Source: Mycolicibacterium porcinum
GTDB lineage: Bacteria; Actinomycetota; Actinomycetes; Mycobacteriales; Mycobacteriaceae
Reading direction: 5' to 3'
Length of the DNA: 64,000 nt
Assembly (NCBI GenBank): GCA_002086835.1
Contig: MVIG01000007.1
Location: 1 to 64,000, forward strand
Shown: one piece after another, positions 1 to 64,000 of the stretch
Layout of the letters: each line of letters begins with the position of its first letter
Numbering within the stretch: the first letter of the stretch is position 1
Made by a program: the position numbers and the translations under genes
Notes under the pieces: model-generated
Databases searched by the model: none
Told to the model about the DNA's origin: nothing
The model's input: only the letters and a program-made list of their open reading frames with translations

Positions 1-38
1 ATTCCCGCCCCGCCCGCGGTTCCCATGCCCTGATCGGC

Positions 39-776
39 TCAGGGCAGCCGCCAGTCGATCGGGTCGGCACCTTTCTGCTGCAGCAGTTCATTGGCCCGGC
101 TGAACGGGCGTGACCCGAAGAATCCCCGCGACGCCGACAACGGCGACGGATGCGGCGATTCGATCGTCGCGCAGTCACCTTCGGCCAACAGCGGTTTCAG
201 TGTCGATGCATCCCGGCCCCACAGCACCGCGACCATCGGCTGGTCGCGAGCCACCAGGGCGCGGATCGCGCACTCGGTCACGGCTTCCCAGCCCTTGCCG
301 CGGTGCGACGCCGGAGTGCCAGGGGACACCGTCAGCACCCTGTTGAGCAGCATCACGCCTTGCTCCGCCCACGGGGTGAGATCACCGTTGGCCGGCTGCG
401 GATAGCCCAGATCCTCGGAGTACTCGGTGAAGATGTTCGACAGGCTGCGCGGCAGCGGACGCACGTCGGCACCCACCGAGAAGCTGAGGCCGACGGCGTG
501 TCCCGGCGTCGGGTACGGATCCTGACCGACGATCAGCACTCGCACGCGATCGAACGGAAAAGTGAAGGCGCGCAGCACATTCTGGCCTGCGGGCAGATAA
601 CGTCTGCCCGCGCTGAGCTCGTCGCGGAGAAACTGTCCCATCTGCGCGACCTGCGCTCCGACCGGCTCGAGCGCACGAGCCCAGCCGGGGTCGACGAGTT
701 CGGTCAGGGGACGCGCCCCTGTAGAACCGTCTGTCGCATCCGCAGTGGTGGTCTGGCTCTTGGCGTCCGCAGTCAC
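39..776 (-). CDS. ung: Uracil-DNA glycosylase (family 1)
   Basis: Removes uracil from DNA as the first step of base excision repair. The 245-residue protein carries the water-activating motif GQDPYP at residues 84-89 (catalytic Asp86) and the DNA-intercalation loop HPSPLS at 209-214, both intact. The N-terminal 20 or so residues are polar and low in complexity and extend beyond what I recall for mycobacterial Ung, so a later start is possible. It lies 24 bases downstream of thiL on the same strand, so the two are probably cotranscribed. This is the same order as Rv2977c-Rv2976c in M. tuberculosis. A short hairpin overlaps the stop codon. Identification is firm. Confidence 0.97.
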
Positions 777-800
777 GGAAAACCAACCTAGCGTGAGCCG

Positions 801-1784
801 CTAGCCGAACGATTGCCATCCCGCATCACCCGCCCACGGCGCGCCGTCGACGAGCACCGTGGCCGGACCGTCGACCACTCTGCCGATGGCCCGCCAGCCA
901 GGCGGAACAGCACCCGGGAAGGTGGCGGCCAGGGCGTGGTCCTCGCCGCCGCCGAGCACCCATTCCCACGGGTCGGCGCCCACTGCCGCGGCGGCGTCGG
1001 CGACCTCGCGCCGATCGCTGTCGAGCAGACCGCGGTCCAGGTCGATGCCGACCTCGGAGGCCGACGCGATGTGGCCGAGATCGGCGAGCAGGCCATCGGA
1101 CACATCGGTCATCGAGGTGGCGCCGGCGTCGGCCGCACGAGCCCCCTGCCCGTAGGGCGGCTGCGGGGTCAGGTGCCGCTGCCGCAGTTCTGCGAAGCCT
1201 TCGACGGCGCGTTCCCACAGTGCGTACCCGGCCGCGGAGCGACCAAGCTCGCCCGCCACCGCGACGGTGTCGCCGACTCGGGCGCCCCTGCGACACACCG
1301 GTTCCCGGCCACCGAGATCCCCGAGCACCGTGACCGATATCACCCACTGCGGAGCATTCACCAGGTCTCCCCCGGCGATGCTGGCGCCCAGCCGGCCCGC
1401 CTCGTCCCACAGCCCGTCGGCAAGTTCCGTCGCGGCCGTGACCGAGGTGTCCGACGGTGCGCCGAAGGCCACCACGAAGGCCGTGCTGCGGCCGCCCATC
1501 GCTTCGATGTCGGCGGCGTTCTGGGCGATCGCCTTGCGCCCGATGTCACGTGGCGTCGACCAATCGAGCCGGAAATGGCGGTCCTGGACCAGCATGTCGG
1601 TGGAGACCACGGCGCGGCCGTCGGCCACCGCCACCACGGCCGCATCATCCCCGGGGCCGAGGGTCACGGCACCGGCTTGCGTGCGCCCTGCCACCAGGCG
1701 GTCGATGACGACGAATTCCCCGGCTCCCGCCAGGGTGCCGTCGTTGTCGTCACCGGAATCGGTGACGTAGGTCTCGCCGGTCAT
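801..1784 (-). CDS. thiL: Thiamine-monophosphate kinase
   Basis: Phosphorylates thiamine monophosphate to thiamine diphosphate, the last step of vitamin B1 cofactor synthesis. It belongs to the PurM/SelD-like ATP-binding superfamily. Visible signatures are GPGDDAAV at residues 43-50 and STDMLVQ at 61-67, which carry metal- and ATP-binding acidic residues. Further signatures are NAADIEAMGG around 89-98 and a MTDVSDGL segment in the second half. At 327 residues it has the usual length. It heads a two-gene unit with ung. I see no TPP riboswitch upstream; the divergent neighbour starts about 100 bases away. Confidence 0.95.
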   Translation of the reverse strand: MTGETYVTDSGDDNDGTLAGAGEFVVIDRLVAGRTQAGAVTLGPGDDAAVVAVADGRAVVSTDMLVQDRHFRLDWSTPRDIGRKAIAQNAADIEAMGGRSTAFVVAFGAPSDTSVTAATELADGLWDEAGRLGASIAGGDLVNAPQWVISVTVLGDLGGREPVCRRGARVGDTVAVAGELGRSAAGYALWERAVEGFAELRQRHLTPQPPYGQGARAADAGATSMTDVSDGLLADLGHIASASEVGIDLDRGLLDSDRREVADAAAAVGADPWEWVLGGGEDHALAATFPGAVPPGWRAIGRVVDGPATVLVDGAPWAGDAGWQSFG

Positions 1785-1890
1785 GTGGCCTCCTGCCGGT
1801 CGGCTGCCGCGTCCTGAACCCGGACCCGACCTGCGGTACGTTTGGTGCCTGCGGCCAGCAGTTTATGCAGCGAGATGGAGGAGACCGCCG

Positions 1891-2133
1891 GTGGTGGAGG
1901 CTTACGTGCTGATCCAGACCGAGGTGGGCCGCGCCGAAGTCGTCGCCAAACAACTCGCAGGCCTGCCGGGCGTGGTGTCCGCGGAATACGTGACCGGGCC
2001 CTATGACGTGGTGTTGCGCATCAGCGCCGACACCTTGGCGGCGCTGCAGTCGGATGTGGTGCCCGCCGTACAGCAGGTACCCGGAATCACCCGGACCTTG
2101 ACCTGCCCGATCGCCAACACCGGCCGGCCATAG
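1891..2133 (+). CDS. Stand-alone Lrp/AsnC ligand-binding (RAM) domain protein
   Basis: The 80-residue protein consists only of the alpha/beta RAM (ACT-like) domain found at the C-terminus of Lrp/AsnC regulators. It begins directly with the first beta strand (VVEAYVLIQTEVG) and has no helix-turn-helix. I chose the GTG at 1891 because a GGAGGAG ribosome-binding site lies about 8 bases upstream; an upstream ATG at 1783 would add 36 residues that do not look domain-like. Such small proteins usually form dimers or higher oligomers that bind amino acids, and they may assemble with full-length Lrp proteins. The ligand is unknown. It is followed after 10 bases by the DUF3515 gene. Confidence 0.85.
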   Translation: MVEAYVLIQTEVGRAEVVAKQLAGLPGVVSAEYVTGPYDVVLRISADTLAALQSDVVPAVQQVPGITRTLTCPIANTGRP

Positions 2134-2143
2134 AGTTGGTGGT

Positions 2144-2722
2144 GTGACCGACTCGAACACCGCCGATGGACCTCCCCGCGCCTTGCTCATCGCGGCGGTC
2201 GTCGTCGCGGTCTCGGTGCTGATCACCGTCCTCGGTATCGCCGCGTCACGACAGCAGTCCCCGGTGCAGCAACCCGTCGCGATCCCGTCGATACCGGCGC
2301 CGCAGGCCGACAGCCAGCAGTGCAACGACCTGCTCAACGCGCTGCCCGAGCAGCTCGGCGATTTCCGCCGCGCGCCGACAGTCGATCCGACGCCGCCGGC
2401 CACCGCGGCGTGGCGCGCCGAGCCGGACACCGAACCGGTCGTTCTGCGGTGCGGGCTGGAGCGCCCCACCGATTTCGTCGTGGGCACGCCGCTGCAGGTG
2501 GTCGACGAAGTCCAGTGGTTCCGCGTGAATGACACCGGTGTGCCGACCAGTGGCAACGACGCCGATGATCAGGGGCGCAGCACGTGGTACGCGGTCGACC
2601 GCCCGGTATATGTCGCATTGACGCTGCCTGCCGGCTCTGGGCCGACACCCATTCAGCAGATCTCCGGTCAGATCGCCCGGACGATGCCGGCCCAGGAGCC
2701 GGCACCCGGTCAGGCGCGCTGA
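2144..2722 (+). CDS. DUF3515 family membrane-anchored protein
   Basis: A 192-residue protein with one hydrophobic segment at about residues 13-34, which anchors it in the membrane or acts as a signal anchor. The rest is extracytoplasmic and Pro-rich at first, with two cysteines (about residue 40 and about residue 103) that could form a disulfide. It resembles actinobacterial DUF3515 proteins and occupies the place of Rv2980 next to ddlA in M. tuberculosis. The start is a GTG 10 bases after the Lrp-domain gene, so the two may be cotranscribed. No biochemical function is known to me. Its proximity to ddlA hints at the envelope, but that is only inference. Confidence 0.8.
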   Translation: MTDSNTADGPPRALLIAAVVVAVSVLITVLGIAASRQQSPVQQPVAIPSIPAPQADSQQCNDLLNALPEQLGDFRRAPTVDPTPPATAAWRAEPDTEPVVLRCGLERPTDFVVGTPLQVVDEVQWFRVNDTGVPTSGNDADDQGRSTWYAVDRPVYVALTLPAGSGPTPIQQISGQIARTMPAQEPAPGQAR

Positions 2723-2729
2723 GGTCGTC

Positions 2730-2746
2730 GCGCTCCTCCGGAGCGC
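2730..2746. terminator. Short GC hairpin between convergent genes
   Basis: The arms GCGCTCC and GGAGCGC pair perfectly across a 3-base loop in the 31-base gap between the DUF3515 gene and ddlA, which converge here. There is no U tract, as is common for mycobacterial terminator candidates. Function is inferred from position only. Confidence 0.4.
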
Positions 2747-2753
2747 CACAGAT

Positions 2754-3875
2754 TCAGCGCAGGCCGGTGCCACGCGCGAGCGCGGTCTCGACCATCGCCG
2801 TGAGCAGGGTCGGATAGTCGACGCCGCTGGCCGCCCACATCCGCGGGAACATCGAGATGGTGGTGAATCCCGGCATGGTGTTGATCTCGTTGATCACCGG
2901 GCCGTCATCGGTGAGGAAGAAGTCGACGCGGGCCAGCCCCTGGCAGTCGATCGCGTTGAAGGCGCGAACGGCGAGCCGGCGGACCTCCTCGGAAACGTCG
3001 TCGTCGACCTTCGCTGGCACATCCAATTCGGCTGCGTCGACAAGGTATTTGGTGGCGAAGTCGTAGAAGCCGTCCTCGCGGCCGCGGACTCCGGCCACCC
3101 GGATCTCGCCCACTGTGCTGGCTTCGATGCTGCCGTCGGGGAACTCGAGCACACCGCACTCGAGTTCGCGTCCCGGCACCGCGGCCTCGACGATGACCTT
3201 CGGGTCGTGACGGCGTGCGAGTTCGATCGCGGCGGGCAGTTCGTCCCACGCCGCGACCCGGCTGACGCCGATCGAGGAGCCACCCCGGGCGGGCTTGACG
3301 AACACCGGCAGGCCGAGACGTTCGCGCTGCTCCAGATCGAGGGTGGGAGCGTTGGGACGCAGCACCACGAAGTCGCCGATCGGCAGCCCCTCGGCGGCCA
3401 GAAGCTTCTTGGTGAACTCCTTGTCCATCCCGGCCGCGCTGGACAGCACACCGGAGCCCACATAGGGAATCCCGGCCAGCTCCAGCAGACCCTGGATGGT
3501 GCCGTCCTCACCGTACGGACCGTGCAGCACCGGGAAGACGACGTCGACGGCGGCCAGCAGCTCACCGGGTCCGTTGCTCAGCGCCAGCAGCTGGCCACTG
3601 CGGTTCGGGGCGGCAGGCAGGGCCAGTTCGGTACCGGACGTCTCCGTGACCGCGGGCAGTTCACCATCCGTGATCGCGAGGGTCTCAGGGCGCCCGTCGG
3701 TCAGCATCCACGAGCCGTCGGGGGTGATGCCGACGGCGACCACCTCGAACCGCTCCGGGTCGAGGTTGCGCAGGATGCTGCCTGCTGACACGCACGAGAT
3801 CGCGTGCTCCGAGCTACGCCCGCCGTAGACGACGGCGACACGGGTACGGGATCCGGTCTGGTTGCGGCCTGTCAC
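2754..3875 (-). CDS. ddlA: D-alanine--D-alanine ligase
   Basis: Joins two D-alanines with ATP in the cytoplasm to make the dipeptide for the peptidoglycan stem. It is the target of D-cycloserine in mycobacteria. The 373-residue protein starts with the Ddl signature GGRSSEH at residues 18-24. It continues through an ATP-grasp fold with [12 protein letters not shown] and the metal-binding block near [12 protein letters not shown] close to the C-terminus. The length matches mycobacterial Ddl (Rv2981c). gpsA and a PLP enzyme lie upstream on the same strand but 61 bases away, so it may have its own promoter. Confidence 0.97.
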
Positions 3876-3936
3876 AACCTAGAGAGGCTACCGTCCCGGG
3901 CCGTCGCTGCCTGTCGGCGCATCCCGACCTGGGCTT

Positions 3937-5043
3937 TCACCCGGCCAGCGCCTGCTCCACGTCGGCGATCAGGTCTTCGGTGTCCTCGATCCCGGCCGAT
4001 ATGCGGGCGAACCCGGCCGGCACCGGGTCACCCCAGCGGGCCCTGCGGTCAACAGAGGTGTGAATTCCGCCGAAGCTGGTCGACGCGATGAGCAGGGCGC
4101 TGCGTTGCACCAGGGCATGTACCGCGGCCTCATCGGCCAGCTCGATCGACACCAATCCGCCGAACCGCTTCATCTGGGCGGCCGCCAGCTCGTGTGCGGG
4201 ATCCGCGGGGAGGCCGGGATAGCGCACCGAGCGCACCGCCGGATGGTTGCGCAGCATCAACGCCAGCGCAGCGGCGTTCTGGCACTGCCGTTCGAATCGC
4301 AGCCCGGCACTGCCGAGGCTGCGCAACACCAGCCAGGCCTCGAACGCGCCCAGGATCGGCCCGGCCAGCAGCCGGTCCCGCTCCACAGCGGCCATCAACT
4401 CGGGCTGGCTGCCCGCGACGTAGCCGGCCACCAGATCGCTGTGTCCCGACAGTGATTTCGTGGCGCTGGCCACCACCAGGTCGGCGCCGAGCGAAAGCGG
4501 TTGCTGGCCCAGCGGCGTGGCGGTGGTGTTGTCGACGAGAAGGGTGGCCCCGCGGCCACGGCAGGTCATCGCCAGCCGGTGCAGGTCGACGACGTCGAGC
4601 CCAGGGTTGGCCGGAGTCTCGGCGAGCACCACATCAGCTTGAGCGGCAGCCTCGCAGATCTCGGCCACGCCCGCCTCGATCACCGTGATCCCTTGCGGAG
4701 CAAGATATTCGGCGGCATATCGGCGGACCTGATAGTAGCCGTCCGCCGGAACCACCAGCGTGGTACCTGGTTTGGCGAGCACCCGCAGGGCCGAGGTGAT
4801 CGCGGCCATGCCGGATCCGAACGTGAGCGCGGTGGCGGCCCCCTCCAGTTCGGCGAGGGCCGATTCGAGTTGCCGCCACGACGGGTTGGAGCTGCGGCCG
4901 TAGGTGTCCATCGGCTCGGCCTCGTCGGGCGAGAGGTGATACGCCGAGGCGGGCACCGGGACCGGCGCCACCGGTTGTCCCGGAACCGATTCCACGCCAA
5001 CAGCTTTGACGCTTCGGGTGGAATCCCCGTACAAGCCGTCCAT
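3937..5043 (-). CDS. Cys/Met-metabolism PLP-dependent enzyme (cystathionine gamma-lyase-like)
   Basis: A fold-type I PLP enzyme of the trans-sulfuration family, probably acting on cystathionine or a related sulfur amino acid. Counting from the chosen start, the phosphate-binding YGRSSNP motif is at residues 48-54, the GSGMA loop at 77-81, and the PLP-binding lysine is K196 in SATKSLSGHSD. The ATG at 5043 is preferred over one 99 bases upstream because a GAGGAGG ribosome-binding site sits about 6 bases before it and the extra residues would overlap gpsA. At 368 residues it is slightly shorter than typical. It lies 29 bases behind gpsA. I recall no ortholog at this locus in M. tuberculosis, so it is probably specific to environmental mycobacteria. 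Exact substrate (gamma-lyase, gamma-synthase or methionine gamma-lyase) is not decided by sequence alone. Confidence 0.85.
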   Translation of the reverse strand: MDGLYGDSTRSVKAVGVESVPGQPVAPVPVPASAYHLSPDEAEPMDTYGRSSNPSWRQLESALAELEGAATALTFGSGMAAITSALRVLAKPGTTLVVPADGYYQVRRYAAEYLAPQGITVIEAGVAEICEAAAQADVVLAETPANPGLDVVDLHRLAMTCRGRGATLLVDNTTATPLGQQPLSLGADLVVASATKSLSGHSDLVAGYVAGSQPELMAAVERDRLLAGPILGAFEAWLVLRSLGSAGLRFERQCQNAAALALMLRNHPAVRSVRYPGLPADPAHELAAAQMKRFGGLVSIELADEAAVHALVQRSALLIASTSFGGIHTSVDRRARWGDPVPAGFARISAGIEDTEDLIADVEQALAG

Positions 5044-5072
5044 TGGTGCTACCTCCTCACGTCCGGAGGGCG

Positions 5073-6071
5073 CTACTCCGGTTTGGTGCTGCGTCCGAGC
5101 AGTCCCGCGACCGCCTCGTGAACCGACAATCCCTTGTGACACACCCGATGAACAGCGTCGGTCAGCGGCATCTCGACACCGTAACTGGACGCCAGCGCCA
5201 GCACCGATTCACACGAGGCCACCCCTTCGGCCACGTGCCCGCCCGCCGCGGTCAGTGCCGATTCCATGGTGCCGCCCTTGCCCAGTCGCTCGCCGAAGGT
5301 GCGGTTACGGGAATGCCGGGAGGTGCACGTGGCCACGAGGTCTCCGACACCGGCCAGCCCGGCCAAAGTGGCGGGCGTGGCACCGAGCGCGATCCCCAGC
5401 CGCATCACCTCTGCGAGGCCGCGGGTGATGATGGCGGCCACGGTGTTCTCGCCCAACCCCACCCCGACCGCCATGCCGCAGGCGAGCGCGATGACGTTCT
5501 TACAGGCCCCGCCCACCTCGGCGCCCACCACATCGGCGTTGGTATAGGGCCGGAAGTATCCGGTGGCCAATGCGCGCTGCAGCGCGACCGCGCGTCCGGA
5601 GTCGCTGCACGCGACGACGGTGGCCGCGGGCTGCTCGTCGGCGATCTCGCTGGCCAGGTTCGGCCCGGTCACCACCGCCACCCGGGACGGATCGGCCCCG
5701 GTCACCTGGACGATGACCTGGCTCATGCGCATGAGTGTGCCGAGCTCGATCCCCTTGGCCAGGCTGACCAACGTGACGTCGTCACCGATCAGATGCTTCC
5801 AGCCTTCCAGGTTCGCCCGCAGCTGCTGCGCCGGCACACCGAGCAGCACCGTGCAGGCGCCGGCCAGCGCCTCGGCCGGGTCCGTGGTGGCGCGGATCGT
5901 CGCGGGCAGCACGACGTCGCCGAGGTAGCGACTGTTGGTATGCGCGGTGTTGATCTCGTCGGCGACCTCGGAGCGCCGGGCCCACATCGTCACCGGATTG
6001 CCTGCGTCCGCCAGCACCTTGGCCAGCGCCGTCCCCCACGCACCGGCACCCATCACCGCAGCCTCTACCAC
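5073..6071 (-). CDS. gpsA: NAD(P)-dependent glycerol-3-phosphate dehydrogenase
   Basis: Reduces dihydroxyacetone phosphate to sn-glycerol 3-phosphate for phospholipid synthesis. The Rossmann motif GAGAWG is at residues 8-13, LAKG with a conserved Lys at 104-107, and the catalytic Lys191 lies in GACKNVIAL. At 332 residues it matches GpsA; in synteny it corresponds to Rv2982c (gpdA2). The start is a GTG; an ATG six codons later would cut close to the Rossmann fold and is less likely. It is divergent from fbiD with about 64 bases between and is followed by the PLP-enzyme gene. Confidence 0.95.
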
Positions 6072-6084
6072 CCGCTCACCCTAA

Positions 6085-6804
<720 letters not shown>

Positions 6805-6826
6805 CCCCGCACCCGTGGCATAGGGA

Positions 6827-9034
6827 ATGATCGGTCAAATGAGCGAAGCCACCGAAGCCGAGCCAGGTACCCGGGCGAACAACTCCCAACGGGACACCAC
6901 TTCAACCGCATCGGGGCCCTCCATCGAGTCGGCGACACCCGAGGCGCCACCGGCGGCCACCTCGCCTGCCGTGGACAACGCGCTGCCCGAGGATCGCTAT
7001 CTGAACCGCGAGCTGAGCTGGCTGGACTTCAATGCCCGGGTGCTGGCCCTGGCCGCCGACCCGTCGCTGCCGTTGCTCGAGCGGGCAAAGTTCCTGGCGA
7101 TCTTCGCGTCCAACCTCGACGAGTTCTACATGGTCCGGGTCGCCGGGCTCAAACGCCGCGACGAGATGGGGTTGTCGGTGCGCTCGGCCGACGGCCTGTC
7201 CCCGCGCGAACAGCTGCGTCGGATCAACGAACGCACCCAGCAGATCGCCAACCGGCACGCCAACGTGTTTCTCAGCTCGGTGCGTCCGGCGCTGGCCGAA
7301 GAGGGCATCGTCATCGTCAACTGGGCCCAGCTCGACGAAGCCGAACGCGCCAAGCTCTCCACCTACTTCCACGAGCAGGTGTTCCCGGTGCTCACCCCGC
7401 TCGCGGTGGACCCGGCCCATCCGTTCCCGTTCGTGAGCGGGCTCAGCCTGAACCTCGCGATCACGGTCAAACATCCCGAGGACGGCGGACAGCACTTCGC
7501 CAGGATCAAGGTGCCGGACAACGTCGGCCGCTTCGTACAGCTGAGCGCGCCGGCCGACGGGTCGACTGTGGTGCGGTTCCTGCCGATGGAGGAACTGATC
7601 GCGGCGTTCCTGCCCGTGTTGTTCCCGGGTCTGGAGATCGTCGAGCACCACGCATTCCGGATCACCCGCAACGCCGACTTCGAGGTCGAAGAGGATCGCG
7701 ACGAGGATCTGCTGCAAGCCCTCGAACGCGAACTGGCGCGCCGCCGATTCGGCTCGCCGGTGCGGTTGGAAGTCTCCGACGACATGACCGAGAGCATGCT
7801 CGAACTGCTCTTGCGGGAACTGGATGTGGCGCCCGGCGACGTCATCGAGGTGCCCGGCCTGCTGGACCTGTCGGCGCTGTGGCAGATCTACGACGTGGAC
7901 CGGCCCGCACTCAAGGACCGGCCCTTCGTGCCTGCCACCCCACCGGCTTTCGGCGAACGCGAGACGCCCAAGAGCATCTTCTCCACCCTGCGCGACGGGG
8001 ATGTGCTGGTGCATCACCCCTATGACTCGTTCTCCACCACGGTGCAACGCTTCATCGAGCAGGCCGCCGCCGACCCCAACGTGCTGGCGATCAAACAGAC
8101 GCTGTACCGCACCTCGGGCGATTCGCCGATCATCAACGCACTGATCGACGCTGCCGAGGCCGGTAAACAGGTGGTCGCGCTCGTCGAGATCAAGGCCCGC
8201 TTCGACGAGCAGGCCAACATCAAGTGGGCCAGGGCTCTCGAACAAGCCGGGGTACACGTGGTCTACGGGCTCATCGGCCTCAAGACCCACTGCAAGACCT
8301 GCCTTGTGGTGCGGCGTGAGGGGTCGACCATCCGGCGCTACTGCCACATCGGCACCGGCAACTACAACCCGAAAACCGCGCGGCTGTACGAAGACGTGGG
8401 GTTGCTCACCGCTGATCCCGACATCGGCGCCGACCTCACCGATCTGTTCAACTCACTGACGGGCTACTCGCGCAAGGACAGCTACCGCAACCTGCTGGTG
8501 GCCCCGCGCGGCGTGCGCAAGGGCATCATCGAGCGCATCGACCGCGAGATCGCCGCCCATCACGAGGGCGCCACAACCGGAATCCGGTTGAAGGCCAACG
8601 CCCTCGTCGACGAGCAGGTGATCGATGCGCTGTATCGCGCCTCACAGGCCGGTGTCCCGGTCGAGATCGTGGTGCGGGGTATCTGCGCCCTTCGCCCCGG
8701 CGTGCCCGGATACTCCGACAACATCAGGGTGCGCTCGATCCTCGGGCGCTTCCTCGAACACTCGCGGATTATTCATTTCCGCGCCATCAACGAGTTCTGG
8801 ATCGGCAGCGCCGACATGATGCATCGTAATCTCGATCGACGTGTCGAAGTGATGGCTCAGGTCAAGGATCCGAGGCTGACCGCCCAACTCAACGAGGTGT
8901 TCGAGTCCGCGATGGATCCGGCCACTCGGTGCTGGGAGTTACGACACGACGGTCACTGGACGGCGCTGCCCCAGGAGGGGCAGACCGTTCGCGACCACCA
9001 GGTGTCGCTGATGGAACGTCACCGGCACCCCTGA
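6827..9034 (+). CDS. ppk: Polyphosphate kinase 1
   Basis: Reversibly polymerises the terminal phosphate of ATP into inorganic polyphosphate. The 735-residue protein shows the PPK1 order: a polar N-terminal extension (about 50 residues), the N-domain beginning at [16 protein letters not shown], a head domain, and two phospholipase-D-like C-domains. The autophosphorylated histidine is H488 in LKTHCKT, followed by [13 protein letters not shown]. The second catalytic histidine should lie in the downstream [21 protein letters not shown] region. It corresponds to Rv2984 and sits between fbiD and mutT1. An alternative start four codons later (MSEATE) is possible. Confidence 0.97.
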
Positions 9035-9077
9035 TCCCACCGAGCCCCGCGCCGGTGAATGACCTGCAGGAGTTGAG

Positions 9078-10016
9078 GTGTCGAACGACAGCACGACAGC
9101 AGCGAAGCCGGGCCACAAGCTCGTGCCCGCGGCGGGCGCCGTGTTGTGGCGCGGCGGTGAGGGCGCCGCAGGCGCAGCCGTGACCGAGGTGGCCGTGATC
9201 CACCGTCCACGCTACGACGATTGGTCCCTGCCCAAGGGCAAGGTCGAGTTCGACGAGACCGATCCGGTGGCCGCGGTCCGCGAGGTCCACGAGGAGACCG
9301 GCTACACCGCGCTGCTCGGGCGCAGGCTGGGATCCATCTCGTACGACATTCCGCAGGGGACCAAACGGGTTTGGTATTGGGCCGCCCGCGCGACAGGCGG
9401 CGACTTCACCCCCAACGACGAGGTGGACAAGCTCATCTGGCTGCCGGTGGATTCAGCGATGGATCAACTGATCTACCCCCAGGACCGAAAAGTGTTGCGC
9501 CGCCTTGCAAAGCAGCCGCCAGACACCAAGACGGTGCTCATCGTCCGGCACGGCACGGCTGGGCGGCGATCCCGTTTCAAGGGCGACGACCGCACGCGTC
9601 CGCTCGACAAGAAGGGGCGGGCGCAGGCCGAAGCCCTGGTCGCCCAACTACTGGCATTCGGTGCCACAACGCTTTACGCGGCCGATCGGCTGCGCTGCCA
9701 CCAGACCCTGGAGCCCCTGGCCCAGGAACTGGGGGTGGACATTCACAATGAGCCGGCGTTGACCGAAGAGGCGTACAACTCCGACCACAAGGCGGGCCGC
9801 AGCCGGGTACTCGATCTCGCGACCCGAGCAGGCACCCCGGTGATCTGCACCCAGGGCAAGGTGATTCCCGATCTCATCTCGTGGTGGTGCACCCGCTCAC
9901 AGGTCCGCCCGCAGACCACAGGAAATCGCAAGGGCAGCACCTGGGTGATGTCGATGGCCGACGGCCGGCTGGTCGCCGCGGATCACCTGGGCAGTCCCCT
10001 GCCCGCCGGCGGCTAG
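9078..10016 (+). CDS. mutT1: MutT1: Nudix hydrolase fused to a histidine phosphatase domain
   Basis: Sanitises oxidised nucleotides such as 8-oxo-dGTP and cleaves dinucleoside polyphosphates. The mycobacterial type has two domains, and both are seen here. The Nudix box runs from G54 to Y76 (GKVEFDE...REVHEETGY). The C-terminal histidine-phosphatase domain has its catalytic RHG at residues 157-159 and its second half around ADRLRCHQT. At 312 residues it is close to Rv2985. The GTG start has a purine-rich CAGGAGTTGAG just upstream. The gene follows ppk by 43 bases and ends just before a strong hairpin. Confidence 0.95.
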
Positions 10017-10033
10017 ATCCAGACGAGAAAAGA

Positions 10034-10066
10034 CACGTCGTGAGCTCACCTACGGCTCACGACGTG
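10034..10066. terminator. Bidirectional terminator between mutT1 and hupB
   Basis: A perfect 12-base-pair stem (CACGTCGTGAGC pairing with GCTCACGACGTG) with a 9-base loop, flanked by AAAAG on the left and CCTTT on the right. It lies between two convergent genes. The U tract is short, but the stem is exceptionally stable. Confidence 0.75.
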
Positions 10067-10078
10067 CCTTTACCGTAA

Positions 10079-10642
10079 TTACTTGCGGCCCTTCTTGGCC
10101 GGCGCCTTCTTGGCAGCCACCTTCTTGGCCGGTGCCTTGGTCGCGGCCTTCTTGGCGGGAGCCTTGGTCGCGGCCTTCTTGGCGGGAGCCTTGGTCGCGG
10201 CCTTCTTGGCCGGTGCCTTGGTCGCGGCCTTCTTGGCCGGCGCCTTCTTGGCAGCCACCTTCTTGGCCGGCGCCTTCTTGGCGACGGTCTTCTTGGCGGC
10301 AGTGCGCTTGGCCGGGCCGGCGGTCACGCCACGCTTGACGGCGGGACCGTCAGACGGGAGACGCTGCGCGCCAGAGACAACCGCCTTGAACTGTGCGCCC
10401 GGACGGAATGCCGGCACCGAGGTGGGCTTGACCTTCACCGTCTCGCCGGTACGCGGGTTGCGCGCCACCCGGGCAGCGCGGCGGCGCTGCTCGAAGACAC
10501 CGAAGCCGGTGATAGTGACACTGTCACCCTTGTGCACCGCGCGGACGATGGTGTCCACAACGTTCTCCACCGCGGCGGTAGCCTGCCGACGATCGGTGCC
10601 CAGTTTGGTTGTGAGTACGTCGATGAGCTCCGCTTTGTTCAT
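10079..10642 (-). CDS. hupB: DNA-binding protein HU homolog with Lys/Ala/Pro-rich tail
   Basis: A nucleoid-associated protein of actinobacteria. Residues 1-90 form the HU fold, with the DNA-binding arm near [22 protein letters not shown] (residues 61-82). Residues 112-187 are a basic, histone-H1-like tail of KAP, KK and AAKK repeats. The 187-residue length is shorter than the 214 residues I recall for M. tuberculosis HupB, and tail length is known to vary between species. The ATG has a GGAGG ribosome-binding site. The mRNA leader contains inverted repeats (see the entry at 10643). It lies downstream of leuCD on the same strand but 215 bases away, so it is probably transcribed from its own promoter. 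Confidence 0.97.
10082..10301 (-). repeat. Tandem coding repeats in the hupB tail
   Basis: The 3' third of hupB is built from short in-frame repeats. The clearest is a 27-base unit encoding a KAATKAPAK-type nonamer, present about four times between residues 138 and 170. It is flanked by [10 protein letters not shown]-type units. Such repeats are prone to slippage and explain species-to-species length differences of the tail. Confidence 0.85.
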
Positions 10643-10857
10643 TCAAAACCTCCGAAACCAGTGGTCCTCCTTGGACCGACTAGAGGACACGGTAAACCCT
10701 GTGACCACTGATTTCCAAGAGCCACGCGCAATTTCAGGCGTAGCTAGCGAACATTCTGGCAATCCGCTTGCCCCACTTGGACTCCGCCAGGTTGGGTCCA
10801 GAACCGGTTCGGCAGGCGGCGAATTCGGGTGCCGAAGCACCCCTACAAGGCCCCGGA
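10643..10857. other. hupB leader region, inverted repeats
   Basis: This 215-base gap between leuD and hupB holds the hupB promoter and 5' leader. The arms CAGTGGTC (10659-10666) and GACCACTG (10703-10710) can pair and enclose a smaller GGTCC/GGACC hairpin that contains a second AAGGAGG-like sequence. The authentic ribosome-binding site lies between this structure and the ATG. I see no small gene here. Confidence 0.45.
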
Positions 10858-11451
10858 TCAGGCCGGCAGAGTGCGCGGCTTCCAGGCCGGCCGGTGCTTC
10901 TCGTAGTCCTCGATCGAGGAGAGTTTCCGCAGCGTAAGGCCTATATCGTCGAGTCCTTCGAGCAGCCGCCAGGCCGTGTAGTCGTCAATTCTGAACGGCA
11001 CCACAACCGTTCCGGCGACGATATTTCGATCTTGAAGATTCACAGTGATTTCCAGCCCTGGATTCTGCTCGATCAGCTTCCATAAGAGCTCAACATCGTC
11101 TTGGGCGACTTCCGCCGCCAATAGCCCGGCCTTGCCGGCGTTGCCGCGGAAAATATCGGCGAATCGAGATGAGATAACCACCCGGAAGCCATAGTCCATG
11201 AGCGCCCAGACGGCGTGTTCGCGTGAAGATCCGGTACCGAAATCGGGTCCGGCGACCAACACCGAGCCTTTGTCGAATGGGGGGAGATTCAGAATGAACG
11301 ACGGATCCGTGCGCCAGGCGGCGAACAATCCGTCCTCGAAACCCGTTCGGGTGACCCGCTTCAAATAGACCGCGGGGATGATCTGATCGGTGTCGACATT
11401 GGACCGCCGCAGCGGGACGCCGATGCCGGTGTGAGTGCTAAAAGCCTCCAT
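10858..11451 (-). CDS. leuD: 3-isopropylmalate dehydratase small subunit
   Basis: Swivelling subunit of isopropylmalate isomerase, which converts 2- to 3-isopropylmalate in leucine synthesis. The 197-residue protein has the aconitase-like small-subunit signature [15 protein letters not shown] near the middle and starts METFSTHTG-like (MEAFSTHTG), as LeuD proteins do. It begins 22 bases after the leuC stop, so leuC-leuD form an operon, as in Rv2988c-Rv2987c. It is probably controlled by the IclR regulator divergent from leuC. Confidence 0.96.
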
Positions 11452-11473
11452 CAGGCTTCTCCTTCTGGTTTTC

Positions 11474-12928
11474 TCAGCGGGTCAGGGCGGGCAGATCGGC
11501 AGGGGACGCCAGTTTTCCGCGCACGGCGGTCGCTGCCGCGACAGCGGGCGACACCAGGTGGGTGCGGCCGCCCTTGCCCTGTCGGCCTTCGAAATTGCGG
11601 TTGGACGTCGAGGCGCAGCGCTGCCCCGGCGACAGCTGATCCGGGTTCATGCCCAGGCACATCGAGCAGCCGGCCTGGCGCCATTCGGCGCCCGCGGCGG
11701 TGAATATCTGGTCGAGACCTTCCGATTCGGCCTGGGCCCGGACCCGCATCGAGCCGGGCACCACCAGCATCCGCACCCCGTCGGCGACCTTCCGATCGCG
11801 CAGCACGTCGGCGACCACCCGCAGGTCCTCGATCCGGCCATTGGTGCAGGACCCGACGAACACGGTGTCGACAGCGATGTCACGCATCGCCATCCCGGGT
11901 CGAAGATCCATGTAGGCCAAAGCCTTCTCCGCCGCCTGACGGTCGCCGTCGTCACCGATCAGCTCGGGATCGGGAACGGACGCGGACAGCGGGACGCCCT
12001 GCCCCGGGTTGGTGCCCCACGTCACGAACGGGCTCAACGTGGCGGCGTCGAGGTAGACCTCGGTGTCGAATTCGGCGCCCTCGTCGGTACGCAACTGGCT
12101 CCATGCCGCGACAGCGGCATCCCAATCGGCGCCCTTGGGTGCATGCGGGCGGCCCTTGAGGAATTCGAAGGTGGTCTCGTCGGGAGCGACCATGCCGGCG
12201 CGCGCCCCGGCCTCGATGCTCATGTTGCAGATCGTCATCCGGCCTTCCATGGACAACGCCTCGATGGCGCTGCCCCGGTATTCGATGACGTGTCCCTGTC
12301 CGCCGCCGGTGCCGATCTTGGCGATGACGGCCAGGATGATGTCCTTGGCGCTCACCCCGGGCGGCAGTACGCCGTCGACGTTGACCGCCATGGTCTTGAA
12401 CGGCTTGAGCGGCAATGTCTGCGTGGCCATCACGTGTTCGACCTCGGAGGTGCCGATGCCCATCGCGATGGCGCCGAATGCGCCGTGGGTCGAGGTATGG
12501 CTGTCCCCGCATACGACCGTCATGCCCGGCTGCGTCAGTCCCAGCTGCGGTCCGATGATGTGCACGATGCCCTGTTCGGCATCGCCCATCGGGTGCAGGC
12601 GGATGCCGAATTCCTCGCAGTTGCGCCGCAATGTCTCGACCTGGGTGCGCGAAACCGGGTCCGCGATCGGCTTGTCGATGTCGACCGTGGGCACGTTGTG
12701 GTCTTCGGTGGCGATCGTCAGGTCGGGCCGCCGCACCGGACGCCCCGCCAACCGCAGGCCGTCGAACGCCTGCGGGCTGGTGACCTCGTGGACGAGATGC
12801 AGGTCGATGTAGATCAGGTCGGGCTCCTTGGCCGCGCCCTCTCCCTCACCGCGCGCCACGACGTGGTCGTCCCAAACCTTTTCGGCCAGGGTGCGCGGCT
12901 TCACGGATGTCTGTGTCGATTGGTCCAT
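11474..12928 (-). CDS. leuC: 3-isopropylmalate dehydratase large subunit
   Basis: Catalytic [4Fe-4S] subunit of isopropylmalate isomerase. Cluster ligands are visible as the Cys in [12 protein letters not shown] and the two Cys in [12 protein letters not shown]. The aconitase C-terminal signature ([12 protein letters not shown]) follows. The 484-residue length is typical. A divergent IclR-family gene lies 118 bases away, and a 28-codon upstream reading frame ends two bases before the ATG (see 12931-13017). Confidence 0.97.
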
Positions 12929-12930
12929 CG

Positions 12931-13017
12931 CTACTTCTCGATTCGATTAACGGCAACGCGGGCTTGCATCAAGAGTCCGCCAGGGCTGGGAGTTACTGTC
13001 GCCATCTCATCTGTCAT
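12931..13017 (-). CDS. Possible leader peptide upstream of leuC
   Basis: A 28-codon frame (begins MTDEMATV, contains GGLLMQA, ends NRIEK) stops two bases before the leuC ATG, in the arrangement TAG-CG-ATG that would allow translational coupling. It has one pair of Leu codons, which is weak for a leucine attenuator, and no terminator hairpin is evident between it and leuC. It may simply be chance open frame in a GC-rich leader. Confidence 0.25.
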
Positions 13018-13033
13018 CTCACAATGCGAGACG

Positions 13034-13046
13034 CTAGTATCTCTCT
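13034..13046 (+). promoter_or_regulatory. Probable -10 element and leaderless start of the IclR gene
   Basis: TAGTAT at 13035-13040 matches a SigA-type -10 element and ends six bases before the GTG start codon at 13047. Transcription would therefore start at or next to the start codon, and there is no ribosome-binding site. The flanking sequences CTCAC (13018-13022) and GTGAG (13047-13051) form an inverted repeat around the promoter that could be an operator. Confidence 0.5.
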
Positions 13047-13748
13047 GTGAGAAATGATAGCGGCATCGGCGTTCTCGACAAAGCCGTGGGTGTCCTGCAC
13101 ACCGTGGCCGAGTCACCTTGCGGGCTGGCCGAACTCTGCGAGCGGACCGGACTGCCCCGCGCGACCGCCCACCGGCTGGCGGCCGGCCTGGAAACCCACC
13201 GGTTACTGGCCCGAGACGGCGACGGACGCTGGCGCCTGGGCCCGGCGTTGACCGAATTGGCCTCCCACGTCAACGATCCGCTGCTGGCGGCCGGGGCCGC
13301 GGTCCTGCCCCGCCTGCGTGAAATCACGGGCGAGAGCGTCCAGCTGTACCGGCGCGAGGGCCAATCGCGGGTGTGCGTAGTGGCGTTGGAACCTCCGGCC
13401 GGGCTGCGCGACACCGTTCCGGTGGGCACCCACCTGCCGATGACGGCGGGCTCGGGGGCCAAAGTGCTACTGGCCTATGCCGACCCGGCCACCCAGCAGG
13501 CCGTGCTGCCTGCCGCCAAGTTCACCGATCGCACACTGGCCGAGGTCCGCAAGCGTGGGTGGGCGCAGAGCGCCGCCGAGCGCGAGCCCGGCGTGGCCAG
13601 CGTCTCGGCTCCGGTGCGCGACGGCCGGGGCGCCGTGATCGCCGCGGTCTCGGTCTCCGGACCCATCGACCGCATGGGCCGGCGGCCCGGGGCCCGCTGG
13701 GCCGCCGATCTGCTTGCCGCCGCCGAAGCACTCACCCGTCGACTGTGA
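13047..13748 (+). CDS. IclR-family regulator divergent from leuCD (NdgR/LtbR type)
   Basis: A 233-residue IclR protein with an N-terminal winged helix (about residues 8-60, recognition region LPRATAHRLAAGL) and a C-terminal effector domain. It is divergent from leuCD, the arrangement of Streptomyces ndgR and Corynebacterium ltbR, which control leucine and other amino-acid genes, and of Rv2989. By position it probably controls leuCD and itself. The ligand cannot be read from sequence. The GTG start is probably leaderless. Confidence 0.88.
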   Translation: MRNDSGIGVLDKAVGVLHTVAESPCGLAELCERTGLPRATAHRLAAGLETHRLLARDGDGRWRLGPALTELASHVNDPLLAAGAAVLPRLREITGESVQLYRREGQSRVCVVALEPPAGLRDTVPVGTHLPMTAGSGAKVLLAYADPATQQAVLPAAKFTDRTLAEVRKRGWAQSAAEREPGVASVSAPVRDGRGAVIAAVSVSGPIDRMGRRPGARWAADLLAAAEALTRRL

Positions 13749-13881
13749 GACGAATCTCAGCGCGCGGCCGGCGGGCGCGGGCGCGGCGCGGTCGTCGCCG
13801 TCAACCCCGGCGCGAGTCGCACCCCGAGTGACGTTCGACACCCGCCGCCGGGCCCGCTTCCCGGCACACCCCGGACAACGC

Positions 13882-13915
13882 AAAAGCGCCCAGTTCGTAA
13901 GAACTGGGCGCTTTT
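13882..13915. terminator. Strong bidirectional intrinsic terminator
   Basis: A perfect 15-base-pair stem (AAAAGCGCCCAGTTC with GAACTGGGCGCTTTT) with a GTAA loop. The outer A/T pairs supply a U tract in both directions. It ends the IclR transcript on the plus strand and the tRNA-Glu transcript on the minus strand. Confidence 0.9.
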
Positions 13916-13922
13916 ACCTCTG

Positions 13923-13995
13923 TACCCCCGATGGGATTCGAACCCACGCTACCGCCGTGAGAGGGCGGCGTCCTAGGCCGCTAGACGACGGGGGC
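13923..13995 (-). tRNA. tRNA-Glu (anticodon CTC)
   Basis: A 73-base cloverleaf with acceptor stem GCCCCCG / CGGGGGT (terminal G-U), a CCGCC/GGCGG anticodon stem with loop CTCTCAC that places CTC at the anticodon, and T-arm GGTTCGAATCC. CCA is not encoded. It lies 71 bases downstream of tRNA-Gln on the same strand and just before a strong terminator. Confidence 0.95.
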
Positions 13996-14066
13996 TAGAA
14001 CTTCCGGATGGTCAGCATAGCTTAGGCAGTCGTACTCACCTAATCCGGCCGATCCGCTCCGGATGG

Positions 14067-14138
14067 CTGGGGTACCAGGACTCGAACCTAGAATGGCTGA
14101 ACCAGAATCAGCTGTGTTGCCAATTACACCATACCCCA
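14067..14138 (-). tRNA. tRNA-Gln (anticodon CTG)
   Basis: A 72-base tRNA with acceptor stem TGGGGTA / TACCCCA, discriminator G, anticodon stem GCTGA/TCAGC and loop TTCTGGT giving anticodon CTG, and T-arm GGTTCGAGTCC. The genome encodes CCA directly after it (14064-14066). No glutaminyl-tRNA synthetase is in the window; gltX lies just upstream and gatCAB about 18-23 kb away, so this tRNA is expected to be charged with Glu and then amidated. Confidence 0.95.
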
Positions 14139-14140
14139 TC

Positions 14141-14171
14141 AATTGCCCATCACCGCAGGTCACGGGCAATT
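14141..14171. terminator. Hairpin between gltX and tRNA-Gln
   Basis: AATTGCCC and GGGCAATT pair over a 15-base loop immediately upstream of tRNA-Gln. It could separate gltX transcription from the tRNA pair or form part of the tRNA promoter region. There is a TTTT run only on the plus-strand side. Confidence 0.4.
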
Positions 14172-14280
14172 TTCGATCCGATCGGCTCGGCGGGGGCTTC
14201 CCCGCTTCGCTTTCCGGGCCGACGAGCAGACTACCAAAGATTTTGGGTGGTCTTTACCAAGGCCCGTCACGCCCGTCCGT

Positions 14281-15741
14281 TCACAGCCCGGCCCTGGCCG
14301 CCCGCAGGCGCGCCAGGCTGCGCTCGGCCCCCAGCAGTTCCATCGACTCGAACAGCGGCGGGCTGATCGTCGCGCCCGTGACGGCGACCCGGATCGGTCC
14401 GAACGCCTTACGTGGCTTGAGCTCAAGACCGTCCAGAAGCGCCGCCTTGAGCGCGGCCTCGATGCCGGCGGTGTTCCACTCCCCGACACCCTCCAAGGCG
14501 CTCAGAGCGGCGTCCAGGACCGGTGCGGCCTCTTCCCGCAGTTCCTTGGCGGCCGCTTTCTCGTCGATCTCATAGGAGCCGTCGTCGAAGAACTTCAGCA
14601 GCCCCCACGCATCGCCCAGGACCACGATGCGGGTCTGGATCAGCGCCGCCGCTTCGGCGAATGCCGCGTCGTCCAAACCCGTGTCGTGGCCGTGGGCGTC
14701 GAGATAGGCGCGCAGGCGGGCCGTGAAATCCTCGGGCGTCAACAGCCGGATGTGCTCGGCGTTGATCGCATCGGCCTTCTTCTGATCGAACCGTGCCGGG
14801 TTGGAGTTCACGTTGGCCACGTCGAAGGCGGCCACCATCTCGTCCAGACTGAACACGTCGTGGTCGTCGGCGATGCCCCAGCCCAGCAGCGCCAGGTAGT
14901 TGAGCAGCCCCTCCGGCAGGAAGCCGCGGTCGCGGTGCAGGAACAGATTCGACTGAGGATCACGCTTGGAGAGCTTCTTGTTGCCCTCGCCGAGAACGCT
15001 TGGCAAATGAGCGAATTCAGGCACCCGCTCGGCCACGCCGATCCGCATCAGCGCCCGGTACAGGGCGATCTGCCGCGGCGTCGAGGGCATGATGTCCTCG
15101 CCGCGCAGCACATGGGTGATCTTCATCAGCGCGTCGTCGACCGGATTGACCAAGGTGTACAACGGATCTCCGTTGGCACGCGTGATCGCGAAATCGGGTA
15201 CCGAGCCGGCCGGGAAGCTCACGGGCCCGCGCACCAGATCGGTCCAGCCGAGGTCTTCGTCAGGCATCCGCAATCGCAGCACGGGCTTACGGCCTTCTTC
15301 GGCAAAGGCCTTGCGCTGCTCGTCGGTCAGGTCGCGGTCGTAGTTGTCGTAGCCGAGTTTGGGGTTCCGGCCGGCCGCCACATGTCGCGCCTCGACCTCT
15401 TCCGGGGTCGAATAGGCCTCGTAGACCTCGCCTGCCTCGAGCAGACGGGCGATCACGTCCCGGTAGATCTCGCTGCGCTGCGACTGCCGGTAGGGCTCGT
15501 AGGGGCCGCCGACCTCTGGGCCTTCATCCCAGTCCAGACCCAGCCACCGCAGGGCATCGAGGATCGCGGCGTAACTCTCGTCACTGTCGCGCGCGGCGTC
15601 GGTGTCCTCGATCCGGAAGACGAACGCTCCGCCGGTGTGCCGGGCGTAGGCCCAGTTGAACAGCGCGGTGCGGACCAACCCGACGTGCGGGGTTCCGGTC
15701 GGCGACGGGCAGAACCTCACCCTGACAGTTGAATCAGTCAT
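14281..15741 (-). CDS. gltX: Glutamyl-tRNA synthetase
   Basis: Class I synthetase charging tRNA-Glu and, in organisms without GlnRS, also tRNA-Gln. The HIGH-type motif appears as [10 protein letters not shown] near residues 11-20 and the KMSKS-type motif as KKLSKRD. The ATG at 15741 overlaps the upstream TAA by one base (TAATG), which fixes the start and shows translational coupling to the fumarylacetoacetase-like gene; a longer frame upstream is a shadow. The 486-residue length is typical, and the order matches Rv2993c-Rv2992c. The tRNA-Gln and tRNA-Glu genes follow downstream. Confidence 0.97.
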
Positions 15742-16517
15742 TATTTTCCTTTGCGCACAACGGGGTTGGTGAGGGTGCCGATGCCCTCGACGGTGACGCT
15801 CACGGTGTCCCCGTCTTCGATCGGGCCGACCCCTTCGGGGGTTCCGGTGAGGATCAGGTCGCCCGGCAGCAGCGTCATCACGGCCGAGACCCACTCGACG
15901 ATGGCCCCGATGTCGTGGATCATCAGCGAAGTCCGGCTGAGCTGCCGCACTTCGCCGTTCACCTCGGTGCGGATCTCCAGGTCGGAGGGGTCGAGGTCGT
16001 TGACGATCCACGGACCCACCGGGCAGAAGGTGTCATGCCCCTTGGCCCGCATCCACTGGCCGTCCTTGGCCTGCTGATCGCGCGCCGAGATGTCGTTGGC
16101 GATGGTGTAGCCCAGGATGTTCTCGGCCGCACGCGCGGCGGGCACGTCCTTGCAGGGTCGCCCGATGACGATCGCCAGCTCGCCCTCGTGGTGCACGGGG
16201 TTGGCGTCGGCCGGCAACTGGATCGGCACATTCGGGCCGATGATCGCGGTGTTGGGCTTGAGGAAGATCACCGGATCCTCCGGAGCTACCCCGCCCATCT
16301 CCGCGGCATGGGCCTCGTAGTTCTTCCCCATGCAGACGACCTTGCTGGCCAGGATGGGTGCCAGCAGACGGACGTCGGCCAGTGGCCAGCTCCGTCCGGT
16401 GAAGTTGGGATTGCCGAACGGATGCTCGGCGATCTCTTTGCAGACGGCATCGGCACCGTCACCTTCGACACTGACGAAAGCGACGCCGTCGGGACTGGCG
16501 ATTCGACCTAAGCGCAT
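15741..16517 (-). CDS. Fumarylacetoacetate hydrolase family protein
   Basis: Member of the FAH superfamily of hydrolases, decarboxylases and isomerases, with metal ligands in [12 protein letters not shown] and the KPNTAI and [12 protein letters not shown] signatures. I chose the ATG at 16517 ([11 protein letters not shown]), which gives 258 residues, close to Rv2993c. A TACCCT sequence seven bases before the ATG could be a -10 for a leaderless transcript. The annotation 2-hydroxyhepta-2,4-diene-1,7-dioate isomerase is often given, but neighbours do not support an aromatic degradation route. An oxaloacetate- or acylpyruvate-type activity is as likely. The gene is translationally coupled to gltX. 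Confidence 0.85.
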
Positions 16518-16578
16518 TTTGACCAGGGTAGTGCGCAGCGTCTTGCCACCAGCGTCGACGCCTCCGGTCCGGGTCCGG

Positions 16579-17763
16579 TCAGCCTCCGGCGAACGCCGCC
16601 GCCAGGAAGGGCGTGGAGTCCGGAACCGAGGCCAGCACCGTGCCCGAGTGATCCTCGTCGGGATAGATCTTGAGTGTGACGTCCTGCCCGTTGGCGCGGA
16701 GCTGATCGGCGAGCTGTTGCGACATGTGCGGCGGGACATCGCGGTCCAAGAGCCCGACGCCGAGGAAGATCGGCCTGTCGTACCCACTGGTCGGGGTGCC
16801 CATATAGGCATCGAGAGCCTCTGCGAGCCCGGGCCGGGTGGCCAGCGGCGCGCGGAAGTACGCGGTCGGCGTCAGGCCGGCGAGCTGTTGATCGAGCGCC
16901 GGTTTGCACAGCGTCTCAGCCTTGTTGACCGCGTCCAGCCCAGCCGGAGTGAGCACGCTGTCCACGTCCAGATCGGGCCGTGCCTCGCGCAACCCGGCGA
17001 GGATGTAGGCGGTGTAGCTGTTGGCCGCGGGCCCCAGGTTCGGCGGCAGCGACATGTCGGGCCCGGCCTGTTCGACGATGTGCTGGACGTTGAAGGGCGT
17101 CCCGGTGGCCACCACTCCGCGGTAGTCCAGGCCGGTTCCCCGGCTGAACTCGGTGGCCCAGCGCGCGCTGTTGACCGCGGCCCCGCCGCCCTGGGACTGA
17201 CCGACGATGGCCCATTTCGGTGACAACGGCAGATCCATCTGGTGCATCGCGATCACCGAGTCGACAACGCTGTGGGCGGTGGCCACGCTGTTGAGATAGC
17301 TCATCAGTCCAGGGGTGCCCAGTCCGGCGTAGTCGGAGCCGACGACGGCGTAACCCTGGTCGAGCCAGTGCGTCAGATATTCGGCATCCCGCGCGCTGCG
17401 CGGCTGTGCCGACGGTGCGCAGTCGTCACCGAGCCCGACGGTGCCGTGCGCCCAGGCGAGGGTCGGCCAGCCGCCCTCGGGGGCCTGACCGTGCGGGATG
17501 AACACCACGGCGGTGCTGAGCGCGGCCGCATCATGTTGATCGACAGTCGAATAGAGGATGCGGTAGGCATTGGCCGCTCCCGGTACCGACAGGGCGGGGT
17601 CCAGCGGGACCGTCTCGATCAGGGTGCCTGGCGCCGGAATCGGCGCGGCGTACTCGCGAGCATCCAGGCCCGACCAATTCGGCGCGGCCGCCACGGCGGT
17701 CGGTGCCGCCACGAGTCCGCACATCAGCAAAACGGTTGCCGCAAACCACAACTTCACGGTCAC
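16579..17763 (-). CDS. Secreted lipase / alpha-beta hydrolase (LIP family)
   Basis: A 394-residue exported hydrolase. Residues 1-27 form a signal peptide ending in AVAAA. The nucleophile is S190 in GQSQGG, followed by GGGAAVNSA, and a C-terminal histidine lies in PDEDHSG, with an acidic residue expected between. The fold and size resemble secretory lipases (PF03583) of mycobacteria and fungi. Substrate is unknown; acylglycerols or other esters are likely. It is divergent from an MFS permease, and an AT-rich inverted repeat lies between the two (17786-17821). Confidence 0.88.
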   Translation of the reverse strand: MTVKLWFAATVLLMCGLVAAPTAVAAAPNWSGLDAREYAAPIPAPGTLIETVPLDPALSVPGAANAYRILYSTVDQHDAAALSTAVVFIPHGQAPEGGWPTLAWAHGTVGLGDDCAPSAQPRSARDAEYLTHWLDQGYAVVGSDYAGLGTPGLMSYLNSVATAHSVVDSVIAMHQMDLPLSPKWAIVGQSQGGGAAVNSARWATEFSRGTGLDYRGVVATGTPFNVQHIVEQAGPDMSLPPNLGPAANSYTAYILAGLREARPDLDVDSVLTPAGLDAVNKAETLCKPALDQQLAGLTPTAYFRAPLATRPGLAEALDAYMGTPTSGYDRPIFLGVGLLDRDVPPHMSQQLADQLRANGQDVTLKIYPDEDHSGTVLASVPDSTPFLAAAFAGG

Positions 17764-17785
17764 AGCCTAGGGCAGCGGAAACGCA

Positions 17786-17821
17786 TCTCATATATTGGAA
17801 TAGGAGTTCAATATTTTGAGA
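17786..17821. promoter_or_regulatory. AT-rich nested inverted repeat between lipase and MFS genes
   Basis: Outer arms TCTCA/TGAGA and inner arms ATATTG/CAATAT separated by 11 bases lie in the 79-base divergent promoter region. The inner element fits the T-N11-A rule of LysR-type regulators, and the AT content stands out in a GC-rich genome. No regulator gene is adjacent, so the binding protein is unknown. Confidence 0.55.
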
Positions 17822-17842
17822 CATCCGTGACACGATGCATGC

Positions 17843-19033
17843 ATGCCGGTTTCGTCGATCAGCACGTTTCGCCGTTGGTCGATGTTGGCGATCGCCCTGA
17901 CTGCGACCACGTGTGCCAACGTCTTCATCAACGGTGCGGCGTTCCTCATCCCCACCCTGCACGCCGAGCGCGGCCTGGATCTGGCCAAGGCCGGTCTGCT
18001 GTCGTCGATGCCGAGCTTCGGGCTGGTACTCACGCTGATCGCCTGGGGCTACATCGTCGACCGGGTCGGCGAACGGATCGTGCTGACGGTGGGTTCGGCG
18101 CTCACCGCCGCTGCGGCGTTCGGGGCCGCGGCCGCCGATTCTCTGCCGGCGGTCGGGATCTTCCTGCTCCTGGGCGGAATGGCAGCGGCCAGCAGCAATT
18201 CGGCGAGCGGGCGGGTCGTGGTCGGCTGGTTCCCACCCGAACAGCGTGGGCTGGCAATGGGAATCCGACAGACCGCCACGCCCCTGGGTGTCGGCCTGGG
18301 CGCGCTGGTGATTCCGCGCCTGGCCGAATCGCACGGGGTGGCAACCGCATTGCTCTTCCCCGCGATCGTGTGTGTGCTGTCGGCGGCGATCTGCGCTGTG
18401 GGAGTACTGGATCCGCCTCGGCCGCCGCGCCATGAGGCACCGGCCGAACATCTGGCCAACCCGTACCGCGGCTCAAACGTGTTGTGGCGCATCCACGCGG
18501 TGTCAGTACTGCTGGTGGTACCTCAGGGCATGGTGTGGACGTTCACGCTGGTGTGGTTGATGAGCGACCGGGGCTGGTCCGCGGCATCGGCGGGCACGCT
18601 GGTGACGGTCGCTCAACTGTTGGGTGCGGCAGGGCGGATCGCTGCGGGCCGCTGGTCCGATGTCGTCGGGCAGCGGCTGCGACCGATCCGGACGATCGCG
18701 CTGGCGGCCGCGGCCACGATGGGGCTGCTGGCGCTCACCGACTGGCTGGGCTCGCCGATCAGTGTCGCCCTGATCGTGATCGCCTCGGTGATCACGGTGT
18801 CGGACAACGGTTTGGCGTTCACCGCGATCGCCGAGATCGCAGGCCCGTTCTGGAGCGGGCGCGCTCTTGGCACGCAGAACACCAGCCAACACTTGGCGAC
18901 CGCCAGCTCCGCACCTCTGTTCGGCGCACTGATCGGGGTGGCGGGCTACCCGGCGGCCTTCGCGGTGTGCGCGCTGTTGCCGTTGATCGCGGTGCCGCTG
19001 GTGCCGGCCGATCCGGTGCGCGTAGATCATTGA
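17843..19033 (+). CDS. MFS transporter
   Basis: A 396-residue integral membrane protein with about 12 hydrophobic segments and the MFS motif A in the second loop (GYIVDRVGERIVL, near residues 73-85). It corresponds in position to Rv2994. Its size and single motif A suit a small-molecule exporter or importer; the substrate cannot be predicted. It is divergent from the secreted lipase, so uptake of lipase products is a possible but untested link. It converges with the RibD-like gene. Confidence 0.88.
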   Translation: MPVSSISTFRRWSMLAIALTATTCANVFINGAAFLIPTLHAERGLDLAKAGLLSSMPSFGLVLTLIAWGYIVDRVGERIVLTVGSALTAAAAFGAAAADSLPAVGIFLLLGGMAAASSNSASGRVVVGWFPPEQRGLAMGIRQTATPLGVGLGALVIPRLAESHGVATALLFPAIVCVLSAAICAVGVLDPPRPPRHEAPAEHLANPYRGSNVLWRIHAVSVLLVVPQGMVWTFTLVWLMSDRGWSAASAGTLVTVAQLLGAAGRIAAGRWSDVVGQRLRPIRTIALAAAATMGLLALTDWLGSPISVALIVIASVITVSDNGLAFTAIAEIAGPFWSGRALGTQNTSQHLATASSAPLFGALIGVAGYPAAFAVCALLPLIAVPLVPADPVRVDH

Positions 19034-19044
19034 ACCGTGAGCGC

Positions 19045-19665
19045 TCAGTGCTCCTGCGCGCTCATATCTCCTGTCCCGGGGGTGCCGCCGGCGAGACCGT
19101 AACGCAGGAACACGATGCCGCTCGGGCTGGCCAGCGGCGGCTGCAGCAGCGTGACGTTGGTGGGCACCGAGCCCCCGTCGAACACTTTCTTCCCGGCTCC
19201 CAGCATGATCGGGTGAATCCACAAGTCGAGGCGATCAAAGAGCTTCTCGCGCAAGAGCGTCTGAACCAGATTCAGGCTTCCGACGACCTTGACATGTTCA
19301 TGCCGGTCCCTGATCTCGCGCACAGCGGCAACCAGATCCGGGCCCAGCTGTTGGGAACCCGCCCAGGACAGGTCAGGCGTGCCACGGGACGCGACGTACT
19401 TCGGGATGCTGTTGAACAGCGTGCCGAATGCGTCCGATTGGTGCGGCCAGTAGGCGGCGAAGATGTCGTACGTCCGGCGTCCGAGCAGGAGAGCATCGGC
19501 ACCCTCGTACGCAGCGCCGACCTGTGCGCCCGACACCTCGTCGATCAGCGGCGCCTGCCAGCCGCCGAACGAGAAACCGTCGGGGTCCTCGTCAGGGCCG
19601 CCCGGTGCCTGCGCGACGAGGTCCAGGGTCGCGAAAAGTTCGATCTCGATGAGTCCCATGCCCAT
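19045..19665 (-). CDS. Dihydrofolate reductase-like (RibD C-terminal domain) protein
   Basis: A 206-residue protein of the RibD C-terminal/DHFR-like superfamily, seen in LLLGRRTYDIFAAYWP (about residues 59-74) and VVGSLNLVQTLLREKLFDRLDLWIHPIMLGAGKKVF in the middle. These proteins bind NADPH or flavin and reduce small metabolites; the great majority have no assigned substrate. It is not the housekeeping folA, which has different active-site residues. It starts at an ATG with a second in-frame ATG two codons later. It is a likely insertion relative to M. tuberculosis, where MFS and leuB are adjacent as I recall. Confidence 0.8.
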   Translation of the reverse strand: MGMGLIEIELFATLDLVAQAPGGPDEDPDGFSFGGWQAPLIDEVSGAQVGAAYEGADALLLGRRTYDIFAAYWPHQSDAFGTLFNSIPKYVASRGTPDLSWAGSQQLGPDLVAAVREIRDRHEHVKVVGSLNLVQTLLREKLFDRLDLWIHPIMLGAGKKVFDGGSVPTNVTLLQPPLASPSGIVFLRYGLAGGTPGTGDMSAQEH

Positions 19666-19737
19666 ACAGACCCGTGGGCGTTCGCAAACTCATCGCAGAT
19701 GCGCTGAGCAGCCGACTAGCACTGGCGAATCAGCGAT

Positions 19738-19793
19738 CGACTCTGCGTCCAGGGCGAAAAAAGGCGAAAAATCACGCCCTCAACGCAGAGTCG
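19738..19793. terminator. Long palindrome downstream of leuB
   Basis: An 11-base-pair stem (CGACTCTGCGT with ACGCAGAGTCG) encloses a second GGGCG/CGCCC stem and an A-rich loop. It lies between the leuB stop and the RibD-like gene, both on the minus strand. It probably ends serA-leuB transcription. It resembles in architecture the elements at 24528, 30880 and 34422. Confidence 0.65.
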
Positions 19794-19810
19794 GCGCCAA
19801 AAGCGAAGAC

Positions 19811-20821
19811 CTACAGCAGCGACAGGATGCGCTCGCCGACCTCGCTGGTCGAGAGCTTCGCGTCGCCGCGGGTGGCCAGGTGCTCGCTGACGGCCTTGTC
19901 GACCCGCGCCGCCGCGTCGGTCTCACCGAGGTGGGTCAGCAGCAGGGCCACGCTCATCACCGCGGCGGTAGGATCGGCGATCCCCTGCCCGGCGATGTCG
20001 GGTGCGCTGCCGTGCACGGGCTCGAACATCGACGGATTGGTGCCCGTCGCGTCGATGTTGCCCGAGGCGGCCAGGCCGATACCGCCGGAGACCGCGGCCG
20101 CCAGGTCGGTGATGATGTCGCCGAACAGGTTGTCGGTGACGATCACGTCGAACCGGCCGGGGTCGGTGACCATGTGGATGGTGGCGGCATCGATGTGCTG
20201 GTAAGCCGTCTCGACGTCCGGGTAGTCCGCGCCGATCTCGTCGACGGTGCGCTTCCACAGCGAGCCGGCGAACGCCAGCACGTTGTTCTTGTGCACCAGG
20301 GTGAGGTGCTTGCGCCGCGCACGGGCTTTCTCGAACGCATAACGCACCACGCGCTCCACCCCGAACCGGGTGTTGGTGGACACCTCGGTGGCGACCTCGT
20401 GCGGGGTGCCGACGCGGATCGCGCCACCGGTGCCGGTGTAGGGACCTTCGGTGCCCTCACGCACCACCACGAAGTCGATCTCGGGGTTTCCGGCCAGCGG
20501 GCTGGACACCCCGGCGAACAACTTCGACGGCCGCAGGTTCACGTGGTGGTCCAATGCGAACCGCATGTTGAGCAGCAGGCCGCGCTCGAGCACACCACTC
20601 GGTACAGAGGGATCGCCGATGGCGCCCAACAGGATTGCGTCATAGCCCTTGAGCTCGTCGACGAATCCCTCGGGCAGGGTCTCCCCCGTCGCGTGGTAGC
20701 GCCGTGCGCCCAGGTCGTATTCGGTCCGGTCCACCCCGGGCAGGACAGCGTCGAGCACCTTCAGCGCCTCGGCGATGACCTCCGGGCCGATGCCGTCGCC
20801 GGCGATGACAGCGAGTTTCAT
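19811..20821 (-). CDS. leuB: 3-isopropylmalate dehydrogenase
   Basis: Oxidative decarboxylation of 3-isopropylmalate in leucine synthesis, NAD-dependent. The 336-residue protein begins [15 protein letters not shown] and carries [11 protein letters not shown], the [13 protein letters not shown] segment and the [23 protein letters not shown] signature that binds substrate, metal and NAD. The length matches the actinobacterial type (Rv2995c). Its ATG overlaps the serA stop in an ATGA, so the two are translationally coupled. Confidence 0.97.
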
Positions 20822-22404
20822 GACAGGTCGACCACTTCCAGCGTCGTGGCGTCGACCGCGGCGGAGATCGCGGCGCGGACATCCTCGGGCACATCGGTAT
20901 CCAGGCGCAGCATCACGATGGCGCTGTCACCGTCGACATCCTGGCTCAGCTGCGCGGCCAGGATGTTGACATTCGCTCCGCCCAGCAGCGTGCCGATCTT
21001 GCCCAGTGCACCCGGCTGATCGTTGTAGTGGACGATGAGGTTGTACCCCTCGGCACGCAGGTCGAAGTTGCGTCCGTTGATCTGGACGATCTTCTCGACC
21101 AACTGCGGGCCGCTCAGGGTGCCGGCCACGTTCACCGCACTGCCGTCGGCGTGGACCACACGCACGTCGACCACGCTGCGGTGGTTGGGGCTCTCGGTGG
21201 CGGTGCTGATCTCGGAGGCCACGCCGCGGTCGGCGGCCAGCGTCGGCGCGTTGACGAACGTCACCTGCTCATCGACCACCGCGGAGAACAGCCCACGCAG
21301 AGCCGACAAACGCAGGATCTCAACATCTTCCGACGCCAGCTCGCCGCGCGCCTGGACGGTCAGCGACACCGGAGCCGCATCGGACAGGGCACCGGCCAGC
21401 AGCCCGAGCTTGCGCACCAGGTCCAGCCAGGGCGCCACCTCTTCGCCGACGGCCCCGCCGCCCACGTTGACCGCGTCCGGCACGAACTCACCCGCGAGGG
21501 CGAGCTTCACGCTGGCGGCGACGTCGGTTCCGGCCCGGTCCTGCGCCTCGGCGGTCGAGGCACCCAGGTGCGGGGTCACGACGACCTGGGGCAGCTCGAA
21601 CAGCGGGCTGTCGGTGCACGGTTCGGTCGAGAAGACGTCGAGTCCGGCGGCACGCACGTGGCCGCTGGTGATGGCGTCGGCCAGGGCCTGCTCATCGATC
21701 AGGCCACCGCGCGCGGCGTTGACGATGATGACGCCCGGCTTGGTCTTGGCCAGGTTCTCCTTGCCGAGCAGGCCTGCGGTCTCCTTGGTCTTGGGCAGGT
21801 GCACCGAGATGAAGTCGGCGCGGCCGAGCAGCTCGTCCAGCGGCAGCAACTCGATCCCGAGCTGCGCGGCGCGGGCCTGCGAAACATAGGGGTCGTAGGC
21901 CACGATGTGCGCGCCGAAGGCGGCCAGGCGCTGGGCGACCAGCTGGCCGATGCGGCCCAATCCGACGACACCGACGGTCTTGTCGAAGATCTCGACGCCC
22001 GAGAACGACGACCGCTTCCAGGTGTGCTCGCGCAGGGTCGCGTCAGCCGCGGGGATCTGCCGGGCGGTGGCCAGCAGCAGGGCCAGAGCATGTTCGGCGG
22101 CGCTGTGGATGTTGGAGGTCGGCGCGTTGACCACGAGCACTCCGCGGGCGGTCGCGGCGTCGACGTCGACGTTGTCCAGGCCGACGCCGGCGCGGGCGAC
22201 GATCTTGAGTTTGGGGGCCGCGGCGATGACCTCGGCGTCCACCGTGGTGGCGGAACGCACCAGGAGCGCATCGGCTTCGGGTACGGCAGCGAGCAGCTTC
22301 TCGCGGTCCGGACCGTCGACCCACCTGACCTCTACCTGGTCACCGAGGGCGGCGACGGTCGATTCCGCGAGCTTGTCGGCAATCAAAACAACGGGAAGAC
22401 TCAC
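20818..22404 (-). CDS. serA: D-3-phosphoglycerate dehydrogenase (long form)
   Basis: First enzyme of serine synthesis. The 528-residue protein has the D-2-hydroxyacid dehydrogenase fold with [20 protein letters not shown] as NAD-binding motif (about residues 147-166). An intervening allosteric substrate-binding domain (about 320-450) and a C-terminal ACT domain (about 455-528, start [14 protein letters not shown]) follow. The ACT domain is expected to bind serine for feedback inhibition. It corresponds to Rv2996c and forms an operon with leuB, overlapping by four bases. Confidence 0.97.
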
Positions 22405-22463
22405 GCGGACAGCCTAGTGTGTGGGCCCTACCACAGCCGAACCGCGTGCGGTGTACTGGTGGC

Positions 22464-23894
22464 GTGGACGTCACAATCGTCGGCAGCGGCCCCAACGGCC
22501 TGTCCGCCGCCGTCATCTGCGCCCGAGCCGGATTGTCGGTACGCGTCATCGAAGCACAGCCCACCCCTGGTGGCGGTGCGCGCACGCTGCCCGACCCGGA
22601 GTTCCCCGGCGTCAGCCACGACATCTGTTCGGCGGTCCACCCGCTGGCGCTGGCCTCGCCGTTCTTCGCGGCCTACGACCTGCAGGCTCGCGGGGTGAAG
22701 CTGGCCGTCCCCGACATCTCCTATGCCAGCCCGCTGATCGACCGGCCCGCCGCGGTCGGCTACCGCGACATCGAACGCACCTGCGCCGAATTGGACTCCG
22801 GCAACTCCTGGCGACGACTGCTCGGACCGCTGGCCGCCGACTGCGATGGCGTGGTCGGACTCATCCTCGGCGACAAGCGGTCGGTACCGCCCTCGCTGGG
22901 CGCAGCCGTCCGCGTCGCACCCCGGCTCCTGGCCCAGGGCACCCCGCTGTGGCGGTCACTGGCGGGTGAGGACGCCCGCGCACTGTTCAGTGGTGTTGCG
23001 GCACACACGATTTCGAAAATGCCGTCCTTGGTTTCCGGAGGCGCCGGGTTGATGCTGGCGACGCTGGGGCATGCGGTGGGTTGGCCGATCCCGATCGGCG
23101 GATCCCAGGCCATCCCCGACGCTCTGGTCGCCGATCTCACCGCGCACGGCGGCGAACTGGTGCTAGGACAGGAAGTCACCGAACCGCCGTCCGGCGTTGT
23201 CATCTACGACACCGCACCGACCGCGCTGCTGTCCATCTACGGCAAGGCCCTGCCGGCCCGCTACGCCCGGGCGTTGAGCCGCTACCGCTACGGGCCGGGG
23301 GTGGCGAAGGTCGATTTCGTGTTGAGCGGGGAGATCCCCTGGCGTGACCCGCGTCTGGCCCAGGCACCGACTCTTCATCTGGGTGGTAGCCGCGCACAGA
23401 TGGCACTGGCCGAGTCTGAGATCGCCGCGGGGCGCCACGCCGAATGGCCGATGGTGCTGGCCGCACTCCCCCATATCGCCGACCCGTCCCGTATCGACGA
23501 CGCTGGTCGCCGCCCGTTGTGGACCTACGTCCATGTGCCCAACAATTCCACCCTCGACATGGCCGAGACCGTGACCGCGATCATCGAGCGGTTCGCGCCG
23601 GGCTTCCGTGATCTGGTGGTCGGAGTGCGCAGCGTGCCCGCGTCACGGATGGACGAGCACAACGCCAATCTGGTCGGCGGCGATATCGGGGTGGGCGGCA
23701 ACAACATGACCAGCGCACTGCTGGGCCCTACTCCGCGGTTCGACCCATGGACCACACCGATCCCCAAAGCCTACCTGTGTTCGTCGGCCACTCCGCCGGG
23801 CGGCGGTGTGCATGGAATGGCCGGTTTCTATGCGGCGCGCACGGTGCTGAAACGCGAGTTCGGCATCGCCGATCTGCCTAAGCTGGCGCCATGA
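22464..23894 (+). CDS. Phytoene-desaturase-like FAD oxidoreductase
   Basis: An FAD-dependent oxidoreductase of the carotenoid-desaturase/amine-oxidase superfamily. The dinucleotide-binding motif VDVTIVGSGPNGLSAA lies at the very N-terminus if the GTG at 22464 is used. This is preferred to an ATG 15 codons upstream that adds residues before the first strand. The C-terminal FAD signature is GGGVHGMAGFYAARTVL. It corresponds to Rv2997. No carotenoid synthesis genes are present, so a role in lipid or quinone chemistry is as likely. Its stop overlaps the start of the WrbA-like gene. A leaderless start is possible. Confidence 0.85.
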   Translation: MDVTIVGSGPNGLSAAVICARAGLSVRVIEAQPTPGGGARTLPDPEFPGVSHDICSAVHPLALASPFFAAYDLQARGVKLAVPDISYASPLIDRPAAVGYRDIERTCAELDSGNSWRRLLGPLAADCDGVVGLILGDKRSVPPSLGAAVRVAPRLLAQGTPLWRSLAGEDARALFSGVAAHTISKMPSLVSGGAGLMLATLGHAVGWPIPIGGSQAIPDALVADLTAHGGELVLGQEVTEPPSGVVIYDTAPTALLSIYGKALPARYARALSRYRYGPGVAKVDFVLSGEIPWRDPRLAQAPTLHLGGSRAQMALAESEIAAGRHAEWPMVLAALPHIADPSRIDDAGRRPLWTYVHVPNNSTLDMAETVTAIIERFAPGFRDLVVGVRSVPASRMDEHNANLVGGDIGVGGNNMTSALLGPTPRFDPWTTPIPKAYLCSSATPPGGGVHGMAGFYAARTVLKREFGIADLPKLAP

Positions 23895-24493
23895 CCCAGC
23901 CCAAGGTAGCCGTCATCTATTACTCCGCGACCGGTCATGGCACTCACATGGCCCAGCGCGTCACCGCCGCCGCGGAGGCCGCGGGCGCCGAGGTTCGTTT
24001 GCGGCCCGTCGCCGAAACCGCCGATCCGGAGTCCTTCGCCCACAATCCGGCCTGGACTGCGAATTACGAAGCCACCAAGGATCTTCCGAGGGCCACCGGT
24101 GACGACATCGTCTGGGCCGATGCGGTGATCTTCGGCTCGCCCACCCGGTTCGGCTCTGTCGCATCGCAATTGCGGGCGTTTCTCGATTCGCTCGGTGGCC
24201 TGTGGTCGCAGGGCAAGCTCGCCGACAAGGTCTACGCCGGGTTCACCTCGACCAACACCGCTCATGGCGGCCAGGAGACCACGCTGCTGACGCTCTACGT
24301 GACACTGATGCACTGGGGCGGGATCATCGTGCCGCCCGGCTACACCGATCCGCTCAAGTTCGCCGACGGCAACCCGTACGGCGCGAGCCTGCTCGCCAAC
24401 CACGACAACATCAGCGAGTTCGACAACACCACCTACGACGCGCTGGATCACCTGGCCCGGCGGGTGGTCAGTGTGGCTGCGCGGCTGGGTTGA
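23891..24493 (+). CDS. wrbA: NAD(P)H:quinone oxidoreductase, WrbA family
   Basis: A 200-residue flavodoxin-like FMN protein. The phosphate loop YYSATGHGTHMAQ is at about residues 10-22. The WrbA segment FGSPTRFGSVASQLRAFLDS follows, and then the active-site loop FTSTNTAHGGQETTLL. WrbA proteins reduce quinones by two electrons. The ATG overlaps the upstream TGA (ATGA), indicating coupling to the phytoene-desaturase-like flavoprotein. Confidence 0.92.
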   Translation: MTQPKVAVIYYSATGHGTHMAQRVTAAAEAAGAEVRLRPVAETADPESFAHNPAWTANYEATKDLPRATGDDIVWADAVIFGSPTRFGSVASQLRAFLDSLGGLWSQGKLADKVYAGFTSTNTAHGGQETTLLTLYVTLMHWGGIIVPPGYTDPLKFADGNPYGASLLANHDNISEFDNTTYDALDHLARRVVSVAARLG

Positions 24494-24527
24494 GCGTCGG
24501 CTACCGCATTGTCTAGAAGAGCCGAAA

Positions 24528-24574
24528 GGCCAGTTACTGCACGCTTTTTCGTAGCTTGCGTGCAATAACTGGCC
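24528..24574. terminator. Long hairpin between wrbA and ilvC
   Basis: A 17-base stem with one C-A mismatch (arms start GGCCAGTTA and end TAACTGGCC) and a 13-base loop holding TTTTT. It lies between convergent wrbA and ilvC and probably terminates both. Confidence 0.75.
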
Positions 24575-24588
24575 AGTCAGCGTGAAAA

Positions 24589-25638
<1,050 letters not shown>

Positions 25639-25657
25639 CTAACGCTACTTGACGTGC

Positions 25658-26170
25658 TTACTTCACTGCGCTGATACCACGGGGTCCGCGCGAGACCGAC
25701 ACCATGCCGGACTGTGCGATCTCGCGGATACCGTACGGCTCCAGGACCCGCAGCAGGGCCTCCAGCTTCTCCGCGGTGCCCGTCGCCTCGACCGTCAGGG
25801 ACTCGGTCGAGACATCAACAACCTTGGCGCGGAACAGGTTCACCGCTTCGATGACCTGGCCCCGGTTGGACGCGTCGGCACGCACCTTGATCAGCGCGAG
25901 CTCGCGGGAGACCGAGTTGTCGTCCTCCTGCTCGACGATCTTGATCACGTTGATCAGCTTGTTGAGCTGCTTGGTGATCTGCTCCAGCGGTGATTCCTCG
26001 ACGCTGACCACGATCGTCATCCGGGACAGGTGCTTCTGCTCGGTGGCACCCACGGCCAGGGACTGGATGTTGTAGCCGCGGCGAGAGAACAGCGTGGCTA
26101 CCCGGGCGAGCACACCGGGTTTGTCCTCGACCAGCACCGACAGGGTGTGGGTGGGGGTGGTGTTGCTCAT
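25658..26170 (-). CDS. ilvN: Acetolactate synthase small (regulatory) subunit
   Basis: Regulatory subunit that gives valine feedback control to acetohydroxyacid synthase. From the ATG at 26170 it has 170 residues: an ACT domain with TLSVLVEDKPGVLARVATLFSRRGYNIQSL at about residues 7-36, and a C-terminal IlvN domain. The start overlaps the ilvB stop by one base (TGATG), which rules out the longer upstream frame. It corresponds to Rv3002c. Confidence 0.97.
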   Translation of the reverse strand: MSNTTPTHTLSVLVEDKPGVLARVATLFSRRGYNIQSLAVGATEQKHLSRMTIVVSVEESPLEQITKQLNKLINVIKIVEQEDDNSVSRELALIKVRADASNRGQVIEAVNLFRAKVVDVSTESLTVEATGTAEKLEALLRVLEPYGIREIAQSGMVSVSRGPRGISAVK

Positions 26171-28032
26171 CAGGCGTGCCCCTCTGCGTCGTTCTCGTCG
26201 AACAGCGGCCGGATGTCGCGGGCCGCCATGATCTCGTCGTTGCTGGTGCCGGCGGCGACCATCGGCCACACCTGCGCGTCGGCACCGACGATGAAGTCGA
26301 TGACCACGGGGCGGTCGTTGATGGCCCTGGCCTGGTTGATGACGTCCTCGACGTCCTCGGCCCGCTCACAGCGCAACCCGACGCAGCCCAGCGCCTCGGC
26401 CAGCTTGACGAAGTCCGGGATCCGGCGCGAGTGCGTGGACAGATCGGTCTGGCTGTAGCGCTGGTCGTAGAACAGCGTCTGCCACTGCCGCACCATGCCC
26501 AGGTTGCCGTTGTTGATCAACGCCACCTTGATCGGTGCGCCCTCGATGGCGCAGGTGGCCAGCTCCTGGTTGGTCATCTGGAAGCAGCCGTCGCCGTCGA
26601 TGGCCCACACCTCGGCCTCGGGGCGGGCAAACTTGGCACCCATGGCCGCCGGGACGGCGAAGCCCATGGTGCCGAGACCGCCCGAGTTCAGCCAGGTCTT
26701 CGGGTTCTCGTACTTGACGAACTGCGCGGCCCACATCTGGTGCTGGCCGACGCCGGCCACGTACACCGCCTCGGGTCCGGCGATCTGGCCGAGCTTCTCG
26801 ATGACGTACTCGGGGCTCAGGCTACCGTCGCTCTGCGGGCCGTAGCTCAGCGGGTAGGTCGACTTGAGCCCGGACAGATACTCCCACCAGCTGTCCAGTT
26901 TCAGTGCGGCGCTGGTGGTCCCGTCACGGCGCAGCACCTCGGTCAGATCGCTGATGACGGCCTTGACGTCGCCGACGATCGGGACGTCGGCGTGCCGGTT
27001 CTTGCCGATCTCGGCGGGGTCGATGTCGGCGTGGATCACCTTCGCCTCGGGGGCGAATGTCGACAGCTGACCGGTGACCCGGTCGTCGAAGCGAGTTCCC
27101 AGCGCGATCAGCAGATCGCTCTTCTGCAGGGCACCCACGGCGGCCACGGTCCCGTGCATGCCCGGCATCCCCAGATGCTGCGGGTGGCTGTCGGGGAACG
27201 CACCGCGGGCCATCAGGGTGGTGACGACGGGGATGCCGGTCAGCTCGGCCAGCTCGAGCAATTCGGCACTGGCCTCACCACGGATGACCCCACCACCGAC
27301 GTACAGCACCGGCTTGTGCGCCGCGGCGATCAGCTTGGCGGCCTCGCGCACCTGCCTGCTGTGCGGCTTGGTGTTCGGCTTGTAGCCGGGCAGGTCCATC
27401 TGCGGCGGCCAGGAGAAGGTGCACTGGCCCTGCAGGATGTCCTTGGGCACGTCGACGAGCACTGCGCCCGGGCGTCCCGAGCGGGCGATGTGGAAGGCCT
27501 CGGCCATCACCTGGGCGATGTCGTCACCGTTGCGCACCAGGAAGTTGTGCTTGGTGATCGGCATGGTCATGCCGGTGATGTCGGCTTCCTGGAAGGCGTC
27601 GGTGCCGATCAGGCTGCGGCCCACCTGCCCGGTGATGGCCACCACGGGGATGGAGTCCATCTGGGCGTCGGCCAGCGGCGTGATCAGGTTGGTCGCGCCG
27701 GGGCCCGAGGTGGCCATCATCACGCCGACCTTGCCGGTGGCATGGGCGTAGCCGCTGGCGGCGTGGCCGGCGCCCTGCTCGTGGCGAACCAGCACGTGGC
27801 GCAGCTTCTGCGAATCGAACAGCGGATCGTAGACGGGCAGCACGGCGCCGCCGGGGATGCCGAAGACGACGTCGACACCGAGTTCCTCCAGCGACCGGAC
27901 GACCGCCTGGGCGCCGGTCAGCTGCACCGGGGCAACCCGATTGGGCTGACCCGTTTCTGATTTGGTCTTGGCTGCGCCGTTGGCAGGCGCGGTTCCCGAC
28001 CGGGCTGGCGGTCGTGTTGTCGGTGCGCTCAC
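26170..28032 (-). CDS. ilvB: Acetolactate synthase catalytic subunit
   Basis: ThDP- and FAD-dependent acetohydroxyacid synthase, first common step of branched-chain amino-acid synthesis and target of sulfonylureas. The 620-residue protein has an N-terminal polar extension of about 35 residues. The catalytic Glu lies in [10 protein letters not shown], and the ThDP-binding motif is [29 protein letters not shown]. The GTG start has a GAGGAC ribosome-binding site. It corresponds to Rv3003c (ilvB1). Upstream is an attenuator with a branched-chain-rich leader peptide. Confidence 0.97.
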
Positions 28033-28116
28033 GATGTCCTCTTCACGGTTTGCGTCACATTCCTGTTGGCGGAAACTTCAATTTTTCAATGGTTCCGGCG
28101 CGCTTGTTGGGCAAAT

Positions 28117-28150
28117 AAAAAACCCCCGTCAGCCGGTAGCTGTACGAGGG
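28117..28150 (-). terminator. ilvB attenuator terminator
   Basis: In the minus-strand RNA the arms CCCUCGU and ACGGGGG pair (one G-U) around an inner CAGC/GCUG stem, followed directly by six U residues. It lies 21 bases after the leader-peptide stop and 84 bases before the ilvB GTG, the textbook position of an attenuator. Confidence 0.88.
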
Positions 28151-28151
28151 T

Positions 28152-28208
28152 GGCGCGTCGATGCGGTTGGCTATGCCCGGCAGAGGGCCAGCGCGGCATC
28201 AACGCGCC
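28152..28208 (-). promoter_or_regulatory. Alternative stem and antiterminator segments of the ilvB leader
   Basis: GGCGCGUUGAUGC (complement of 28196-28208, within the leader-peptide codons for WRVDA) can pair over 13 bases with GCAUCGACGCGCC (28152-28164). The loop contains GCCGGGCAUAGC (28170-28181), which can pair, with a GCA bulge, with GCUACCGGC in the terminator (28132-28140). Stalling of a ribosome on the LLVVI codons would block the first stem and free the loop to disrupt the terminator. The pairing is seen; the mechanism is inferred. Confidence 0.7.
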
Positions 28209-28242
28209 AACCAATTACTACGAGCAATCCGGGGGTCTGCAT
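28171..28242 (-). CDS. ilvB leader peptide (branched-chain attenuator)
   Basis: A 23-codon frame, too short for usual gene calling, upstream of ilvB. It begins MQTPG and has the consecutive run LLVVI at residues 6-10, with further V, L, L later. It ends RA-TAG. A promoter is placed so that RNA starts at or within a few bases of its ATG, so it is probably translated leaderless. Position, composition and the terminator downstream identify it as the regulatory peptide for valine, leucine and isoleucine supply. Confidence 0.85.
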   Translation of the reverse strand: MQTPGLLVVIGWRVDAALALCRA

Positions 28243-28250
28243 AGCACTTG

Positions 28251-28280
28251 ACGGTAGCTGCCGTACAGGTTGAAGGTCAA
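28251..28280 (-). promoter_or_regulatory. Promoter of the ilvB leader transcript
   Basis: On the minus strand TTGACC (28280-28275) and TACCGT (28256-28251) are spaced by 18 bases and end eight bases before the leader-peptide ATG. The -35 is close to the SigA consensus; the -10 is a partial match. Confidence 0.55.
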
Positions 28281-28354
28281 ATTGCTTTACCTGCGGGCCT
28301 CGACAGGGTGGCCGGCCGGCGGGCCCGCGAATGAGGTGGTGCAAGGATGAAGCT

Positions 28355-28744
28355 GTGAGCGCACGATCGGCAACCGCCCCTGTCGTCATCCGGATTTCGC
28401 CCATGGCGCACCTGGCCGTCGGCTTTCTGACGCTCGGTCTGCTGACCCTGGTGCTGAGCAATCCCACCGTTTTCTCGGTGCTGCTGGTGATCCCGATTGC
28501 GTTGTCGGCGGCCATCATCCGGTACCGCACCACCGCCGATACCGACACTGTCACCGCGCGTTCTCTGACGCGCAGCCGCACCGTGTCGTGGGGCGACATC
28601 AAGGGATTGCGGTTCGACCGGTCATCGTGGGCGATTGCCGACCTGAACGACGGAACCGACCTGCGGCTGCCTGCCGTGACGTTCGCAACGCTGCCGTTGC
28701 TGACCGAGGTGAGCGGCGGCCGGGTACCGAATCCGTACGCCTAG
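28355..28744 (+). CDS. cfp6: PH-domain membrane protein (Cfp6-like)
   Basis: A 129-residue protein with two closely spaced hydrophobic segments at about residues 20-55 and a small bacterial pleckstrin-homology-like domain (about 60-129, strands such as RSRTVSWGDIKGLRF). It corresponds to Rv3004, the low-molecular-weight antigen Cfp6. The GTG at 28355 is preceded by AAGGA; the M. tuberculosis annotation starts later, equivalent to the Met at 28403. Its job is unknown; the location beside the ilv operon is conserved but need not be functional. Confidence 0.8.
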   Translation: MSARSATAPVVIRISPMAHLAVGFLTLGLLTLVLSNPTVFSVLLVIPIALSAAIIRYRTTADTDTVTARSLTRSRTVSWGDIKGLRFDRSSWAIADLNDGTDLRLPAVTFATLPLLTEVSGGRVPNPYA

Positions 28745-28746
28745 GG

Positions 28747-28773
28747 AGATCGGTGGCCGTTCGGCACCGATCT
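28747..28773. terminator. Hairpin between cfp6 and doxX
   Basis: AGATCGGTG pairs with CACCGATCT, with a few additional inner GC pairs and a GTTC loop. It overlaps the stop of the DoxX gene between convergent genes. No long U tract. Confidence 0.6.
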
Positions 28774-29614
28774 AGCCGAGCGGGTTGCCGCCGTTGAGCA
28801 GCACCCAGATGGCGATGCCCCCGGCCACGCCGAGCAACAGGGCGACGAAGGACCCGACGAAGGGACGCCGGGCCCAGCCGCGGCCGGCATCGAATCCGTA
28901 GCGGCCCGGGCCGGTCAGGATGATCGCGGCCGCGGCCACGACGACGATGAACCGGTATTCGGTGCCGTCGGTGATGACTTCGGACAGCCGGGCCTGCTCG
29001 TGGGCCGCCATCGCGGTGGCGAGCACGCCGTTGATCAGGTAGGCCAGTGCGCCGGCCGCCGCGATCGGCGTGAACAGCCCCAGAACCAGCAGGACACCGG
29101 CGGCGATCTGACCTCCGGTGGCCGCATACGTCAGGATGTCGGCGTTCTTGAAGCCCATCTCGCCCAGTTGTGAGTTGAACCCGTCCAGGCCGGGGCCGCC
29201 CCACCATCCGAATGCCTTCTGCAGGCCGTGGATGATCATCAGTCCGCCCAGGGCCACGCGCAGGATCAACAAGCCGAGGTCCTGGGTGCCTCTTCGTCCG
29301 GCCGCCTTGACGCGGTCGTCGACGAACTCGTCGCGCTCGATCTCGGCCGGTTCGGCCGAGAAGGGGCTGATCGGAGCGGGGACGCCGGGCTGCACGTACG
29401 GCAGCGGCTCAGGGTCGCTGACCAGGCTGAAGGCAGACTGGTCGCCCGATTTGGAGTCGTAGCGCGGAATCGCGGTGGTTTCGAAGTCCCCGCCGTACGT
29501 CGACGACGGCAGGTCGTCTTCCGGGTCGACCAGGCTGGCTCCGGCCGGCCTGGCGGAATCGTCCGAGTAACCCGGTCGTTGCCAGGCTTGAGGGTCCTGC
29601 GAGTGACTGGTCAC
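28772..29614 (-). CDS. DoxX family membrane protein
   Basis: A 280-residue protein with a polar, Pro/Ser/Asp-rich cytoplasmic N-terminus of about 110 residues and a DoxX domain of four hydrophobic helices beginning RVALGGLMIIHGLQKAFGWWGG. It corresponds to Rv3005c, which in M. tuberculosis is reported as the membrane part of an oxidoreductase complex with SodA and the thiosulfate sulfurtransferase SseA that protects against oxidative stress. Neither partner is in this window. It is probably monocistronic. Confidence 0.88.
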   Translation of the reverse strand: MTSHSQDPQAWQRPGYSDDSARPAGASLVDPEDDLPSSTYGGDFETTAIPRYDSKSGDQSAFSLVSDPEPLPYVQPGVPAPISPFSAEPAEIERDEFVDDRVKAAGRRGTQDLGLLILRVALGGLMIIHGLQKAFGWWGGPGLDGFNSQLGEMGFKNADILTYAATGGQIAAGVLLVLGLFTPIAAAGALAYLINGVLATAMAAHEQARLSEVITDGTEYRFIVVVAAAAIILTGPGRYGFDAGRGWARRPFVGSFVALLLGVAGGIAIWVLLNGGNPLG

Positions 29615-29750
29615 AGCTGCCAGGGTAAGTGCAAGGTCGGTCCGATCCGGGTATTTACCCCGGCGCTTCTGCCTGGTATCAGGCTGCTATGGGCACCGCG
29701 CACGGTCCCGACGTGGCGCGCACCGCCGAGGCATCCGTAATCTGGCGGGC

Positions 29751-30872
29751 ATGAAATCGCGCCGGCGGATGACGGGGGTGGCCGCCGTTCTGTGCGCCGC
29801 GATGTTGGTCGGTTCGGGCTGCGCCCGGTTCGACGCGGCCCAGTCCGAGCCTTTCACCACCCAACCGAAGATGGAGCCGGGGCCAACCACGACGCCGCCG
29901 CCTCCGCCGCCACTGCCTGCCAAGCCGTTCCCCAAGGAATGCAAGGCGACGGGTGTGATGCAGGGCTGCCTGGACAGCACCAGCGGTTTGATCATGCTTC
30001 CCGACAGCCAGTCCGCCCTGGTCGGCGAGCGGCTCACCGGTGCGGTCAAGCAGGTGTCGGTGAAAGCCGAGCCGAAGGTCAAGGTGATGATTCCGGTCGA
30101 TCCGTCCGGCGACGGCGGCCTGATGGACATCGTGTTGTCGCCGACGTACAGCCAGGACCGGCTGATGTACGCCTACGTCAGCACCCCGACCGACAACCGG
30201 GTGATTCGCATCGCCGACGGCGACGTGCCGAAGCCCATCCTCACCGGCATCCCCAAGGGCGCCAGCGGCAACATGGGGTCACTCACCTTCACCAGCAAGA
30301 CCACCCTGCTGGTGCAGACCGGCGATGCGGGCGATCCCGCACTGGCCAATGATCCCGGATCACTGGCAGGCAAGGTGCTGCGCATCGAGCAGCCCACCAC
30401 GGTCAACCAGGCCCCGATCACCACGGCGCTGAGCGGCCTCGGCGCCGCCGGAGCCATGTGCGTCGATGCGGCGGACGGTTCGCTCTACGTCACCGACCGC
30501 ACGCCGAGCGCCGACCGGTTGCAGCGGATCACCAAGGATTCCAAGGTGTCCACGGTCTGGACCTGGCCGGACCGGCCCGGTGTCGCCGGCTGCGCTGCCC
30601 TGGAGGGCACGGTGCTGGTCAACCTGGTCGACCCCAAGAAGACCGTCGCGGTGCGGCTCGCACCGGACACCGGCGCCGTCACCGGCGATCCGGAGGTGGT
30701 CCGGGAGAACGTGCGCGGACACGCGTGGGCGCTGCAGCTCTCCCCCGACGGCAACGTGTGGGGGGCGACCGTGAACCGGACCGCCGGAGATGCGGAGAGC
30801 TTCGACGACGTCGTCTTCCCGCTCTTCCCGCAGGGCGGCGGCTTCCCGCGCAGCAACGCTGACAACACCTGA
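29751..30872 (+). CDS. lppZ: Lipoprotein with glucose/sorbosone dehydrogenase-like beta-propeller (LppZ-like)
   Basis: A 373-residue exported protein. The signal peptide ends at a lipobox-like GSGC with the lipidated Cys at position 24. After a Pro/Thr-rich linker (about residues 40-60) comes a beta-propeller of the PQQ-type glucose/sorbosone dehydrogenase family. It corresponds to Rv3006. PQQ-dependent activity is not demonstrated for mycobacterial members, so sugar oxidation is only a fold-based guess. It is followed by a nested palindrome. Confidence 0.87.
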   Translation: MKSRRRMTGVAAVLCAAMLVGSGCARFDAAQSEPFTTQPKMEPGPTTTPPPPPPLPAKPFPKECKATGVMQGCLDSTSGLIMLPDSQSALVGERLTGAVKQVSVKAEPKVKVMIPVDPSGDGGLMDIVLSPTYSQDRLMYAYVSTPTDNRVIRIADGDVPKPILTGIPKGASGNMGSLTFTSKTTLLVQTGDAGDPALANDPGSLAGKVLRIEQPTTVNQAPITTALSGLGAAGAMCVDAADGSLYVTDRTPSADRLQRITKDSKVSTVWTWPDRPGVAGCAALEGTVLVNLVDPKKTVAVRLAPDTGAVTGDPEVVRENVRGHAWALQLSPDGNVWGATVNRTAGDAESFDDVVFPLFPQGGGFPRSNADNT

Positions 30873-30879
30873 GCCACAA

Positions 30880-30944
30880 CATATTTCGAGGCGGGTCAGG
30901 TCTCTCACCCTGACCGTGGACGTCTGCACCGACGGCGAAATATG
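30880..30944. terminator. Nested palindrome downstream of lppZ
   Basis: Outer arms CATATTTCG and CGAAATATG (9 perfect pairs) enclose a GGTCAGG/CCTGACC hairpin. It lies right after the lppZ stop and before the TetR promoter. It may be the lppZ terminator or a TetR-associated operator region. Confidence 0.5.
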
Positions 30945-31003
30945 AATACAAGGGTCATAACATGCCCTTAGAAATGGTTCGTCTATCACGTACCATTGTC
31001 CGG

Positions 31004-31627
31004 GTGCCTGACCGCCCCCGCCGCAGATACGCGCCGCGGCTACCGCGCGAGGAAAGGCGCGAGCAACTGCTGGACGCGGCGATGACCGTGCTCCACGACT
31101 GCCCCCTGCACGAGCTGAGGATGGAGGCGGTCGCCGAGGCAGGCGGAGTGGGCAAACCCGTTCTGTATACCGCGTTCCGGACTCGCGCCGAGCTGGTGAC
31201 CGCCTTGCTCATCCGCGAGCATCAGCGGGGTCTGAGCCAGGTACTGACCGCACTGCCCACGAATCTGTCGGTGACGAGCCCGACGGACGCCTACACCGCG
31301 ACCGTCACCGGATTCCTGCGTTGCGTGCTGGAGAACCCGACCCGCTGGCGGCTGATCCTCACCGTGCCCGACAGTGCCCCGCGCGACTACCGCGCGGCCG
31401 TCCGCAACGCCAGAAGCCAGATCCTCACGCAGGTCGAGCAAATGGCGAAAGCCGGCATGGCGGCGGACCCCAGGCTTGCCGCACTGGACCCGGAACTGCT
31501 CGGCCACACATTGTTGTCGTTCGCCGAGATGCTCGGCAGGCTGGCCGTGCACGACCCGGACAACTACCCGCGTGAGCGGCTCGAGCGATACGCCGCGGCG
31601 GCGATGACGATGCTCGCCGGCCGGTGA
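31004..31627 (+). CDS. TetR family regulator
   Basis: A 207-residue repressor-type regulator. The helix-turn-helix is at about residues 14-60 (REQLLDAAMTV to VLYTAFRTRAEL), followed by an all-helical ligand domain. I prefer the GTG at 31004 because TACCAT at 30991-30996 makes a good -10 seven bases upstream, giving a leaderless message; an ATG 42 bases earlier would lie inside the promoter. Target genes and ligand are unknown. It converges with gatB with 12 bases between. It may correspond to Rv3007c/Rv3008 space, where M. tuberculosis differs. Confidence 0.85.
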   Translation: MPDRPRRRYAPRLPREERREQLLDAAMTVLHDCPLHELRMEAVAEAGGVGKPVLYTAFRTRAELVTALLIREHQRGLSQVLTALPTNLSVTSPTDAYTATVTGFLRCVLENPTRWRLILTVPDSAPRDYRAAVRNARSQILTQVEQMAKAGMAADPRLAALDPELLGHTLLSFAEMLGRLAVHDPDNYPRERLERYAAAAMTMLAGR

Positions 31628-31639
31628 GCTGACCGGCGG

Positions 31640-33151
31640 TTATCCGGCCTGGCCGCACGCGGCCAGCACCAGTTCGCGCACCCGCGCGGCGTCGGCCGAG
31701 CCCTTGGTGGCCTTCATGACGGCGCCGACGATGGCGCCTGCCGCAGCCACTTTGCCGCCGCGGATCTTCTCCACGACGTCGGGGTTGGCGGCCAGTGCCT
31801 CGTCCACCGCGGCCTGGATCACCGAGTCGTCGCGCACAAGCGCCAAGCCGCGGTCGGTCATCACCTGCTCGGGCTCGCCTTCGCCGGCCAACACGCCCTC
31901 GATCACCTGCCGGGCCAGTTTGTTGGACAGCTTGCCCTCATCGACGAGCTTCACCACGGCGGCCACCTGGGCCGGGGTGATGGGCAGCGCCTCGAGTTCG
32001 ATCTCGGACTCGTTCGCCTTCTGCACCAGGAAGTTGCCCCACCAGGCGCGCGCGGCCTCGCTGGACGCGCCGTGGGTGACGGTGGCGGCCACCAATTCGA
32101 CGGCACCGGCGTTGACCAGGTCGCGCATCACCTCGTCGGAGATGCCCCATTCCTCCTGAATGCGCTTGCGCGACAACCACGGCAGCTCGGGAATGGTCTG
32201 ACGCAGCCGCTCGACCAACTCATCGCTGGGCGCGATCGGCTCGAGGTCCGGCTCGGGGAAGTAGCGGTAGTCCTGCGCGGTTTCCTTGCTGCGTCCCGGC
32301 GAGGTGTAACCGTCCTCGTGGAAATGACGGGTCTCCTGGGTCACCGTGCCGCCGGAGTTGAGAACCGCGGCCTGACGGCGCATTTCGTACCTGACCGCCA
32401 CCTCGACACTCTTGAGCGAGTTCACGTTCTTGGTCTCGGTGCGGGTGCCGAATTCGGCCGCACCGACCGGCTTGAGGGACAGGTTCGAGTCACACCGCAT
32501 CGACCCCTGGTCCATCCGCACGTCCGATACACCCAAGCCGCGCAGCAGATCTCGCAGTGCCGTGACGTAGGCGCGGGCGATCTCCGGTGCCCGCGCGCCG
32601 GTTCCCTCGATGGGCCTGGTGACGATCTCGATCAGCGGAACGCCGGCCCGGTTGAAGTCGGCCAGCGAGGTGGTCGCTCCCGCGATGCGGCCGGTGTCGC
32701 TGCCCAGGTGCGTCAGCTTTCCGGTGTCCTCCTCCATGTGCGCACGCTCGATCTCGACACGGAAGGTGGTGCCGTCATCGAGCGGCACGTCGAGGTACCC
32801 GTTGATCGCGATGGGCTCGTCGTACTGCGAGATCTGGTAGTTCTTCGGCTGGTCCGGGTAGAAGTAGTTCTTCCGGGCGAACCGGCCCCACGGTGCGATG
32901 TCGCAGTTGAGCGCGAGGCCGATGCGGATCGCCGCCTCGACGGCCGCCTCGTTGAGCACCGGAAGAGAACCGGGCAGGCCGAGGCAGACCGGGCAGACGA
33001 GCGTGTTGGGCTCGGCACCGAACCGGTTGGCGCAGCCGCAGAACATCTTGGTGGCCGTGGACAGCTCGACGTGCACCTCCATGCCCATCACGGGCTCGTA
33101 GGCGGCGATCACGTCGTCGTAGTCGACGAGTTCAGCGGTAGCGACAGACAT
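31640..33151 (-). CDS. gatB: Asp-tRNA(Asn)/Glu-tRNA(Gln) amidotransferase subunit B
   Basis: tRNA-binding and kinase subunit of GatCAB, which activates the side chain of misacylated Glu-tRNA-Gln (and Asp-tRNA-Asn) for amidation. The 503-residue protein begins with the GatB core [13 protein letters not shown] (about residues 14-26). It has the zinc-binding cysteines in [25 protein letters not shown] and a C-terminal YqeY-like domain. It corresponds to Rv3009c. It is separated from gatC-gatA by about 2.4 kb. A MarR-family gene lies 26 bases upstream on the same strand. Confidence 0.97.
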
Positions 33152-33177
33152 GGTGTCGATCCTAATGGGGCCGCGTT

Positions 33178-33651
33178 TCAGGTCAGTCCGGGGTGGACGC
33201 CGGGGATCAGACCCGCGGCGGCCGACAACCGCCGCAATGTGTGCCGCAGGACGGCACGCTCGTCGTCGGACAGCGACGCGGTGACCTCGTCCTCGAGCGC
33301 ACGGCCGGTCTCATCCAGCGCCGGGATCAGCTCCCGCGCCCGCTCGGTCAACGACACGGCGAACGCCCGGCGGTCCTCGGGATGTGGCCGGCGTTCGACC
33401 AGCCCCTCAGCCTCAAGGGCGTCGATCAGCGTGACCATGACGTTGCGGTGCAGGCCCAGCCGCTCGTACAGCTCACGCTGGGACTGCCCGTCGGCCGCGG
33501 CGAGCGCCAGCAGGACCGCGGTGGCCCGAGGATGCAGGCCCAGCGGTTCCAACCTGGCCTTGAAGCCCTCGGCCACATACGCGCCGAGCTGGGACAGCAG
33601 AAACGGTATGCGCTGGTCGAGCGCGGACACCCCGATCGGTTTCTCAGCCAC
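33178..33651 (-). CDS. MarR family regulator
   Basis: A 157-residue winged-helix regulator, with helix-turn-helix around residues 55-85 ([22 protein letters not shown]) and wing at [23 protein letters not shown]. It is divergent from an NAD(P)H-binding protein gene, and the 73-base spacer contains direct and inverted repeats that look like its operator. It probably represses both itself and the oxidoreductase in response to a small electrophile or aromatic ligand. It also lies 26 bases before gatB, so readthrough could link them. Confidence 0.9.
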
Positions 33652-33673
33652 ACGCGGACACTAGCACTGTGAG

Positions 33674-33709
33674 TGATTGTCATATAGCGTGATTGTCACT
33701 ATTAGTGAC
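33674..33709. promoter_or_regulatory. MarR operator candidate
   Basis: A perfect 15-base palindrome GTCACTATTAGTGAC (33695-33709) overlaps the second of two direct repeats TGATTGTCA (33674-33682 and 33690-33698, 16 bases apart). The repeats lie in the divergent promoter of the MarR gene and the NAD(P)H-binding protein gene. Confidence 0.7.
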
Positions 33710-33724
33710 TATTTGGGAGGCTTC

Positions 33725-34417
33725 ATGCGAATCGTCATATTCGGCGCCAACGGCGCAACGGGCCGTCTGCTCACCCGCCGAGCCCTCGATGCGGGCCACA
33801 CCGCCGTGGCGGTGACCCGCCACCCCGAGCAGTTCCCGATCACCGGCGACGCACTCACGGTGGCCGCGGCCGACGTGCGCGACGCCGCCGCCGTCACCGA
33901 GGTGGTCGACGGCGCCGACGCGGTACTGTCCACCCTGGGCGTCACGTTCACCATGGATCCGGTCGACACGTACTCGGTCGGGGTGGGCAACATCGTCGCC
34001 GCGATGAGCGCGACCGGAGTCGACCGGCTGGCGGTCGTGAGCTCCACCGCGATCGCCGACTACCCCGGCCGGACCGACACCCCGTTCGCGCTGCGCGTGG
34101 TCCAACCGGTGATCAGCCGCATCTTCGGCCGGACCCTCTATGCCGACATGCGCCGGATGGAGGACATCGTCACCGGCAGCGGATTGAACTGGACGATCGT
34201 GCGGCCATCCGGCCTGTTCGACCTGCCAGAAGTCACGGAATACGTTGCCGGCCAGCGCGATCCGGTGGGAGCGTTCACCTCCCGCACCGACCTCGCCGAC
34301 TATCTGCTGAGGCTGGCCGCAGCGCCCGAAACCGGTGCCACCGTGACGATTTCGACGACGGTGGACACCCCGTCCATGTGGCAGCTACTCCGCCGCGAAG
34401 CGCTCAAGAGCGCGTGA
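33725..34417 (+). CDS. NAD(P)H-binding oxidoreductase (atypical SDR)
   Basis: A 230-residue Rossmann-fold protein of the NAD(P)-binding (SDR_a5/NmrA-like) class. The motif MRIVIFGANGATGRLL at the N-terminus binds the cofactor. The ATG at 33725 is preferred because a GGGAGG ribosome-binding site lies 4-5 bases upstream; a longer frame would run through the operator. It lacks an obvious YxxxK pair, so it may be a reductase of flavin or quinone type or a redox sensor. It is divergent from and probably controlled by the MarR gene. Confidence 0.85.
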   Translation: MRIVIFGANGATGRLLTRRALDAGHTAVAVTRHPEQFPITGDALTVAAADVRDAAAVTEVVDGADAVLSTLGVTFTMDPVDTYSVGVGNIVAAMSATGVDRLAVVSSTAIADYPGRTDTPFALRVVQPVISRIFGRTLYADMRRMEDIVTGSGLNWTIVRPSGLFDLPEVTEYVAGQRDPVGAFTSRTDLADYLLRLAAAPETGATVTISTTVDTPSMWQLLRREALKSA

Positions 34418-34421
34418 TTTT

Positions 34422-34489
34422 CCTGCCGAGCAGACGCAAATGTCCCCGAAACCCGTGGAAAAAAGGTACCTATGTGTCTGCTCGGCAGG
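34422..34489. terminator. Long palindrome between convergent genes
   Basis: A 14-base perfect stem (CCTGCCGAGCAGAC with GTCTGCTCGGCAGG) extends to about 18 pairs with G-U pairs and carries a loop with GAAAAAAGG. It lies between the NAD(P)H-binding gene and pfkA, whose 3' ends face each other. Confidence 0.7.
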
Positions 34490-34498
34490 GGACGTGAC

Positions 34499-35530
34499 CT
34501 AGCCGAAGAACTCGGCGGCGTCGTCATAACGGGACTGCGGTACCAGTTTGAGGTGGCGGGTCGCATCGGCCAGCGGCACCCGGCCGATGTCCTGCCCTTG
34601 CAACGACACCATCATCCCGAACTCGCCGGCGTGCGCGGCGTCGGCCGCGTTCACCCCGAACCGGGTGGCCAGCACCCGGTCGTACGCCGTCGGGGTGCCG
34701 CCGCGCTGGACGTGACCCAGCACCGTGACCCGGACGTCCTTCTTGATCCGCTTCTCCACCTCGAGCGCCAATTGCTGTGCCACCCCGGTGAATTTCTCGT
34801 GCCCGAACTCGTCCATGCCACCCTGGCGCAGTTGCATCGTGCCCTCGGCCGGCTTCGCCCCTTCCGCCACCACGCAGATGAAGTGTGACGAACCGTGCTG
34901 GAACCGCTTCTTGACCAGCCGGCACACCTCTTCGACGTCGAAGGGCTGCTCGGGGATCAGCGTCATGTGCGCCCCCGAGGCGATCCCGGCGTTGAGCGCG
35001 ATCCAGCCGGCATGCCGGCCCATCACCTCGACCAGCATGACGCGCTGGTGCGATTCGGCGGTGCTGTGCAATCGGTCGATGGCCTCGGTCGCCACCTGCA
35101 GCGCCGTGTCATGGCCGAAAGTCACGTCGGTGCAGTCGATGTCGTTGTCGATGGTCTTGGGAACGCCGACCACCGGGACATTCTCCTCGGACAGCCAGTG
35201 CGCGGCGGTCAGAGTGCCTTCACCGCCGATCGGGATCAGCACGTCGATCCCGTTGTCTTCCAGAGTCTGCTTGATCTGATCCAGACCGGCCCGCAGCTTG
35301 TCCGGATTGACCCGGGCAGTCCCCAGAATGGTGCCGCCCTTGGCCAACAGCCGGTCGTTGCGATCGTCGTTGGCCAATTGGATCCGGCGATCCTCCAACA
35401 AACCGCGCCAGCCGTCGAGGAATCCGACTACCGACGACCCATAGCGCTGGTCGCAGGTACGAACCACCGCCCGGATCACCGCGTTCAGGCCAGGACAGTC
35501 ACCGCCGCCGGTGAGAACTCCGATGCGCAT
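34499..35530 (-). CDS. pfkA: 6-phosphofructokinase
   Basis: Phosphorylates fructose 6-phosphate in glycolysis. The 343-residue protein begins [21 protein letters not shown]. The phosphoryl-donor site reads GGEGT, which places Gly where E. coli has Gly104 and favours ATP over pyrophosphate. The catalytic loop is [12 protein letters not shown] with a Lys where E. coli has Gly124. It corresponds to Rv3010c. The ATG at 35530 is chosen as the family start; an ATG three codons earlier is possible. It follows gatA by 54 bases and may be cotranscribed with gatC-gatA. Confidence 0.95.
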
Positions 35531-35584
35531 GTGCCCCATCTTGCCCCGCTCGACACAACCGTGCCGGGCATAGGGGGACGGTGT

Positions 35585-37075
35585 CTACAACGCGCTGGGC
35601 AACGGGCCGCGGGCGGCCTCGTAGGCCGCGCCGACGCGGTACAACCGGTCATCGGCCAGGGCCGGCGCCATGATCTGCAGACCGACCGGCAGGCCGTCGT
35701 CGGGCGACAGACCCGACGGCACCGACATGCCGCAGTGCCCGGCCAGGTTCAGCGGCAGCGTGCACAGGTCGAAGAGGTACATGGCCAGCGGGTCGTCGAC
35801 CTTCTCCCCCAACCGGAACGCCGTCGTCGGAGTCGCCGGGGACACCAGCACATCCACGCTCTGGTACGCCTGCTCCAGGTCGCGGGCGATCAGCGTCCGC
35901 ACCTTCTGTGCCTGGTTGTAGTAGGCGTCGTAATAACCCGCCGACAACGCGTAGGTGCCGATCATGATCCGCCGCTTGACCTCCGGCCCGAATCCGGCCG
36001 CCCGGGTCAGTGCCATGACCTCCTCGGCGCTGTGGGTGCCGTCGTCGCCGACCCGCAGCCCGAACCGCATCGCGTCGAAGCGCGCCAGGTTGCTGGACAC
36101 CTCCGACGGCAAGATCAGGTAGTAGGCGTCCATCGCATGGTCGAAGTGAGGACAGTCGACCTCGGTGACCTCAGCGCCGAGTGCGGTCAGCTGAGCGACT
36201 GCGGCGTTGAACGACTCCAGCACGCCCGGCTGGTATCCCTCACCGCGCAGCTGCTTGACCACACCGACGCGCACGCCCTTGAGATCCCCCGCCGCGCCGG
36301 CCCGGGCGGCACCGACCACATCGGGCACCGCGGCGTCGACGGAGGTCGAGTCACGCGGGTCGTGGCCGGCGATCACCTGGTGCAGCAGCGCGGTGTCGAG
36401 CACCGTACGGGCGCAGGGGCCGCCCTGGTCCAGGGAGGACGCGCAGGCGATCAGGCCGTACCGCGAGACCGTGCCGTAGGTCGGCTTGACGCCGACGGTC
36501 GCGGTGAGCGCGGCGGGCTGACGGATCGACCCGCCCGTGTCGGTGCCGATGGCCAGCGGGGCCTGGTAGGCGGCCAGGGCGGCAGCGCTGCCGCCTCCCG
36601 ATCCGCCCGGTACCCGCTCGGTGTTCCACGGGTTGCGGGTCGGGCCGTAGGCGGAGTTCTCGGTCGACGAACCCATGGCGAATTCGTCCATGTTCGTCTT
36701 GCCCAGGATCGGGATGCCGGCGGCGCGCAGCCGCGAGGTCACCGTCGCGTCGTAGGGTGCGCGCCACCCCTCCAGGATCTTGGACCCCGCGGTGGTCGGC
36801 ATGTCGGTGGCAGTGAAGACGTCCTTGAGCGCCAGCGGCACCCCGGCCAGCGGTGAGGGCAGCGTCTCGCCTGCGGCCACGGCGGCATCGATCCGGGCCG
36901 CGGCGGCCAGCGCGGAATCCGCGGCCACGTGCAGGAAAGCGTTGAAGCGGTCGTCGGTCTCGGCGATCTGGTCCAGGTGGGCCTGGGTCACCTCGGTCGA
37001 GGAGACCTCCTTGGCCGCGATCTGGGCACCCAGGGTCGCCGCGTCGCGACGGGTCAGCTCACTCATGCTCGTCAT
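35585..37075 (-). CDS. gatA: Glu-tRNA(Gln) amidotransferase subunit A
   Basis: Amidase-signature glutaminase subunit of GatCAB that supplies ammonia for amidation. The 496-residue protein has the Ser-cisSer-Lys triad region: Lys in PLALKDVF (about residue 80), then the [12 protein letters not shown] loop and [13 protein letters not shown] with the nucleophilic Ser. It overlaps gatC by four bases (ATGA); an alternative ATG three codons later is possible. It corresponds to Rv3011c. Confidence 0.97.
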
Positions 37076-37371
37076 TCACCTTCTCCGAGAATCCGCGGCA
37101 CGGCGAAGCGCCCGTCTTCGGCGCGCGGCGCGGCGGCCAGCGCTTCCTCCTGCGTCAAGCACGGCTCGACGACGTCAGGCCGGCTGACGTTGACGTCCTT
37201 GAGCGGGTTGTCCGTCGGCTCTACACCCGTGACGTCGACGGACTGGATCTGACTGACGTGGCCGAGGATGGCATCCAGCTGGCCGGCGTAACTGTCCAGT
37301 TCGTCATCGGTCAGCGCCAGACGCGCCAGACGCGCCAGATGGGCAACCTCGTCTCGGGAGATCTTCGACAC
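37072..37371 (-). CDS. gatC: Glu-tRNA(Gln) amidotransferase subunit C
   Basis: Small 99-residue subunit that wraps around GatA and GatB and stabilises the complex. It begins [25 protein letters not shown], the GatC signature, and ends in the usual [15 protein letters not shown] region. It overlaps gatA, so expression of the two is coupled. It corresponds to Rv3012c. Confidence 0.96.
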
Positions 37372-37468
37372 GACAAAGCAGCCTAGTCAAAGCACCAAAT
37401 CGGGCTCGCCTCGGCGGTCCTGAAGGCCGTGCACCGGCATGCCGCGGTGCGCCCGCTGTGCGAAGGTG

Positions 37469-38134
37469 ATGCGCGTGCCTTCGTATCTGCTACGGGTCCA
37501 GCTAGAGGACCGACCAGGCAGCCTCGGCTCCCTCGCCGTGGCCCTCGGGTCGGTCGGCGCCGACATCCTGTCGCTCGACGTGGTCGAGCGCGGAACCGGC
37601 TACGCGATCGACGATCTGGTCGTCGAGCTGCCACAGGGCTCCATGCCGGACACGTTGATCACCGCCGCCGAGAACCTCTCGGGCGTTTACGTCGACAGCA
37701 TCCGCCCGCATACCGGGCTGCTCGAGGCACACCGCGAGCTTGAGCTCATCGACCACGTGGCCGCCGCGCACTCCAAGGCCGATCGGCTGCGCGTGCTCGC
37801 CGAGGAAGCGCCGCGGGTTCTGCGCGTGAGCTGGTGTGTCGTGGTCCGGTCCACCGCAACCGGGGTGGAACGCATCGCCGCGAGCCACGGCGCGCCCGAA
37901 ACCCAGGCTCAGTCGGCGCCGTGGCTGCCGCTGCAGCAGGCTGCCGCGCTCGACGGCAACGCTGATTGGGTGCCGCAGGTTTGGCGCGACATGGACACCA
38001 CGCTGGCCGCCGCGCCCTTGGGCAGTCACGAGACCGCGGTGGTACTGGGCCGCCCCGGCGGTCCGGGCTTCCGTCCCTCGGAGGTGGCCCGGCTGGGTTA
38101 CCTGGCCGGGATCGTCGCCACGATCCTGCGCTGA
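37469..38134 (+). CDS. ACT domain protein
   Basis: A 221-residue cytoplasmic protein with an N-terminal ACT domain (SYLLRVQLEDRPGSLGSLAVALGSVGADI, about residues 4-33) and a C-terminal region of unknown fold. It corresponds to Rv3013. ACT domains bind amino acids, so it is probably an amino-acid sensor, though the partner enzyme is not visible. I prefer the ATG at 37469 over one ten codons upstream; GAAGG precedes it. It is divergent from gatC and convergent with ligA (11 bases apart). Confidence 0.85.
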   Translation: MRVPSYLLRVQLEDRPGSLGSLAVALGSVGADILSLDVVERGTGYAIDDLVVELPQGSMPDTLITAAENLSGVYVDSIRPHTGLLEAHRELELIDHVAAAHSKADRLRVLAEEAPRVLRVSWCVVVRSTATGVERIAASHGAPETQAQSAPWLPLQQAAALDGNADWVPQVWRDMDTTLAAAPLGSHETAVVLGRPGGPGFRPSEVARLGYLAGIVATILR

Positions 38135-38145
38135 GACGCCGGGGG

Positions 38146-40236
<2,091 letters not shown>

Positions 40237-40308
40237 TTAGTCCAGGGCTGTGACACCGGAGTCAGCCGCTGGTCGAGGCGGTACCGGGCGTCCCACTAAT
40301 CTAAGGGG

Positions 40309-40710
40309 ATGCCGCACCCGATCATGTTCAGCGATGACGACGTGGGCCTGGCCGAACTCCGCACGGTTGCCCTTGGATTTCCCGAGGCCTTCGAGAAGAT
40401 CTCGTGGGGCAGGCCGGTGTTCTGCGCGCCGAAGATGTTCGCCATGTACGGGGGCAACGTCAAACCCGAGGGCCGCGGCGAGATGGTGCCGTATCCGCAT
40501 TCGCTGCTGATCAAGGTCGACGAGAGCGACCGCCGGGCACTCGAACAGGACAGCCGTTTCTTCTTCCCGGCCTACATGGGCCCCTTCGGCTGGCTCGGTC
40601 TGGACTTCACTGCGGCGAAGGTGGATTGGGTCGAGGTTCGCGAGCTTGTCGACGCCTCGTTCCGCCTGGTCGCCTCACGCCGGCTCATCAAACAACTCGA
40701 CGAGAACTGA
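40309..40710 (+). CDS. MmcQ/YjbR family protein
   Basis: A 133-residue DNA-binding-like protein of the YjbR family (FPEAFEKISWGRPVFCAPKMFAMYGG in the first half). The fold resembles a double-wing DNA-binding domain, but in many genomes these small proteins have no known role. It precedes an acyl-CoA-ligase-like gene by 12 bases and may be cotranscribed with it. Confidence 0.85.
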   Translation: MPHPIMFSDDDVGLAELRTVALGFPEAFEKISWGRPVFCAPKMFAMYGGNVKPEGRGEMVPYPHSLLIKVDESDRRALEQDSRFFFPAYMGPFGWLGLDFTAAKVDWVEVRELVDASFRLVASRRLIKQLDEN

Positions 40711-40722
40711 TCGGAAGCAGCC

Positions 40723-42309
40723 ATGAGTATCGCCAGCCCATTTCCCGACGTCGACCTGCCCACGGTCAGCGTCTACGACTACCTGTTCGCCGATATGTCG
40801 GCCGCCGATGCCGGCCGAACCGCCTTGGTGGACGCCAAGTCCGGCACGGAGACCAGCTACGGCGAGCTGGTGCGCCGGATCGACGCCTTCGCCGGCGGGT
40901 TGGCGGCACGCGGGATCGGGGCCGGTGACGTGGTGGCGCTGTTGTCCCCCAACAGTTCTGGTTTCGCGATCGCGTTCCACGGGATCTTGCGCGCGGGTGC
41001 CACCGCCACCACCGTCAACGCATTGTTCACCGCGCGTGACATCACCAAGCAGCTCAAGGATTCGAAGGCGCGCCTGCTGGTCACGGTGAACGCACTGCTG
41101 CCGCACGCGCTCGAGGGCGCGACGGCGGCGGGCCTCACCGAAGATCAGGTGGTGGTGCTCGACGGCGCCGGGCTCGGCGCGGAGGGGCCGGCACCCGCGG
41201 TGAGCTTCGATCCGGCAACGCACCTGGCCGCTCTGCCGTACAGCTCGGGCACCACGGCCAACCCCAAGGGCGTCATGCTCACCCACGCCAACCTGACGGC
41301 GAACGTGGCGCAGATCCGCCCGCTGCAGGGCCTGACTTCCGATGACCGGCTGTTGGCCGTGCTGCCGTTCTTCCACATCTACGGCATGACCGTGCTGCTC
41401 AACGCCGCCCTGCATGCCCGGGCCCGACTGGTCATCATGCCGTCGTTCGATCTCGGCGAATTCCTGGACAACATCGCGACGCACCGGTGCACATTCGTCT
41501 ACATCGCCCCGCCGGTGGCCGTCGCCCTGGCCAAGCACCCCCTGGTCGACTCCTATGACCTGTCCTCGCTGCGGGCCGTCCTGTCCGGCGCGGCCTCGCT
41601 CGACGCCGACCTGGGCCGGGCCGTGGCAGATCGCCTGAACTGCACGGTGTCTCAGGGCTACGGCATGAGCGAGCTGAGCCCGGTCAGCCACATCACCCCC
41701 CACGACGGCGGACTGGCGACGGTCGGCACGGTGGCGCCACTGGACTCGTGCGGCTGGACCGTCCCCAACGGCGTGAGCAAGCTGGTCGACCCCGATACCG
41801 GCGACGAAATCGGCATCCCGGCACAGGGGTTGAGCGCGACCGGCGAACTGTGGTTCAAGGGGCCGAACGTGATGGCGGGCTACCTCAACAACGAGGCTGC
41901 CACCAAGGAGACCATCGACGCCGAAGGGTTCCTGCACACCGGGGATCTGGCCCAGGTCGATGCCAACGGCTGCGTCTACGTGGTGGACCGGCTGAAGGAA
42001 CTCATCAAGTACAAGGGCTACCAGGTGCCGCCCGCGGAACTGGAGGCCGTGCTGCTGGGCCATCCCGGCGTCGCCGATGCCGCGGTGATCGGGGTGCAGG
42101 ACCAGGAATCCGGCGAGGAAGTGCCGAAAGCCTTTGTGGTCAAACAGCCTTCGTCGGAGTTGAGTGCAGATGAGGTGATGACGTTCGTGGCCGGCCTGGT
42201 GGCTCCCTACAAGAAGGTGCGCCAGGTCGAGTTCATCGACGCGATCCCCAAGTCGTCGGCCGGCAAGATCCTGCGCCGGGAGCTGCGCGGCCGTCAGTCC
42301 TCGACGTAG
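40723..42309 (+). CDS. Acyl-CoA synthetase-like enzyme (4-coumarate:CoA ligase family)
   Basis: A 528-residue ANL-superfamily adenylating enzyme. The P-loop is YSSGTTANPKGVMLTHANL (about residues 176-194). The adenine-binding motif and the GYLNNEAATKETID segment follow, and the C-terminal catalytic Lys lies in PKSSAGKILRREL. It resembles plant 4-coumarate-CoA ligases and bacterial fatty-acid or aryl-CoA ligases; the substrate is not certain. Its 3' end overlaps the ArsR gene on the opposite strand by 16 bases. Confidence 0.88.
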   Translation: MSIASPFPDVDLPTVSVYDYLFADMSAADAGRTALVDAKSGTETSYGELVRRIDAFAGGLAARGIGAGDVVALLSPNSSGFAIAFHGILRAGATATTVNALFTARDITKQLKDSKARLLVTVNALLPHALEGATAAGLTEDQVVVLDGAGLGAEGPAPAVSFDPATHLAALPYSSGTTANPKGVMLTHANLTANVAQIRPLQGLTSDDRLLAVLPFFHIYGMTVLLNAALHARARLVIMPSFDLGEFLDNIATHRCTFVYIAPPVAVALAKHPLVDSYDLSSLRAVLSGAASLDADLGRAVADRLNCTVSQGYGMSELSPVSHITPHDGGLATVGTVAPLDSCGWTVPNGVSKLVDPDTGDEIGIPAQGLSATGELWFKGPNVMAGYLNNEAATKETIDAEGFLHTGDLAQVDANGCVYVVDRLKELIKYKGYQVPPAELEAVLLGHPGVADAAVIGVQDQESGEEVPKAFVVKQPSSELSADEVMTFVAGLVAPYKKVRQVEFIDAIPKSSAGKILRRELRGRQSST

Positions 42310-42617
42310 GCCCGTAGCCGGTCGATGGCGCTGTCCCAGCGTCGCGACAGCGCCGTGAGGTAGTCGCTGGCCTGCACCAGCGGTTCGGGCTGGATCCGCC
42401 AGATGCGTTCGCGGCCTTTGCGATCACTGGTCACCAGACCCACCGCCTCCAGCAACAGCAGATGCTTGGTCGCGGCCTGCCGCGTCACCGGGATCACCTG
42501 TGTCAACTGCACAGTCGAACACGGGCCGCCCTCGCAGAGTCGGGTGACGATACGTAGCCGGTTGGGATCGCCGAGCGCGTCGAACAAGGGCGCGCGCTCG
42601 GCGACGTCGGCCGTCAC
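42294..42617 (-). CDS. ArsR family regulator
   Basis: A 107-residue winged-helix repressor (LFDALGDPNRLRIVTRL at about residues 10-26, recognition helix near PVTRQAATKHLLLLE). I see no metal-binding Cys pair of the ELCVCD type, so it may not be a metal sensor. The start GTG overlaps the SRPBCC stop by four bases (GTGA), so the two genes are coupled. It is probably the repressor of the operon through the twin palindromes upstream of the SRPBCC gene. Its end overlaps the convergent acyl-CoA-ligase gene. Confidence 0.9.
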   Translation of the reverse strand: MTADVAERAPLFDALGDPNRLRIVTRLCEGGPCSTVQLTQVIPVTRQAATKHLLLLEAVGLVTSDRKGRERIWRIQPEPLVQASDYLTALSRRWDSAIDRLRAYVED

Positions 42618-43114
42618 ACCGGCTCGCCGAGCGCGAGGTACTTGCGCACCATCTCGGCCTGGTGGGCCCAACCCTCACTGTTGGCCTCGAATGCCGAGCG
42701 CCGGCGCGCCGCAGGAATCGCATCGAACCCCGATTCCACGATGCGCAGCAGCACCCCGCCCTGCGCCTCGGCCAGGGTGAACTCGACGAGCGTGGTGGGC
42801 GCGGCCGGCTCCCGCGAGCCGGGTTCGATGGCGTAGGGATGCCAGCGGAAGGCCAGCCGATGCGGCGGCTCGACCGCCACGATGTGCCAGGCGTCGGCCT
42901 CGCCGGCATAGGGCTCCTGCATGGCGGCGACCTCGTCGTCCACCTCGGTCGGCGTCATCACCCCGTTGACGGATTCCCCTGCGACGAAGGGCCCGTCGAA
43001 CCGGACCCCGAACCAGCGGCCGAATTCCCCGGAATCGCTGATGGCCCGCCACACCCGGTCCAGGGGCGCCTTGAGCAGAACTTCCTTCTCGATCCGATCA
43101 GTACTCATACGCAA
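42614..43114 (-). CDS. SRPBCC (START/Bet v1-like, AHSA1) protein
   Basis: A 166-residue protein of the AHSA1/SRPBCC superfamily with an internal ligand cavity (VLLKAPLDRVWRAISDSGEFGRWFGVRF near the N-terminus). ArsR-SRPBCC operons are common in actinobacteria, where the SRPBCC protein is thought to bind a small hydrophobic ligand. It starts at an ATG beside a 16-base inverted repeat, and the ArsR gene follows with a four-base overlap. Confidence 0.88.
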   Translation of the reverse strand: MRMSTDRIEKEVLLKAPLDRVWRAISDSGEFGRWFGVRFDGPFVAGESVNGVMTPTEVDDEVAAMQEPYAGEADAWHIVAVEPPHRLAFRWHPYAIEPGSREPAAPTTLVEFTLAEAQGGVLLRIVESGFDAIPAARRRSAFEANSEGWAHQAEMVRKYLALGEPV

Positions 43115-43172
43115 CCTTTCAGTTGCTCTTCAGCGTAAGGCCGGACGCCCGCAAACGCAACCTTTTAGTTGC
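43112..43172. promoter_or_regulatory. Twin 16-base inverted repeats (ArsR operator candidate)
   Basis: GCAACCTTTCAGTTGC (43112-43127) and GCAACCTTTTAGTTGC (43157-43172) differ by one base and are 45 bases apart, start to start. Both have GCAAC/GTTGC arms with a 6-base spacer. They flank the start and promoter of the SRPBCC-ArsR operon, so one repressor dimer could sit on each. Confidence 0.8.
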
Positions 43173-43177
43173 TTTTT

Positions 43178-44188
43178 CTAGATGGCGTCCGGATCTTCGG
43201 CGAACGCGTCGGCGGCCTTCTGCGTGAGTTCCACCGCGGTGCGCGCCCACTGCGACGTGGCGCCGGCCAGGCCACAGGTCGGTGTGATGCCGATGCGATC
43301 CCTCAGCACGGCCCGGGCGAACCCGAGCCGGTCGGTGAGCGACACCGCCGCCTTGGCGATCTCTTCGAACGACGGCCTGCCCTCGGGCGCGGCGGCGGGC
43401 ACCACTCCGAGCAGCACGGTGCGCCCCGAGTCGACGAACTCTCCGACCCCGTCCAGATCCACGGGCGTCAGGGTCGAGACGTCCACCGACACTGCGTGAA
43501 CAGCGCTGCGTAACAACGCCTTCCACGGAAGTTCGGGCGCACAGCTGTGCAGGGCGACCTCGGCGCCTGCCGCTGCCACACACGCGTCGATCAGGTTCAT
43601 CGCCAATGGCTCGTCCACCGGGTGCACCGGCGTGAAGCTGGTGACGCCGGAGAGCCGGCCCGCCAGCGCTGCGGGCAGCGACGGCTCGTCCAGCTGCACG
43701 ATCACCGAGGTCTCCAACCGCCGGGCCACCTCGGCCCGGTGGATCGCCAGCCCTTCGGCCAGCGAGGCCGACAGATCGCGCAGCGCACCGTGATCCGTGA
43801 TGGCGCGATGCCCGTTGGGCAGTTCCAGTTGAGCGGCCAGTGTGATCGGGCCGGGCGCCTGCACCTTCACCGCGCGCCCGCTGCCCCGCAGCCCGGCACG
43901 CTCCCAGGCCTCTTCCAGCGCGTCGATGTCCTCACCGAGCAGGCTCACCGCGCGTCGCAACGCGGCGCTACGGCCACCGGCGATGCGGTAGCCGCGCGGC
44001 ACGGTGTCGATACCGATGTCGACCAGCAGCGCCCCGGCCCGCCCGATCAGGTCGGCGCCGATACCCCGCGCCGGCAGCTCCACGAGATGCGACAGATTGT
44101 GCAGTTCACCGACGACGACCTCGGCTGCGGCCCGCGGCTCGGTCCCCGGCCAGGATCCGATACCGGTCGCCGTTGCGAAGGCGCTCAC
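43178..44188 (-). CDS. Stand-alone MetE C-terminal barrel (cobalamin-independent methionine synthase-like)
   Basis: A 336-residue TIM barrel equal to the catalytic C-terminal half of MetE, with no N-terminal half. Zinc ligands of MetE appear as H214 and C216 in LHSCAPE and C305 in PTCGLAG. The homocysteine-binding QLDEPSL lies at 165-171. The start overlaps the end of mnmA by four bases. It corresponds to Rv3015c. Single-barrel MetE-like proteins from other bacteria use methylcobalamin or corrinoid partners; here the methyl donor is unknown. It could act on a thiol other than homocysteine. Confidence 0.85.
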
Positions 44189-45255
44189 GCCCGTGCGATG
44201 GTCGCGCTGGCGATGACCTCGTCACCGTCGGCGTCGGGCCGGTACAGCACCATGGTCTGGCCCGGTGCCACCCCGCGCAGCGGTGCCCGCAGCGAAACCA
44301 CCAGCCGGCCATCGCGCAGCTCGGCCACCGCGTCGGTGATCCCGCCGTGCGCACGCACCTGGATCTGGCATTCCACCGGACCGTCGAGCGGCGTGCCACT
44401 GGTGAACACCGGCTTGTCGCCGAACAGCTCCCGCACCTCAAGGTCCTCGACGGGTCCGACCCGCACCGTTCCGGTCGCGGCGTCGATACCGGTGACATAG
44501 CGCGGTCTGCCGTCGGCACCCGGCCCCGCGATGCCCAGGCCCTTGCGCTGGCCGATCGTGAAACCGTGCACACCTTCGTGCTCGGCGAGCACGGTGCCTT
44601 CGTTGTCGATCACCGAGCCGCGCCGCACCCCGATACGGGCGCCCAGGAATGCCTGGGTGTCCCCCGACGGGATGAAGCAGATGTCATGGCTGTCAGGCTT
44701 TTTCGCGACCGCCAGACCACGCTCGGCGGCCTCGGCCCGGATCTGTGGCTTGGGCGTATCGCCGATCGGGAAGATCGCGTGTGCCAGCTGTTCGGCGGTC
44801 AGTACACCCAGCACATAGGACTGGTCCTTGTCGGCGTCGACCGCACGGCGCAGCCGGCCATCGGCCAGCCGGGCGTAGTGACCGGTGGCCACCGCATCGA
44901 AACCGAGCGCCAGTGCCCGTGCCGCCAGGGCGGAGAACTTGATCCGCTCGTTGCACCGCACACAGGGATTCGGGGTCTCGCCACGGGCGTACGACTCGAC
45001 GAAGTCGTCGATCACGTCGTCCTTGAACCGATCGGCGAAATCCCATACGTAGAACGGGATGTCCAGAATGTCGGCCACGCGGCGGGCATCGCCCGCGTCC
45101 TCCTTGGAGCAGCAGCCCCGTGATCCGGTGCGCAACGTGCCCGGCGCCGACGACAGCGCCATGTGCACTCCGACGACGTCGTGGCCGGCATCGACCATCC
45201 GGGCGGCGGCCACCGAGGAATCCACGCCGCCGCTCATCGCGACCAGGACTCTCAT
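44185..45255 (-). CDS. mnmA: tRNA-specific 2-thiouridylase
   Basis: Makes 2-thiouridine at position 34 of tRNA-Lys, -Glu and -Gln. The 356-residue protein has the PP-loop SGGVDSS at residues 8-14, the catalytic cysteine C101 in NPCVRCN and the partner C193 in DICFIPSG. The ATG at 45255 overlaps the iscS stop by four bases, fixing the start. It corresponds to Rv3024c (trmU). It receives sulfur from a cysteine desulfurase, for which the coupled iscS is an obvious candidate. Confidence 0.97.
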
Positions 45256-46478
45256 GAGAACGTCCTCCCCGCGCTGGCCAGTGCCGCCTGCCGGGCCCGC
45301 TCGACGGCCGCGGGCAGCACCTCGAGCACCGCGTCGACGTCGGCGTCGGTGCTGGTGTGCCCCAGCGAGAAGCGCAGCGACCCTCGCGCGGTCGCCGGGT
45401 CGGCACCCATGGCGATCAGGACGTGCGACGGCTGCGCCACACCCGCGGTGCACGCCGAGCCGGTCGAACATTCGACACCCTTGGCGTCGAGCAGCATCAG
45501 CAGCGAGTCACCTTCGCAGCCACGGAAGGTGAAGTGGGTGTTCGCGGGAAGGCGCCCGGCCCCCCGGGGGCCGTTGAGGTGGGTGTCCTCGATCGTGGCC
45601 AGCACGCCCTCGATCAGCCGGTCCCGCAATGCCTGAACCCGGGCGCTGTGCTCGGCCAGCCCTCCGATGGCCACCTCGGCAGCCGCGGCCATCGCCACGG
45701 TGCCTGCCACATCGGGTGTCCCGGAGCGGACGTCGCGCTCCTGCCCGCCGCCGTGCAGCAACGGCACGCACGCAGTGTCACGTCGCAGTACCAGCGCACC
45801 GATGCCCATCGGGCCGCCGAACTTGTGCGCCGCCACGCTCATCGCCGCCAGCCCGGCGGCGGTGAAATCGACCGGGATCTGCCCGACGGCCTGGATGGCG
45901 TCGCTGTGCATCGGAATCTCGAACTCGGCGGCGATGGCGGCGAGCTCGGCGATCGGCATGATGGTGCCGACCTCGTTGTTGGCCCACATGATGCTGATCA
46001 GCGCCACGTCAGCGGGCCCGTCGCCGTCCTCGAGCGCCGCGCGCAGCGACTCGGGTGCGACAACCCCCTCGGCGTCGACGGGCAGCCAGGTCACCTCGGC
46101 ACCTTCGTGGTCGGCCAGCCACTGCACGGCGTCCAGGACGGCGTGGTGCTCGACGGCGGTGGTGATGATCCGGCGCCGGGCCGGCTCGGCATCGCGGCGG
46201 GCCCAGTAGATGCCCTTGACGGCGAGATTGTCGCTCTCGGTGCCGCCTGCGGTGAAGATCACCTCCGACGGGCGGCAGCCCAGGAGGCGAGCCAACGTCT
46301 CGCGGGCCTCCTCCATCCGCCGGCGCGCCTGGCGGCCGGAGCCGTGCAGGGAGGACGCGTTGCCGACAGTGGCCAGCGCAGCGGACATCGCCTCGATGGC
46401 AGCGGCGTGCATCGGGGTGGTGGCGGCGTGATCGAGATAGACCGGCCCGCCTGAGGAGGAGGTCAGGATGGAGGCCAT
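45252..46478 (-). CDS. iscS: Cysteine desulfurase
   Basis: PLP enzyme that removes sulfur from cysteine for Fe-S clusters and tRNA thiolation. The 408-residue protein has PLP Lys219 in AHKFGGPMG and the active-site Cys343 in the loop [12 protein letters not shown]. The loop composition resembles group I (IscS/NifS). It corresponds to Rv3025c. It overlaps mnmA by four bases, so sulfur delivery and thiolation are coexpressed. Confidence 0.96.
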
Positions 46479-46525
46479 AACCCTCCTAGGATAGCCGCTG
46501 GCGGGCTACCCGCTTTCCCGCCGCC

Positions 46526-47362
46526 TCAGGCCGCCAGGACGTGCGCGGTAGCGCCAGGGAGCTCCTGGTGACCGCGCACCACCGCCTCGCAGCGTCCGGC
46601 CAGTGCCCGCCGGTCGTCTCCGGGCAGCTGAAGCGACCCCACGTGGACGTGGCACACCGTGCGACGCGCGGTGATGACCCGTCGCACCGACCGCAGCAGG
46701 GTGTCCTCCCCCACAAAGGCCGGAATCGTCGAGGGCCTGCCGTCGCGGTGGCGGTAGACCAGTCGCAGCGGCTGCACGGGCCGGGCCGCGTCGATCGCGG
46801 CCTGGAACATCGCAGGCCGGAACGGTCCGTAGGCCAGGCCGCACCACGTGGTGCCTTCCGGGAAGGCCACCACGGTGTGCCCGGCGCGCAGGCGTTCGGC
46901 CACGGTGTGCACCACCGAGGGCAACCGGCGCAGGCTGCCCCGATCGATCGGGATCACCTTCATCACCCGGGCCAGCCGGCCCACCGCGGGCCACTCGACC
47001 AGATCGGCACGGGCCACGAACGAGCCGGGCAGCACCGCACCGATCGTGAAGATGTCGAGCCACGATACGTGCCCGCTGACCACGAGCACGCCCTTCAGGT
47101 TGCGAATGGGCCCGCCCGACAGACTGATCCGAACTCCGAAGCAGCGCAGCATCAACCGGCAGTAGAAGCGCTGCACATGGGAGCGGCCCGGCATCGGCAC
47201 CGCCAGCAGCGGCACTCCGGGTGCCAGCAGCACGGCCATCGTGACCCGCACCGTGGTGCGAATCCAGACCACCAGCCGACGGCCGGCGTCCGCACCGCCG
47301 GCGTGTACGCAACTGCCGTCGCAGGAGGCCTTCGGCAGCCAGGAATGTTCACACGTGGTCAT
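46526..47362 (-). CDS. 1-acyl-sn-glycerol-3-phosphate acyltransferase-like (PlsC/OlsA-like)
   Basis: A 278-residue membrane-associated acyltransferase. The HX4D catalytic motif is H98-D103 in GHVSWLD, and the acceptor-binding FPEG is at 168-171. Hydrophobic segments are near residues 38-56. It corresponds to Rv3026c. Its start overlaps the upstream N-acyltransferase-like gene by four bases, so it probably adds the second acyl chain to the product of that enzyme, like OlsA in ornithine lipid synthesis. Conventional phosphatidic acid synthesis is an alternative. Confidence 0.85.
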   Translation of the reverse strand: MTTCEHSWLPKASCDGSCVHAGGADAGRRLVVWIRTTVRVTMAVLLAPGVPLLAVPMPGRSHVQRFYCRLMLRCFGVRISLSGGPIRNLKGVLVVSGHVSWLDIFTIGAVLPGSFVARADLVEWPAVGRLARVMKVIPIDRGSLRRLPSVVHTVAERLRAGHTVVAFPEGTTWCGLAYGPFRPAMFQAAIDAARPVQPLRLVYRHRDGRPSTIPAFVGEDTLLRSVRRVITARRTVCHVHVGSLQLPGDDRRALAGRCEAVVRGHQELPGATAHVLAA

Positions 47363-48207
47363 GACGCGCCGCCGCCCATTCCGTCGGCCATGTCGGCCGC
47401 CGCCGAGACCGAGCGCAGGCGCTTGAGGTAGCGGACGTCCGCGCGACGCTTGTCCAGCAGTGCCGGGAAGTCGCCGACCCCGAAGTCGGGATCATGGGCC
47501 GGTTCGCCGCAGACCTGGGCGCCCAGGCGCAGATAGCCGCGCATCAACGGCGGCACCGTGGTGCGCGACGGCGGATCGATGTCGTCGAGTCCCCGGCCGT
47601 CCAGGACCACCGGCCGGTACGGATACACCGTGTGCTCGGCGGGCGCGGCGTGGCGACGCCGCACGAAGTCACGGACCCCGCGGATCTGGGTCCCCGGCGG
47701 GCCGTCGGCGTTCCCGGCGACGGGCACCGACACGCAGCCGGTGACGTAGTCGTACCCCGAGCGGTCCAGGTAAGCCAGGATGCCCGCCCACATGAGCAGG
47801 ACGACGGCGCCGTTGCGGTGGTCGGCCCGCACCACCGCGCGGCCCATCTCGACCAGGGACGGCCGCAGTGCGTCGAGACCGCGCACATCGAACTCGGTGG
47901 CGGTGTAGAGCCCGCCCGCGGCGATCGCGCCGGGCGGCGGCAGCATCCGGTAGCAGCCCACCAGTTCACCGGTGCGGTCCTCGCGTACCAGCAGGTGGTC
48001 GCAGTGCTCGTCGAACCGGTCGGCGTCACGGCCATCTGTGGCGCCGGCCAGTGCGAATCCGGGTTCGGAGGTGAACACGTCGTGGCGGAGCCGCTGCGCG
48101 GCGTCGATGAGCTCGGGATCGGCGGACAACAGGAGGGTGTAGCGCGGCGCGTCGGGCGCCGTGCCGTCGGTGTGATCTGCGGCGATGAGTACAGATGCAG
48201 TGCCCAT
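47359..48207 (-). CDS. N-acyltransferase of the OlsB / hemolysin type
   Basis: A 282-residue GNAT-fold protein of the Acetyltransf_5 group. This group includes OlsB (ornithine N-acyltransferase). The family core is RYTLLLSADPELIDAAQRLRHDVFTSEPGF near residues 24-53, with the basic YRPVVLDGRG near the C-terminus. It corresponds to Rv3027c. I prefer the ATG at 48207; an upstream GTG adds three codons. Its 3' end overlaps the PlsC-like gene. By analogy it would transfer a fatty acyl group from ACP or CoA to an amino acid; the substrate is inferred. Confidence 0.8.
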   Translation of the reverse strand: MGTASVLIAADHTDGTAPDAPRYTLLLSADPELIDAAQRLRHDVFTSEPGFALAGATDGRDADRFDEHCDHLLVREDRTGELVGCYRMLPPPGAIAAGGLYTATEFDVRGLDALRPSLVEMGRAVVRADHRNGAVVLLMWAGILAYLDRSGYDYVTGCVSVPVAGNADGPPGTQIRGVRDFVRRRHAAPAEHTVYPYRPVVLDGRGLDDIDPPSRTTVPPLMRGYLRLGAQVCGEPAHDPDFGVGDFPALLDKRRADVRYLKRLRSVSAAADMADGMGGGAS

Positions 48208-48293
48208 AACCAGCACGGTCGCCCAGTCGGGTCTCCGTACGGCATCGCCCGTGTGACATGTCTGTGAGCGCCAGGTGACTTTTTGGACCGGCC

Positions 48294-48953
48294 TCAGTCC
48301 TGTCGGAACACCACGTTCTCACTGATCGGATTGCGCGGTGTGTCCAGGTGATTCGCCGGAAACTCAGGGTCGGCGTAGCCGATCGACAGGCCGCAGAGGA
48401 CGGTCAGATCGTCGGGGATGTCGAGTTGTTCACGCAGCACGTCCGGATAGAACGAGATCGACACCTGCACGCAACTGCCGATTCCCCGTTCGTTCAACGC
48501 CAAAAGCAGGGTCTGCAGGAACATCCCGACGCCCAGCGCATCGACGTTGGTGAAGTCCCGGTGCATGCAGACCACCCCGGCGACGGGCGCGTGGAAGAAC
48601 GCCCAGTTGCGCTTCTGGGCGGCCCAGCGGCCCTCGGCGTCGTCGCGGGCGATCCCCATCGCCCCGTAGACCAGGGCACCGCTCTCCCTGCGCAGGTGCG
48701 CGAACCGCGGCGGCAGGCCCGCCGAGCCGATCGCGGGCGGTGCCGCCTCGACCGCGGTGAGCAGCGCGTCCACCAATCGGGCGCGCCGCTCACCGGTGGC
48801 GAAGAAGACATGCCAGGGCTGCGTGTTCGAGTTCGACGGCGCCCGGACGGCCAGCGCGAGTGCCTCGTCCAGAAGCTCTCGCGGAACCGGCTTGTCCGGC
48901 AAGAACATTCGTGACGACCGGCGCGACCGGACGACGTCGCCGAACTCGGCCAT
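48294..48953 (-). CDS. Nitroreductase family protein
   Basis: A 219-residue FMN-dependent reductase with the N-terminal FMN-binding RSRRSSRMFLPDKPV (about residues 10-24) and SNSNTQPWHVFF (about 46-57). It has the C-terminal LSIGYADPEFPANHLDTPR. Such enzymes reduce nitro groups, quinones or flavins. The ATG at 48953 overlaps the cupin stop by one base, fixing the start and linking it to the cupin/NmrA operon. Confidence 0.9.
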   Translation of the reverse strand: MAEFGDVVRSRRSSRMFLPDKPVPRELLDEALALAVRAPSNSNTQPWHVFFATGERRARLVDALLTAVEAAPPAIGSAGLPPRFAHLRRESGALVYGAMGIARDDAEGRWAAQKRNWAFFHAPVAGVVCMHRDFTNVDALGVGMFLQTLLLALNERGIGSCVQVSISFYPDVLREQLDIPDDLTVLCGLSIGYADPEFPANHLDTPRNPISENVVFRQD

Positions 48954-49363
48954 CAGCGGACCCGCCGGTCCTTGCAGGCCTCGAGTTCCTCGTCGTCGAC
49001 GATGACGAGCATCGGTTCGCCGGGCACACACAGCATGTTGACCAGGAACTTCAGCGGGATGTCGTCGCGGTTGTTGGCATCCGAGTAGTGGATGACGTCA
49101 CCACCGGGCTCCCAGAACGCCTCGCCGGCCTTGACCACCCGAGGGGCCTCACCCTCCAACTCGAACAGCATCTCCCCTTCGAGCACATAGCCAAAGGCAG
49201 GTCCGGCGGGATGCCGGTGTGGCGGCGCACCCGCTGACCCGGCCGGCCACTCGATGATCGTCGTCATCACTTCGGCGTTCGGCGGGATGAACGGCGGTGT
49301 CGCGGTGGCGATCACGGTCATCGCGTCGTGGAGCGCCTGCTCACGCTCAGCTGAGACCGGCAT
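48953..49363 (-). CDS. Cupin domain protein
   Basis: A 136-residue single-domain cupin, with metal-binding histidines in APPHRHPAGPAFGYVLEGEM (first motif) and the second motif near EAFWEPGGDVIHY. It may bind a metal and act as a small dioxygenase, isomerase or ligand-binding protein; nothing points to one. I chose the ATG at 49363, one base after the NmrA-like stop. An ATG 26 codons upstream would overlap that gene. Confidence 0.82.
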   Translation of the reverse strand: MPVSAEREQALHDAMTVIATATPPFIPPNAEVMTTIIEWPAGSAGAPPHRHPAGPAFGYVLEGEMLFELEGEAPRVVKAGEAFWEPGGDVIHYSDANNRDDIPLKFLVNMLCVPGEPMLVIVDDEELEACKDRRVR

Positions 49364-49364
49364 G

Positions 49365-50108
49365 TCAGTGCGCTCCGGACCATGCGGCCCAACGGGTTTC
49401 ACCGAGAATCCCGTCGTCACCGGTGACCAGGCTGTTGTCATCGACCGCGGTACCGAAGTAGGTGGCCTGCGGATCGATCACGACCGGCTTGTCGTCGCCC
49501 TTGGGGGTCAGCACCGCGCGCGCCATGTCGGCGAACGAGAACTTGTCGGGCCCACCGATGTTGACGATGCCGTCCAGCGGCGCGGCCTGCGCGACCTTGG
49601 CCACCTCGGCGGCGACGTCGTCGACGGAGATCAGCTGGATCCGGGCGTCGGGGACGCGCACCTCGTCGCCGACCACCAGCGATCCGGTGATGGCCTCGGC
49701 GAATTCCTGGAACTGGGTGGCCCGCACGATCGTGTACGGCAGGCCGGAGGCGGTGATGTTCTTCTCCTGCGCCACCTTGGCCCGCATGTAGCCGCTGTCC
49801 GGCAGACCGTCGGCGCCGACGATCGACAACGCGACGTAGTGCCCGACCCCGGTCTCCTTCGCGGCGGCCGCGAGGTTGTGCGAGGACTTGGTGAAGAAGT
49901 CCATCACGGGGCCGTCCTCGAACGAGGGCGAGTTGACCACGTCGACCAGTACCTGGGCCCCGTCGAGCGCTTCGACCAGACCCTCGCCGGTGAGGACGTT
50001 CGCACCCGAGGACAGGGAGGCCGCCACCACATGGTGCCCGGCTTCGGTGAGCAGCCGCACGACCCGCGAGCCGATCTGGCCGCTGGCACCTATGACTGTG
50101 ATTTTCAT
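49365..50108 (-). CDS. NmrA-like NAD(P)-binding protein
   Basis: A 247-residue Rossmann protein that begins MKITVIGASGQIGSRVV. It has no visible YxxxK catalytic pair, so it may be a redox sensor or an oxidoreductase of the NmrA/HSCARG type. The ATG has an AAAAGGA ribosome-binding site. It is the first gene of a three-gene operon with a cupin and a nitroreductase, spaced by 1 and -1 bases. The compact grouping suggests one pathway, perhaps detoxification of an electrophile or quinone. Confidence 0.85.
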   Translation of the reverse strand: MKITVIGASGQIGSRVVRLLTEAGHHVVAASLSSGANVLTGEGLVEALDGAQVLVDVVNSPSFEDGPVMDFFTKSSHNLAAAAKETGVGHYVALSIVGADGLPDSGYMRAKVAQEKNITASGLPYTIVRATQFQEFAEAITGSLVVGDEVRVPDARIQLISVDDVAAEVAKVAQAAPLDGIVNIGGPDKFSFADMARAVLTPKGDDKPVVIDPQATYFGTAVDDNSLVTGDDGILGETRWAAWSGAH

Positions 50109-50217
50109 TGTGCGAATCCTTTTCTCGACGAGATGACAGGATCAACACTGGCACCGTGGGCCGAGATTCAAACCCTGGAAAGTCCGTAGTCGGCGCAGAT
50201 AGTTGCCCATGACAGCA

Positions 50218-50252
50218 CAGAACCCCGGCGCACCAGGTGCACCGGGGTTCTG
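50218..50252. terminator. Terminator downstream of etfA
   Basis: An 11-base-pair stem (CAGAACCCCGG with CCGGGGTTCTG) encloses a nested GCACC/GGTGC stem. It sits 19 bases beyond the etfA stop and upstream of the NmrA-like operon, on the same strand. No long U tract. Confidence 0.75.
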
Positions 50253-50270
50253 CGTGACGCGTTTGGCGAT

Positions 50271-51227
50271 CTATCCCTTGCGGGCCTTGACCGCCTCGGT
50301 CAGTTGCGGGCTGACCTTGAACAGGTCACCGACGATGCCGAGGTCGGCGATCTCGAAGATCGGCGCTTCCTCGTCCTTGTTCACCGCGATGATCGTCTTC
50401 GACGTCTGCATGCCGGCGCGGTGCTGGATCGCGCCCGAGATGCCCAGGGCGATGTACAGCTGCGGCGACACGGTCTTGCCGGTCTGGCCGACCTGGAACT
50501 GGCCCGGGTAGTAGCCCGAGTCGACCGCGGCGCGGGAGGCACCGACGGCGCCACCCAGCGAGTCGGCCAGCTCCTCGACGACCGAGAAGCTCTCGGCGCT
50601 GCCGACACCACGACCACCGGCGACCACGACGCTGGCCTCGGTGAGCTCGGGGCGGTCGCCGGCAACGGCGGGCTCGCGCTTGGTGATCTTGGTCGCGTTC
50701 TCGGCCTGGGCCGGGACCTCCACGTTGACGACCTCGCCGGCACCGTCGGCCGGGGCGGCCTCGATCGCGCCCGGACGCACCGTGATCACCGGGGTGTCAC
50801 TGGTGACCTGAGCCTCGACGGTGAAGGCGCCACCGAAGATGCTGTGGACGCCCACGGCACCTTCGCGGACCTCGACCACGTCGACCAGCAGACCCGAGCC
50901 GATCCGCGCGGCCAGGCGGGCGGCGATTTCCTTGCCGTCAGCGGTGGCCGCGACGATCACGCCGGCGGGGGCGGCCGACTCGGCCAGCCCGGCCAGCACG
51001 TCGACGACGGGGGTGAGCAGGTAGGTCTCCGCGTCGTCCGACTCGGCGACGTAGATCTTGGCCGCACCGGCGGCCTTCAGGCCGTCGACCAGCGGGGCCG
51101 CGGTGCCCGGCTTGCCCACCACAACTGCGGAGGGCTCACCCAGGGCGCGGGCGGCGGTGATGAGTTCGGCGCTGACCTTCTTCAATGCGCCTTCGGAGTG
51201 CTCAACGAGCACAAGTACTTCAGCCAT
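50271..51227 (-). CDS. etfA: Electron transfer flavoprotein alpha subunit
   Basis: FAD-binding half of the electron transfer flavoprotein, which carries electrons from acyl-CoA dehydrogenases to the respiratory chain. The 318-residue protein has the C-terminal FAD-binding domain ([10 protein letters not shown] near residue 208 and [36 protein letters not shown] at about 250-285). It follows etfB by 33 bases and corresponds to Rv3028c (fixB). Confidence 0.97.
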
Positions 51228-51260
51228 GAGTTCTCGTTACGTCTTTCGGAAGTGGGTGGG

Positions 51261-52052
51261 CTAGATCAGCTTTTGGGCAACCAGGTACTCGGCGATCTTC
51301 GTGCCGCCGTCACCTTCGTCGGTCACCTTCTCACCAGCGGTCTTCGGCGGCTTCGGGGTCGAAGACAGCACCTTGGAACCGGCATTGGCGACGCCGACCT
51401 CGTCAGCTTCCACGCCGATCTCGGCGAGGGTGAGCACGGTGACTTCCTTCTTCTTGGCGGCCATGATGCCCTTGAAGGAGGGGAAGCGGGGCTCGTTGAT
51501 CTTCTCGTTGACGCTGACCACGGCCGGGAGCGTGGCCTCGAGGGTGAAGACGCCCTCGTCGGTCTCGCGCTCGGCGGTGACCTTGCCGCCCTCGACGGTC
51601 AGCTTGCGCACGTGGGTCAGCTGCGGCAGGCCCAGGTACTCGGCGATCACGGCCGGGACCGCACCGCCGACGCCGTCGGTGGCCTCGTTACCGGCGATGA
51701 CCAGCTCGGTGCCTTCGATGGTGCCCAGCGCGCGGGCCAGGGCCCACCCGGTCTGGATCACGTCGGAGCCGTGCATGCCGTCGTCCTTGAGGTGCACGGC
51801 CTTGTCGGCACCCATGGACAGCGCCTTGCGGATCGCCTCGGTGGCGCGCTCCGGGCCGGCGGTCAGCACGGTGACGGTGCTGTCTCCGCCCTCACGCTCC
51901 TTGATCAACAGCGCCTCTTCCACGGCGCGCTCGTTGATCTCGTCGAGCACGGCGTCGGCAGCCTCGCGGTCGAGGGTGAAATCGCCGTCGGACAGCTTGC
52001 GCTCCGACCAAGTGTCTGGGACCTGTTTGATCAGGACCACGATGTTCGTCAT
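51261..52052 (-). CDS. etfB: Electron transfer flavoprotein beta subunit
   Basis: AMP-binding beta subunit that dimerises with EtfA. The 263-residue protein begins MTNIVVLIKQVPDTWSERKL. The conserved recognition segment is near PSFKGIMAAKKKEV. The ATG at 52052 is chosen because a GAGGAGG site precedes it and the extra upstream residues do not resemble the family. It corresponds to Rv3029c (fixA). A strong palindrome lies about 72 bases upstream. Confidence 0.96.
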   Translation of the reverse strand: MTNIVVLIKQVPDTWSERKLSDGDFTLDREAADAVLDEINERAVEEALLIKEREGGDSTVTVLTAGPERATEAIRKALSMGADKAVHLKDDGMHGSDVIQTGWALARALGTIEGTELVIAGNEATDGVGGAVPAVIAEYLGLPQLTHVRKLTVEGGKVTAERETDEGVFTLEATLPAVVSVNEKINEPRFPSFKGIMAAKKKEVTVLTLAEIGVEADEVGVANAGSKVLSSTPKPPKTAGEKVTDEGDGGTKIAEYLVAQKLI

Positions 52053-52123
52053 GACTCTGGTTCGTCCTCCTCGATGAGACCGGTGGCCCGGGCTCATATC
52101 ACGTTCTAGGCAACTAGCATCAT

Positions 52124-52139
52124 GTTACCGGTCGGTAAC
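52124..52139. promoter_or_regulatory. 16-base inverted repeat upstream of etfB
   Basis: GTTACCG and CGGTAAC are perfectly inverted with a 2-base spacer, in the divergent region between etfB and the MGLP methyltransferase. The form resembles TetR-type operator sites of lipid metabolism genes. No regulator is adjacent. Confidence 0.65.
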
Positions 52140-52281
52140 TTTTGATGGTTCGCAGGAACACCATAGCTGGTCGGAGTTTGTATTCCGGCCTCCCCTACCA
52201 CACCCCTGAGGTATGGGAACCGTTGGTCGATTGGCCACCGACCCCTTCAACCAGGGCAAGGCTGGGTTAGCCTGCCTTCCA

Positions 52282-53055
52282 ATGAGCGCATTCGTTGGCG
52301 ACCCGGATCACGCCCTACCCCTGACCGGCGAGCGGACCATCCCCGGCCTGGCCGAGGAGAATTACTGGTTTCGCCGGCATGAGGTGGTGTACCAGCGCCT
52401 GGCGGGCAGGTGCGTCGACCGAGAGGTCCTCGAAGCCGGCTGCGGCGAAGGCTACGGCGCCGACCTGATCGCCGACGTCGCACGCAAGGTGACCGCACTG
52501 GACTACGACGAGGCCACGGTCGCACACGTGCGGGCCCGCTATCCCAGGGTGCACATCCAGCACGGCAACCTGGCCGAGCTGCCGCTGGCCGACCAGTCGG
52601 TCGACGTCGTGGTGAACTTCCAGGTCATCGAACACCTTTGGGATCAGGGTCAATTCGTCTCCGAGTGTTTCCGGGTGCTGCGGCCCGGCGGCGTGTTCCT
52701 GGTCTCCACCCCCAACCGGATCACCTTCTCCCCCGGTCGCGACACCCCGCTCAACCCGTTCCACACGCGCGAGCTCAACGCCGCGGAGCTGACCGAACTG
52801 CTGCACGACGCCGGCTTCGAGGTCGAATCGATGCTCGGGGTGTTCCACGGTGCCGGGCTGGCCGAGCTCGACGCCCGGCACGGCGGCTCGATCATCGAGG
52901 CGCAGGTGCAGCGGGCCGTGGCCGACGCGCCATGGCCCGAGCAGCTGCTCGCCGACGTGGCCGCCGTCGGCATCGACGATTTCGACCTCACCTCCGCGAC
53001 CGAACGCAACATTGACGACAGCCTCGACCTGGTCGCGATCGCGGTGCGGCCGTGA
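52282..53055 (+). CDS. SAM-dependent methyltransferase (Rv3030-like)
   Basis: A 257-residue class I methyltransferase, with the SAM-binding motif VLEAGCGEGYGADLIADVA at about residues 47-65 and acidic YDEATVAHV following. It corresponds to Rv3030, a proposed methyltransferase of 6-O-methylglucose lipopolysaccharide synthesis. I chose the ATG at 52282 over one 69 bases upstream, because the upstream residues lack domain character. Its end overlaps the GH57 gene by four bases. Confidence 0.88.
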   Translation: MSAFVGDPDHALPLTGERTIPGLAEENYWFRRHEVVYQRLAGRCVDREVLEAGCGEGYGADLIADVARKVTALDYDEATVAHVRARYPRVHIQHGNLAELPLADQSVDVVVNFQVIEHLWDQGQFVSECFRVLRPGGVFLVSTPNRITFSPGRDTPLNPFHTRELNAAELTELLHDAGFEVESMLGVFHGAGLAELDARHGGSIIEAQVQRAVADAPWPEQLLADVAAVGIDDFDLTSATERNIDDSLDLVAIAVRP

Positions 53056-54602
53056 CGCATCCCACCGCAGACCCCGAACCCGCACCAGGTCTGTTCACGC
53101 TCGTCCTGCACACCCACCTGCCCTGGCTGGCCCATCACGGCCGCTGGCCCGTCGGCGAGGAGTGGCTCTACCAATCCTGGTCGGCGGCCTACCTGCCGTT
53201 GATGCGGGTGCTGCGCGGGCTCGCCGCCGAGGACCGCAGCCACCTGATCACACTGGGCATGACGCCGGTGGTCACCGCACAGCTCGACGACCCCTACTGC
53301 CTCACGGGCATGCACCACTGGCTGGCCAACTGGCAGCTGCGAGCCCAGGAAGCGACCACGCTGCGTGAGCCGGAAGGCTTGCGGCAGTTCGGTATTCGCG
53401 AATACGCAGAGGCCGGCGCGGCGCTCGAAGAGTTCACCACTCATTGGCGGCACGGCGCAGGCGGGCTGCTGCGCCAGCTGATCGACGCCGAGACCATCGA
53501 GCTGCTCGGCGGCCCGCTGTCGCACCCGTTCCAGCCGCTGCTCAACCCGCGGCTGCGCGAGTTCGCGCTGCGCGAAGGCCTGGCCGATGCGCAGCAGCGG
53601 TTCGCCCACACCCCGGCCGGTATCTGGGCGCCCGAATGCGCGTACGCGCCTGGCATGGAGACCGGTTACGCGGCCGCCGGTGTCGGGCATTTCATGGTGG
53701 ACGGCCCCTCGCTGCACGGCGATACCGCGTTGGGCCGGCCGGTCGGCGATTCCGATGTGGTGGCTTTCGGGCGCGACCTGCAGGTGAGCTACCGCGTGTG
53801 GTCGCCCAAGTCCGGCTACCCCGGCCATGCCGCGTATCGGGACTTCCACACCTATGACCACACCACCGGCCTCAAGCCGGCCCGGGTCACCGGCCGCAAC
53901 GTCCCGTCCGAGGAGAAGGCGCCCTACGATCCGCAGCGCGCCGACCGGGCGATCGACGAGCACGTGGCGGACTTCGTCGAGGTGGTCCGTCGCCGCCTGA
54001 TCAGCGAGAGCGAGCGGATCGGCCGCCCGGCCCACGTCGTGGCCGCGTTCGACACCGAGCTGTTCGGGCACTGGTGGTATGAGGGCCCGGAGTGGCTCGG
54101 CCGGGTGTTGCGGGCGCTGCCGGCGGCCGGTGTGCGGGTCGGCACCCTGGCGGATGCCAAGGCCGGCGGATTCATCGGCGCCCCGGTCGAATTGCCGCCC
54201 AGCTCTTGGGGTTCGGGCAAGAACTGGCAGGTCTGGAACGGCGAGAAGGTATCGGATCTGGTGCAGCTGAACAGCGAGGTGGTGGACGGCGCTCTGAGCA
54301 CGGTCGACAAGGCGCTCGCCCAGCATGCCGCGGTCGGTGCACCGATCGCGCGCGACCGGGTGGCCGACCAGATCCTGCGCGAGACACTGTTGACGGTGTC
54401 CAGCGACTGGCCGTTCATGGTGAGCAAGGACTCGGCCGCCGATTACGCCCGCTACCGGGCGCACCTGCACGCGCACGCCACCCGTGAGATCTCCGACGCG
54501 CTGGCCTCGGGCCGCCGCGACCATGCCGAGCGCCTCGCCGACGGCTGGAACAAGGCCGACGGACTGTTCGGCGCCCTCGACGCCCGGCGTCTGCCAAAAT
54601 GA
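53052..54602 (+). CDS. GH57 glucan branching enzyme-like protein (Rv3031-like)
   Basis: A 516-residue glycoside hydrolase family 57 protein. Catalytic Glu195 is in GIWAPECAY and catalytic Asp334 in FDTELFGHWW; motif HTHLPWL is at residues 20-26. GH57 branching enzymes of this size (TK1436-like) form alpha-1,6 branches in alpha-glucans. In mycobacteria the Rv3031 ortholog is linked to MGLP and glycogen synthesis. The GTG start overlaps the methyltransferase stop, so the two are coupled. Confidence 0.9.
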   Translation: MTHPTADPEPAPGLFTLVLHTHLPWLAHHGRWPVGEEWLYQSWSAAYLPLMRVLRGLAAEDRSHLITLGMTPVVTAQLDDPYCLTGMHHWLANWQLRAQEATTLREPEGLRQFGIREYAEAGAALEEFTTHWRHGAGGLLRQLIDAETIELLGGPLSHPFQPLLNPRLREFALREGLADAQQRFAHTPAGIWAPECAYAPGMETGYAAAGVGHFMVDGPSLHGDTALGRPVGDSDVVAFGRDLQVSYRVWSPKSGYPGHAAYRDFHTYDHTTGLKPARVTGRNVPSEEKAPYDPQRADRAIDEHVADFVEVVRRRLISESERIGRPAHVVAAFDTELFGHWWYEGPEWLGRVLRALPAAGVRVGTLADAKAGGFIGAPVELPPSSWGSGKNWQVWNGEKVSDLVQLNSEVVDGALSTVDKALAQHAAVGAPIARDRVADQILRETLLTVSSDWPFMVSKDSAADYARYRAHLHAHATREISDALASGRRDHAERLADGWNKADGLFGALDARRLPK

Positions 54603-54693
54603 CCACCAGCGCGAGCGTGCGCGTCCGCCGCTCGACACCCCGCCAAACCTCAGCATTGTGCGCACGCTCGCACCGGCACGAAGGCCCGCAGTC

Positions 54694-55935
54694 ATGAAGA
54701 TCCTGATGGTGTCATGGGAGTACCCGCCCGTCGTCGTCGGCGGTCTGGGCCGGCACGTGCACCACCTGGCCACCGCCCTGGCCGAAGCCGGCCACGAGAT
54801 CGTGGTCCTCAGCCGCAGGCCCACCGACACCGACCCGAGCACGCACCCGTCCACCGACGAGGTCAGCGAGGGCGTGCGGGTGGTGGCCGCCGCGCAGGAT
54901 CCGCATGAGTTCGAGTTCGGTACGGACATGATGGCCTGGACCCTGGCGATGGGCCACTCGATGGTGCGCACCGGCCTTGCCGTCAAAGACAATTCGGGTG
55001 ACCGCTGGGTACCCGACCTGGTCCACGCCCACGATTGGCTGGTGGCCCATCCCGCTATCGCGCTGGCCGAATTCTTCGATGTGCCATTGGTTTCCACCAT
55101 CCATGCCACCGAGGCGGGCCGGCATTCCGGCTGGGTCTCCGGCCCGATCAGCCGCCAGGTGCACGCCGTGGAATCGTGGCTGGTGCGCGAATCCGATTCG
55201 CTGATCACGTGTTCGGCGTCGATGAGCGATGAGATCACCGAGCTGTTCGGTCCCGAATTGTCCGAGATCAGGGTGATCCGCAACGGGATCGACGCAGATC
55301 TCTGGCCGTTCGCCCCACGACACCCCCGCCAGGGCCCACCCGAGCTGCTCTACCTCGGCCGCCTGGAATACGAGAAGGGCGTGCACGACGCGATCGCGGC
55401 CCTGCCCCGGATCCGGCGCGCCCATCCAGGCACCACCCTGACCATCGCCGGTGATGGAACCCAGCAGCAGTGGCTCGTCGAGCAGGCCCGAAAGCACAAG
55501 GTGCTCAAGGCGACCCGGTTCGTCGGGCGACTCGGCCACGAGGAGCTGCTGCAGGCCCTGCAATCCGCCGACGCCGCGGTGCTGCCCAGCCACTACGAGC
55601 CGTTCGGCATCGTGGCACTGGAAGCCGCGGCCACGGGAACTCCGCTGGTGACGTCCAACGTTGGCGGTCTGGGCGAAGCCGTGATCGACGGTCAGACCGG
55701 AATGTCCTTCGCACCAAGAGATGTGGCGGGGTTGGCCGCGGCGGTCCGCGCCGTCCTCGATGACCCCGAGGCCGCGCAGCGCCGGGCGATCGCCGCTCGC
55801 GAGCGGCTCAGCGCCGACTTCGACTGGCACACCGTGGCCGCCGAGACCAGCCAGGTCTATCTGGCCGCCAAACGTGCCGAGCGGGAGCCGCATCCGCGCC
55901 GGCCGATCGTCGAGCACGCACTGCCCGACCGCTGA
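54694..55935 (+). CDS. GT4 glycosyltransferase (Rv3032-like alpha-1,4-glucosyltransferase)
   Basis: A 413-residue GT-B fold transferase. The N-terminal domain begins MKILMVSWEYPPVVVGGLGRH, and the C-terminal donor domain has EPFGIVALEAAATGTPLV with the E-X7-E motif. Rv3032 is reported as the alpha-1,4-glucosyltransferase of MGLP, active also toward glycogen. The ATG at 54694 fits the family start; a longer frame runs back into the GH57 gene. It begins 91 bases after that gene and is probably part of the same operon. Confidence 0.92.
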   Translation: MKILMVSWEYPPVVVGGLGRHVHHLATALAEAGHEIVVLSRRPTDTDPSTHPSTDEVSEGVRVVAAAQDPHEFEFGTDMMAWTLAMGHSMVRTGLAVKDNSGDRWVPDLVHAHDWLVAHPAIALAEFFDVPLVSTIHATEAGRHSGWVSGPISRQVHAVESWLVRESDSLITCSASMSDEITELFGPELSEIRVIRNGIDADLWPFAPRHPRQGPPELLYLGRLEYEKGVHDAIAALPRIRRAHPGTTLTIAGDGTQQQWLVEQARKHKVLKATRFVGRLGHEELLQALQSADAAVLPSHYEPFGIVALEAAATGTPLVTSNVGGLGEAVIDGQTGMSFAPRDVAGLAAAVRAVLDDPEAAQRRAIAARERLSADFDWHTVAAETSQVYLAAKRAEREPHPRRPIVEHALPDR

Positions 55936-55975
55936 TTCGACCGGCGTCGAATCAATCCGCACATAGCGTGCGGAT

Positions 55976-57370
55976 ATGGCTCCACAACGGTCCCCCGTCG
56001 TCACGCTGATCGCCGCCTACCTCGGGCTGTTCATCGGCCTGGTCGACGCGAACGCGGTCAACCTGGCCCTCCCGGCGATCGGCCACGACCTCGGCGGCGG
56101 GGTAACGGGTGCGCAGTGGACCATCGACGCCTACAACGTGACGTTCGCGGCGTTTCTGCTCACCGCGGGTTCGCTGGGCGACCGGTTCAGCCGGCGACGC
56201 ATGCTGCGCACCGGCTTGGCCACGTTCGTCACGGCGTCGATCGCGTGCGCGCTGAGCCCGTCGCTGACGCTGTTACTGGTGGCGCGGGCGGTTCAGGGGC
56301 TCGGCGCGGCGTTGATGCTGCCGCAGGGCCTGGCCATCGCCGCGGCGGTGTATCCGGATCCGCGCGGCCGGGCCCGGGCCACGGCGGCGTGGGCGATGGC
56401 CGCGGCCGGCAGCACCGCGCTCGGTCCTCTGCTCGGCGGCGTCCTGGCCGAGACGATCGGCTGGCGCTGGATCTTCTGGGTCAACGTGCCGGTCGGTCTG
56501 CTGGCGCTGGCGGCGAGCGCCACGCACCTGCCCGATTCGCGCGATCCGGGTGCCGCCCGTCTCGATCTGCCCGGTCAGTGTCTGGCCGTCCTGGCGCTCG
56601 GTGCCACGACTCTGGTGCTGGTCGAGGGACACGACTGGCACTGGCGGCAGACGGTTTTGATCAGCGCGACGGCTGTGGCCGCGTTCGTCGCATTCCTGGC
56701 CGTCCAGCGCCGGAGTCCGCACCCGATGCTGCCGCTTGGCCTGTTCGGCAGCCCCCGGCTGGTCGGCGCGCTGTTGGCCACCTTCGCGATGACGTTCGGC
56801 ATCTACGGGCTGCTGCTGGTGAACAGCTTTGCCTTCCAACAACTCCGGGGTGCCGACGCGTTGACGACCGCCGTGTGGTTCCTGCCGATGGCGATCGTCT
56901 ACCTGCTGTTGATTCCGGTGGCCAACATGCTGGTCCGCCGCACCGGCCCGCGCCCGGTGATGGCGGCAGGGCTGGTGCTGATGGCGGCGGGCTCACTGCT
57001 CTACGCCGCAGCCGGGCCATTGGGCGGCATCGGATGGCTGGAGCTGGCCTTCGTGCTCGCGGGTACCGGGCTGGCCCTCAACACCGGCCCGGCGGTGACG
57101 CTGGCGATGGACGCGATCCCGTTGGGGCGCACGGGCCTGGCCGCGGGCGTGGTGAATCTGGCCCGGCTGCTGGGTATCACTGTCGGGGTCGCGGTGTTGG
57201 GTAGTGCCATGACGGTTGTCGGTGGTGCCGCCGGGGTGCGGACCGCACTGCTGGTCGGCGCAGGCTGCCAGCTGGTCGGCGCGCTGCTGGCGCTACGGCT
57301 GACACGCCGCCCTCGGGGAGCGGCGCCACCACGCGTCCAGGCCGCCGGAAAGGAGTCATGTCATGCGTGA
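55976..57370 (+). CDS. MFS transporter, DHA2 (14-helix drug:H+ antiporter) type
   Basis: A 464-residue membrane protein with about 14 hydrophobic segments, the hallmark of the DHA2/EmrB-QacA subgroup. Motif A-like GDRFSRRRMLRTG is near residues 66-78, and the motif C-like GPLLGGVLAETIGWRWIFWVNVP is near 145-167. It is inserted between the Rv3032-like and Rv3033-like genes, where I recall none in M. tuberculosis. It overlaps the ArsR gene by 8 bases. It is probably an exporter controlled by that regulator. Confidence 0.88.
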   Translation: MAPQRSPVVTLIAAYLGLFIGLVDANAVNLALPAIGHDLGGGVTGAQWTIDAYNVTFAAFLLTAGSLGDRFSRRRMLRTGLATFVTASIACALSPSLTLLLVARAVQGLGAALMLPQGLAIAAAVYPDPRGRARATAAWAMAAAGSTALGPLLGGVLAETIGWRWIFWVNVPVGLLALAASATHLPDSRDPGAARLDLPGQCLAVLALGATTLVLVEGHDWHWRQTVLISATAVAAFVAFLAVQRRSPHPMLPLGLFGSPRLVGALLATFAMTFGIYGLLLVNSFAFQQLRGADALTTAVWFLPMAIVYLLLIPVANMLVRRTGPRPVMAAGLVLMAAGSLLYAAAGPLGGIGWLELAFVLAGTGLALNTGPAVTLAMDAIPLGRTGLAAGVVNLARLLGITVGVAVLGSAMTVVGGAAGVRTALLVGAGCQLVGALLALRLTRRPRGAAPPRVQAAGKESCHA

Positions 57371-58121
57371 GGCACAGGAGCTGGCCGCGGCGACCGAGGT
57401 GGACATCGCCGCCGTGGCCGCGCTGCTGGCCGATCCGGCGCGCTGCAAGGTGCTGCTGGCGCTCGACGACGGCCGCGCCCTGCCGGCCGGTGTGCTCGCC
57501 GAGGAAGCCGGGATCAGCCGTCCGACGGCCAGCAGCCATCTCGCCAAACTGACGGAGGCCGGCCTGCTCACGGTCCGCACGCAGGGCCGTCACCGCTACT
57601 ACCGGCTGGCCGGGCCCGAGGTCGGCGCGCTCATCGAGCAGCTCGGCCGGCTGGCGCCGGCCCGGCCCGTCACCTCGCTGCGGGAGGGCACCCGGGCGGC
57701 TCGGCTGCGCTCCGCCCGGACCTGTTACGACCACATCGCCGGCCGGCTCGGGGTGCAGCTCATGGGCAGCCTGCTCGATCGCGGTGTGCTCACCGGCGGG
57801 GACGGCTGGTTTCACACCGGGGGCACCGACCGGCTGAGCAGCCCGGGCCACGATGTGGCCTATCAGCTCACCGAGGAAGGCCGCGGCCTGCTGTCTCAGC
57901 TGGGTGTCGAATTGCCCACCGGGCCAAGGCCTCTGGTGCGTTACTGTGTCGACTGGACCGAGCAGCGGCATCACGTCGCCGGTGGACTGGGGCGGGCGCT
58001 TCTCGATCGGTTCCTGGCCGCCGGGTGGCTGCGCCGCACTCCGCGCCACCGTGCCCTCACCGTCACCGCTGCCGGCCGGGCCGCCCTGAACGATCGATTC
58101 GGCATCGACTGGACCGGTTGA
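57363..58121 (+). CDS. ArsR family regulator with long C-terminal domain
   Basis: A 252-residue protein. The N-terminal 80 residues are an ArsR-type winged helix (LLADPARCKVLLAL and GISRPTASSHLAKLTEAGLL). The remaining 170 residues, with RSARTCYDHIAGRLGV near 117-132, form a second domain of unknown fold. Similar two-domain ArsR proteins occur beside MFS exporters in actinobacteria. It overlaps the MFS gene at the 5' end, so it is translated in the same operon and probably represses it. No metal-binding Cys pair is evident. Confidence 0.87.
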   Translation: MREAQELAAATEVDIAAVAALLADPARCKVLLALDDGRALPAGVLAEEAGISRPTASSHLAKLTEAGLLTVRTQGRHRYYRLAGPEVGALIEQLGRLAPARPVTSLREGTRAARLRSARTCYDHIAGRLGVQLMGSLLDRGVLTGGDGWFHTGGTDRLSSPGHDVAYQLTEEGRGLLSQLGVELPTGPRPLVRYCVDWTEQRHHVAGGLGRALLDRFLAAGWLRRTPRHRALTVTAAGRAALNDRFGIDWTG

Positions 58122-58184
58122 CGCGCGCGTTCGAGAATCGCCGATCCGCTGTCAGTCGCGGTGGCCGCCACGCACAATCGAGGC

Positions 58185-58793
58185 GTGACCCGGACCTGGA
58201 GACTCGGCATACGTACGGCCCTCACCGCATTCGTCGGTACGACGCTCGCCCTCGGCCTGGCCGCCCCCGCGACCGCCGAACCCAGCGGCACCGCGCCTTC
58301 ACTGCCGACGTTCGTGCCCCATCCGTCGGACTGGTCGCCGAACTACACGGTGTTCCCCTACAACCTGTGGCAGATGCGGGTCACACCCGAGCAGGTCGAT
58401 GCCCAGCGCGAGTCCTGCCAGTGGTTCAACGCCCAGTACGGCACGTTGATGAGTCAGATCGTGGGGTTCCAGAACTTCCTGGGCGGGCAGCACGACTATT
58501 GGACCGCGCCCGGCGTGCAGGCCGCGGGCGACGCCGTGAAAGCCAACGTGGATCAATCGGCGGCGTTCCTCGATCCCCGTGCCCACACCCTGTACATCAC
58601 GAATTATCCGGACCAGAGCCAGTATTCACCGCTGTACAACGGTGATTCGATCTACCACCTGTGGTATCAGCTGACGCAGATCAGCGACAAGATCGGCAAG
58701 CAACAGCCGTCCGGGGTGATCAACGCCAACATCGCGACGGCCAATGTCTACGGCAACGTGATCCGCGACTCCGGGGTGTGCAACGGCGCCTGA
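58185..58793 (+). CDS. Secreted protein of unknown function (Rv3033-like)
   Basis: A 202-residue exported protein. The signal peptide (residues 1-32) ends APATA. The mature part is short, Trp/Tyr-rich, with two cysteines (CQWFN and the C-terminal GVCNG) that could form a disulfide. It corresponds to Rv3033. The GTG start is chosen because a CACAAT -10-like sequence ends six bases before it, suggesting leaderless transcription. I do not recognise a domain. It lies in the MGLP neighbourhood, but function is unknown. Confidence 0.75.
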   Translation: MTRTWRLGIRTALTAFVGTTLALGLAAPATAEPSGTAPSLPTFVPHPSDWSPNYTVFPYNLWQMRVTPEQVDAQRESCQWFNAQYGTLMSQIVGFQNFLGGQHDYWTAPGVQAAGDAVKANVDQSAAFLDPRAHTLYITNYPDQSQYSPLYNGDSIYHLWYQLTQISDKIGKQQPSGVINANIATANVYGNVIRDSGVCNGA

Positions 58794-58802
58794 GCAGCCC
58801 GG

Positions 58803-59546
58803 TCAGTTGCTGTTGGCCGCCTTCTTGCGCTCGATATCGGCCAGTGCCGCGGCGAGTTCGGCACGCTCGGCGGCCGAGGTCTCCCAGTCCAGCTTGCGGT
58901 TCTTGACCACCTTGGCCGGAGCCCCGACGGCGATCGAGAAATCCGGGATCTCCCCCTTGACCACGGCGTGGGCCCCCAGCACACAGCCGCGGCCGATGGA
59001 GGTGTTGCGCAGGATGGTGACCTTGGCGGCGATCCAGGTGTCCGGGCCGATGCGCACCGGGCCCTTGACGATGCCCTGGTCCTTGATGGGCATCTCGATG
59101 CTGTCCATCTTGTGGTCGAAGTCGCACACGTAGCACCAGTCGGCCATCAGGGCGGAATCGCCGAGCTCGATGTCGAGGTAGGTGTTGATCACGTTGTCGC
59201 GGCCCAACACCACCTTGTCGCCGATGCGCAGCGAGCCTTCGTGGCAGCGGATGGTGTTCTTGTCGCCGATGTGGACCCAGCGACCGATCTCCATCTGCGC
59301 CAGTTCCGGGGTGCACTGGATCTCCACACCCTTACCGAGGAAGACCATGCCGCGGGTGATGATGTGCGGGTTGGCCAGCTTGAACTTCAGCAGCCGCCAG
59401 TACCGCACCAGGTACCACGGGGTGTAGGCGCGATTGTCGATGACCCATTTCAGCGACGCCTTCGTCAGGAAATCTGCCTGGCGCGGATCACGCAGCCGGG
59501 AGCCACGCCAGCGCTTGTGAATCGGAGCGCCCCACATCGTCGTCAT
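58803..59546 (-). CDS. Hexapeptide-repeat acyltransferase (Rv3034c-like)
   Basis: A 247-residue left-handed beta-helix acetyl- or acyltransferase. Hexapeptide repeats occur around GIVKGPVRIGPDTWIAAKVTILRNTSIGRGCVLGAHAVVKGEI (about residues 160-205). The N-terminal 60 residues are basic. It corresponds to Rv3034c, a candidate for short-chain acylation (acetyl, propionyl, isobutyryl) of MGLP. The start at 59546 is divergent from the PQQ-like lipoprotein gene; the 3' end is 9 bases from the Rv3033-like stop. Confidence 0.85.
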   Translation of the reverse strand: MTTMWGAPIHKRWRGSRLRDPRQADFLTKASLKWVIDNRAYTPWYLVRYWRLLKFKLANPHIITRGMVFLGKGVEIQCTPELAQMEIGRWVHIGDKNTIRCHEGSLRIGDKVVLGRDNVINTYLDIELGDSALMADWCYVCDFDHKMDSIEMPIKDQGIVKGPVRIGPDTWIAAKVTILRNTSIGRGCVLGAHAVVKGEIPDFSIAVGAPAKVVKNRKLDWETSAAERAELAAALADIERKKAANSN

Positions 59547-59664
59547 GGCCGGACAGCCTACGCGAGGACAACAGCCGCATTACCGGGTCCTGCCGCCTGG
59601 CCGGGTACCCTCACGTGGGCCACTCATACCAATCCCCCTGGGTGTTCGGCGACGAAAGGACATC

Positions 59665-60948
59665 GTGTTCCGGCGATACCTTGCACTGGCGGTCGCGGTG
59701 CTGTTCACAGGCCTGCTCGCCGGTTGCGAGAACACCGATTCCTGGGTGAATGCGCACGCCGCGGAAGGTTGGTCGGCGCAGTACGGAAACGCCGCGAACA
59801 CCAGCTACACCCGATCCCACGGCCCCGAGGCCCTTCGCCTGGAGTGGAGCCGGTCGGTCAAGGGTGAGCTGGGTGCCCAGGTGGCACTGAGCGCGGACAA
59901 CCGCCTGGCGGTGAACGCGCAGACCGCGGGCGGCTGTTCGTTGATGGTGTGGGAGGCCGACAACAACGCCCGCCAGCGCTGGTGCACGCGTCTGGTGCTG
60001 GGCGGAGGCTGGTCCAGCCCCCTGTTCGACGGGTTCGACAACGTCTACATCGGGCAACCCGGCACCATCCTGTCCTTCCCGCCCACCCAGTGGATCCGCT
60101 GGCGCCAGCCGGTGATCGGTATGCCGACCACGCCCCGGATCCTGGACGACGGCCAACTGCTCGTGGTCACCCATCTGGGCCAGGTTCTGGTGTTCGACGG
60201 GCATCGTGGCACGGTCGACGGGACACCGCTGGACCTGGTTGCCGGCGTGGACCCGACCGATTCGCAGCGTGGCCTGGGCGACTGCCAGGCGGCCCGGTCG
60301 CGGTGCCCGGTGGCAGCCGCGCCGGCGTTCTCACATCAGGCCGGCATCGTGGTACTCAGCGTGTGGCAGCCCGGCGCCGAGGCACCGGTGCTGATGGGCT
60401 TGCGCTACCACCCCGGCGCGGAGACGCTGCTGACGCAGGAATGGACCAGCAACGCGGTGGGTCGAGGACCGCTGGCCAGCCCGGTGCTGTCGGACGACGG
60501 CTCGACGGTGTACGTCAACGGCCGCGACCAGAAGCTGTGGGCACTCAACTCTGCCGACGGTTCACCGAAATGGTCGGTGCCGCTGAACTATCTGGCCCAG
60601 ACCCCGCCCTCGGTGTCACCAGATGGGCTGATCGTCGCCGGCGGTGGGCCGGAGGCCAAACTGACCGCGGTGCGCGACGCAGGCGATCACGGTGAGGTGG
60701 TCTGGACTCGCGACGATGTGGTCCCGCTGACCACGTCGAGCCGGGCCGGCGGGGTCGGCTACACAGTCGCCCGCGAGGGCGGGCACGGCCAGACGCTGCT
60801 GGTATTCGACACTGCCGACGGGCACACTCTGAACGCCTATCCGGTCCCGGAGGCCACCGGCTGGCCGGTGGGGGTGTCGATCGGTGCGGATCACCGGATC
60901 GTCACCGCGACCAGCGACGGTCAGGTGTACGGGTTCGCGCCGGCCTGA
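59665..60948 (+). CDS. PQQ-like beta-propeller lipoprotein (Rv3035-like)
   Basis: A 427-residue exported lipoprotein. The lipobox is LAGC with the acylated Cys21, and the rest is PQQ-like repeats (WAL-N-DGSPKW type, seen around NSADGSPKWSVP). The GTG at 59665 has a GAAAGGA ribosome-binding site; a longer upstream frame is not used. It corresponds to Rv3035. The propeller probably serves as a binding or assembly scaffold; dehydrogenase activity is not implied. It converges with the DUF3298 gene with 6 bases between. Confidence 0.83.
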   Translation: MFRRYLALAVAVLFTGLLAGCENTDSWVNAHAAEGWSAQYGNAANTSYTRSHGPEALRLEWSRSVKGELGAQVALSADNRLAVNAQTAGGCSLMVWEADNNARQRWCTRLVLGGGWSSPLFDGFDNVYIGQPGTILSFPPTQWIRWRQPVIGMPTTPRILDDGQLLVVTHLGQVLVFDGHRGTVDGTPLDLVAGVDPTDSQRGLGDCQAARSRCPVAAAPAFSHQAGIVVLSVWQPGAEAPVLMGLRYHPGAETLLTQEWTSNAVGRGPLASPVLSDDGSTVYVNGRDQKLWALNSADGSPKWSVPLNYLAQTPPSVSPDGLIVAGGGPEAKLTAVRDAGDHGEVVWTRDDVVPLTTSSRAGGVGYTVAREGGHGQTLLVFDTADGHTLNAYPVPEATGWPVGVSIGADHRIVTATSDGQVYGFAPA

Positions 60949-60954
60949 TCCCCG

Positions 60955-61644
60955 TCAGGCCAGGAGCGCCGCCACGGCGGAGCGCGGCACGTTGGCCTGG
61001 CTGGCTCCGGCGGCTTCCGGCAACAGTTCACCCTGTCCGAAGAAGAAGATCACCGAGTCGTCGGTGATCGCAAAGTTCTGGTAGTGCACGGGATCCAGGC
61101 CGACCGTGGGCGCGATGGCCTGTTCGACGCCCGACTGCTTCTGCAGTTCGCGCTGCACGATCGGGAACACCACGTCCAACGGCCTGGAGCCCGGTTTGAA
61201 CAGGGTGTCGAAGGTGATCGGGGCCCGCGTGGCCACGTTGTAGTTGAACGTCTTGTACCAGGTCTGCGGGTGGGCCCCGCCGACGTTCTGATAGACCTCG
61301 AACACCAGACTCTGGGTGCGCGCCGGTGTCCCGGAGCTGTATGCGGTGCCCTTGGCGTCCAGCACATAGGGCTGATCGCGTGAGCCCGGCATACCCGAGA
61401 CGTTGACGAATCCGTCGCGGGTCTGGATCAGGTAAGCGGCGACGGCCTGTTGATCGGGATAGTCGACCGGAAACGTGTAATCCAGTGTGTAGGTGGCGTT
61501 GGCGGTGTGCACCTGGCAGGTCTGGTCACCGTCGACGGTGCCGCCGAGGTCGGCGCAAGCAGACTGCGCGGCCGCCACCGGCATGCCGAGCCAGCCGAGC
61601 AGCGCACCTGCCGCCAGCAGCGCTGTCACAGGGGAAATTCGCAT
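60955..61644 (-). CDS. Secreted DUF3298 (RsiV-like) protein, TB22.2-like
   Basis: A 229-residue exported protein. The signal peptide ends near residue 26 (PVAAAQSA), and the mature domain is DUF3298 with adjacent DUF4163-like region (TYTLDYTFPVDYPDQQAVAAYL and FKPGSRPLDVVFPIVQRELQKQ). It corresponds to Rv3036c, secreted antigen TB22.2. DUF3298 occurs in the lysozyme-sensing RsiV of Bacillus, so a polysaccharide-binding role is plausible but untested here. Confidence 0.85.
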   Translation of the reverse strand: MRISPVTALLAAGALLGWLGMPVAAAQSACADLGGTVDGDQTCQVHTANATYTLDYTFPVDYPDQQAVAAYLIQTRDGFVNVSGMPGSRDQPYVLDAKGTAYSSGTPARTQSLVFEVYQNVGGAHPQTWYKTFNYNVATRAPITFDTLFKPGSRPLDVVFPIVQRELQKQSGVEQAIAPTVGLDPVHYQNFAITDDSVIFFFGQGELLPEAAGASQANVPRSAVAALLA

Positions 61645-61718
61645 CGTCAGTCGTCCTCGCAGGCGATCAACTCACACCGGTTGATCCACCGGCGTGTTTG
61701 GTTCAGGGTACGTGGCCG

Positions 61719-62969
61719 TTATCGCGAAGGGCGACAAATGAATGCCGCTGCCCGGCTGGCGGCCCCGGACCCCAGCCGCGCGATCACCACCGCCAGGTGC
61801 TCGGTGCCGCGCAAGCGCATCCGCGCCCGCAACGCATCGGGGTCCACGTCCACGCCACGAACCAGGATCTCCAGTGCCCCCACCGACCGCGCGGTCAGCG
61901 CGGCCTTCAGGCGCCGCTCCTGGAACTGCAGCTGTTCGAGGACCTCGAATCCGCGCACCCCCGCGGGCAGCTGGTCGCCGGACAGGTAGGCGATGTCGGG
62001 GTCGAGCTGCCACAGTCCGTGCCGCGCCGCGTAGTGGCGGACCAATCCGGCCCGCACCACCGCGCCGTCGGGGTCGACGATCCAGCGCCCGGCCGCGGCG
62101 ACGGGGCAGTCGTCGGGTTCGGCGTCGCTGATCTCCTCGCGGGTATCGAGCATGCTGGCTCGTCTGTGCACACCGGGTTCGGTCAGCCCGGGCGACCACA
62201 GGCAGGCTTCCCGCACGCTACCGCCGACCGAGGTCACCTCGATCTCCCCGGCAAACCCCATCTTGGTCAGCTCGTCGAAATCGATTCCCGGAGCGCACTT
62301 CACCACGAAGTCTCGTTCGCGGTAGACGTCGAGAACAGCGTCGAGCGCCGGGGTGTAGGCCCGCGGGTCGAAGCGACGCCGGCCGCCGGACCGCCGGGCC
62401 GGGTCGATGATCACCACGGTGTCTCGGGTGATCGGCGCGAGCGCGTCGGCCCGGCACAACGGGACGGCGGGGCCGCCGTCATCGAGATTGTTGGCGGCCA
62501 TCGCCAGGCGCACCGGATCGAGGTCGCTGCCGACCAGCTGCGCTGCGCAATCACGCAGTGCCACAAGCTCACTGCCGATCGAGCAGGTCGCGTCGTGCAC
62601 CTTGGCGCCGGCCAGCCTGCGGGCGCGGTGAGCGGCTACCGGTGCGGCCGTGGCCTGTTGCAGTGCCTCATCGGTGAACAGCCACCGACCCGGGTCGTCG
62701 AACTTGGCCGCGGCCCGGCGCCGCAGCTGTACGGTCTCCACCAGGATTCCGGCACGGTCACCGAATTGTGTTCGGACCGCGGCGATGTCGCCTACCAGGC
62801 CGGATCCGGCGAGCCCGCGTCGACCCACCTCCGCCAGCGCCCGCTCGCCCGCCTCCGACCGCAGATACGCGACGTGTGAGAGGTCGAACGCTACTCCACC
62901 GCTCAGGAGGGCTTTACTCCCGTGACCATCACGTTGTAGAACCAGCCCTTGGGCACAACGCGTCGCCAC
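61719..62969 (-). CDS. Class I SAM methyltransferase with THUMP-like domain (Rv3037c-like)
   Basis: A 416-residue frame; the conserved part starts near VAFDLSHVAYLRSEAGERAL (about residue 26), and the first residues may not be real. The methyltransferase core follows, with VHDATCSIGSELVALR and VIIDPARRSGGRRRF. A C-terminal THUMP-like domain completes the protein. It corresponds to Rv3037c, which has been proposed as an MGLP methyltransferase, though the THUMP-like domain suggests RNA as an alternative substrate. The ATG lies 67 bases inside the upstream gene; no better in-frame ATG exists, so the start is uncertain. Confidence 0.75.
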   Translation of the reverse strand: MATRCAQGLVLQRDGHGSKALLSGGVAFDLSHVAYLRSEAGERALAEVGRRGLAGSGLVGDIAAVRTQFGDRAGILVETVQLRRRAAAKFDDPGRWLFTDEALQQATAAPVAAHRARRLAGAKVHDATCSIGSELVALRDCAAQLVGSDLDPVRLAMAANNLDDGGPAVPLCRADALAPITRDTVVIIDPARRSGGRRRFDPRAYTPALDAVLDVYRERDFVVKCAPGIDFDELTKMGFAGEIEVTSVGGSVREACLWSPGLTEPGVHRRASMLDTREEISDAEPDDCPVAAAGRWIVDPDGAVVRAGLVRHYAARHGLWQLDPDIAYLSGDQLPAGVRGFEVLEQLQFQERRLKAALTARSVGALEILVRGVDVDPDALRARMRLRGTEHLAVVIARLGSGAASRAAAFICRPSR

Positions 62970-63904
62970 ACGTTGGAGTCGACCCAGCTCAGCGTGGTCC
63001 AGCTGCCGAACGCGAACTTGGCCCAGCCCCAGCCCAGACGCCCGGGCGGCACCGCCGCCTCGAAGGTGCGCACCGGCCAGCCGAGCATCGCCGCGGTGAA
63101 TTCCTCACTGGCGGTACGCACTTCGACCGCGCCGGCGTTGGTGGCCATTCGCTCCAGGTCGGCGGGATCGAAGGTGTGCAGGTCCACGACGGCTTCCAGG
63201 GCCGCGGCGCGGGAGGACTCGTCGAGTTCGGCCTGGGGCCGGCGCCAGCCGCTCAGCCAGGGCAGCTTGGTCAGGTTGGTGGTGGCGTGCCAGGTCAGTG
63301 TGGACAGCTCGCGGGCGTACTTGTTGCCGACGGTGGTCGGCTCACCGGCGAAGACGAAGCGGCCGCCCGGCTTGAGCACCCGGACCACCTCGCGCAGGGA
63401 GAGCTCGACATCCGGGATGTGGTGCAGCACGGCGTGCCCGACGACCAGATCGAAGGTGTTGTCCTCGTACGGGATGCCTTCGGCGTCGGCGACCCGCCCG
63501 TCGATGTCCAGGCCGAGTGACTGACCGTTGCGGGTGGCCACCTTGACCATGCCCGGGGAAAGGTCGGTCACCGAACCGCGCCGCGCCACCCCGGACTGCA
63601 CCAGGTTGAGCAGGAAGAACCCGGTGCCACAGCCGAGCTCGAGGGCTCGGTCGTACGGCAGCTCGCGCTGCTCGGATTCGGGGACGATCGCGTCGAACCG
63701 GCCGCGGGCGTAGTCGATACACCGCTGGTCGTAGGAGATCGACCACTTCTCGTCGTAGGTCTCGGCTTCCCAGTCGTGGTAGAGCACCTGCGCGAGCTTG
63801 CTGTCATGCATCGCGGCTTCGACCTGTTCGGCCGTGGCGTGCGGGTTAGGAGTCGGCATACCGGCGATATCGGTGTCGGTGCCGGAATCCTTGATGTCAG
63901 TCAT
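62903..63904 (-). CDS. SAM-dependent methyltransferase (Rv3038c-like)
   Basis: A 333-residue class I methyltransferase with motif ALELGCGTGFFLLNLVQSGV (about residues 86-105), the acidic TDLSPGMVKVATRNG, and post-motif VLHHIPDVELSLREVVRVLKPGG. It corresponds to Rv3038c. The C-terminal part is Trp-rich (LGWGWAKFAFGSWTTLSW) and may contact a membrane. The substrate is unknown. It overlaps the Rv3037c-like gene. Confidence 0.88.
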   Translation of the reverse strand: MTDIKDSGTDTDIAGMPTPNPHATAEQVEAAMHDSKLAQVLYHDWEAETYDEKWSISYDQRCIDYARGRFDAIVPESEQRELPYDRALELGCGTGFFLLNLVQSGVARRGSVTDLSPGMVKVATRNGQSLGLDIDGRVADAEGIPYEDNTFDLVVGHAVLHHIPDVELSLREVVRVLKPGGRFVFAGEPTTVGNKYARELSTLTWHATTNLTKLPWLSGWRRPQAELDESSRAAALEAVVDLHTFDPADLERMATNAGAVEVRTASEEFTAAMLGWPVRTFEAAVPPGRLGWGWAKFAFGSWTTLSWVDSNVWRRVVPKGWFYNVMVTGVKPS

Positions 63905-63938
63905 GCAGGGCAGCCTAACGGCCGGGGTGGGGTGGATG

Positions 63939-64000
63939 TCAGGGCCGGTCCACCAGTCCGTCGACGGCGGCCTTCGCCGCGGCCAATACGTCCACCGGAT
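63939..64000 (-). CDS. 3' end of a gene cut by the window edge (possibly echA17-like)
   Basis: Only the last 19 codons and stop are visible, ending VDGLVDRP before TGA. In M. tuberculosis the gene upstream of Rv3038c on this strand is echA17, an enoyl-CoA hydratase. The peptide is too short to confirm this. Confidence 0.4.
   Translation of the reverse strand, partial: PVDVLAAAKAAVDGLVDRP

Follow-up and report, generated by a model that had tools for sequence, protein, structure and literature searches.

The window is a stretch of 64,000 nucleotides of Mycolicibacterium porcinum DNA (contig MVIG01000007.1, positions 1 to 64,000), and the genes and leader described here lie on its minus strand. 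We take the open frame at 26170..28032 (-), which begins with GTG and is preceded by the Shine-Dalgarno-like AAGAGG at 28043-28038, to be ilvB, encoding the large subunit of acetohydroxyacid synthase; this is also the name given in a preliminary description of this DNA. The open frames at 25658..26170 (-), whose ATG overlaps the ilvB stop, and at 24589..25602 (-) are presumably ilvN (small subunit) and ilvC (ketol-acid reductoisomerase).

Upstream of ilvB on the same strand, a -35 element TTGACC (28275..28280) and a -10 element TACCGT of the form TANNNT (28251..28256) are separated by 18 nt, and 8 nt lie between the -10 element and the ATG at 28242 that opens the leader peptide frame MQTPGLLVVIGWRVDAALALCRA (28171..28242, 23 codons and TAG). 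Codons 6-10 of this frame are the putative sensing codons TTG CTC GTA GTA ATT (LLVVI, 28213..28227). The 5' arm of a 13-bp stem (GGCGCGTTGATGC, 28196..28208) starts 4 nt past the ATT codon, and its 3' arm (GCATCGACGCGCC, 28152..28164) ends 1 nt before an intrinsic terminator hairpin of 12 bp with one bulge (28123..28150), which is followed by a tract of six U (TTTTTT, 28117..28122). An inner hairpin, GCUgGCCC...GGGCauAGC (28170..28192), covers the last codons and the stop. On the plus strand, an open frame at 28331-28744 diverges from the leader promoter, about 50 nt off.

With a threshold of E <= 1e-250, IlvB was matched in 122 of the 128 genus genomes searched. Two of the 122 were dropped because the contig start was too near the gene, and 120 loci were left, the window included; these loci are related, so that counts among them are not independent events. 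The leader-frame filter parsed 119 of the 120 loci. Locus L202 failed the peptide filter, had an in-frame leader with VPVV by eye, and was included in the 120-locus frame count. Two alignments were used, A1 (the long-peptide set, 50 distinct sequences) and A2 (the short-peptide set, 54). The peptides of A1 mostly have 20-23 codons with the inner hairpin over the stop, and those of A2 have about 15-23 codons, mostly RVGA or RVGG ends, and variable stem loops. At the family level, an IlvB match was found in 121 of 121 genomes drawn, and one same-family genome had a second ilvB-like match (G023:C25:806344-808116, 72% identity) with one internal TAA. Part of this draw and part of a set of 80 named contigs supplied 110 loci outside the genus. 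A TANNNT 5-10 nt before the start together with a terminator was found in 48 of the 110, which is an undercount because Streptomyces leaders with the peptide MRTRILVLGKRVG were missed; this peptide is identical to that of S. lividans ilvL, which was reported to be leaderless.

The promoter was kept across the 119 parsed genus leaders. TTGAC stood upstream of the -10 element in all of them, at a distance of 18 nt in 117 and 17 nt in 2, and the -10 sequence was TACCGT in 107. The leader start codon was ATG in 114 and GTG in 5. The distance from the -10 element to the start codon was 8 nt in 112 leaders, 7 in 5, 9 in 1 and 6 in 1, a count that is biased because the choice of start codon favoured frames having a -10 element. 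Conserved positions between the two were C at -8 (111/112), G at -3 (107/112) and T at -1 (109/112). The pattern TTTGAC-N18-CTACCGT-N8-ATG occurred once in the 6.96-Mb genome to which the window belongs and in 307 of 395 genus genomes, with no occurrence in the reversed controls; the exact string was absent from 88 genomes. For G292 and for G366, two matches to this pattern were found within one genome. A simple consensus scan picked up neither promoter nor terminator at the leader, because the -10 element fits 3 of the 6 consensus bases and a bulge interrupts the terminator stem.

AGGA, GGAG and GAGG were absent from the stretch 4-11 nt upstream of the leader start in all 119 genus leaders, and 4 had one of them at 2-3 nt. 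The start of ilvB itself was recognised in 103 loci, and in 96 of them a Shine-Dalgarno-like 4-mer lay within 18 nt, a search distance that differs from the 4-11 nt used for the leader. According to the available sections of PMC8079986, a transcript is leaderless if transcription starts 0-3 nt from the start codon, and 88.7% of the S. lividans spacers are 5-7 nt, with a range of 4-9. Because the AUG here stands 8 nt after the -10 element, compared with the usual 5-7 nt in S. lividans, the 5' end of the RNA may be the conserved G at -3; an RNA starting at this G or at the A of AUG would in either case be leaderless by the 0-3 nt rule. The near-fixed spacing, the lack of a Shine-Dalgarno sequence and the frame kept from that start make leaderless initiation the best reading of the sequence, as the preliminary description had held. 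We believe that the leader peptide is very probably initiated in this way, with the RNA start placed by its spacing from the -10 element.

In a frame-blind measure, the interval between the promoter-anchored start and GTAGT took 8 distinct values in the 120 loci, and all 120 were multiples of 3. The distance from GTAGT to the terminator arm fell into all three frame classes (38, 30 and 52 loci). That the former distance is always a multiple of 3 strongly indicates translation of the frame that opens at this start. At the two sensing valine positions (28221-28216 in the window), 118 of 119 genus leaders had GTA GTA. GTA makes up 2 of the 218 valine codons (approximately 1%) in seven window genes, and the remaining valines in the same leaders were mainly GTT (122/151). 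Among the loci outside the genus, CTC GTA was also found in leaders of Nocardia, Rhodococcus, Saccharothrix and Streptomyces, and the leaders of Arthrobacter (L038, L043) and Brevibacterium (L064) use GTC and are without CTC GTA. A literature search found no paper that joins ilvB attenuation with the GTA codon, and we consider the near-invariant, rare GTA GTA sensing codons a somewhat fresh point. Variants of the peptide were seen within the genus. Seven leaders (L161, L166, L187, L189, L190, L204 and L206) form a subgroup with MDNGMLVVA[HP]CALVVA, in which the isoleucine after VV is gone and a second LVV run stands near the end. Leaders L145 and L182 carry 30 extra nt, in frame, ahead of the sensing codons, and measure 156 nt from ATG to the end of the U tract, compared with 126 in the window.

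The stem region of the window folded at -39.1 kcal/mol against -24.7 (sd 3.0) for shuffled sequences, and the terminator at -17.7 against -8.4 (sd 2.5); for both, none of 200 dinucleotide shuffles was as good. The preliminary description had suggested checking the stems for covariation, and on the genus loci the 13-bp stem does covary. In A1, 94.9% of its cells were paired, and 3 pairs, with 20 cells, were changed on both sides; none of 500 shuffles was as high in paired cells, in double-change cells or in covariation score. Two other measures did not clearly beat the A1 shuffles, namely the double-change pairs (19/500) and the further pair types (499/500). Slid partners of the stem paired in 14-55% of the A1 cells, and the outermost pair failed in 25 of 48 sequences. 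RNAalifold on A2 recovered both the stem (8 pairs, of which 2 had one double change each) and the terminator (11 pairs). For the terminator, 98.9% of the A1 cells were paired and 10 of 11 pairs were invariant, so that it rests mainly on conservation; the sole varying pair covaried in 4 cells and failed in 6. The U tract consisted of 5-7 T across the 119 leaders. The inner hairpin was paired in 97.7% of the A1 cells and is without covariation support, because its changes were one-sided only.

These results bear out much of what the preliminary description had claimed from the letters of the window, namely a promoter, read here as TTGACC, 18 nt and TACCGT, a 23-codon frame with the run LLVVI, a 13-base stem just past the sensing codons, and a strong terminator with six U before ilvB. 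A short frame rich in branched-chain codons, as a leader-peptide transcription attenuator requires, is present (LLVVI, with the frame kept in 120 of 120 loci), and an intrinsic terminator lies between the leader and the first gene. The same two elements upstream of ilvB, a branched-chain frame and a poly-U terminator, define the class described for Mycobacterium in the accessible text of PMC1262725. The preliminary description had stated that every part of an attenuator was there, which goes too far. The statement holds for the promoter, frame, stem and terminator; for the remaining part, a pairing that excludes the terminator, neither masked folding nor conservation and covariation in A1 and A2 established one.

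The antiterminator had been placed at the end of the frame without naming bases, and we reconstructed it as GCCGGGCAUAGC pairing with GCUACCGGC. In A1, 72.2% of its cells were paired, no two-sided changes were found, and shuffles did equally well, so that this segment was not conserved beyond a 4-bp core, CGGG/CUCG. The core, with one G-U pair, was kept without variation in 50 of 50 long-peptide A1 leaders and is neither proved nor excluded because it is invariant. Another fragment opposite the 5' arm of the terminator, GUUG/CAGC, was present in 92% of A1 and 98% of A2. A pairing of GCUCGUA in the sensing codons with UACAGC in the terminator 5' arm was paired in 91.8% of A1 and had no covariation, and it is disfavoured because a ribosome positioned there would prevent it from forming; in naked RNA it does compete, with a mean terminator probability of 0.59 in class A, 0.84 in class B and 1.00 in 8 others. 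A 2-bp GG/CC extension at the base of the stem was invariant in 50 of 50 A1 sequences and uninformative, as slid partners scored equally. In the window itself, stem and terminator do not overlap. Ribosome-masked folding used 118 of the 119 leaders (L138 was unparsed) and left out the RNA upstream of the ribosome. The mean terminator probability was 1.00 both for a stall at the second GTA and for a ribosome at the stop, and with the ribosome stalled at the leucine codon it was 0.98-1.00. Occupancy of the terminator 5' arm before the 3' arm was made, for the stalled ribosome and the ribosome at the stop, was 0.22 and 0.31 in class A, 0.29 and 0.39 in class B, and 0.44 and 0.40 in 8 other leaders. 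Masked folding does not refute attenuation, because equilibrium folding ignores kinetics.

Leaderless short polycysteine frames are said to act as attenuators that sense cysteine in mycobacteria (work attributed to Canestrari, 2020). Such frames resemble the window leader in being leaderless, short, amino-acid sensing and mycobacterial, and differ in the amino acid, cysteine. The polycysteine system is termed translation attenuation in the available part of PMC13236596. Attenuation of ilvB in actinobacteria had been predicted before, as the preliminary description said: for Mycobacterium, ilvB leaders and terminators were predicted in 2005, and the mode of regulation was left open in the accessible text of PMC1262725. 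The word "leaderless" is absent from that paper. It also cites, in the part available, a result that counts against attenuation, namely that altering candidate codons before ilvB was without effect in S. coelicolor. Ribosome profiling found a uORF before ilvB in M. abscessus (PMC4974804). The string "ilv" is absent from the main text of PMC4633059, and "ilvb" from PMC4128351 and PMC9094748.

Among the closest systems in print is the M. tuberculosis ilvB1 attenuator, which was backed by experiment in 2026. As far as the available sections of PMC13236596 go, this leader gives an abundant terminated transcript of approximately 120 nt and has a translated frame; it is induced on IlvB1 inhibition, changing LVVI to AAAA abolishes the induction, and disruption of the terminator mitigates vulnerability. 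The same sections support a read-through response to amino-acid supply and describe the branched-chain-rich uORF as conserved among mycobacterial species. The window and M. tuberculosis ilvB1NC share the short branched-chain-rich frame with LVVI, the intrinsic terminator and the ilvBNC operon. In M. tuberculosis 126 nt separate +1 from the end of the U tract, and in the window 126 nt separate the AUG from it. The leader of the window differs in its 23 codons, its run LLVVI and its UAG stop, the published M. tuberculosis stop being UGA.

The preliminary description had called leaderless coupling the less described part, but it is in print for C. glutamicum, C. diphtheriae and S. lividans (available parts of PMC11857589, PMC5784534 and PMC8079986). 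For example, the C. glutamicum transcript starts one nt from the leader start codon (Morbach et al. 2000, quoted in PMC11857589). As told in the accessible part of PMC11857589, expression drops by 80% when the leader ATG is replaced with AGG, and the response to valine is lost after three Val-to-Ala substitutions. The C. glutamicum ilvBNC leader, the ilvB-II motif, resembles the window in its peptide with a branched-chain run, its terminator and a stem over the frame (PMC11857589, PMC10272879, in part), and differs in a 15-codon peptide, a 292-nt leader and a terminator and antiterminator that share a boundary trinucleotide. Similarly, the C. diphtheriae ilvB leader is called a leaderless transcript (PMC5784534, text available in part), and S. 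lividans ilvL is likewise reported as leaderless in the sections of PMC8079986 at hand. Both are leaderless branched-chain peptides before ilvB, as proposed for the window, with 13 codons in S. lividans and 15 in C. diphtheriae, unlike the peptide here.

In this study, we firmly believe that the leader is a ribosome-mediated transcription attenuator of ilvBNC with a very probably leaderless leader peptide, a reading that takes up the branched-chain attenuator of the preliminary description and is supported by the genus comparison. The promoter, the frame, the spacing, the covariation of the stem and the conservation of the terminator were shown in the present analysis; the codon dependence, the function of the terminator and the leaderless starts are in print for relatives, in papers available in part. 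The RNA would start 0-3 nt before the leader AUG, so the ribosome would begin at the 5' end without a Shine-Dalgarno sequence. With Leu-, Val- and Ile-tRNA in the charged state, the ribosome would get to UAG, where, with an assumed footprint of 26 nt, it would sit in the stem loop over the inner hairpin and approximately 6 nt at the start of the 3' arm; formation of the terminator would then end transcription approximately 126 nt from the AUG. When such tRNA is scarce, the ribosome would stall on CUC GUA GUA AUU; 10 of the 13 bp of the stem could then pair behind RNA polymerase, with more read-through into ilvB. We infer that the stem is what hinders the terminator.

How the stem does so admits another reading, namely that no classical antiterminator exists and the stem favoured by stalling simply abuts the terminator and hinders it sterically or kinetically. 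The stem lies 1 nt from the terminator in the window and a few nt from it in A1 and A2, masked folding yields no pairing that excludes the terminator, and the only conserved 4-bp fragments facing the terminator 5' arm from outside the terminator are CGGG/CUCG and GUUG/CAGC. However, a genuine antiterminator could be built around these two, and CGGG/CUCG in particular lowers the odds of this reading; folding also leaves out co-transcriptional kinetics. The M. tuberculosis paper depicts an antiterminator (PMC13236596, available part), the model for C. glutamicum includes a 3-nt overlap and rapid switching (PMC11857589, available part), and the 2-bp GG/CC extension would give an overlap here akin to that of C. 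glutamicum. We therefore regard an attenuator without a classical antiterminator as unlikely. The wider statement, that leaderless mycobacterial ilvB leaders terminate without a classical antiterminator through a covarying stem that is favoured at the GTA stall and abuts and hinders the terminator, seems to us slightly less likely again.

Other readings concern the start of the transcript and the nature of the signal. The same attenuator could be made on a longer transcript from an upstream start, with initiation that is not leaderless, and some relatives do have GGAGG approximately 15 nt before the leader start, within the promoter spacer. The window has none there. Because the spacing of the promoter-like element hardly varies among the 119 parsed loci, no Shine-Dalgarno-like 4-mer lies 4-11 nt upstream in 119 of 119, and leaderless starts are reported for three actinobacterial ilvB leaders (in papers available in part), we consider a longer transcript improbable. 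Studies have also shown ppGpp riboswitches upstream of ilvB in some bacteria (PMC10272879, available part), so that a riboswitch or protein-bound leader (e.g., ppGpp, T-box), instead of translation, might control the terminator. Against this, Rfam gave no match at the gathering score in the leader region and two weak matches at E <= 1 (scores of 26.3 and 12.4, with cut-offs of 90 and 39, respectively), and the leader frame and sensing codons are conserved; such control is highly improbable.

Our preferred reading thus remains the ribosome-mediated attenuator with a leaderless peptide. This kind of switch, including the absent ribosome-binding site, is already described in related bacteria, in papers available in part, and the present study contributes an example of probable leaderless attenuation that is well supported across the genus. 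It also raises two points: the GTA GTA codons are near-invariant although GTA is rare in the window genes, and no antiterminator is evident. These points are relevant to the interplay between leaderless initiation and attenuation in mycobacteria.
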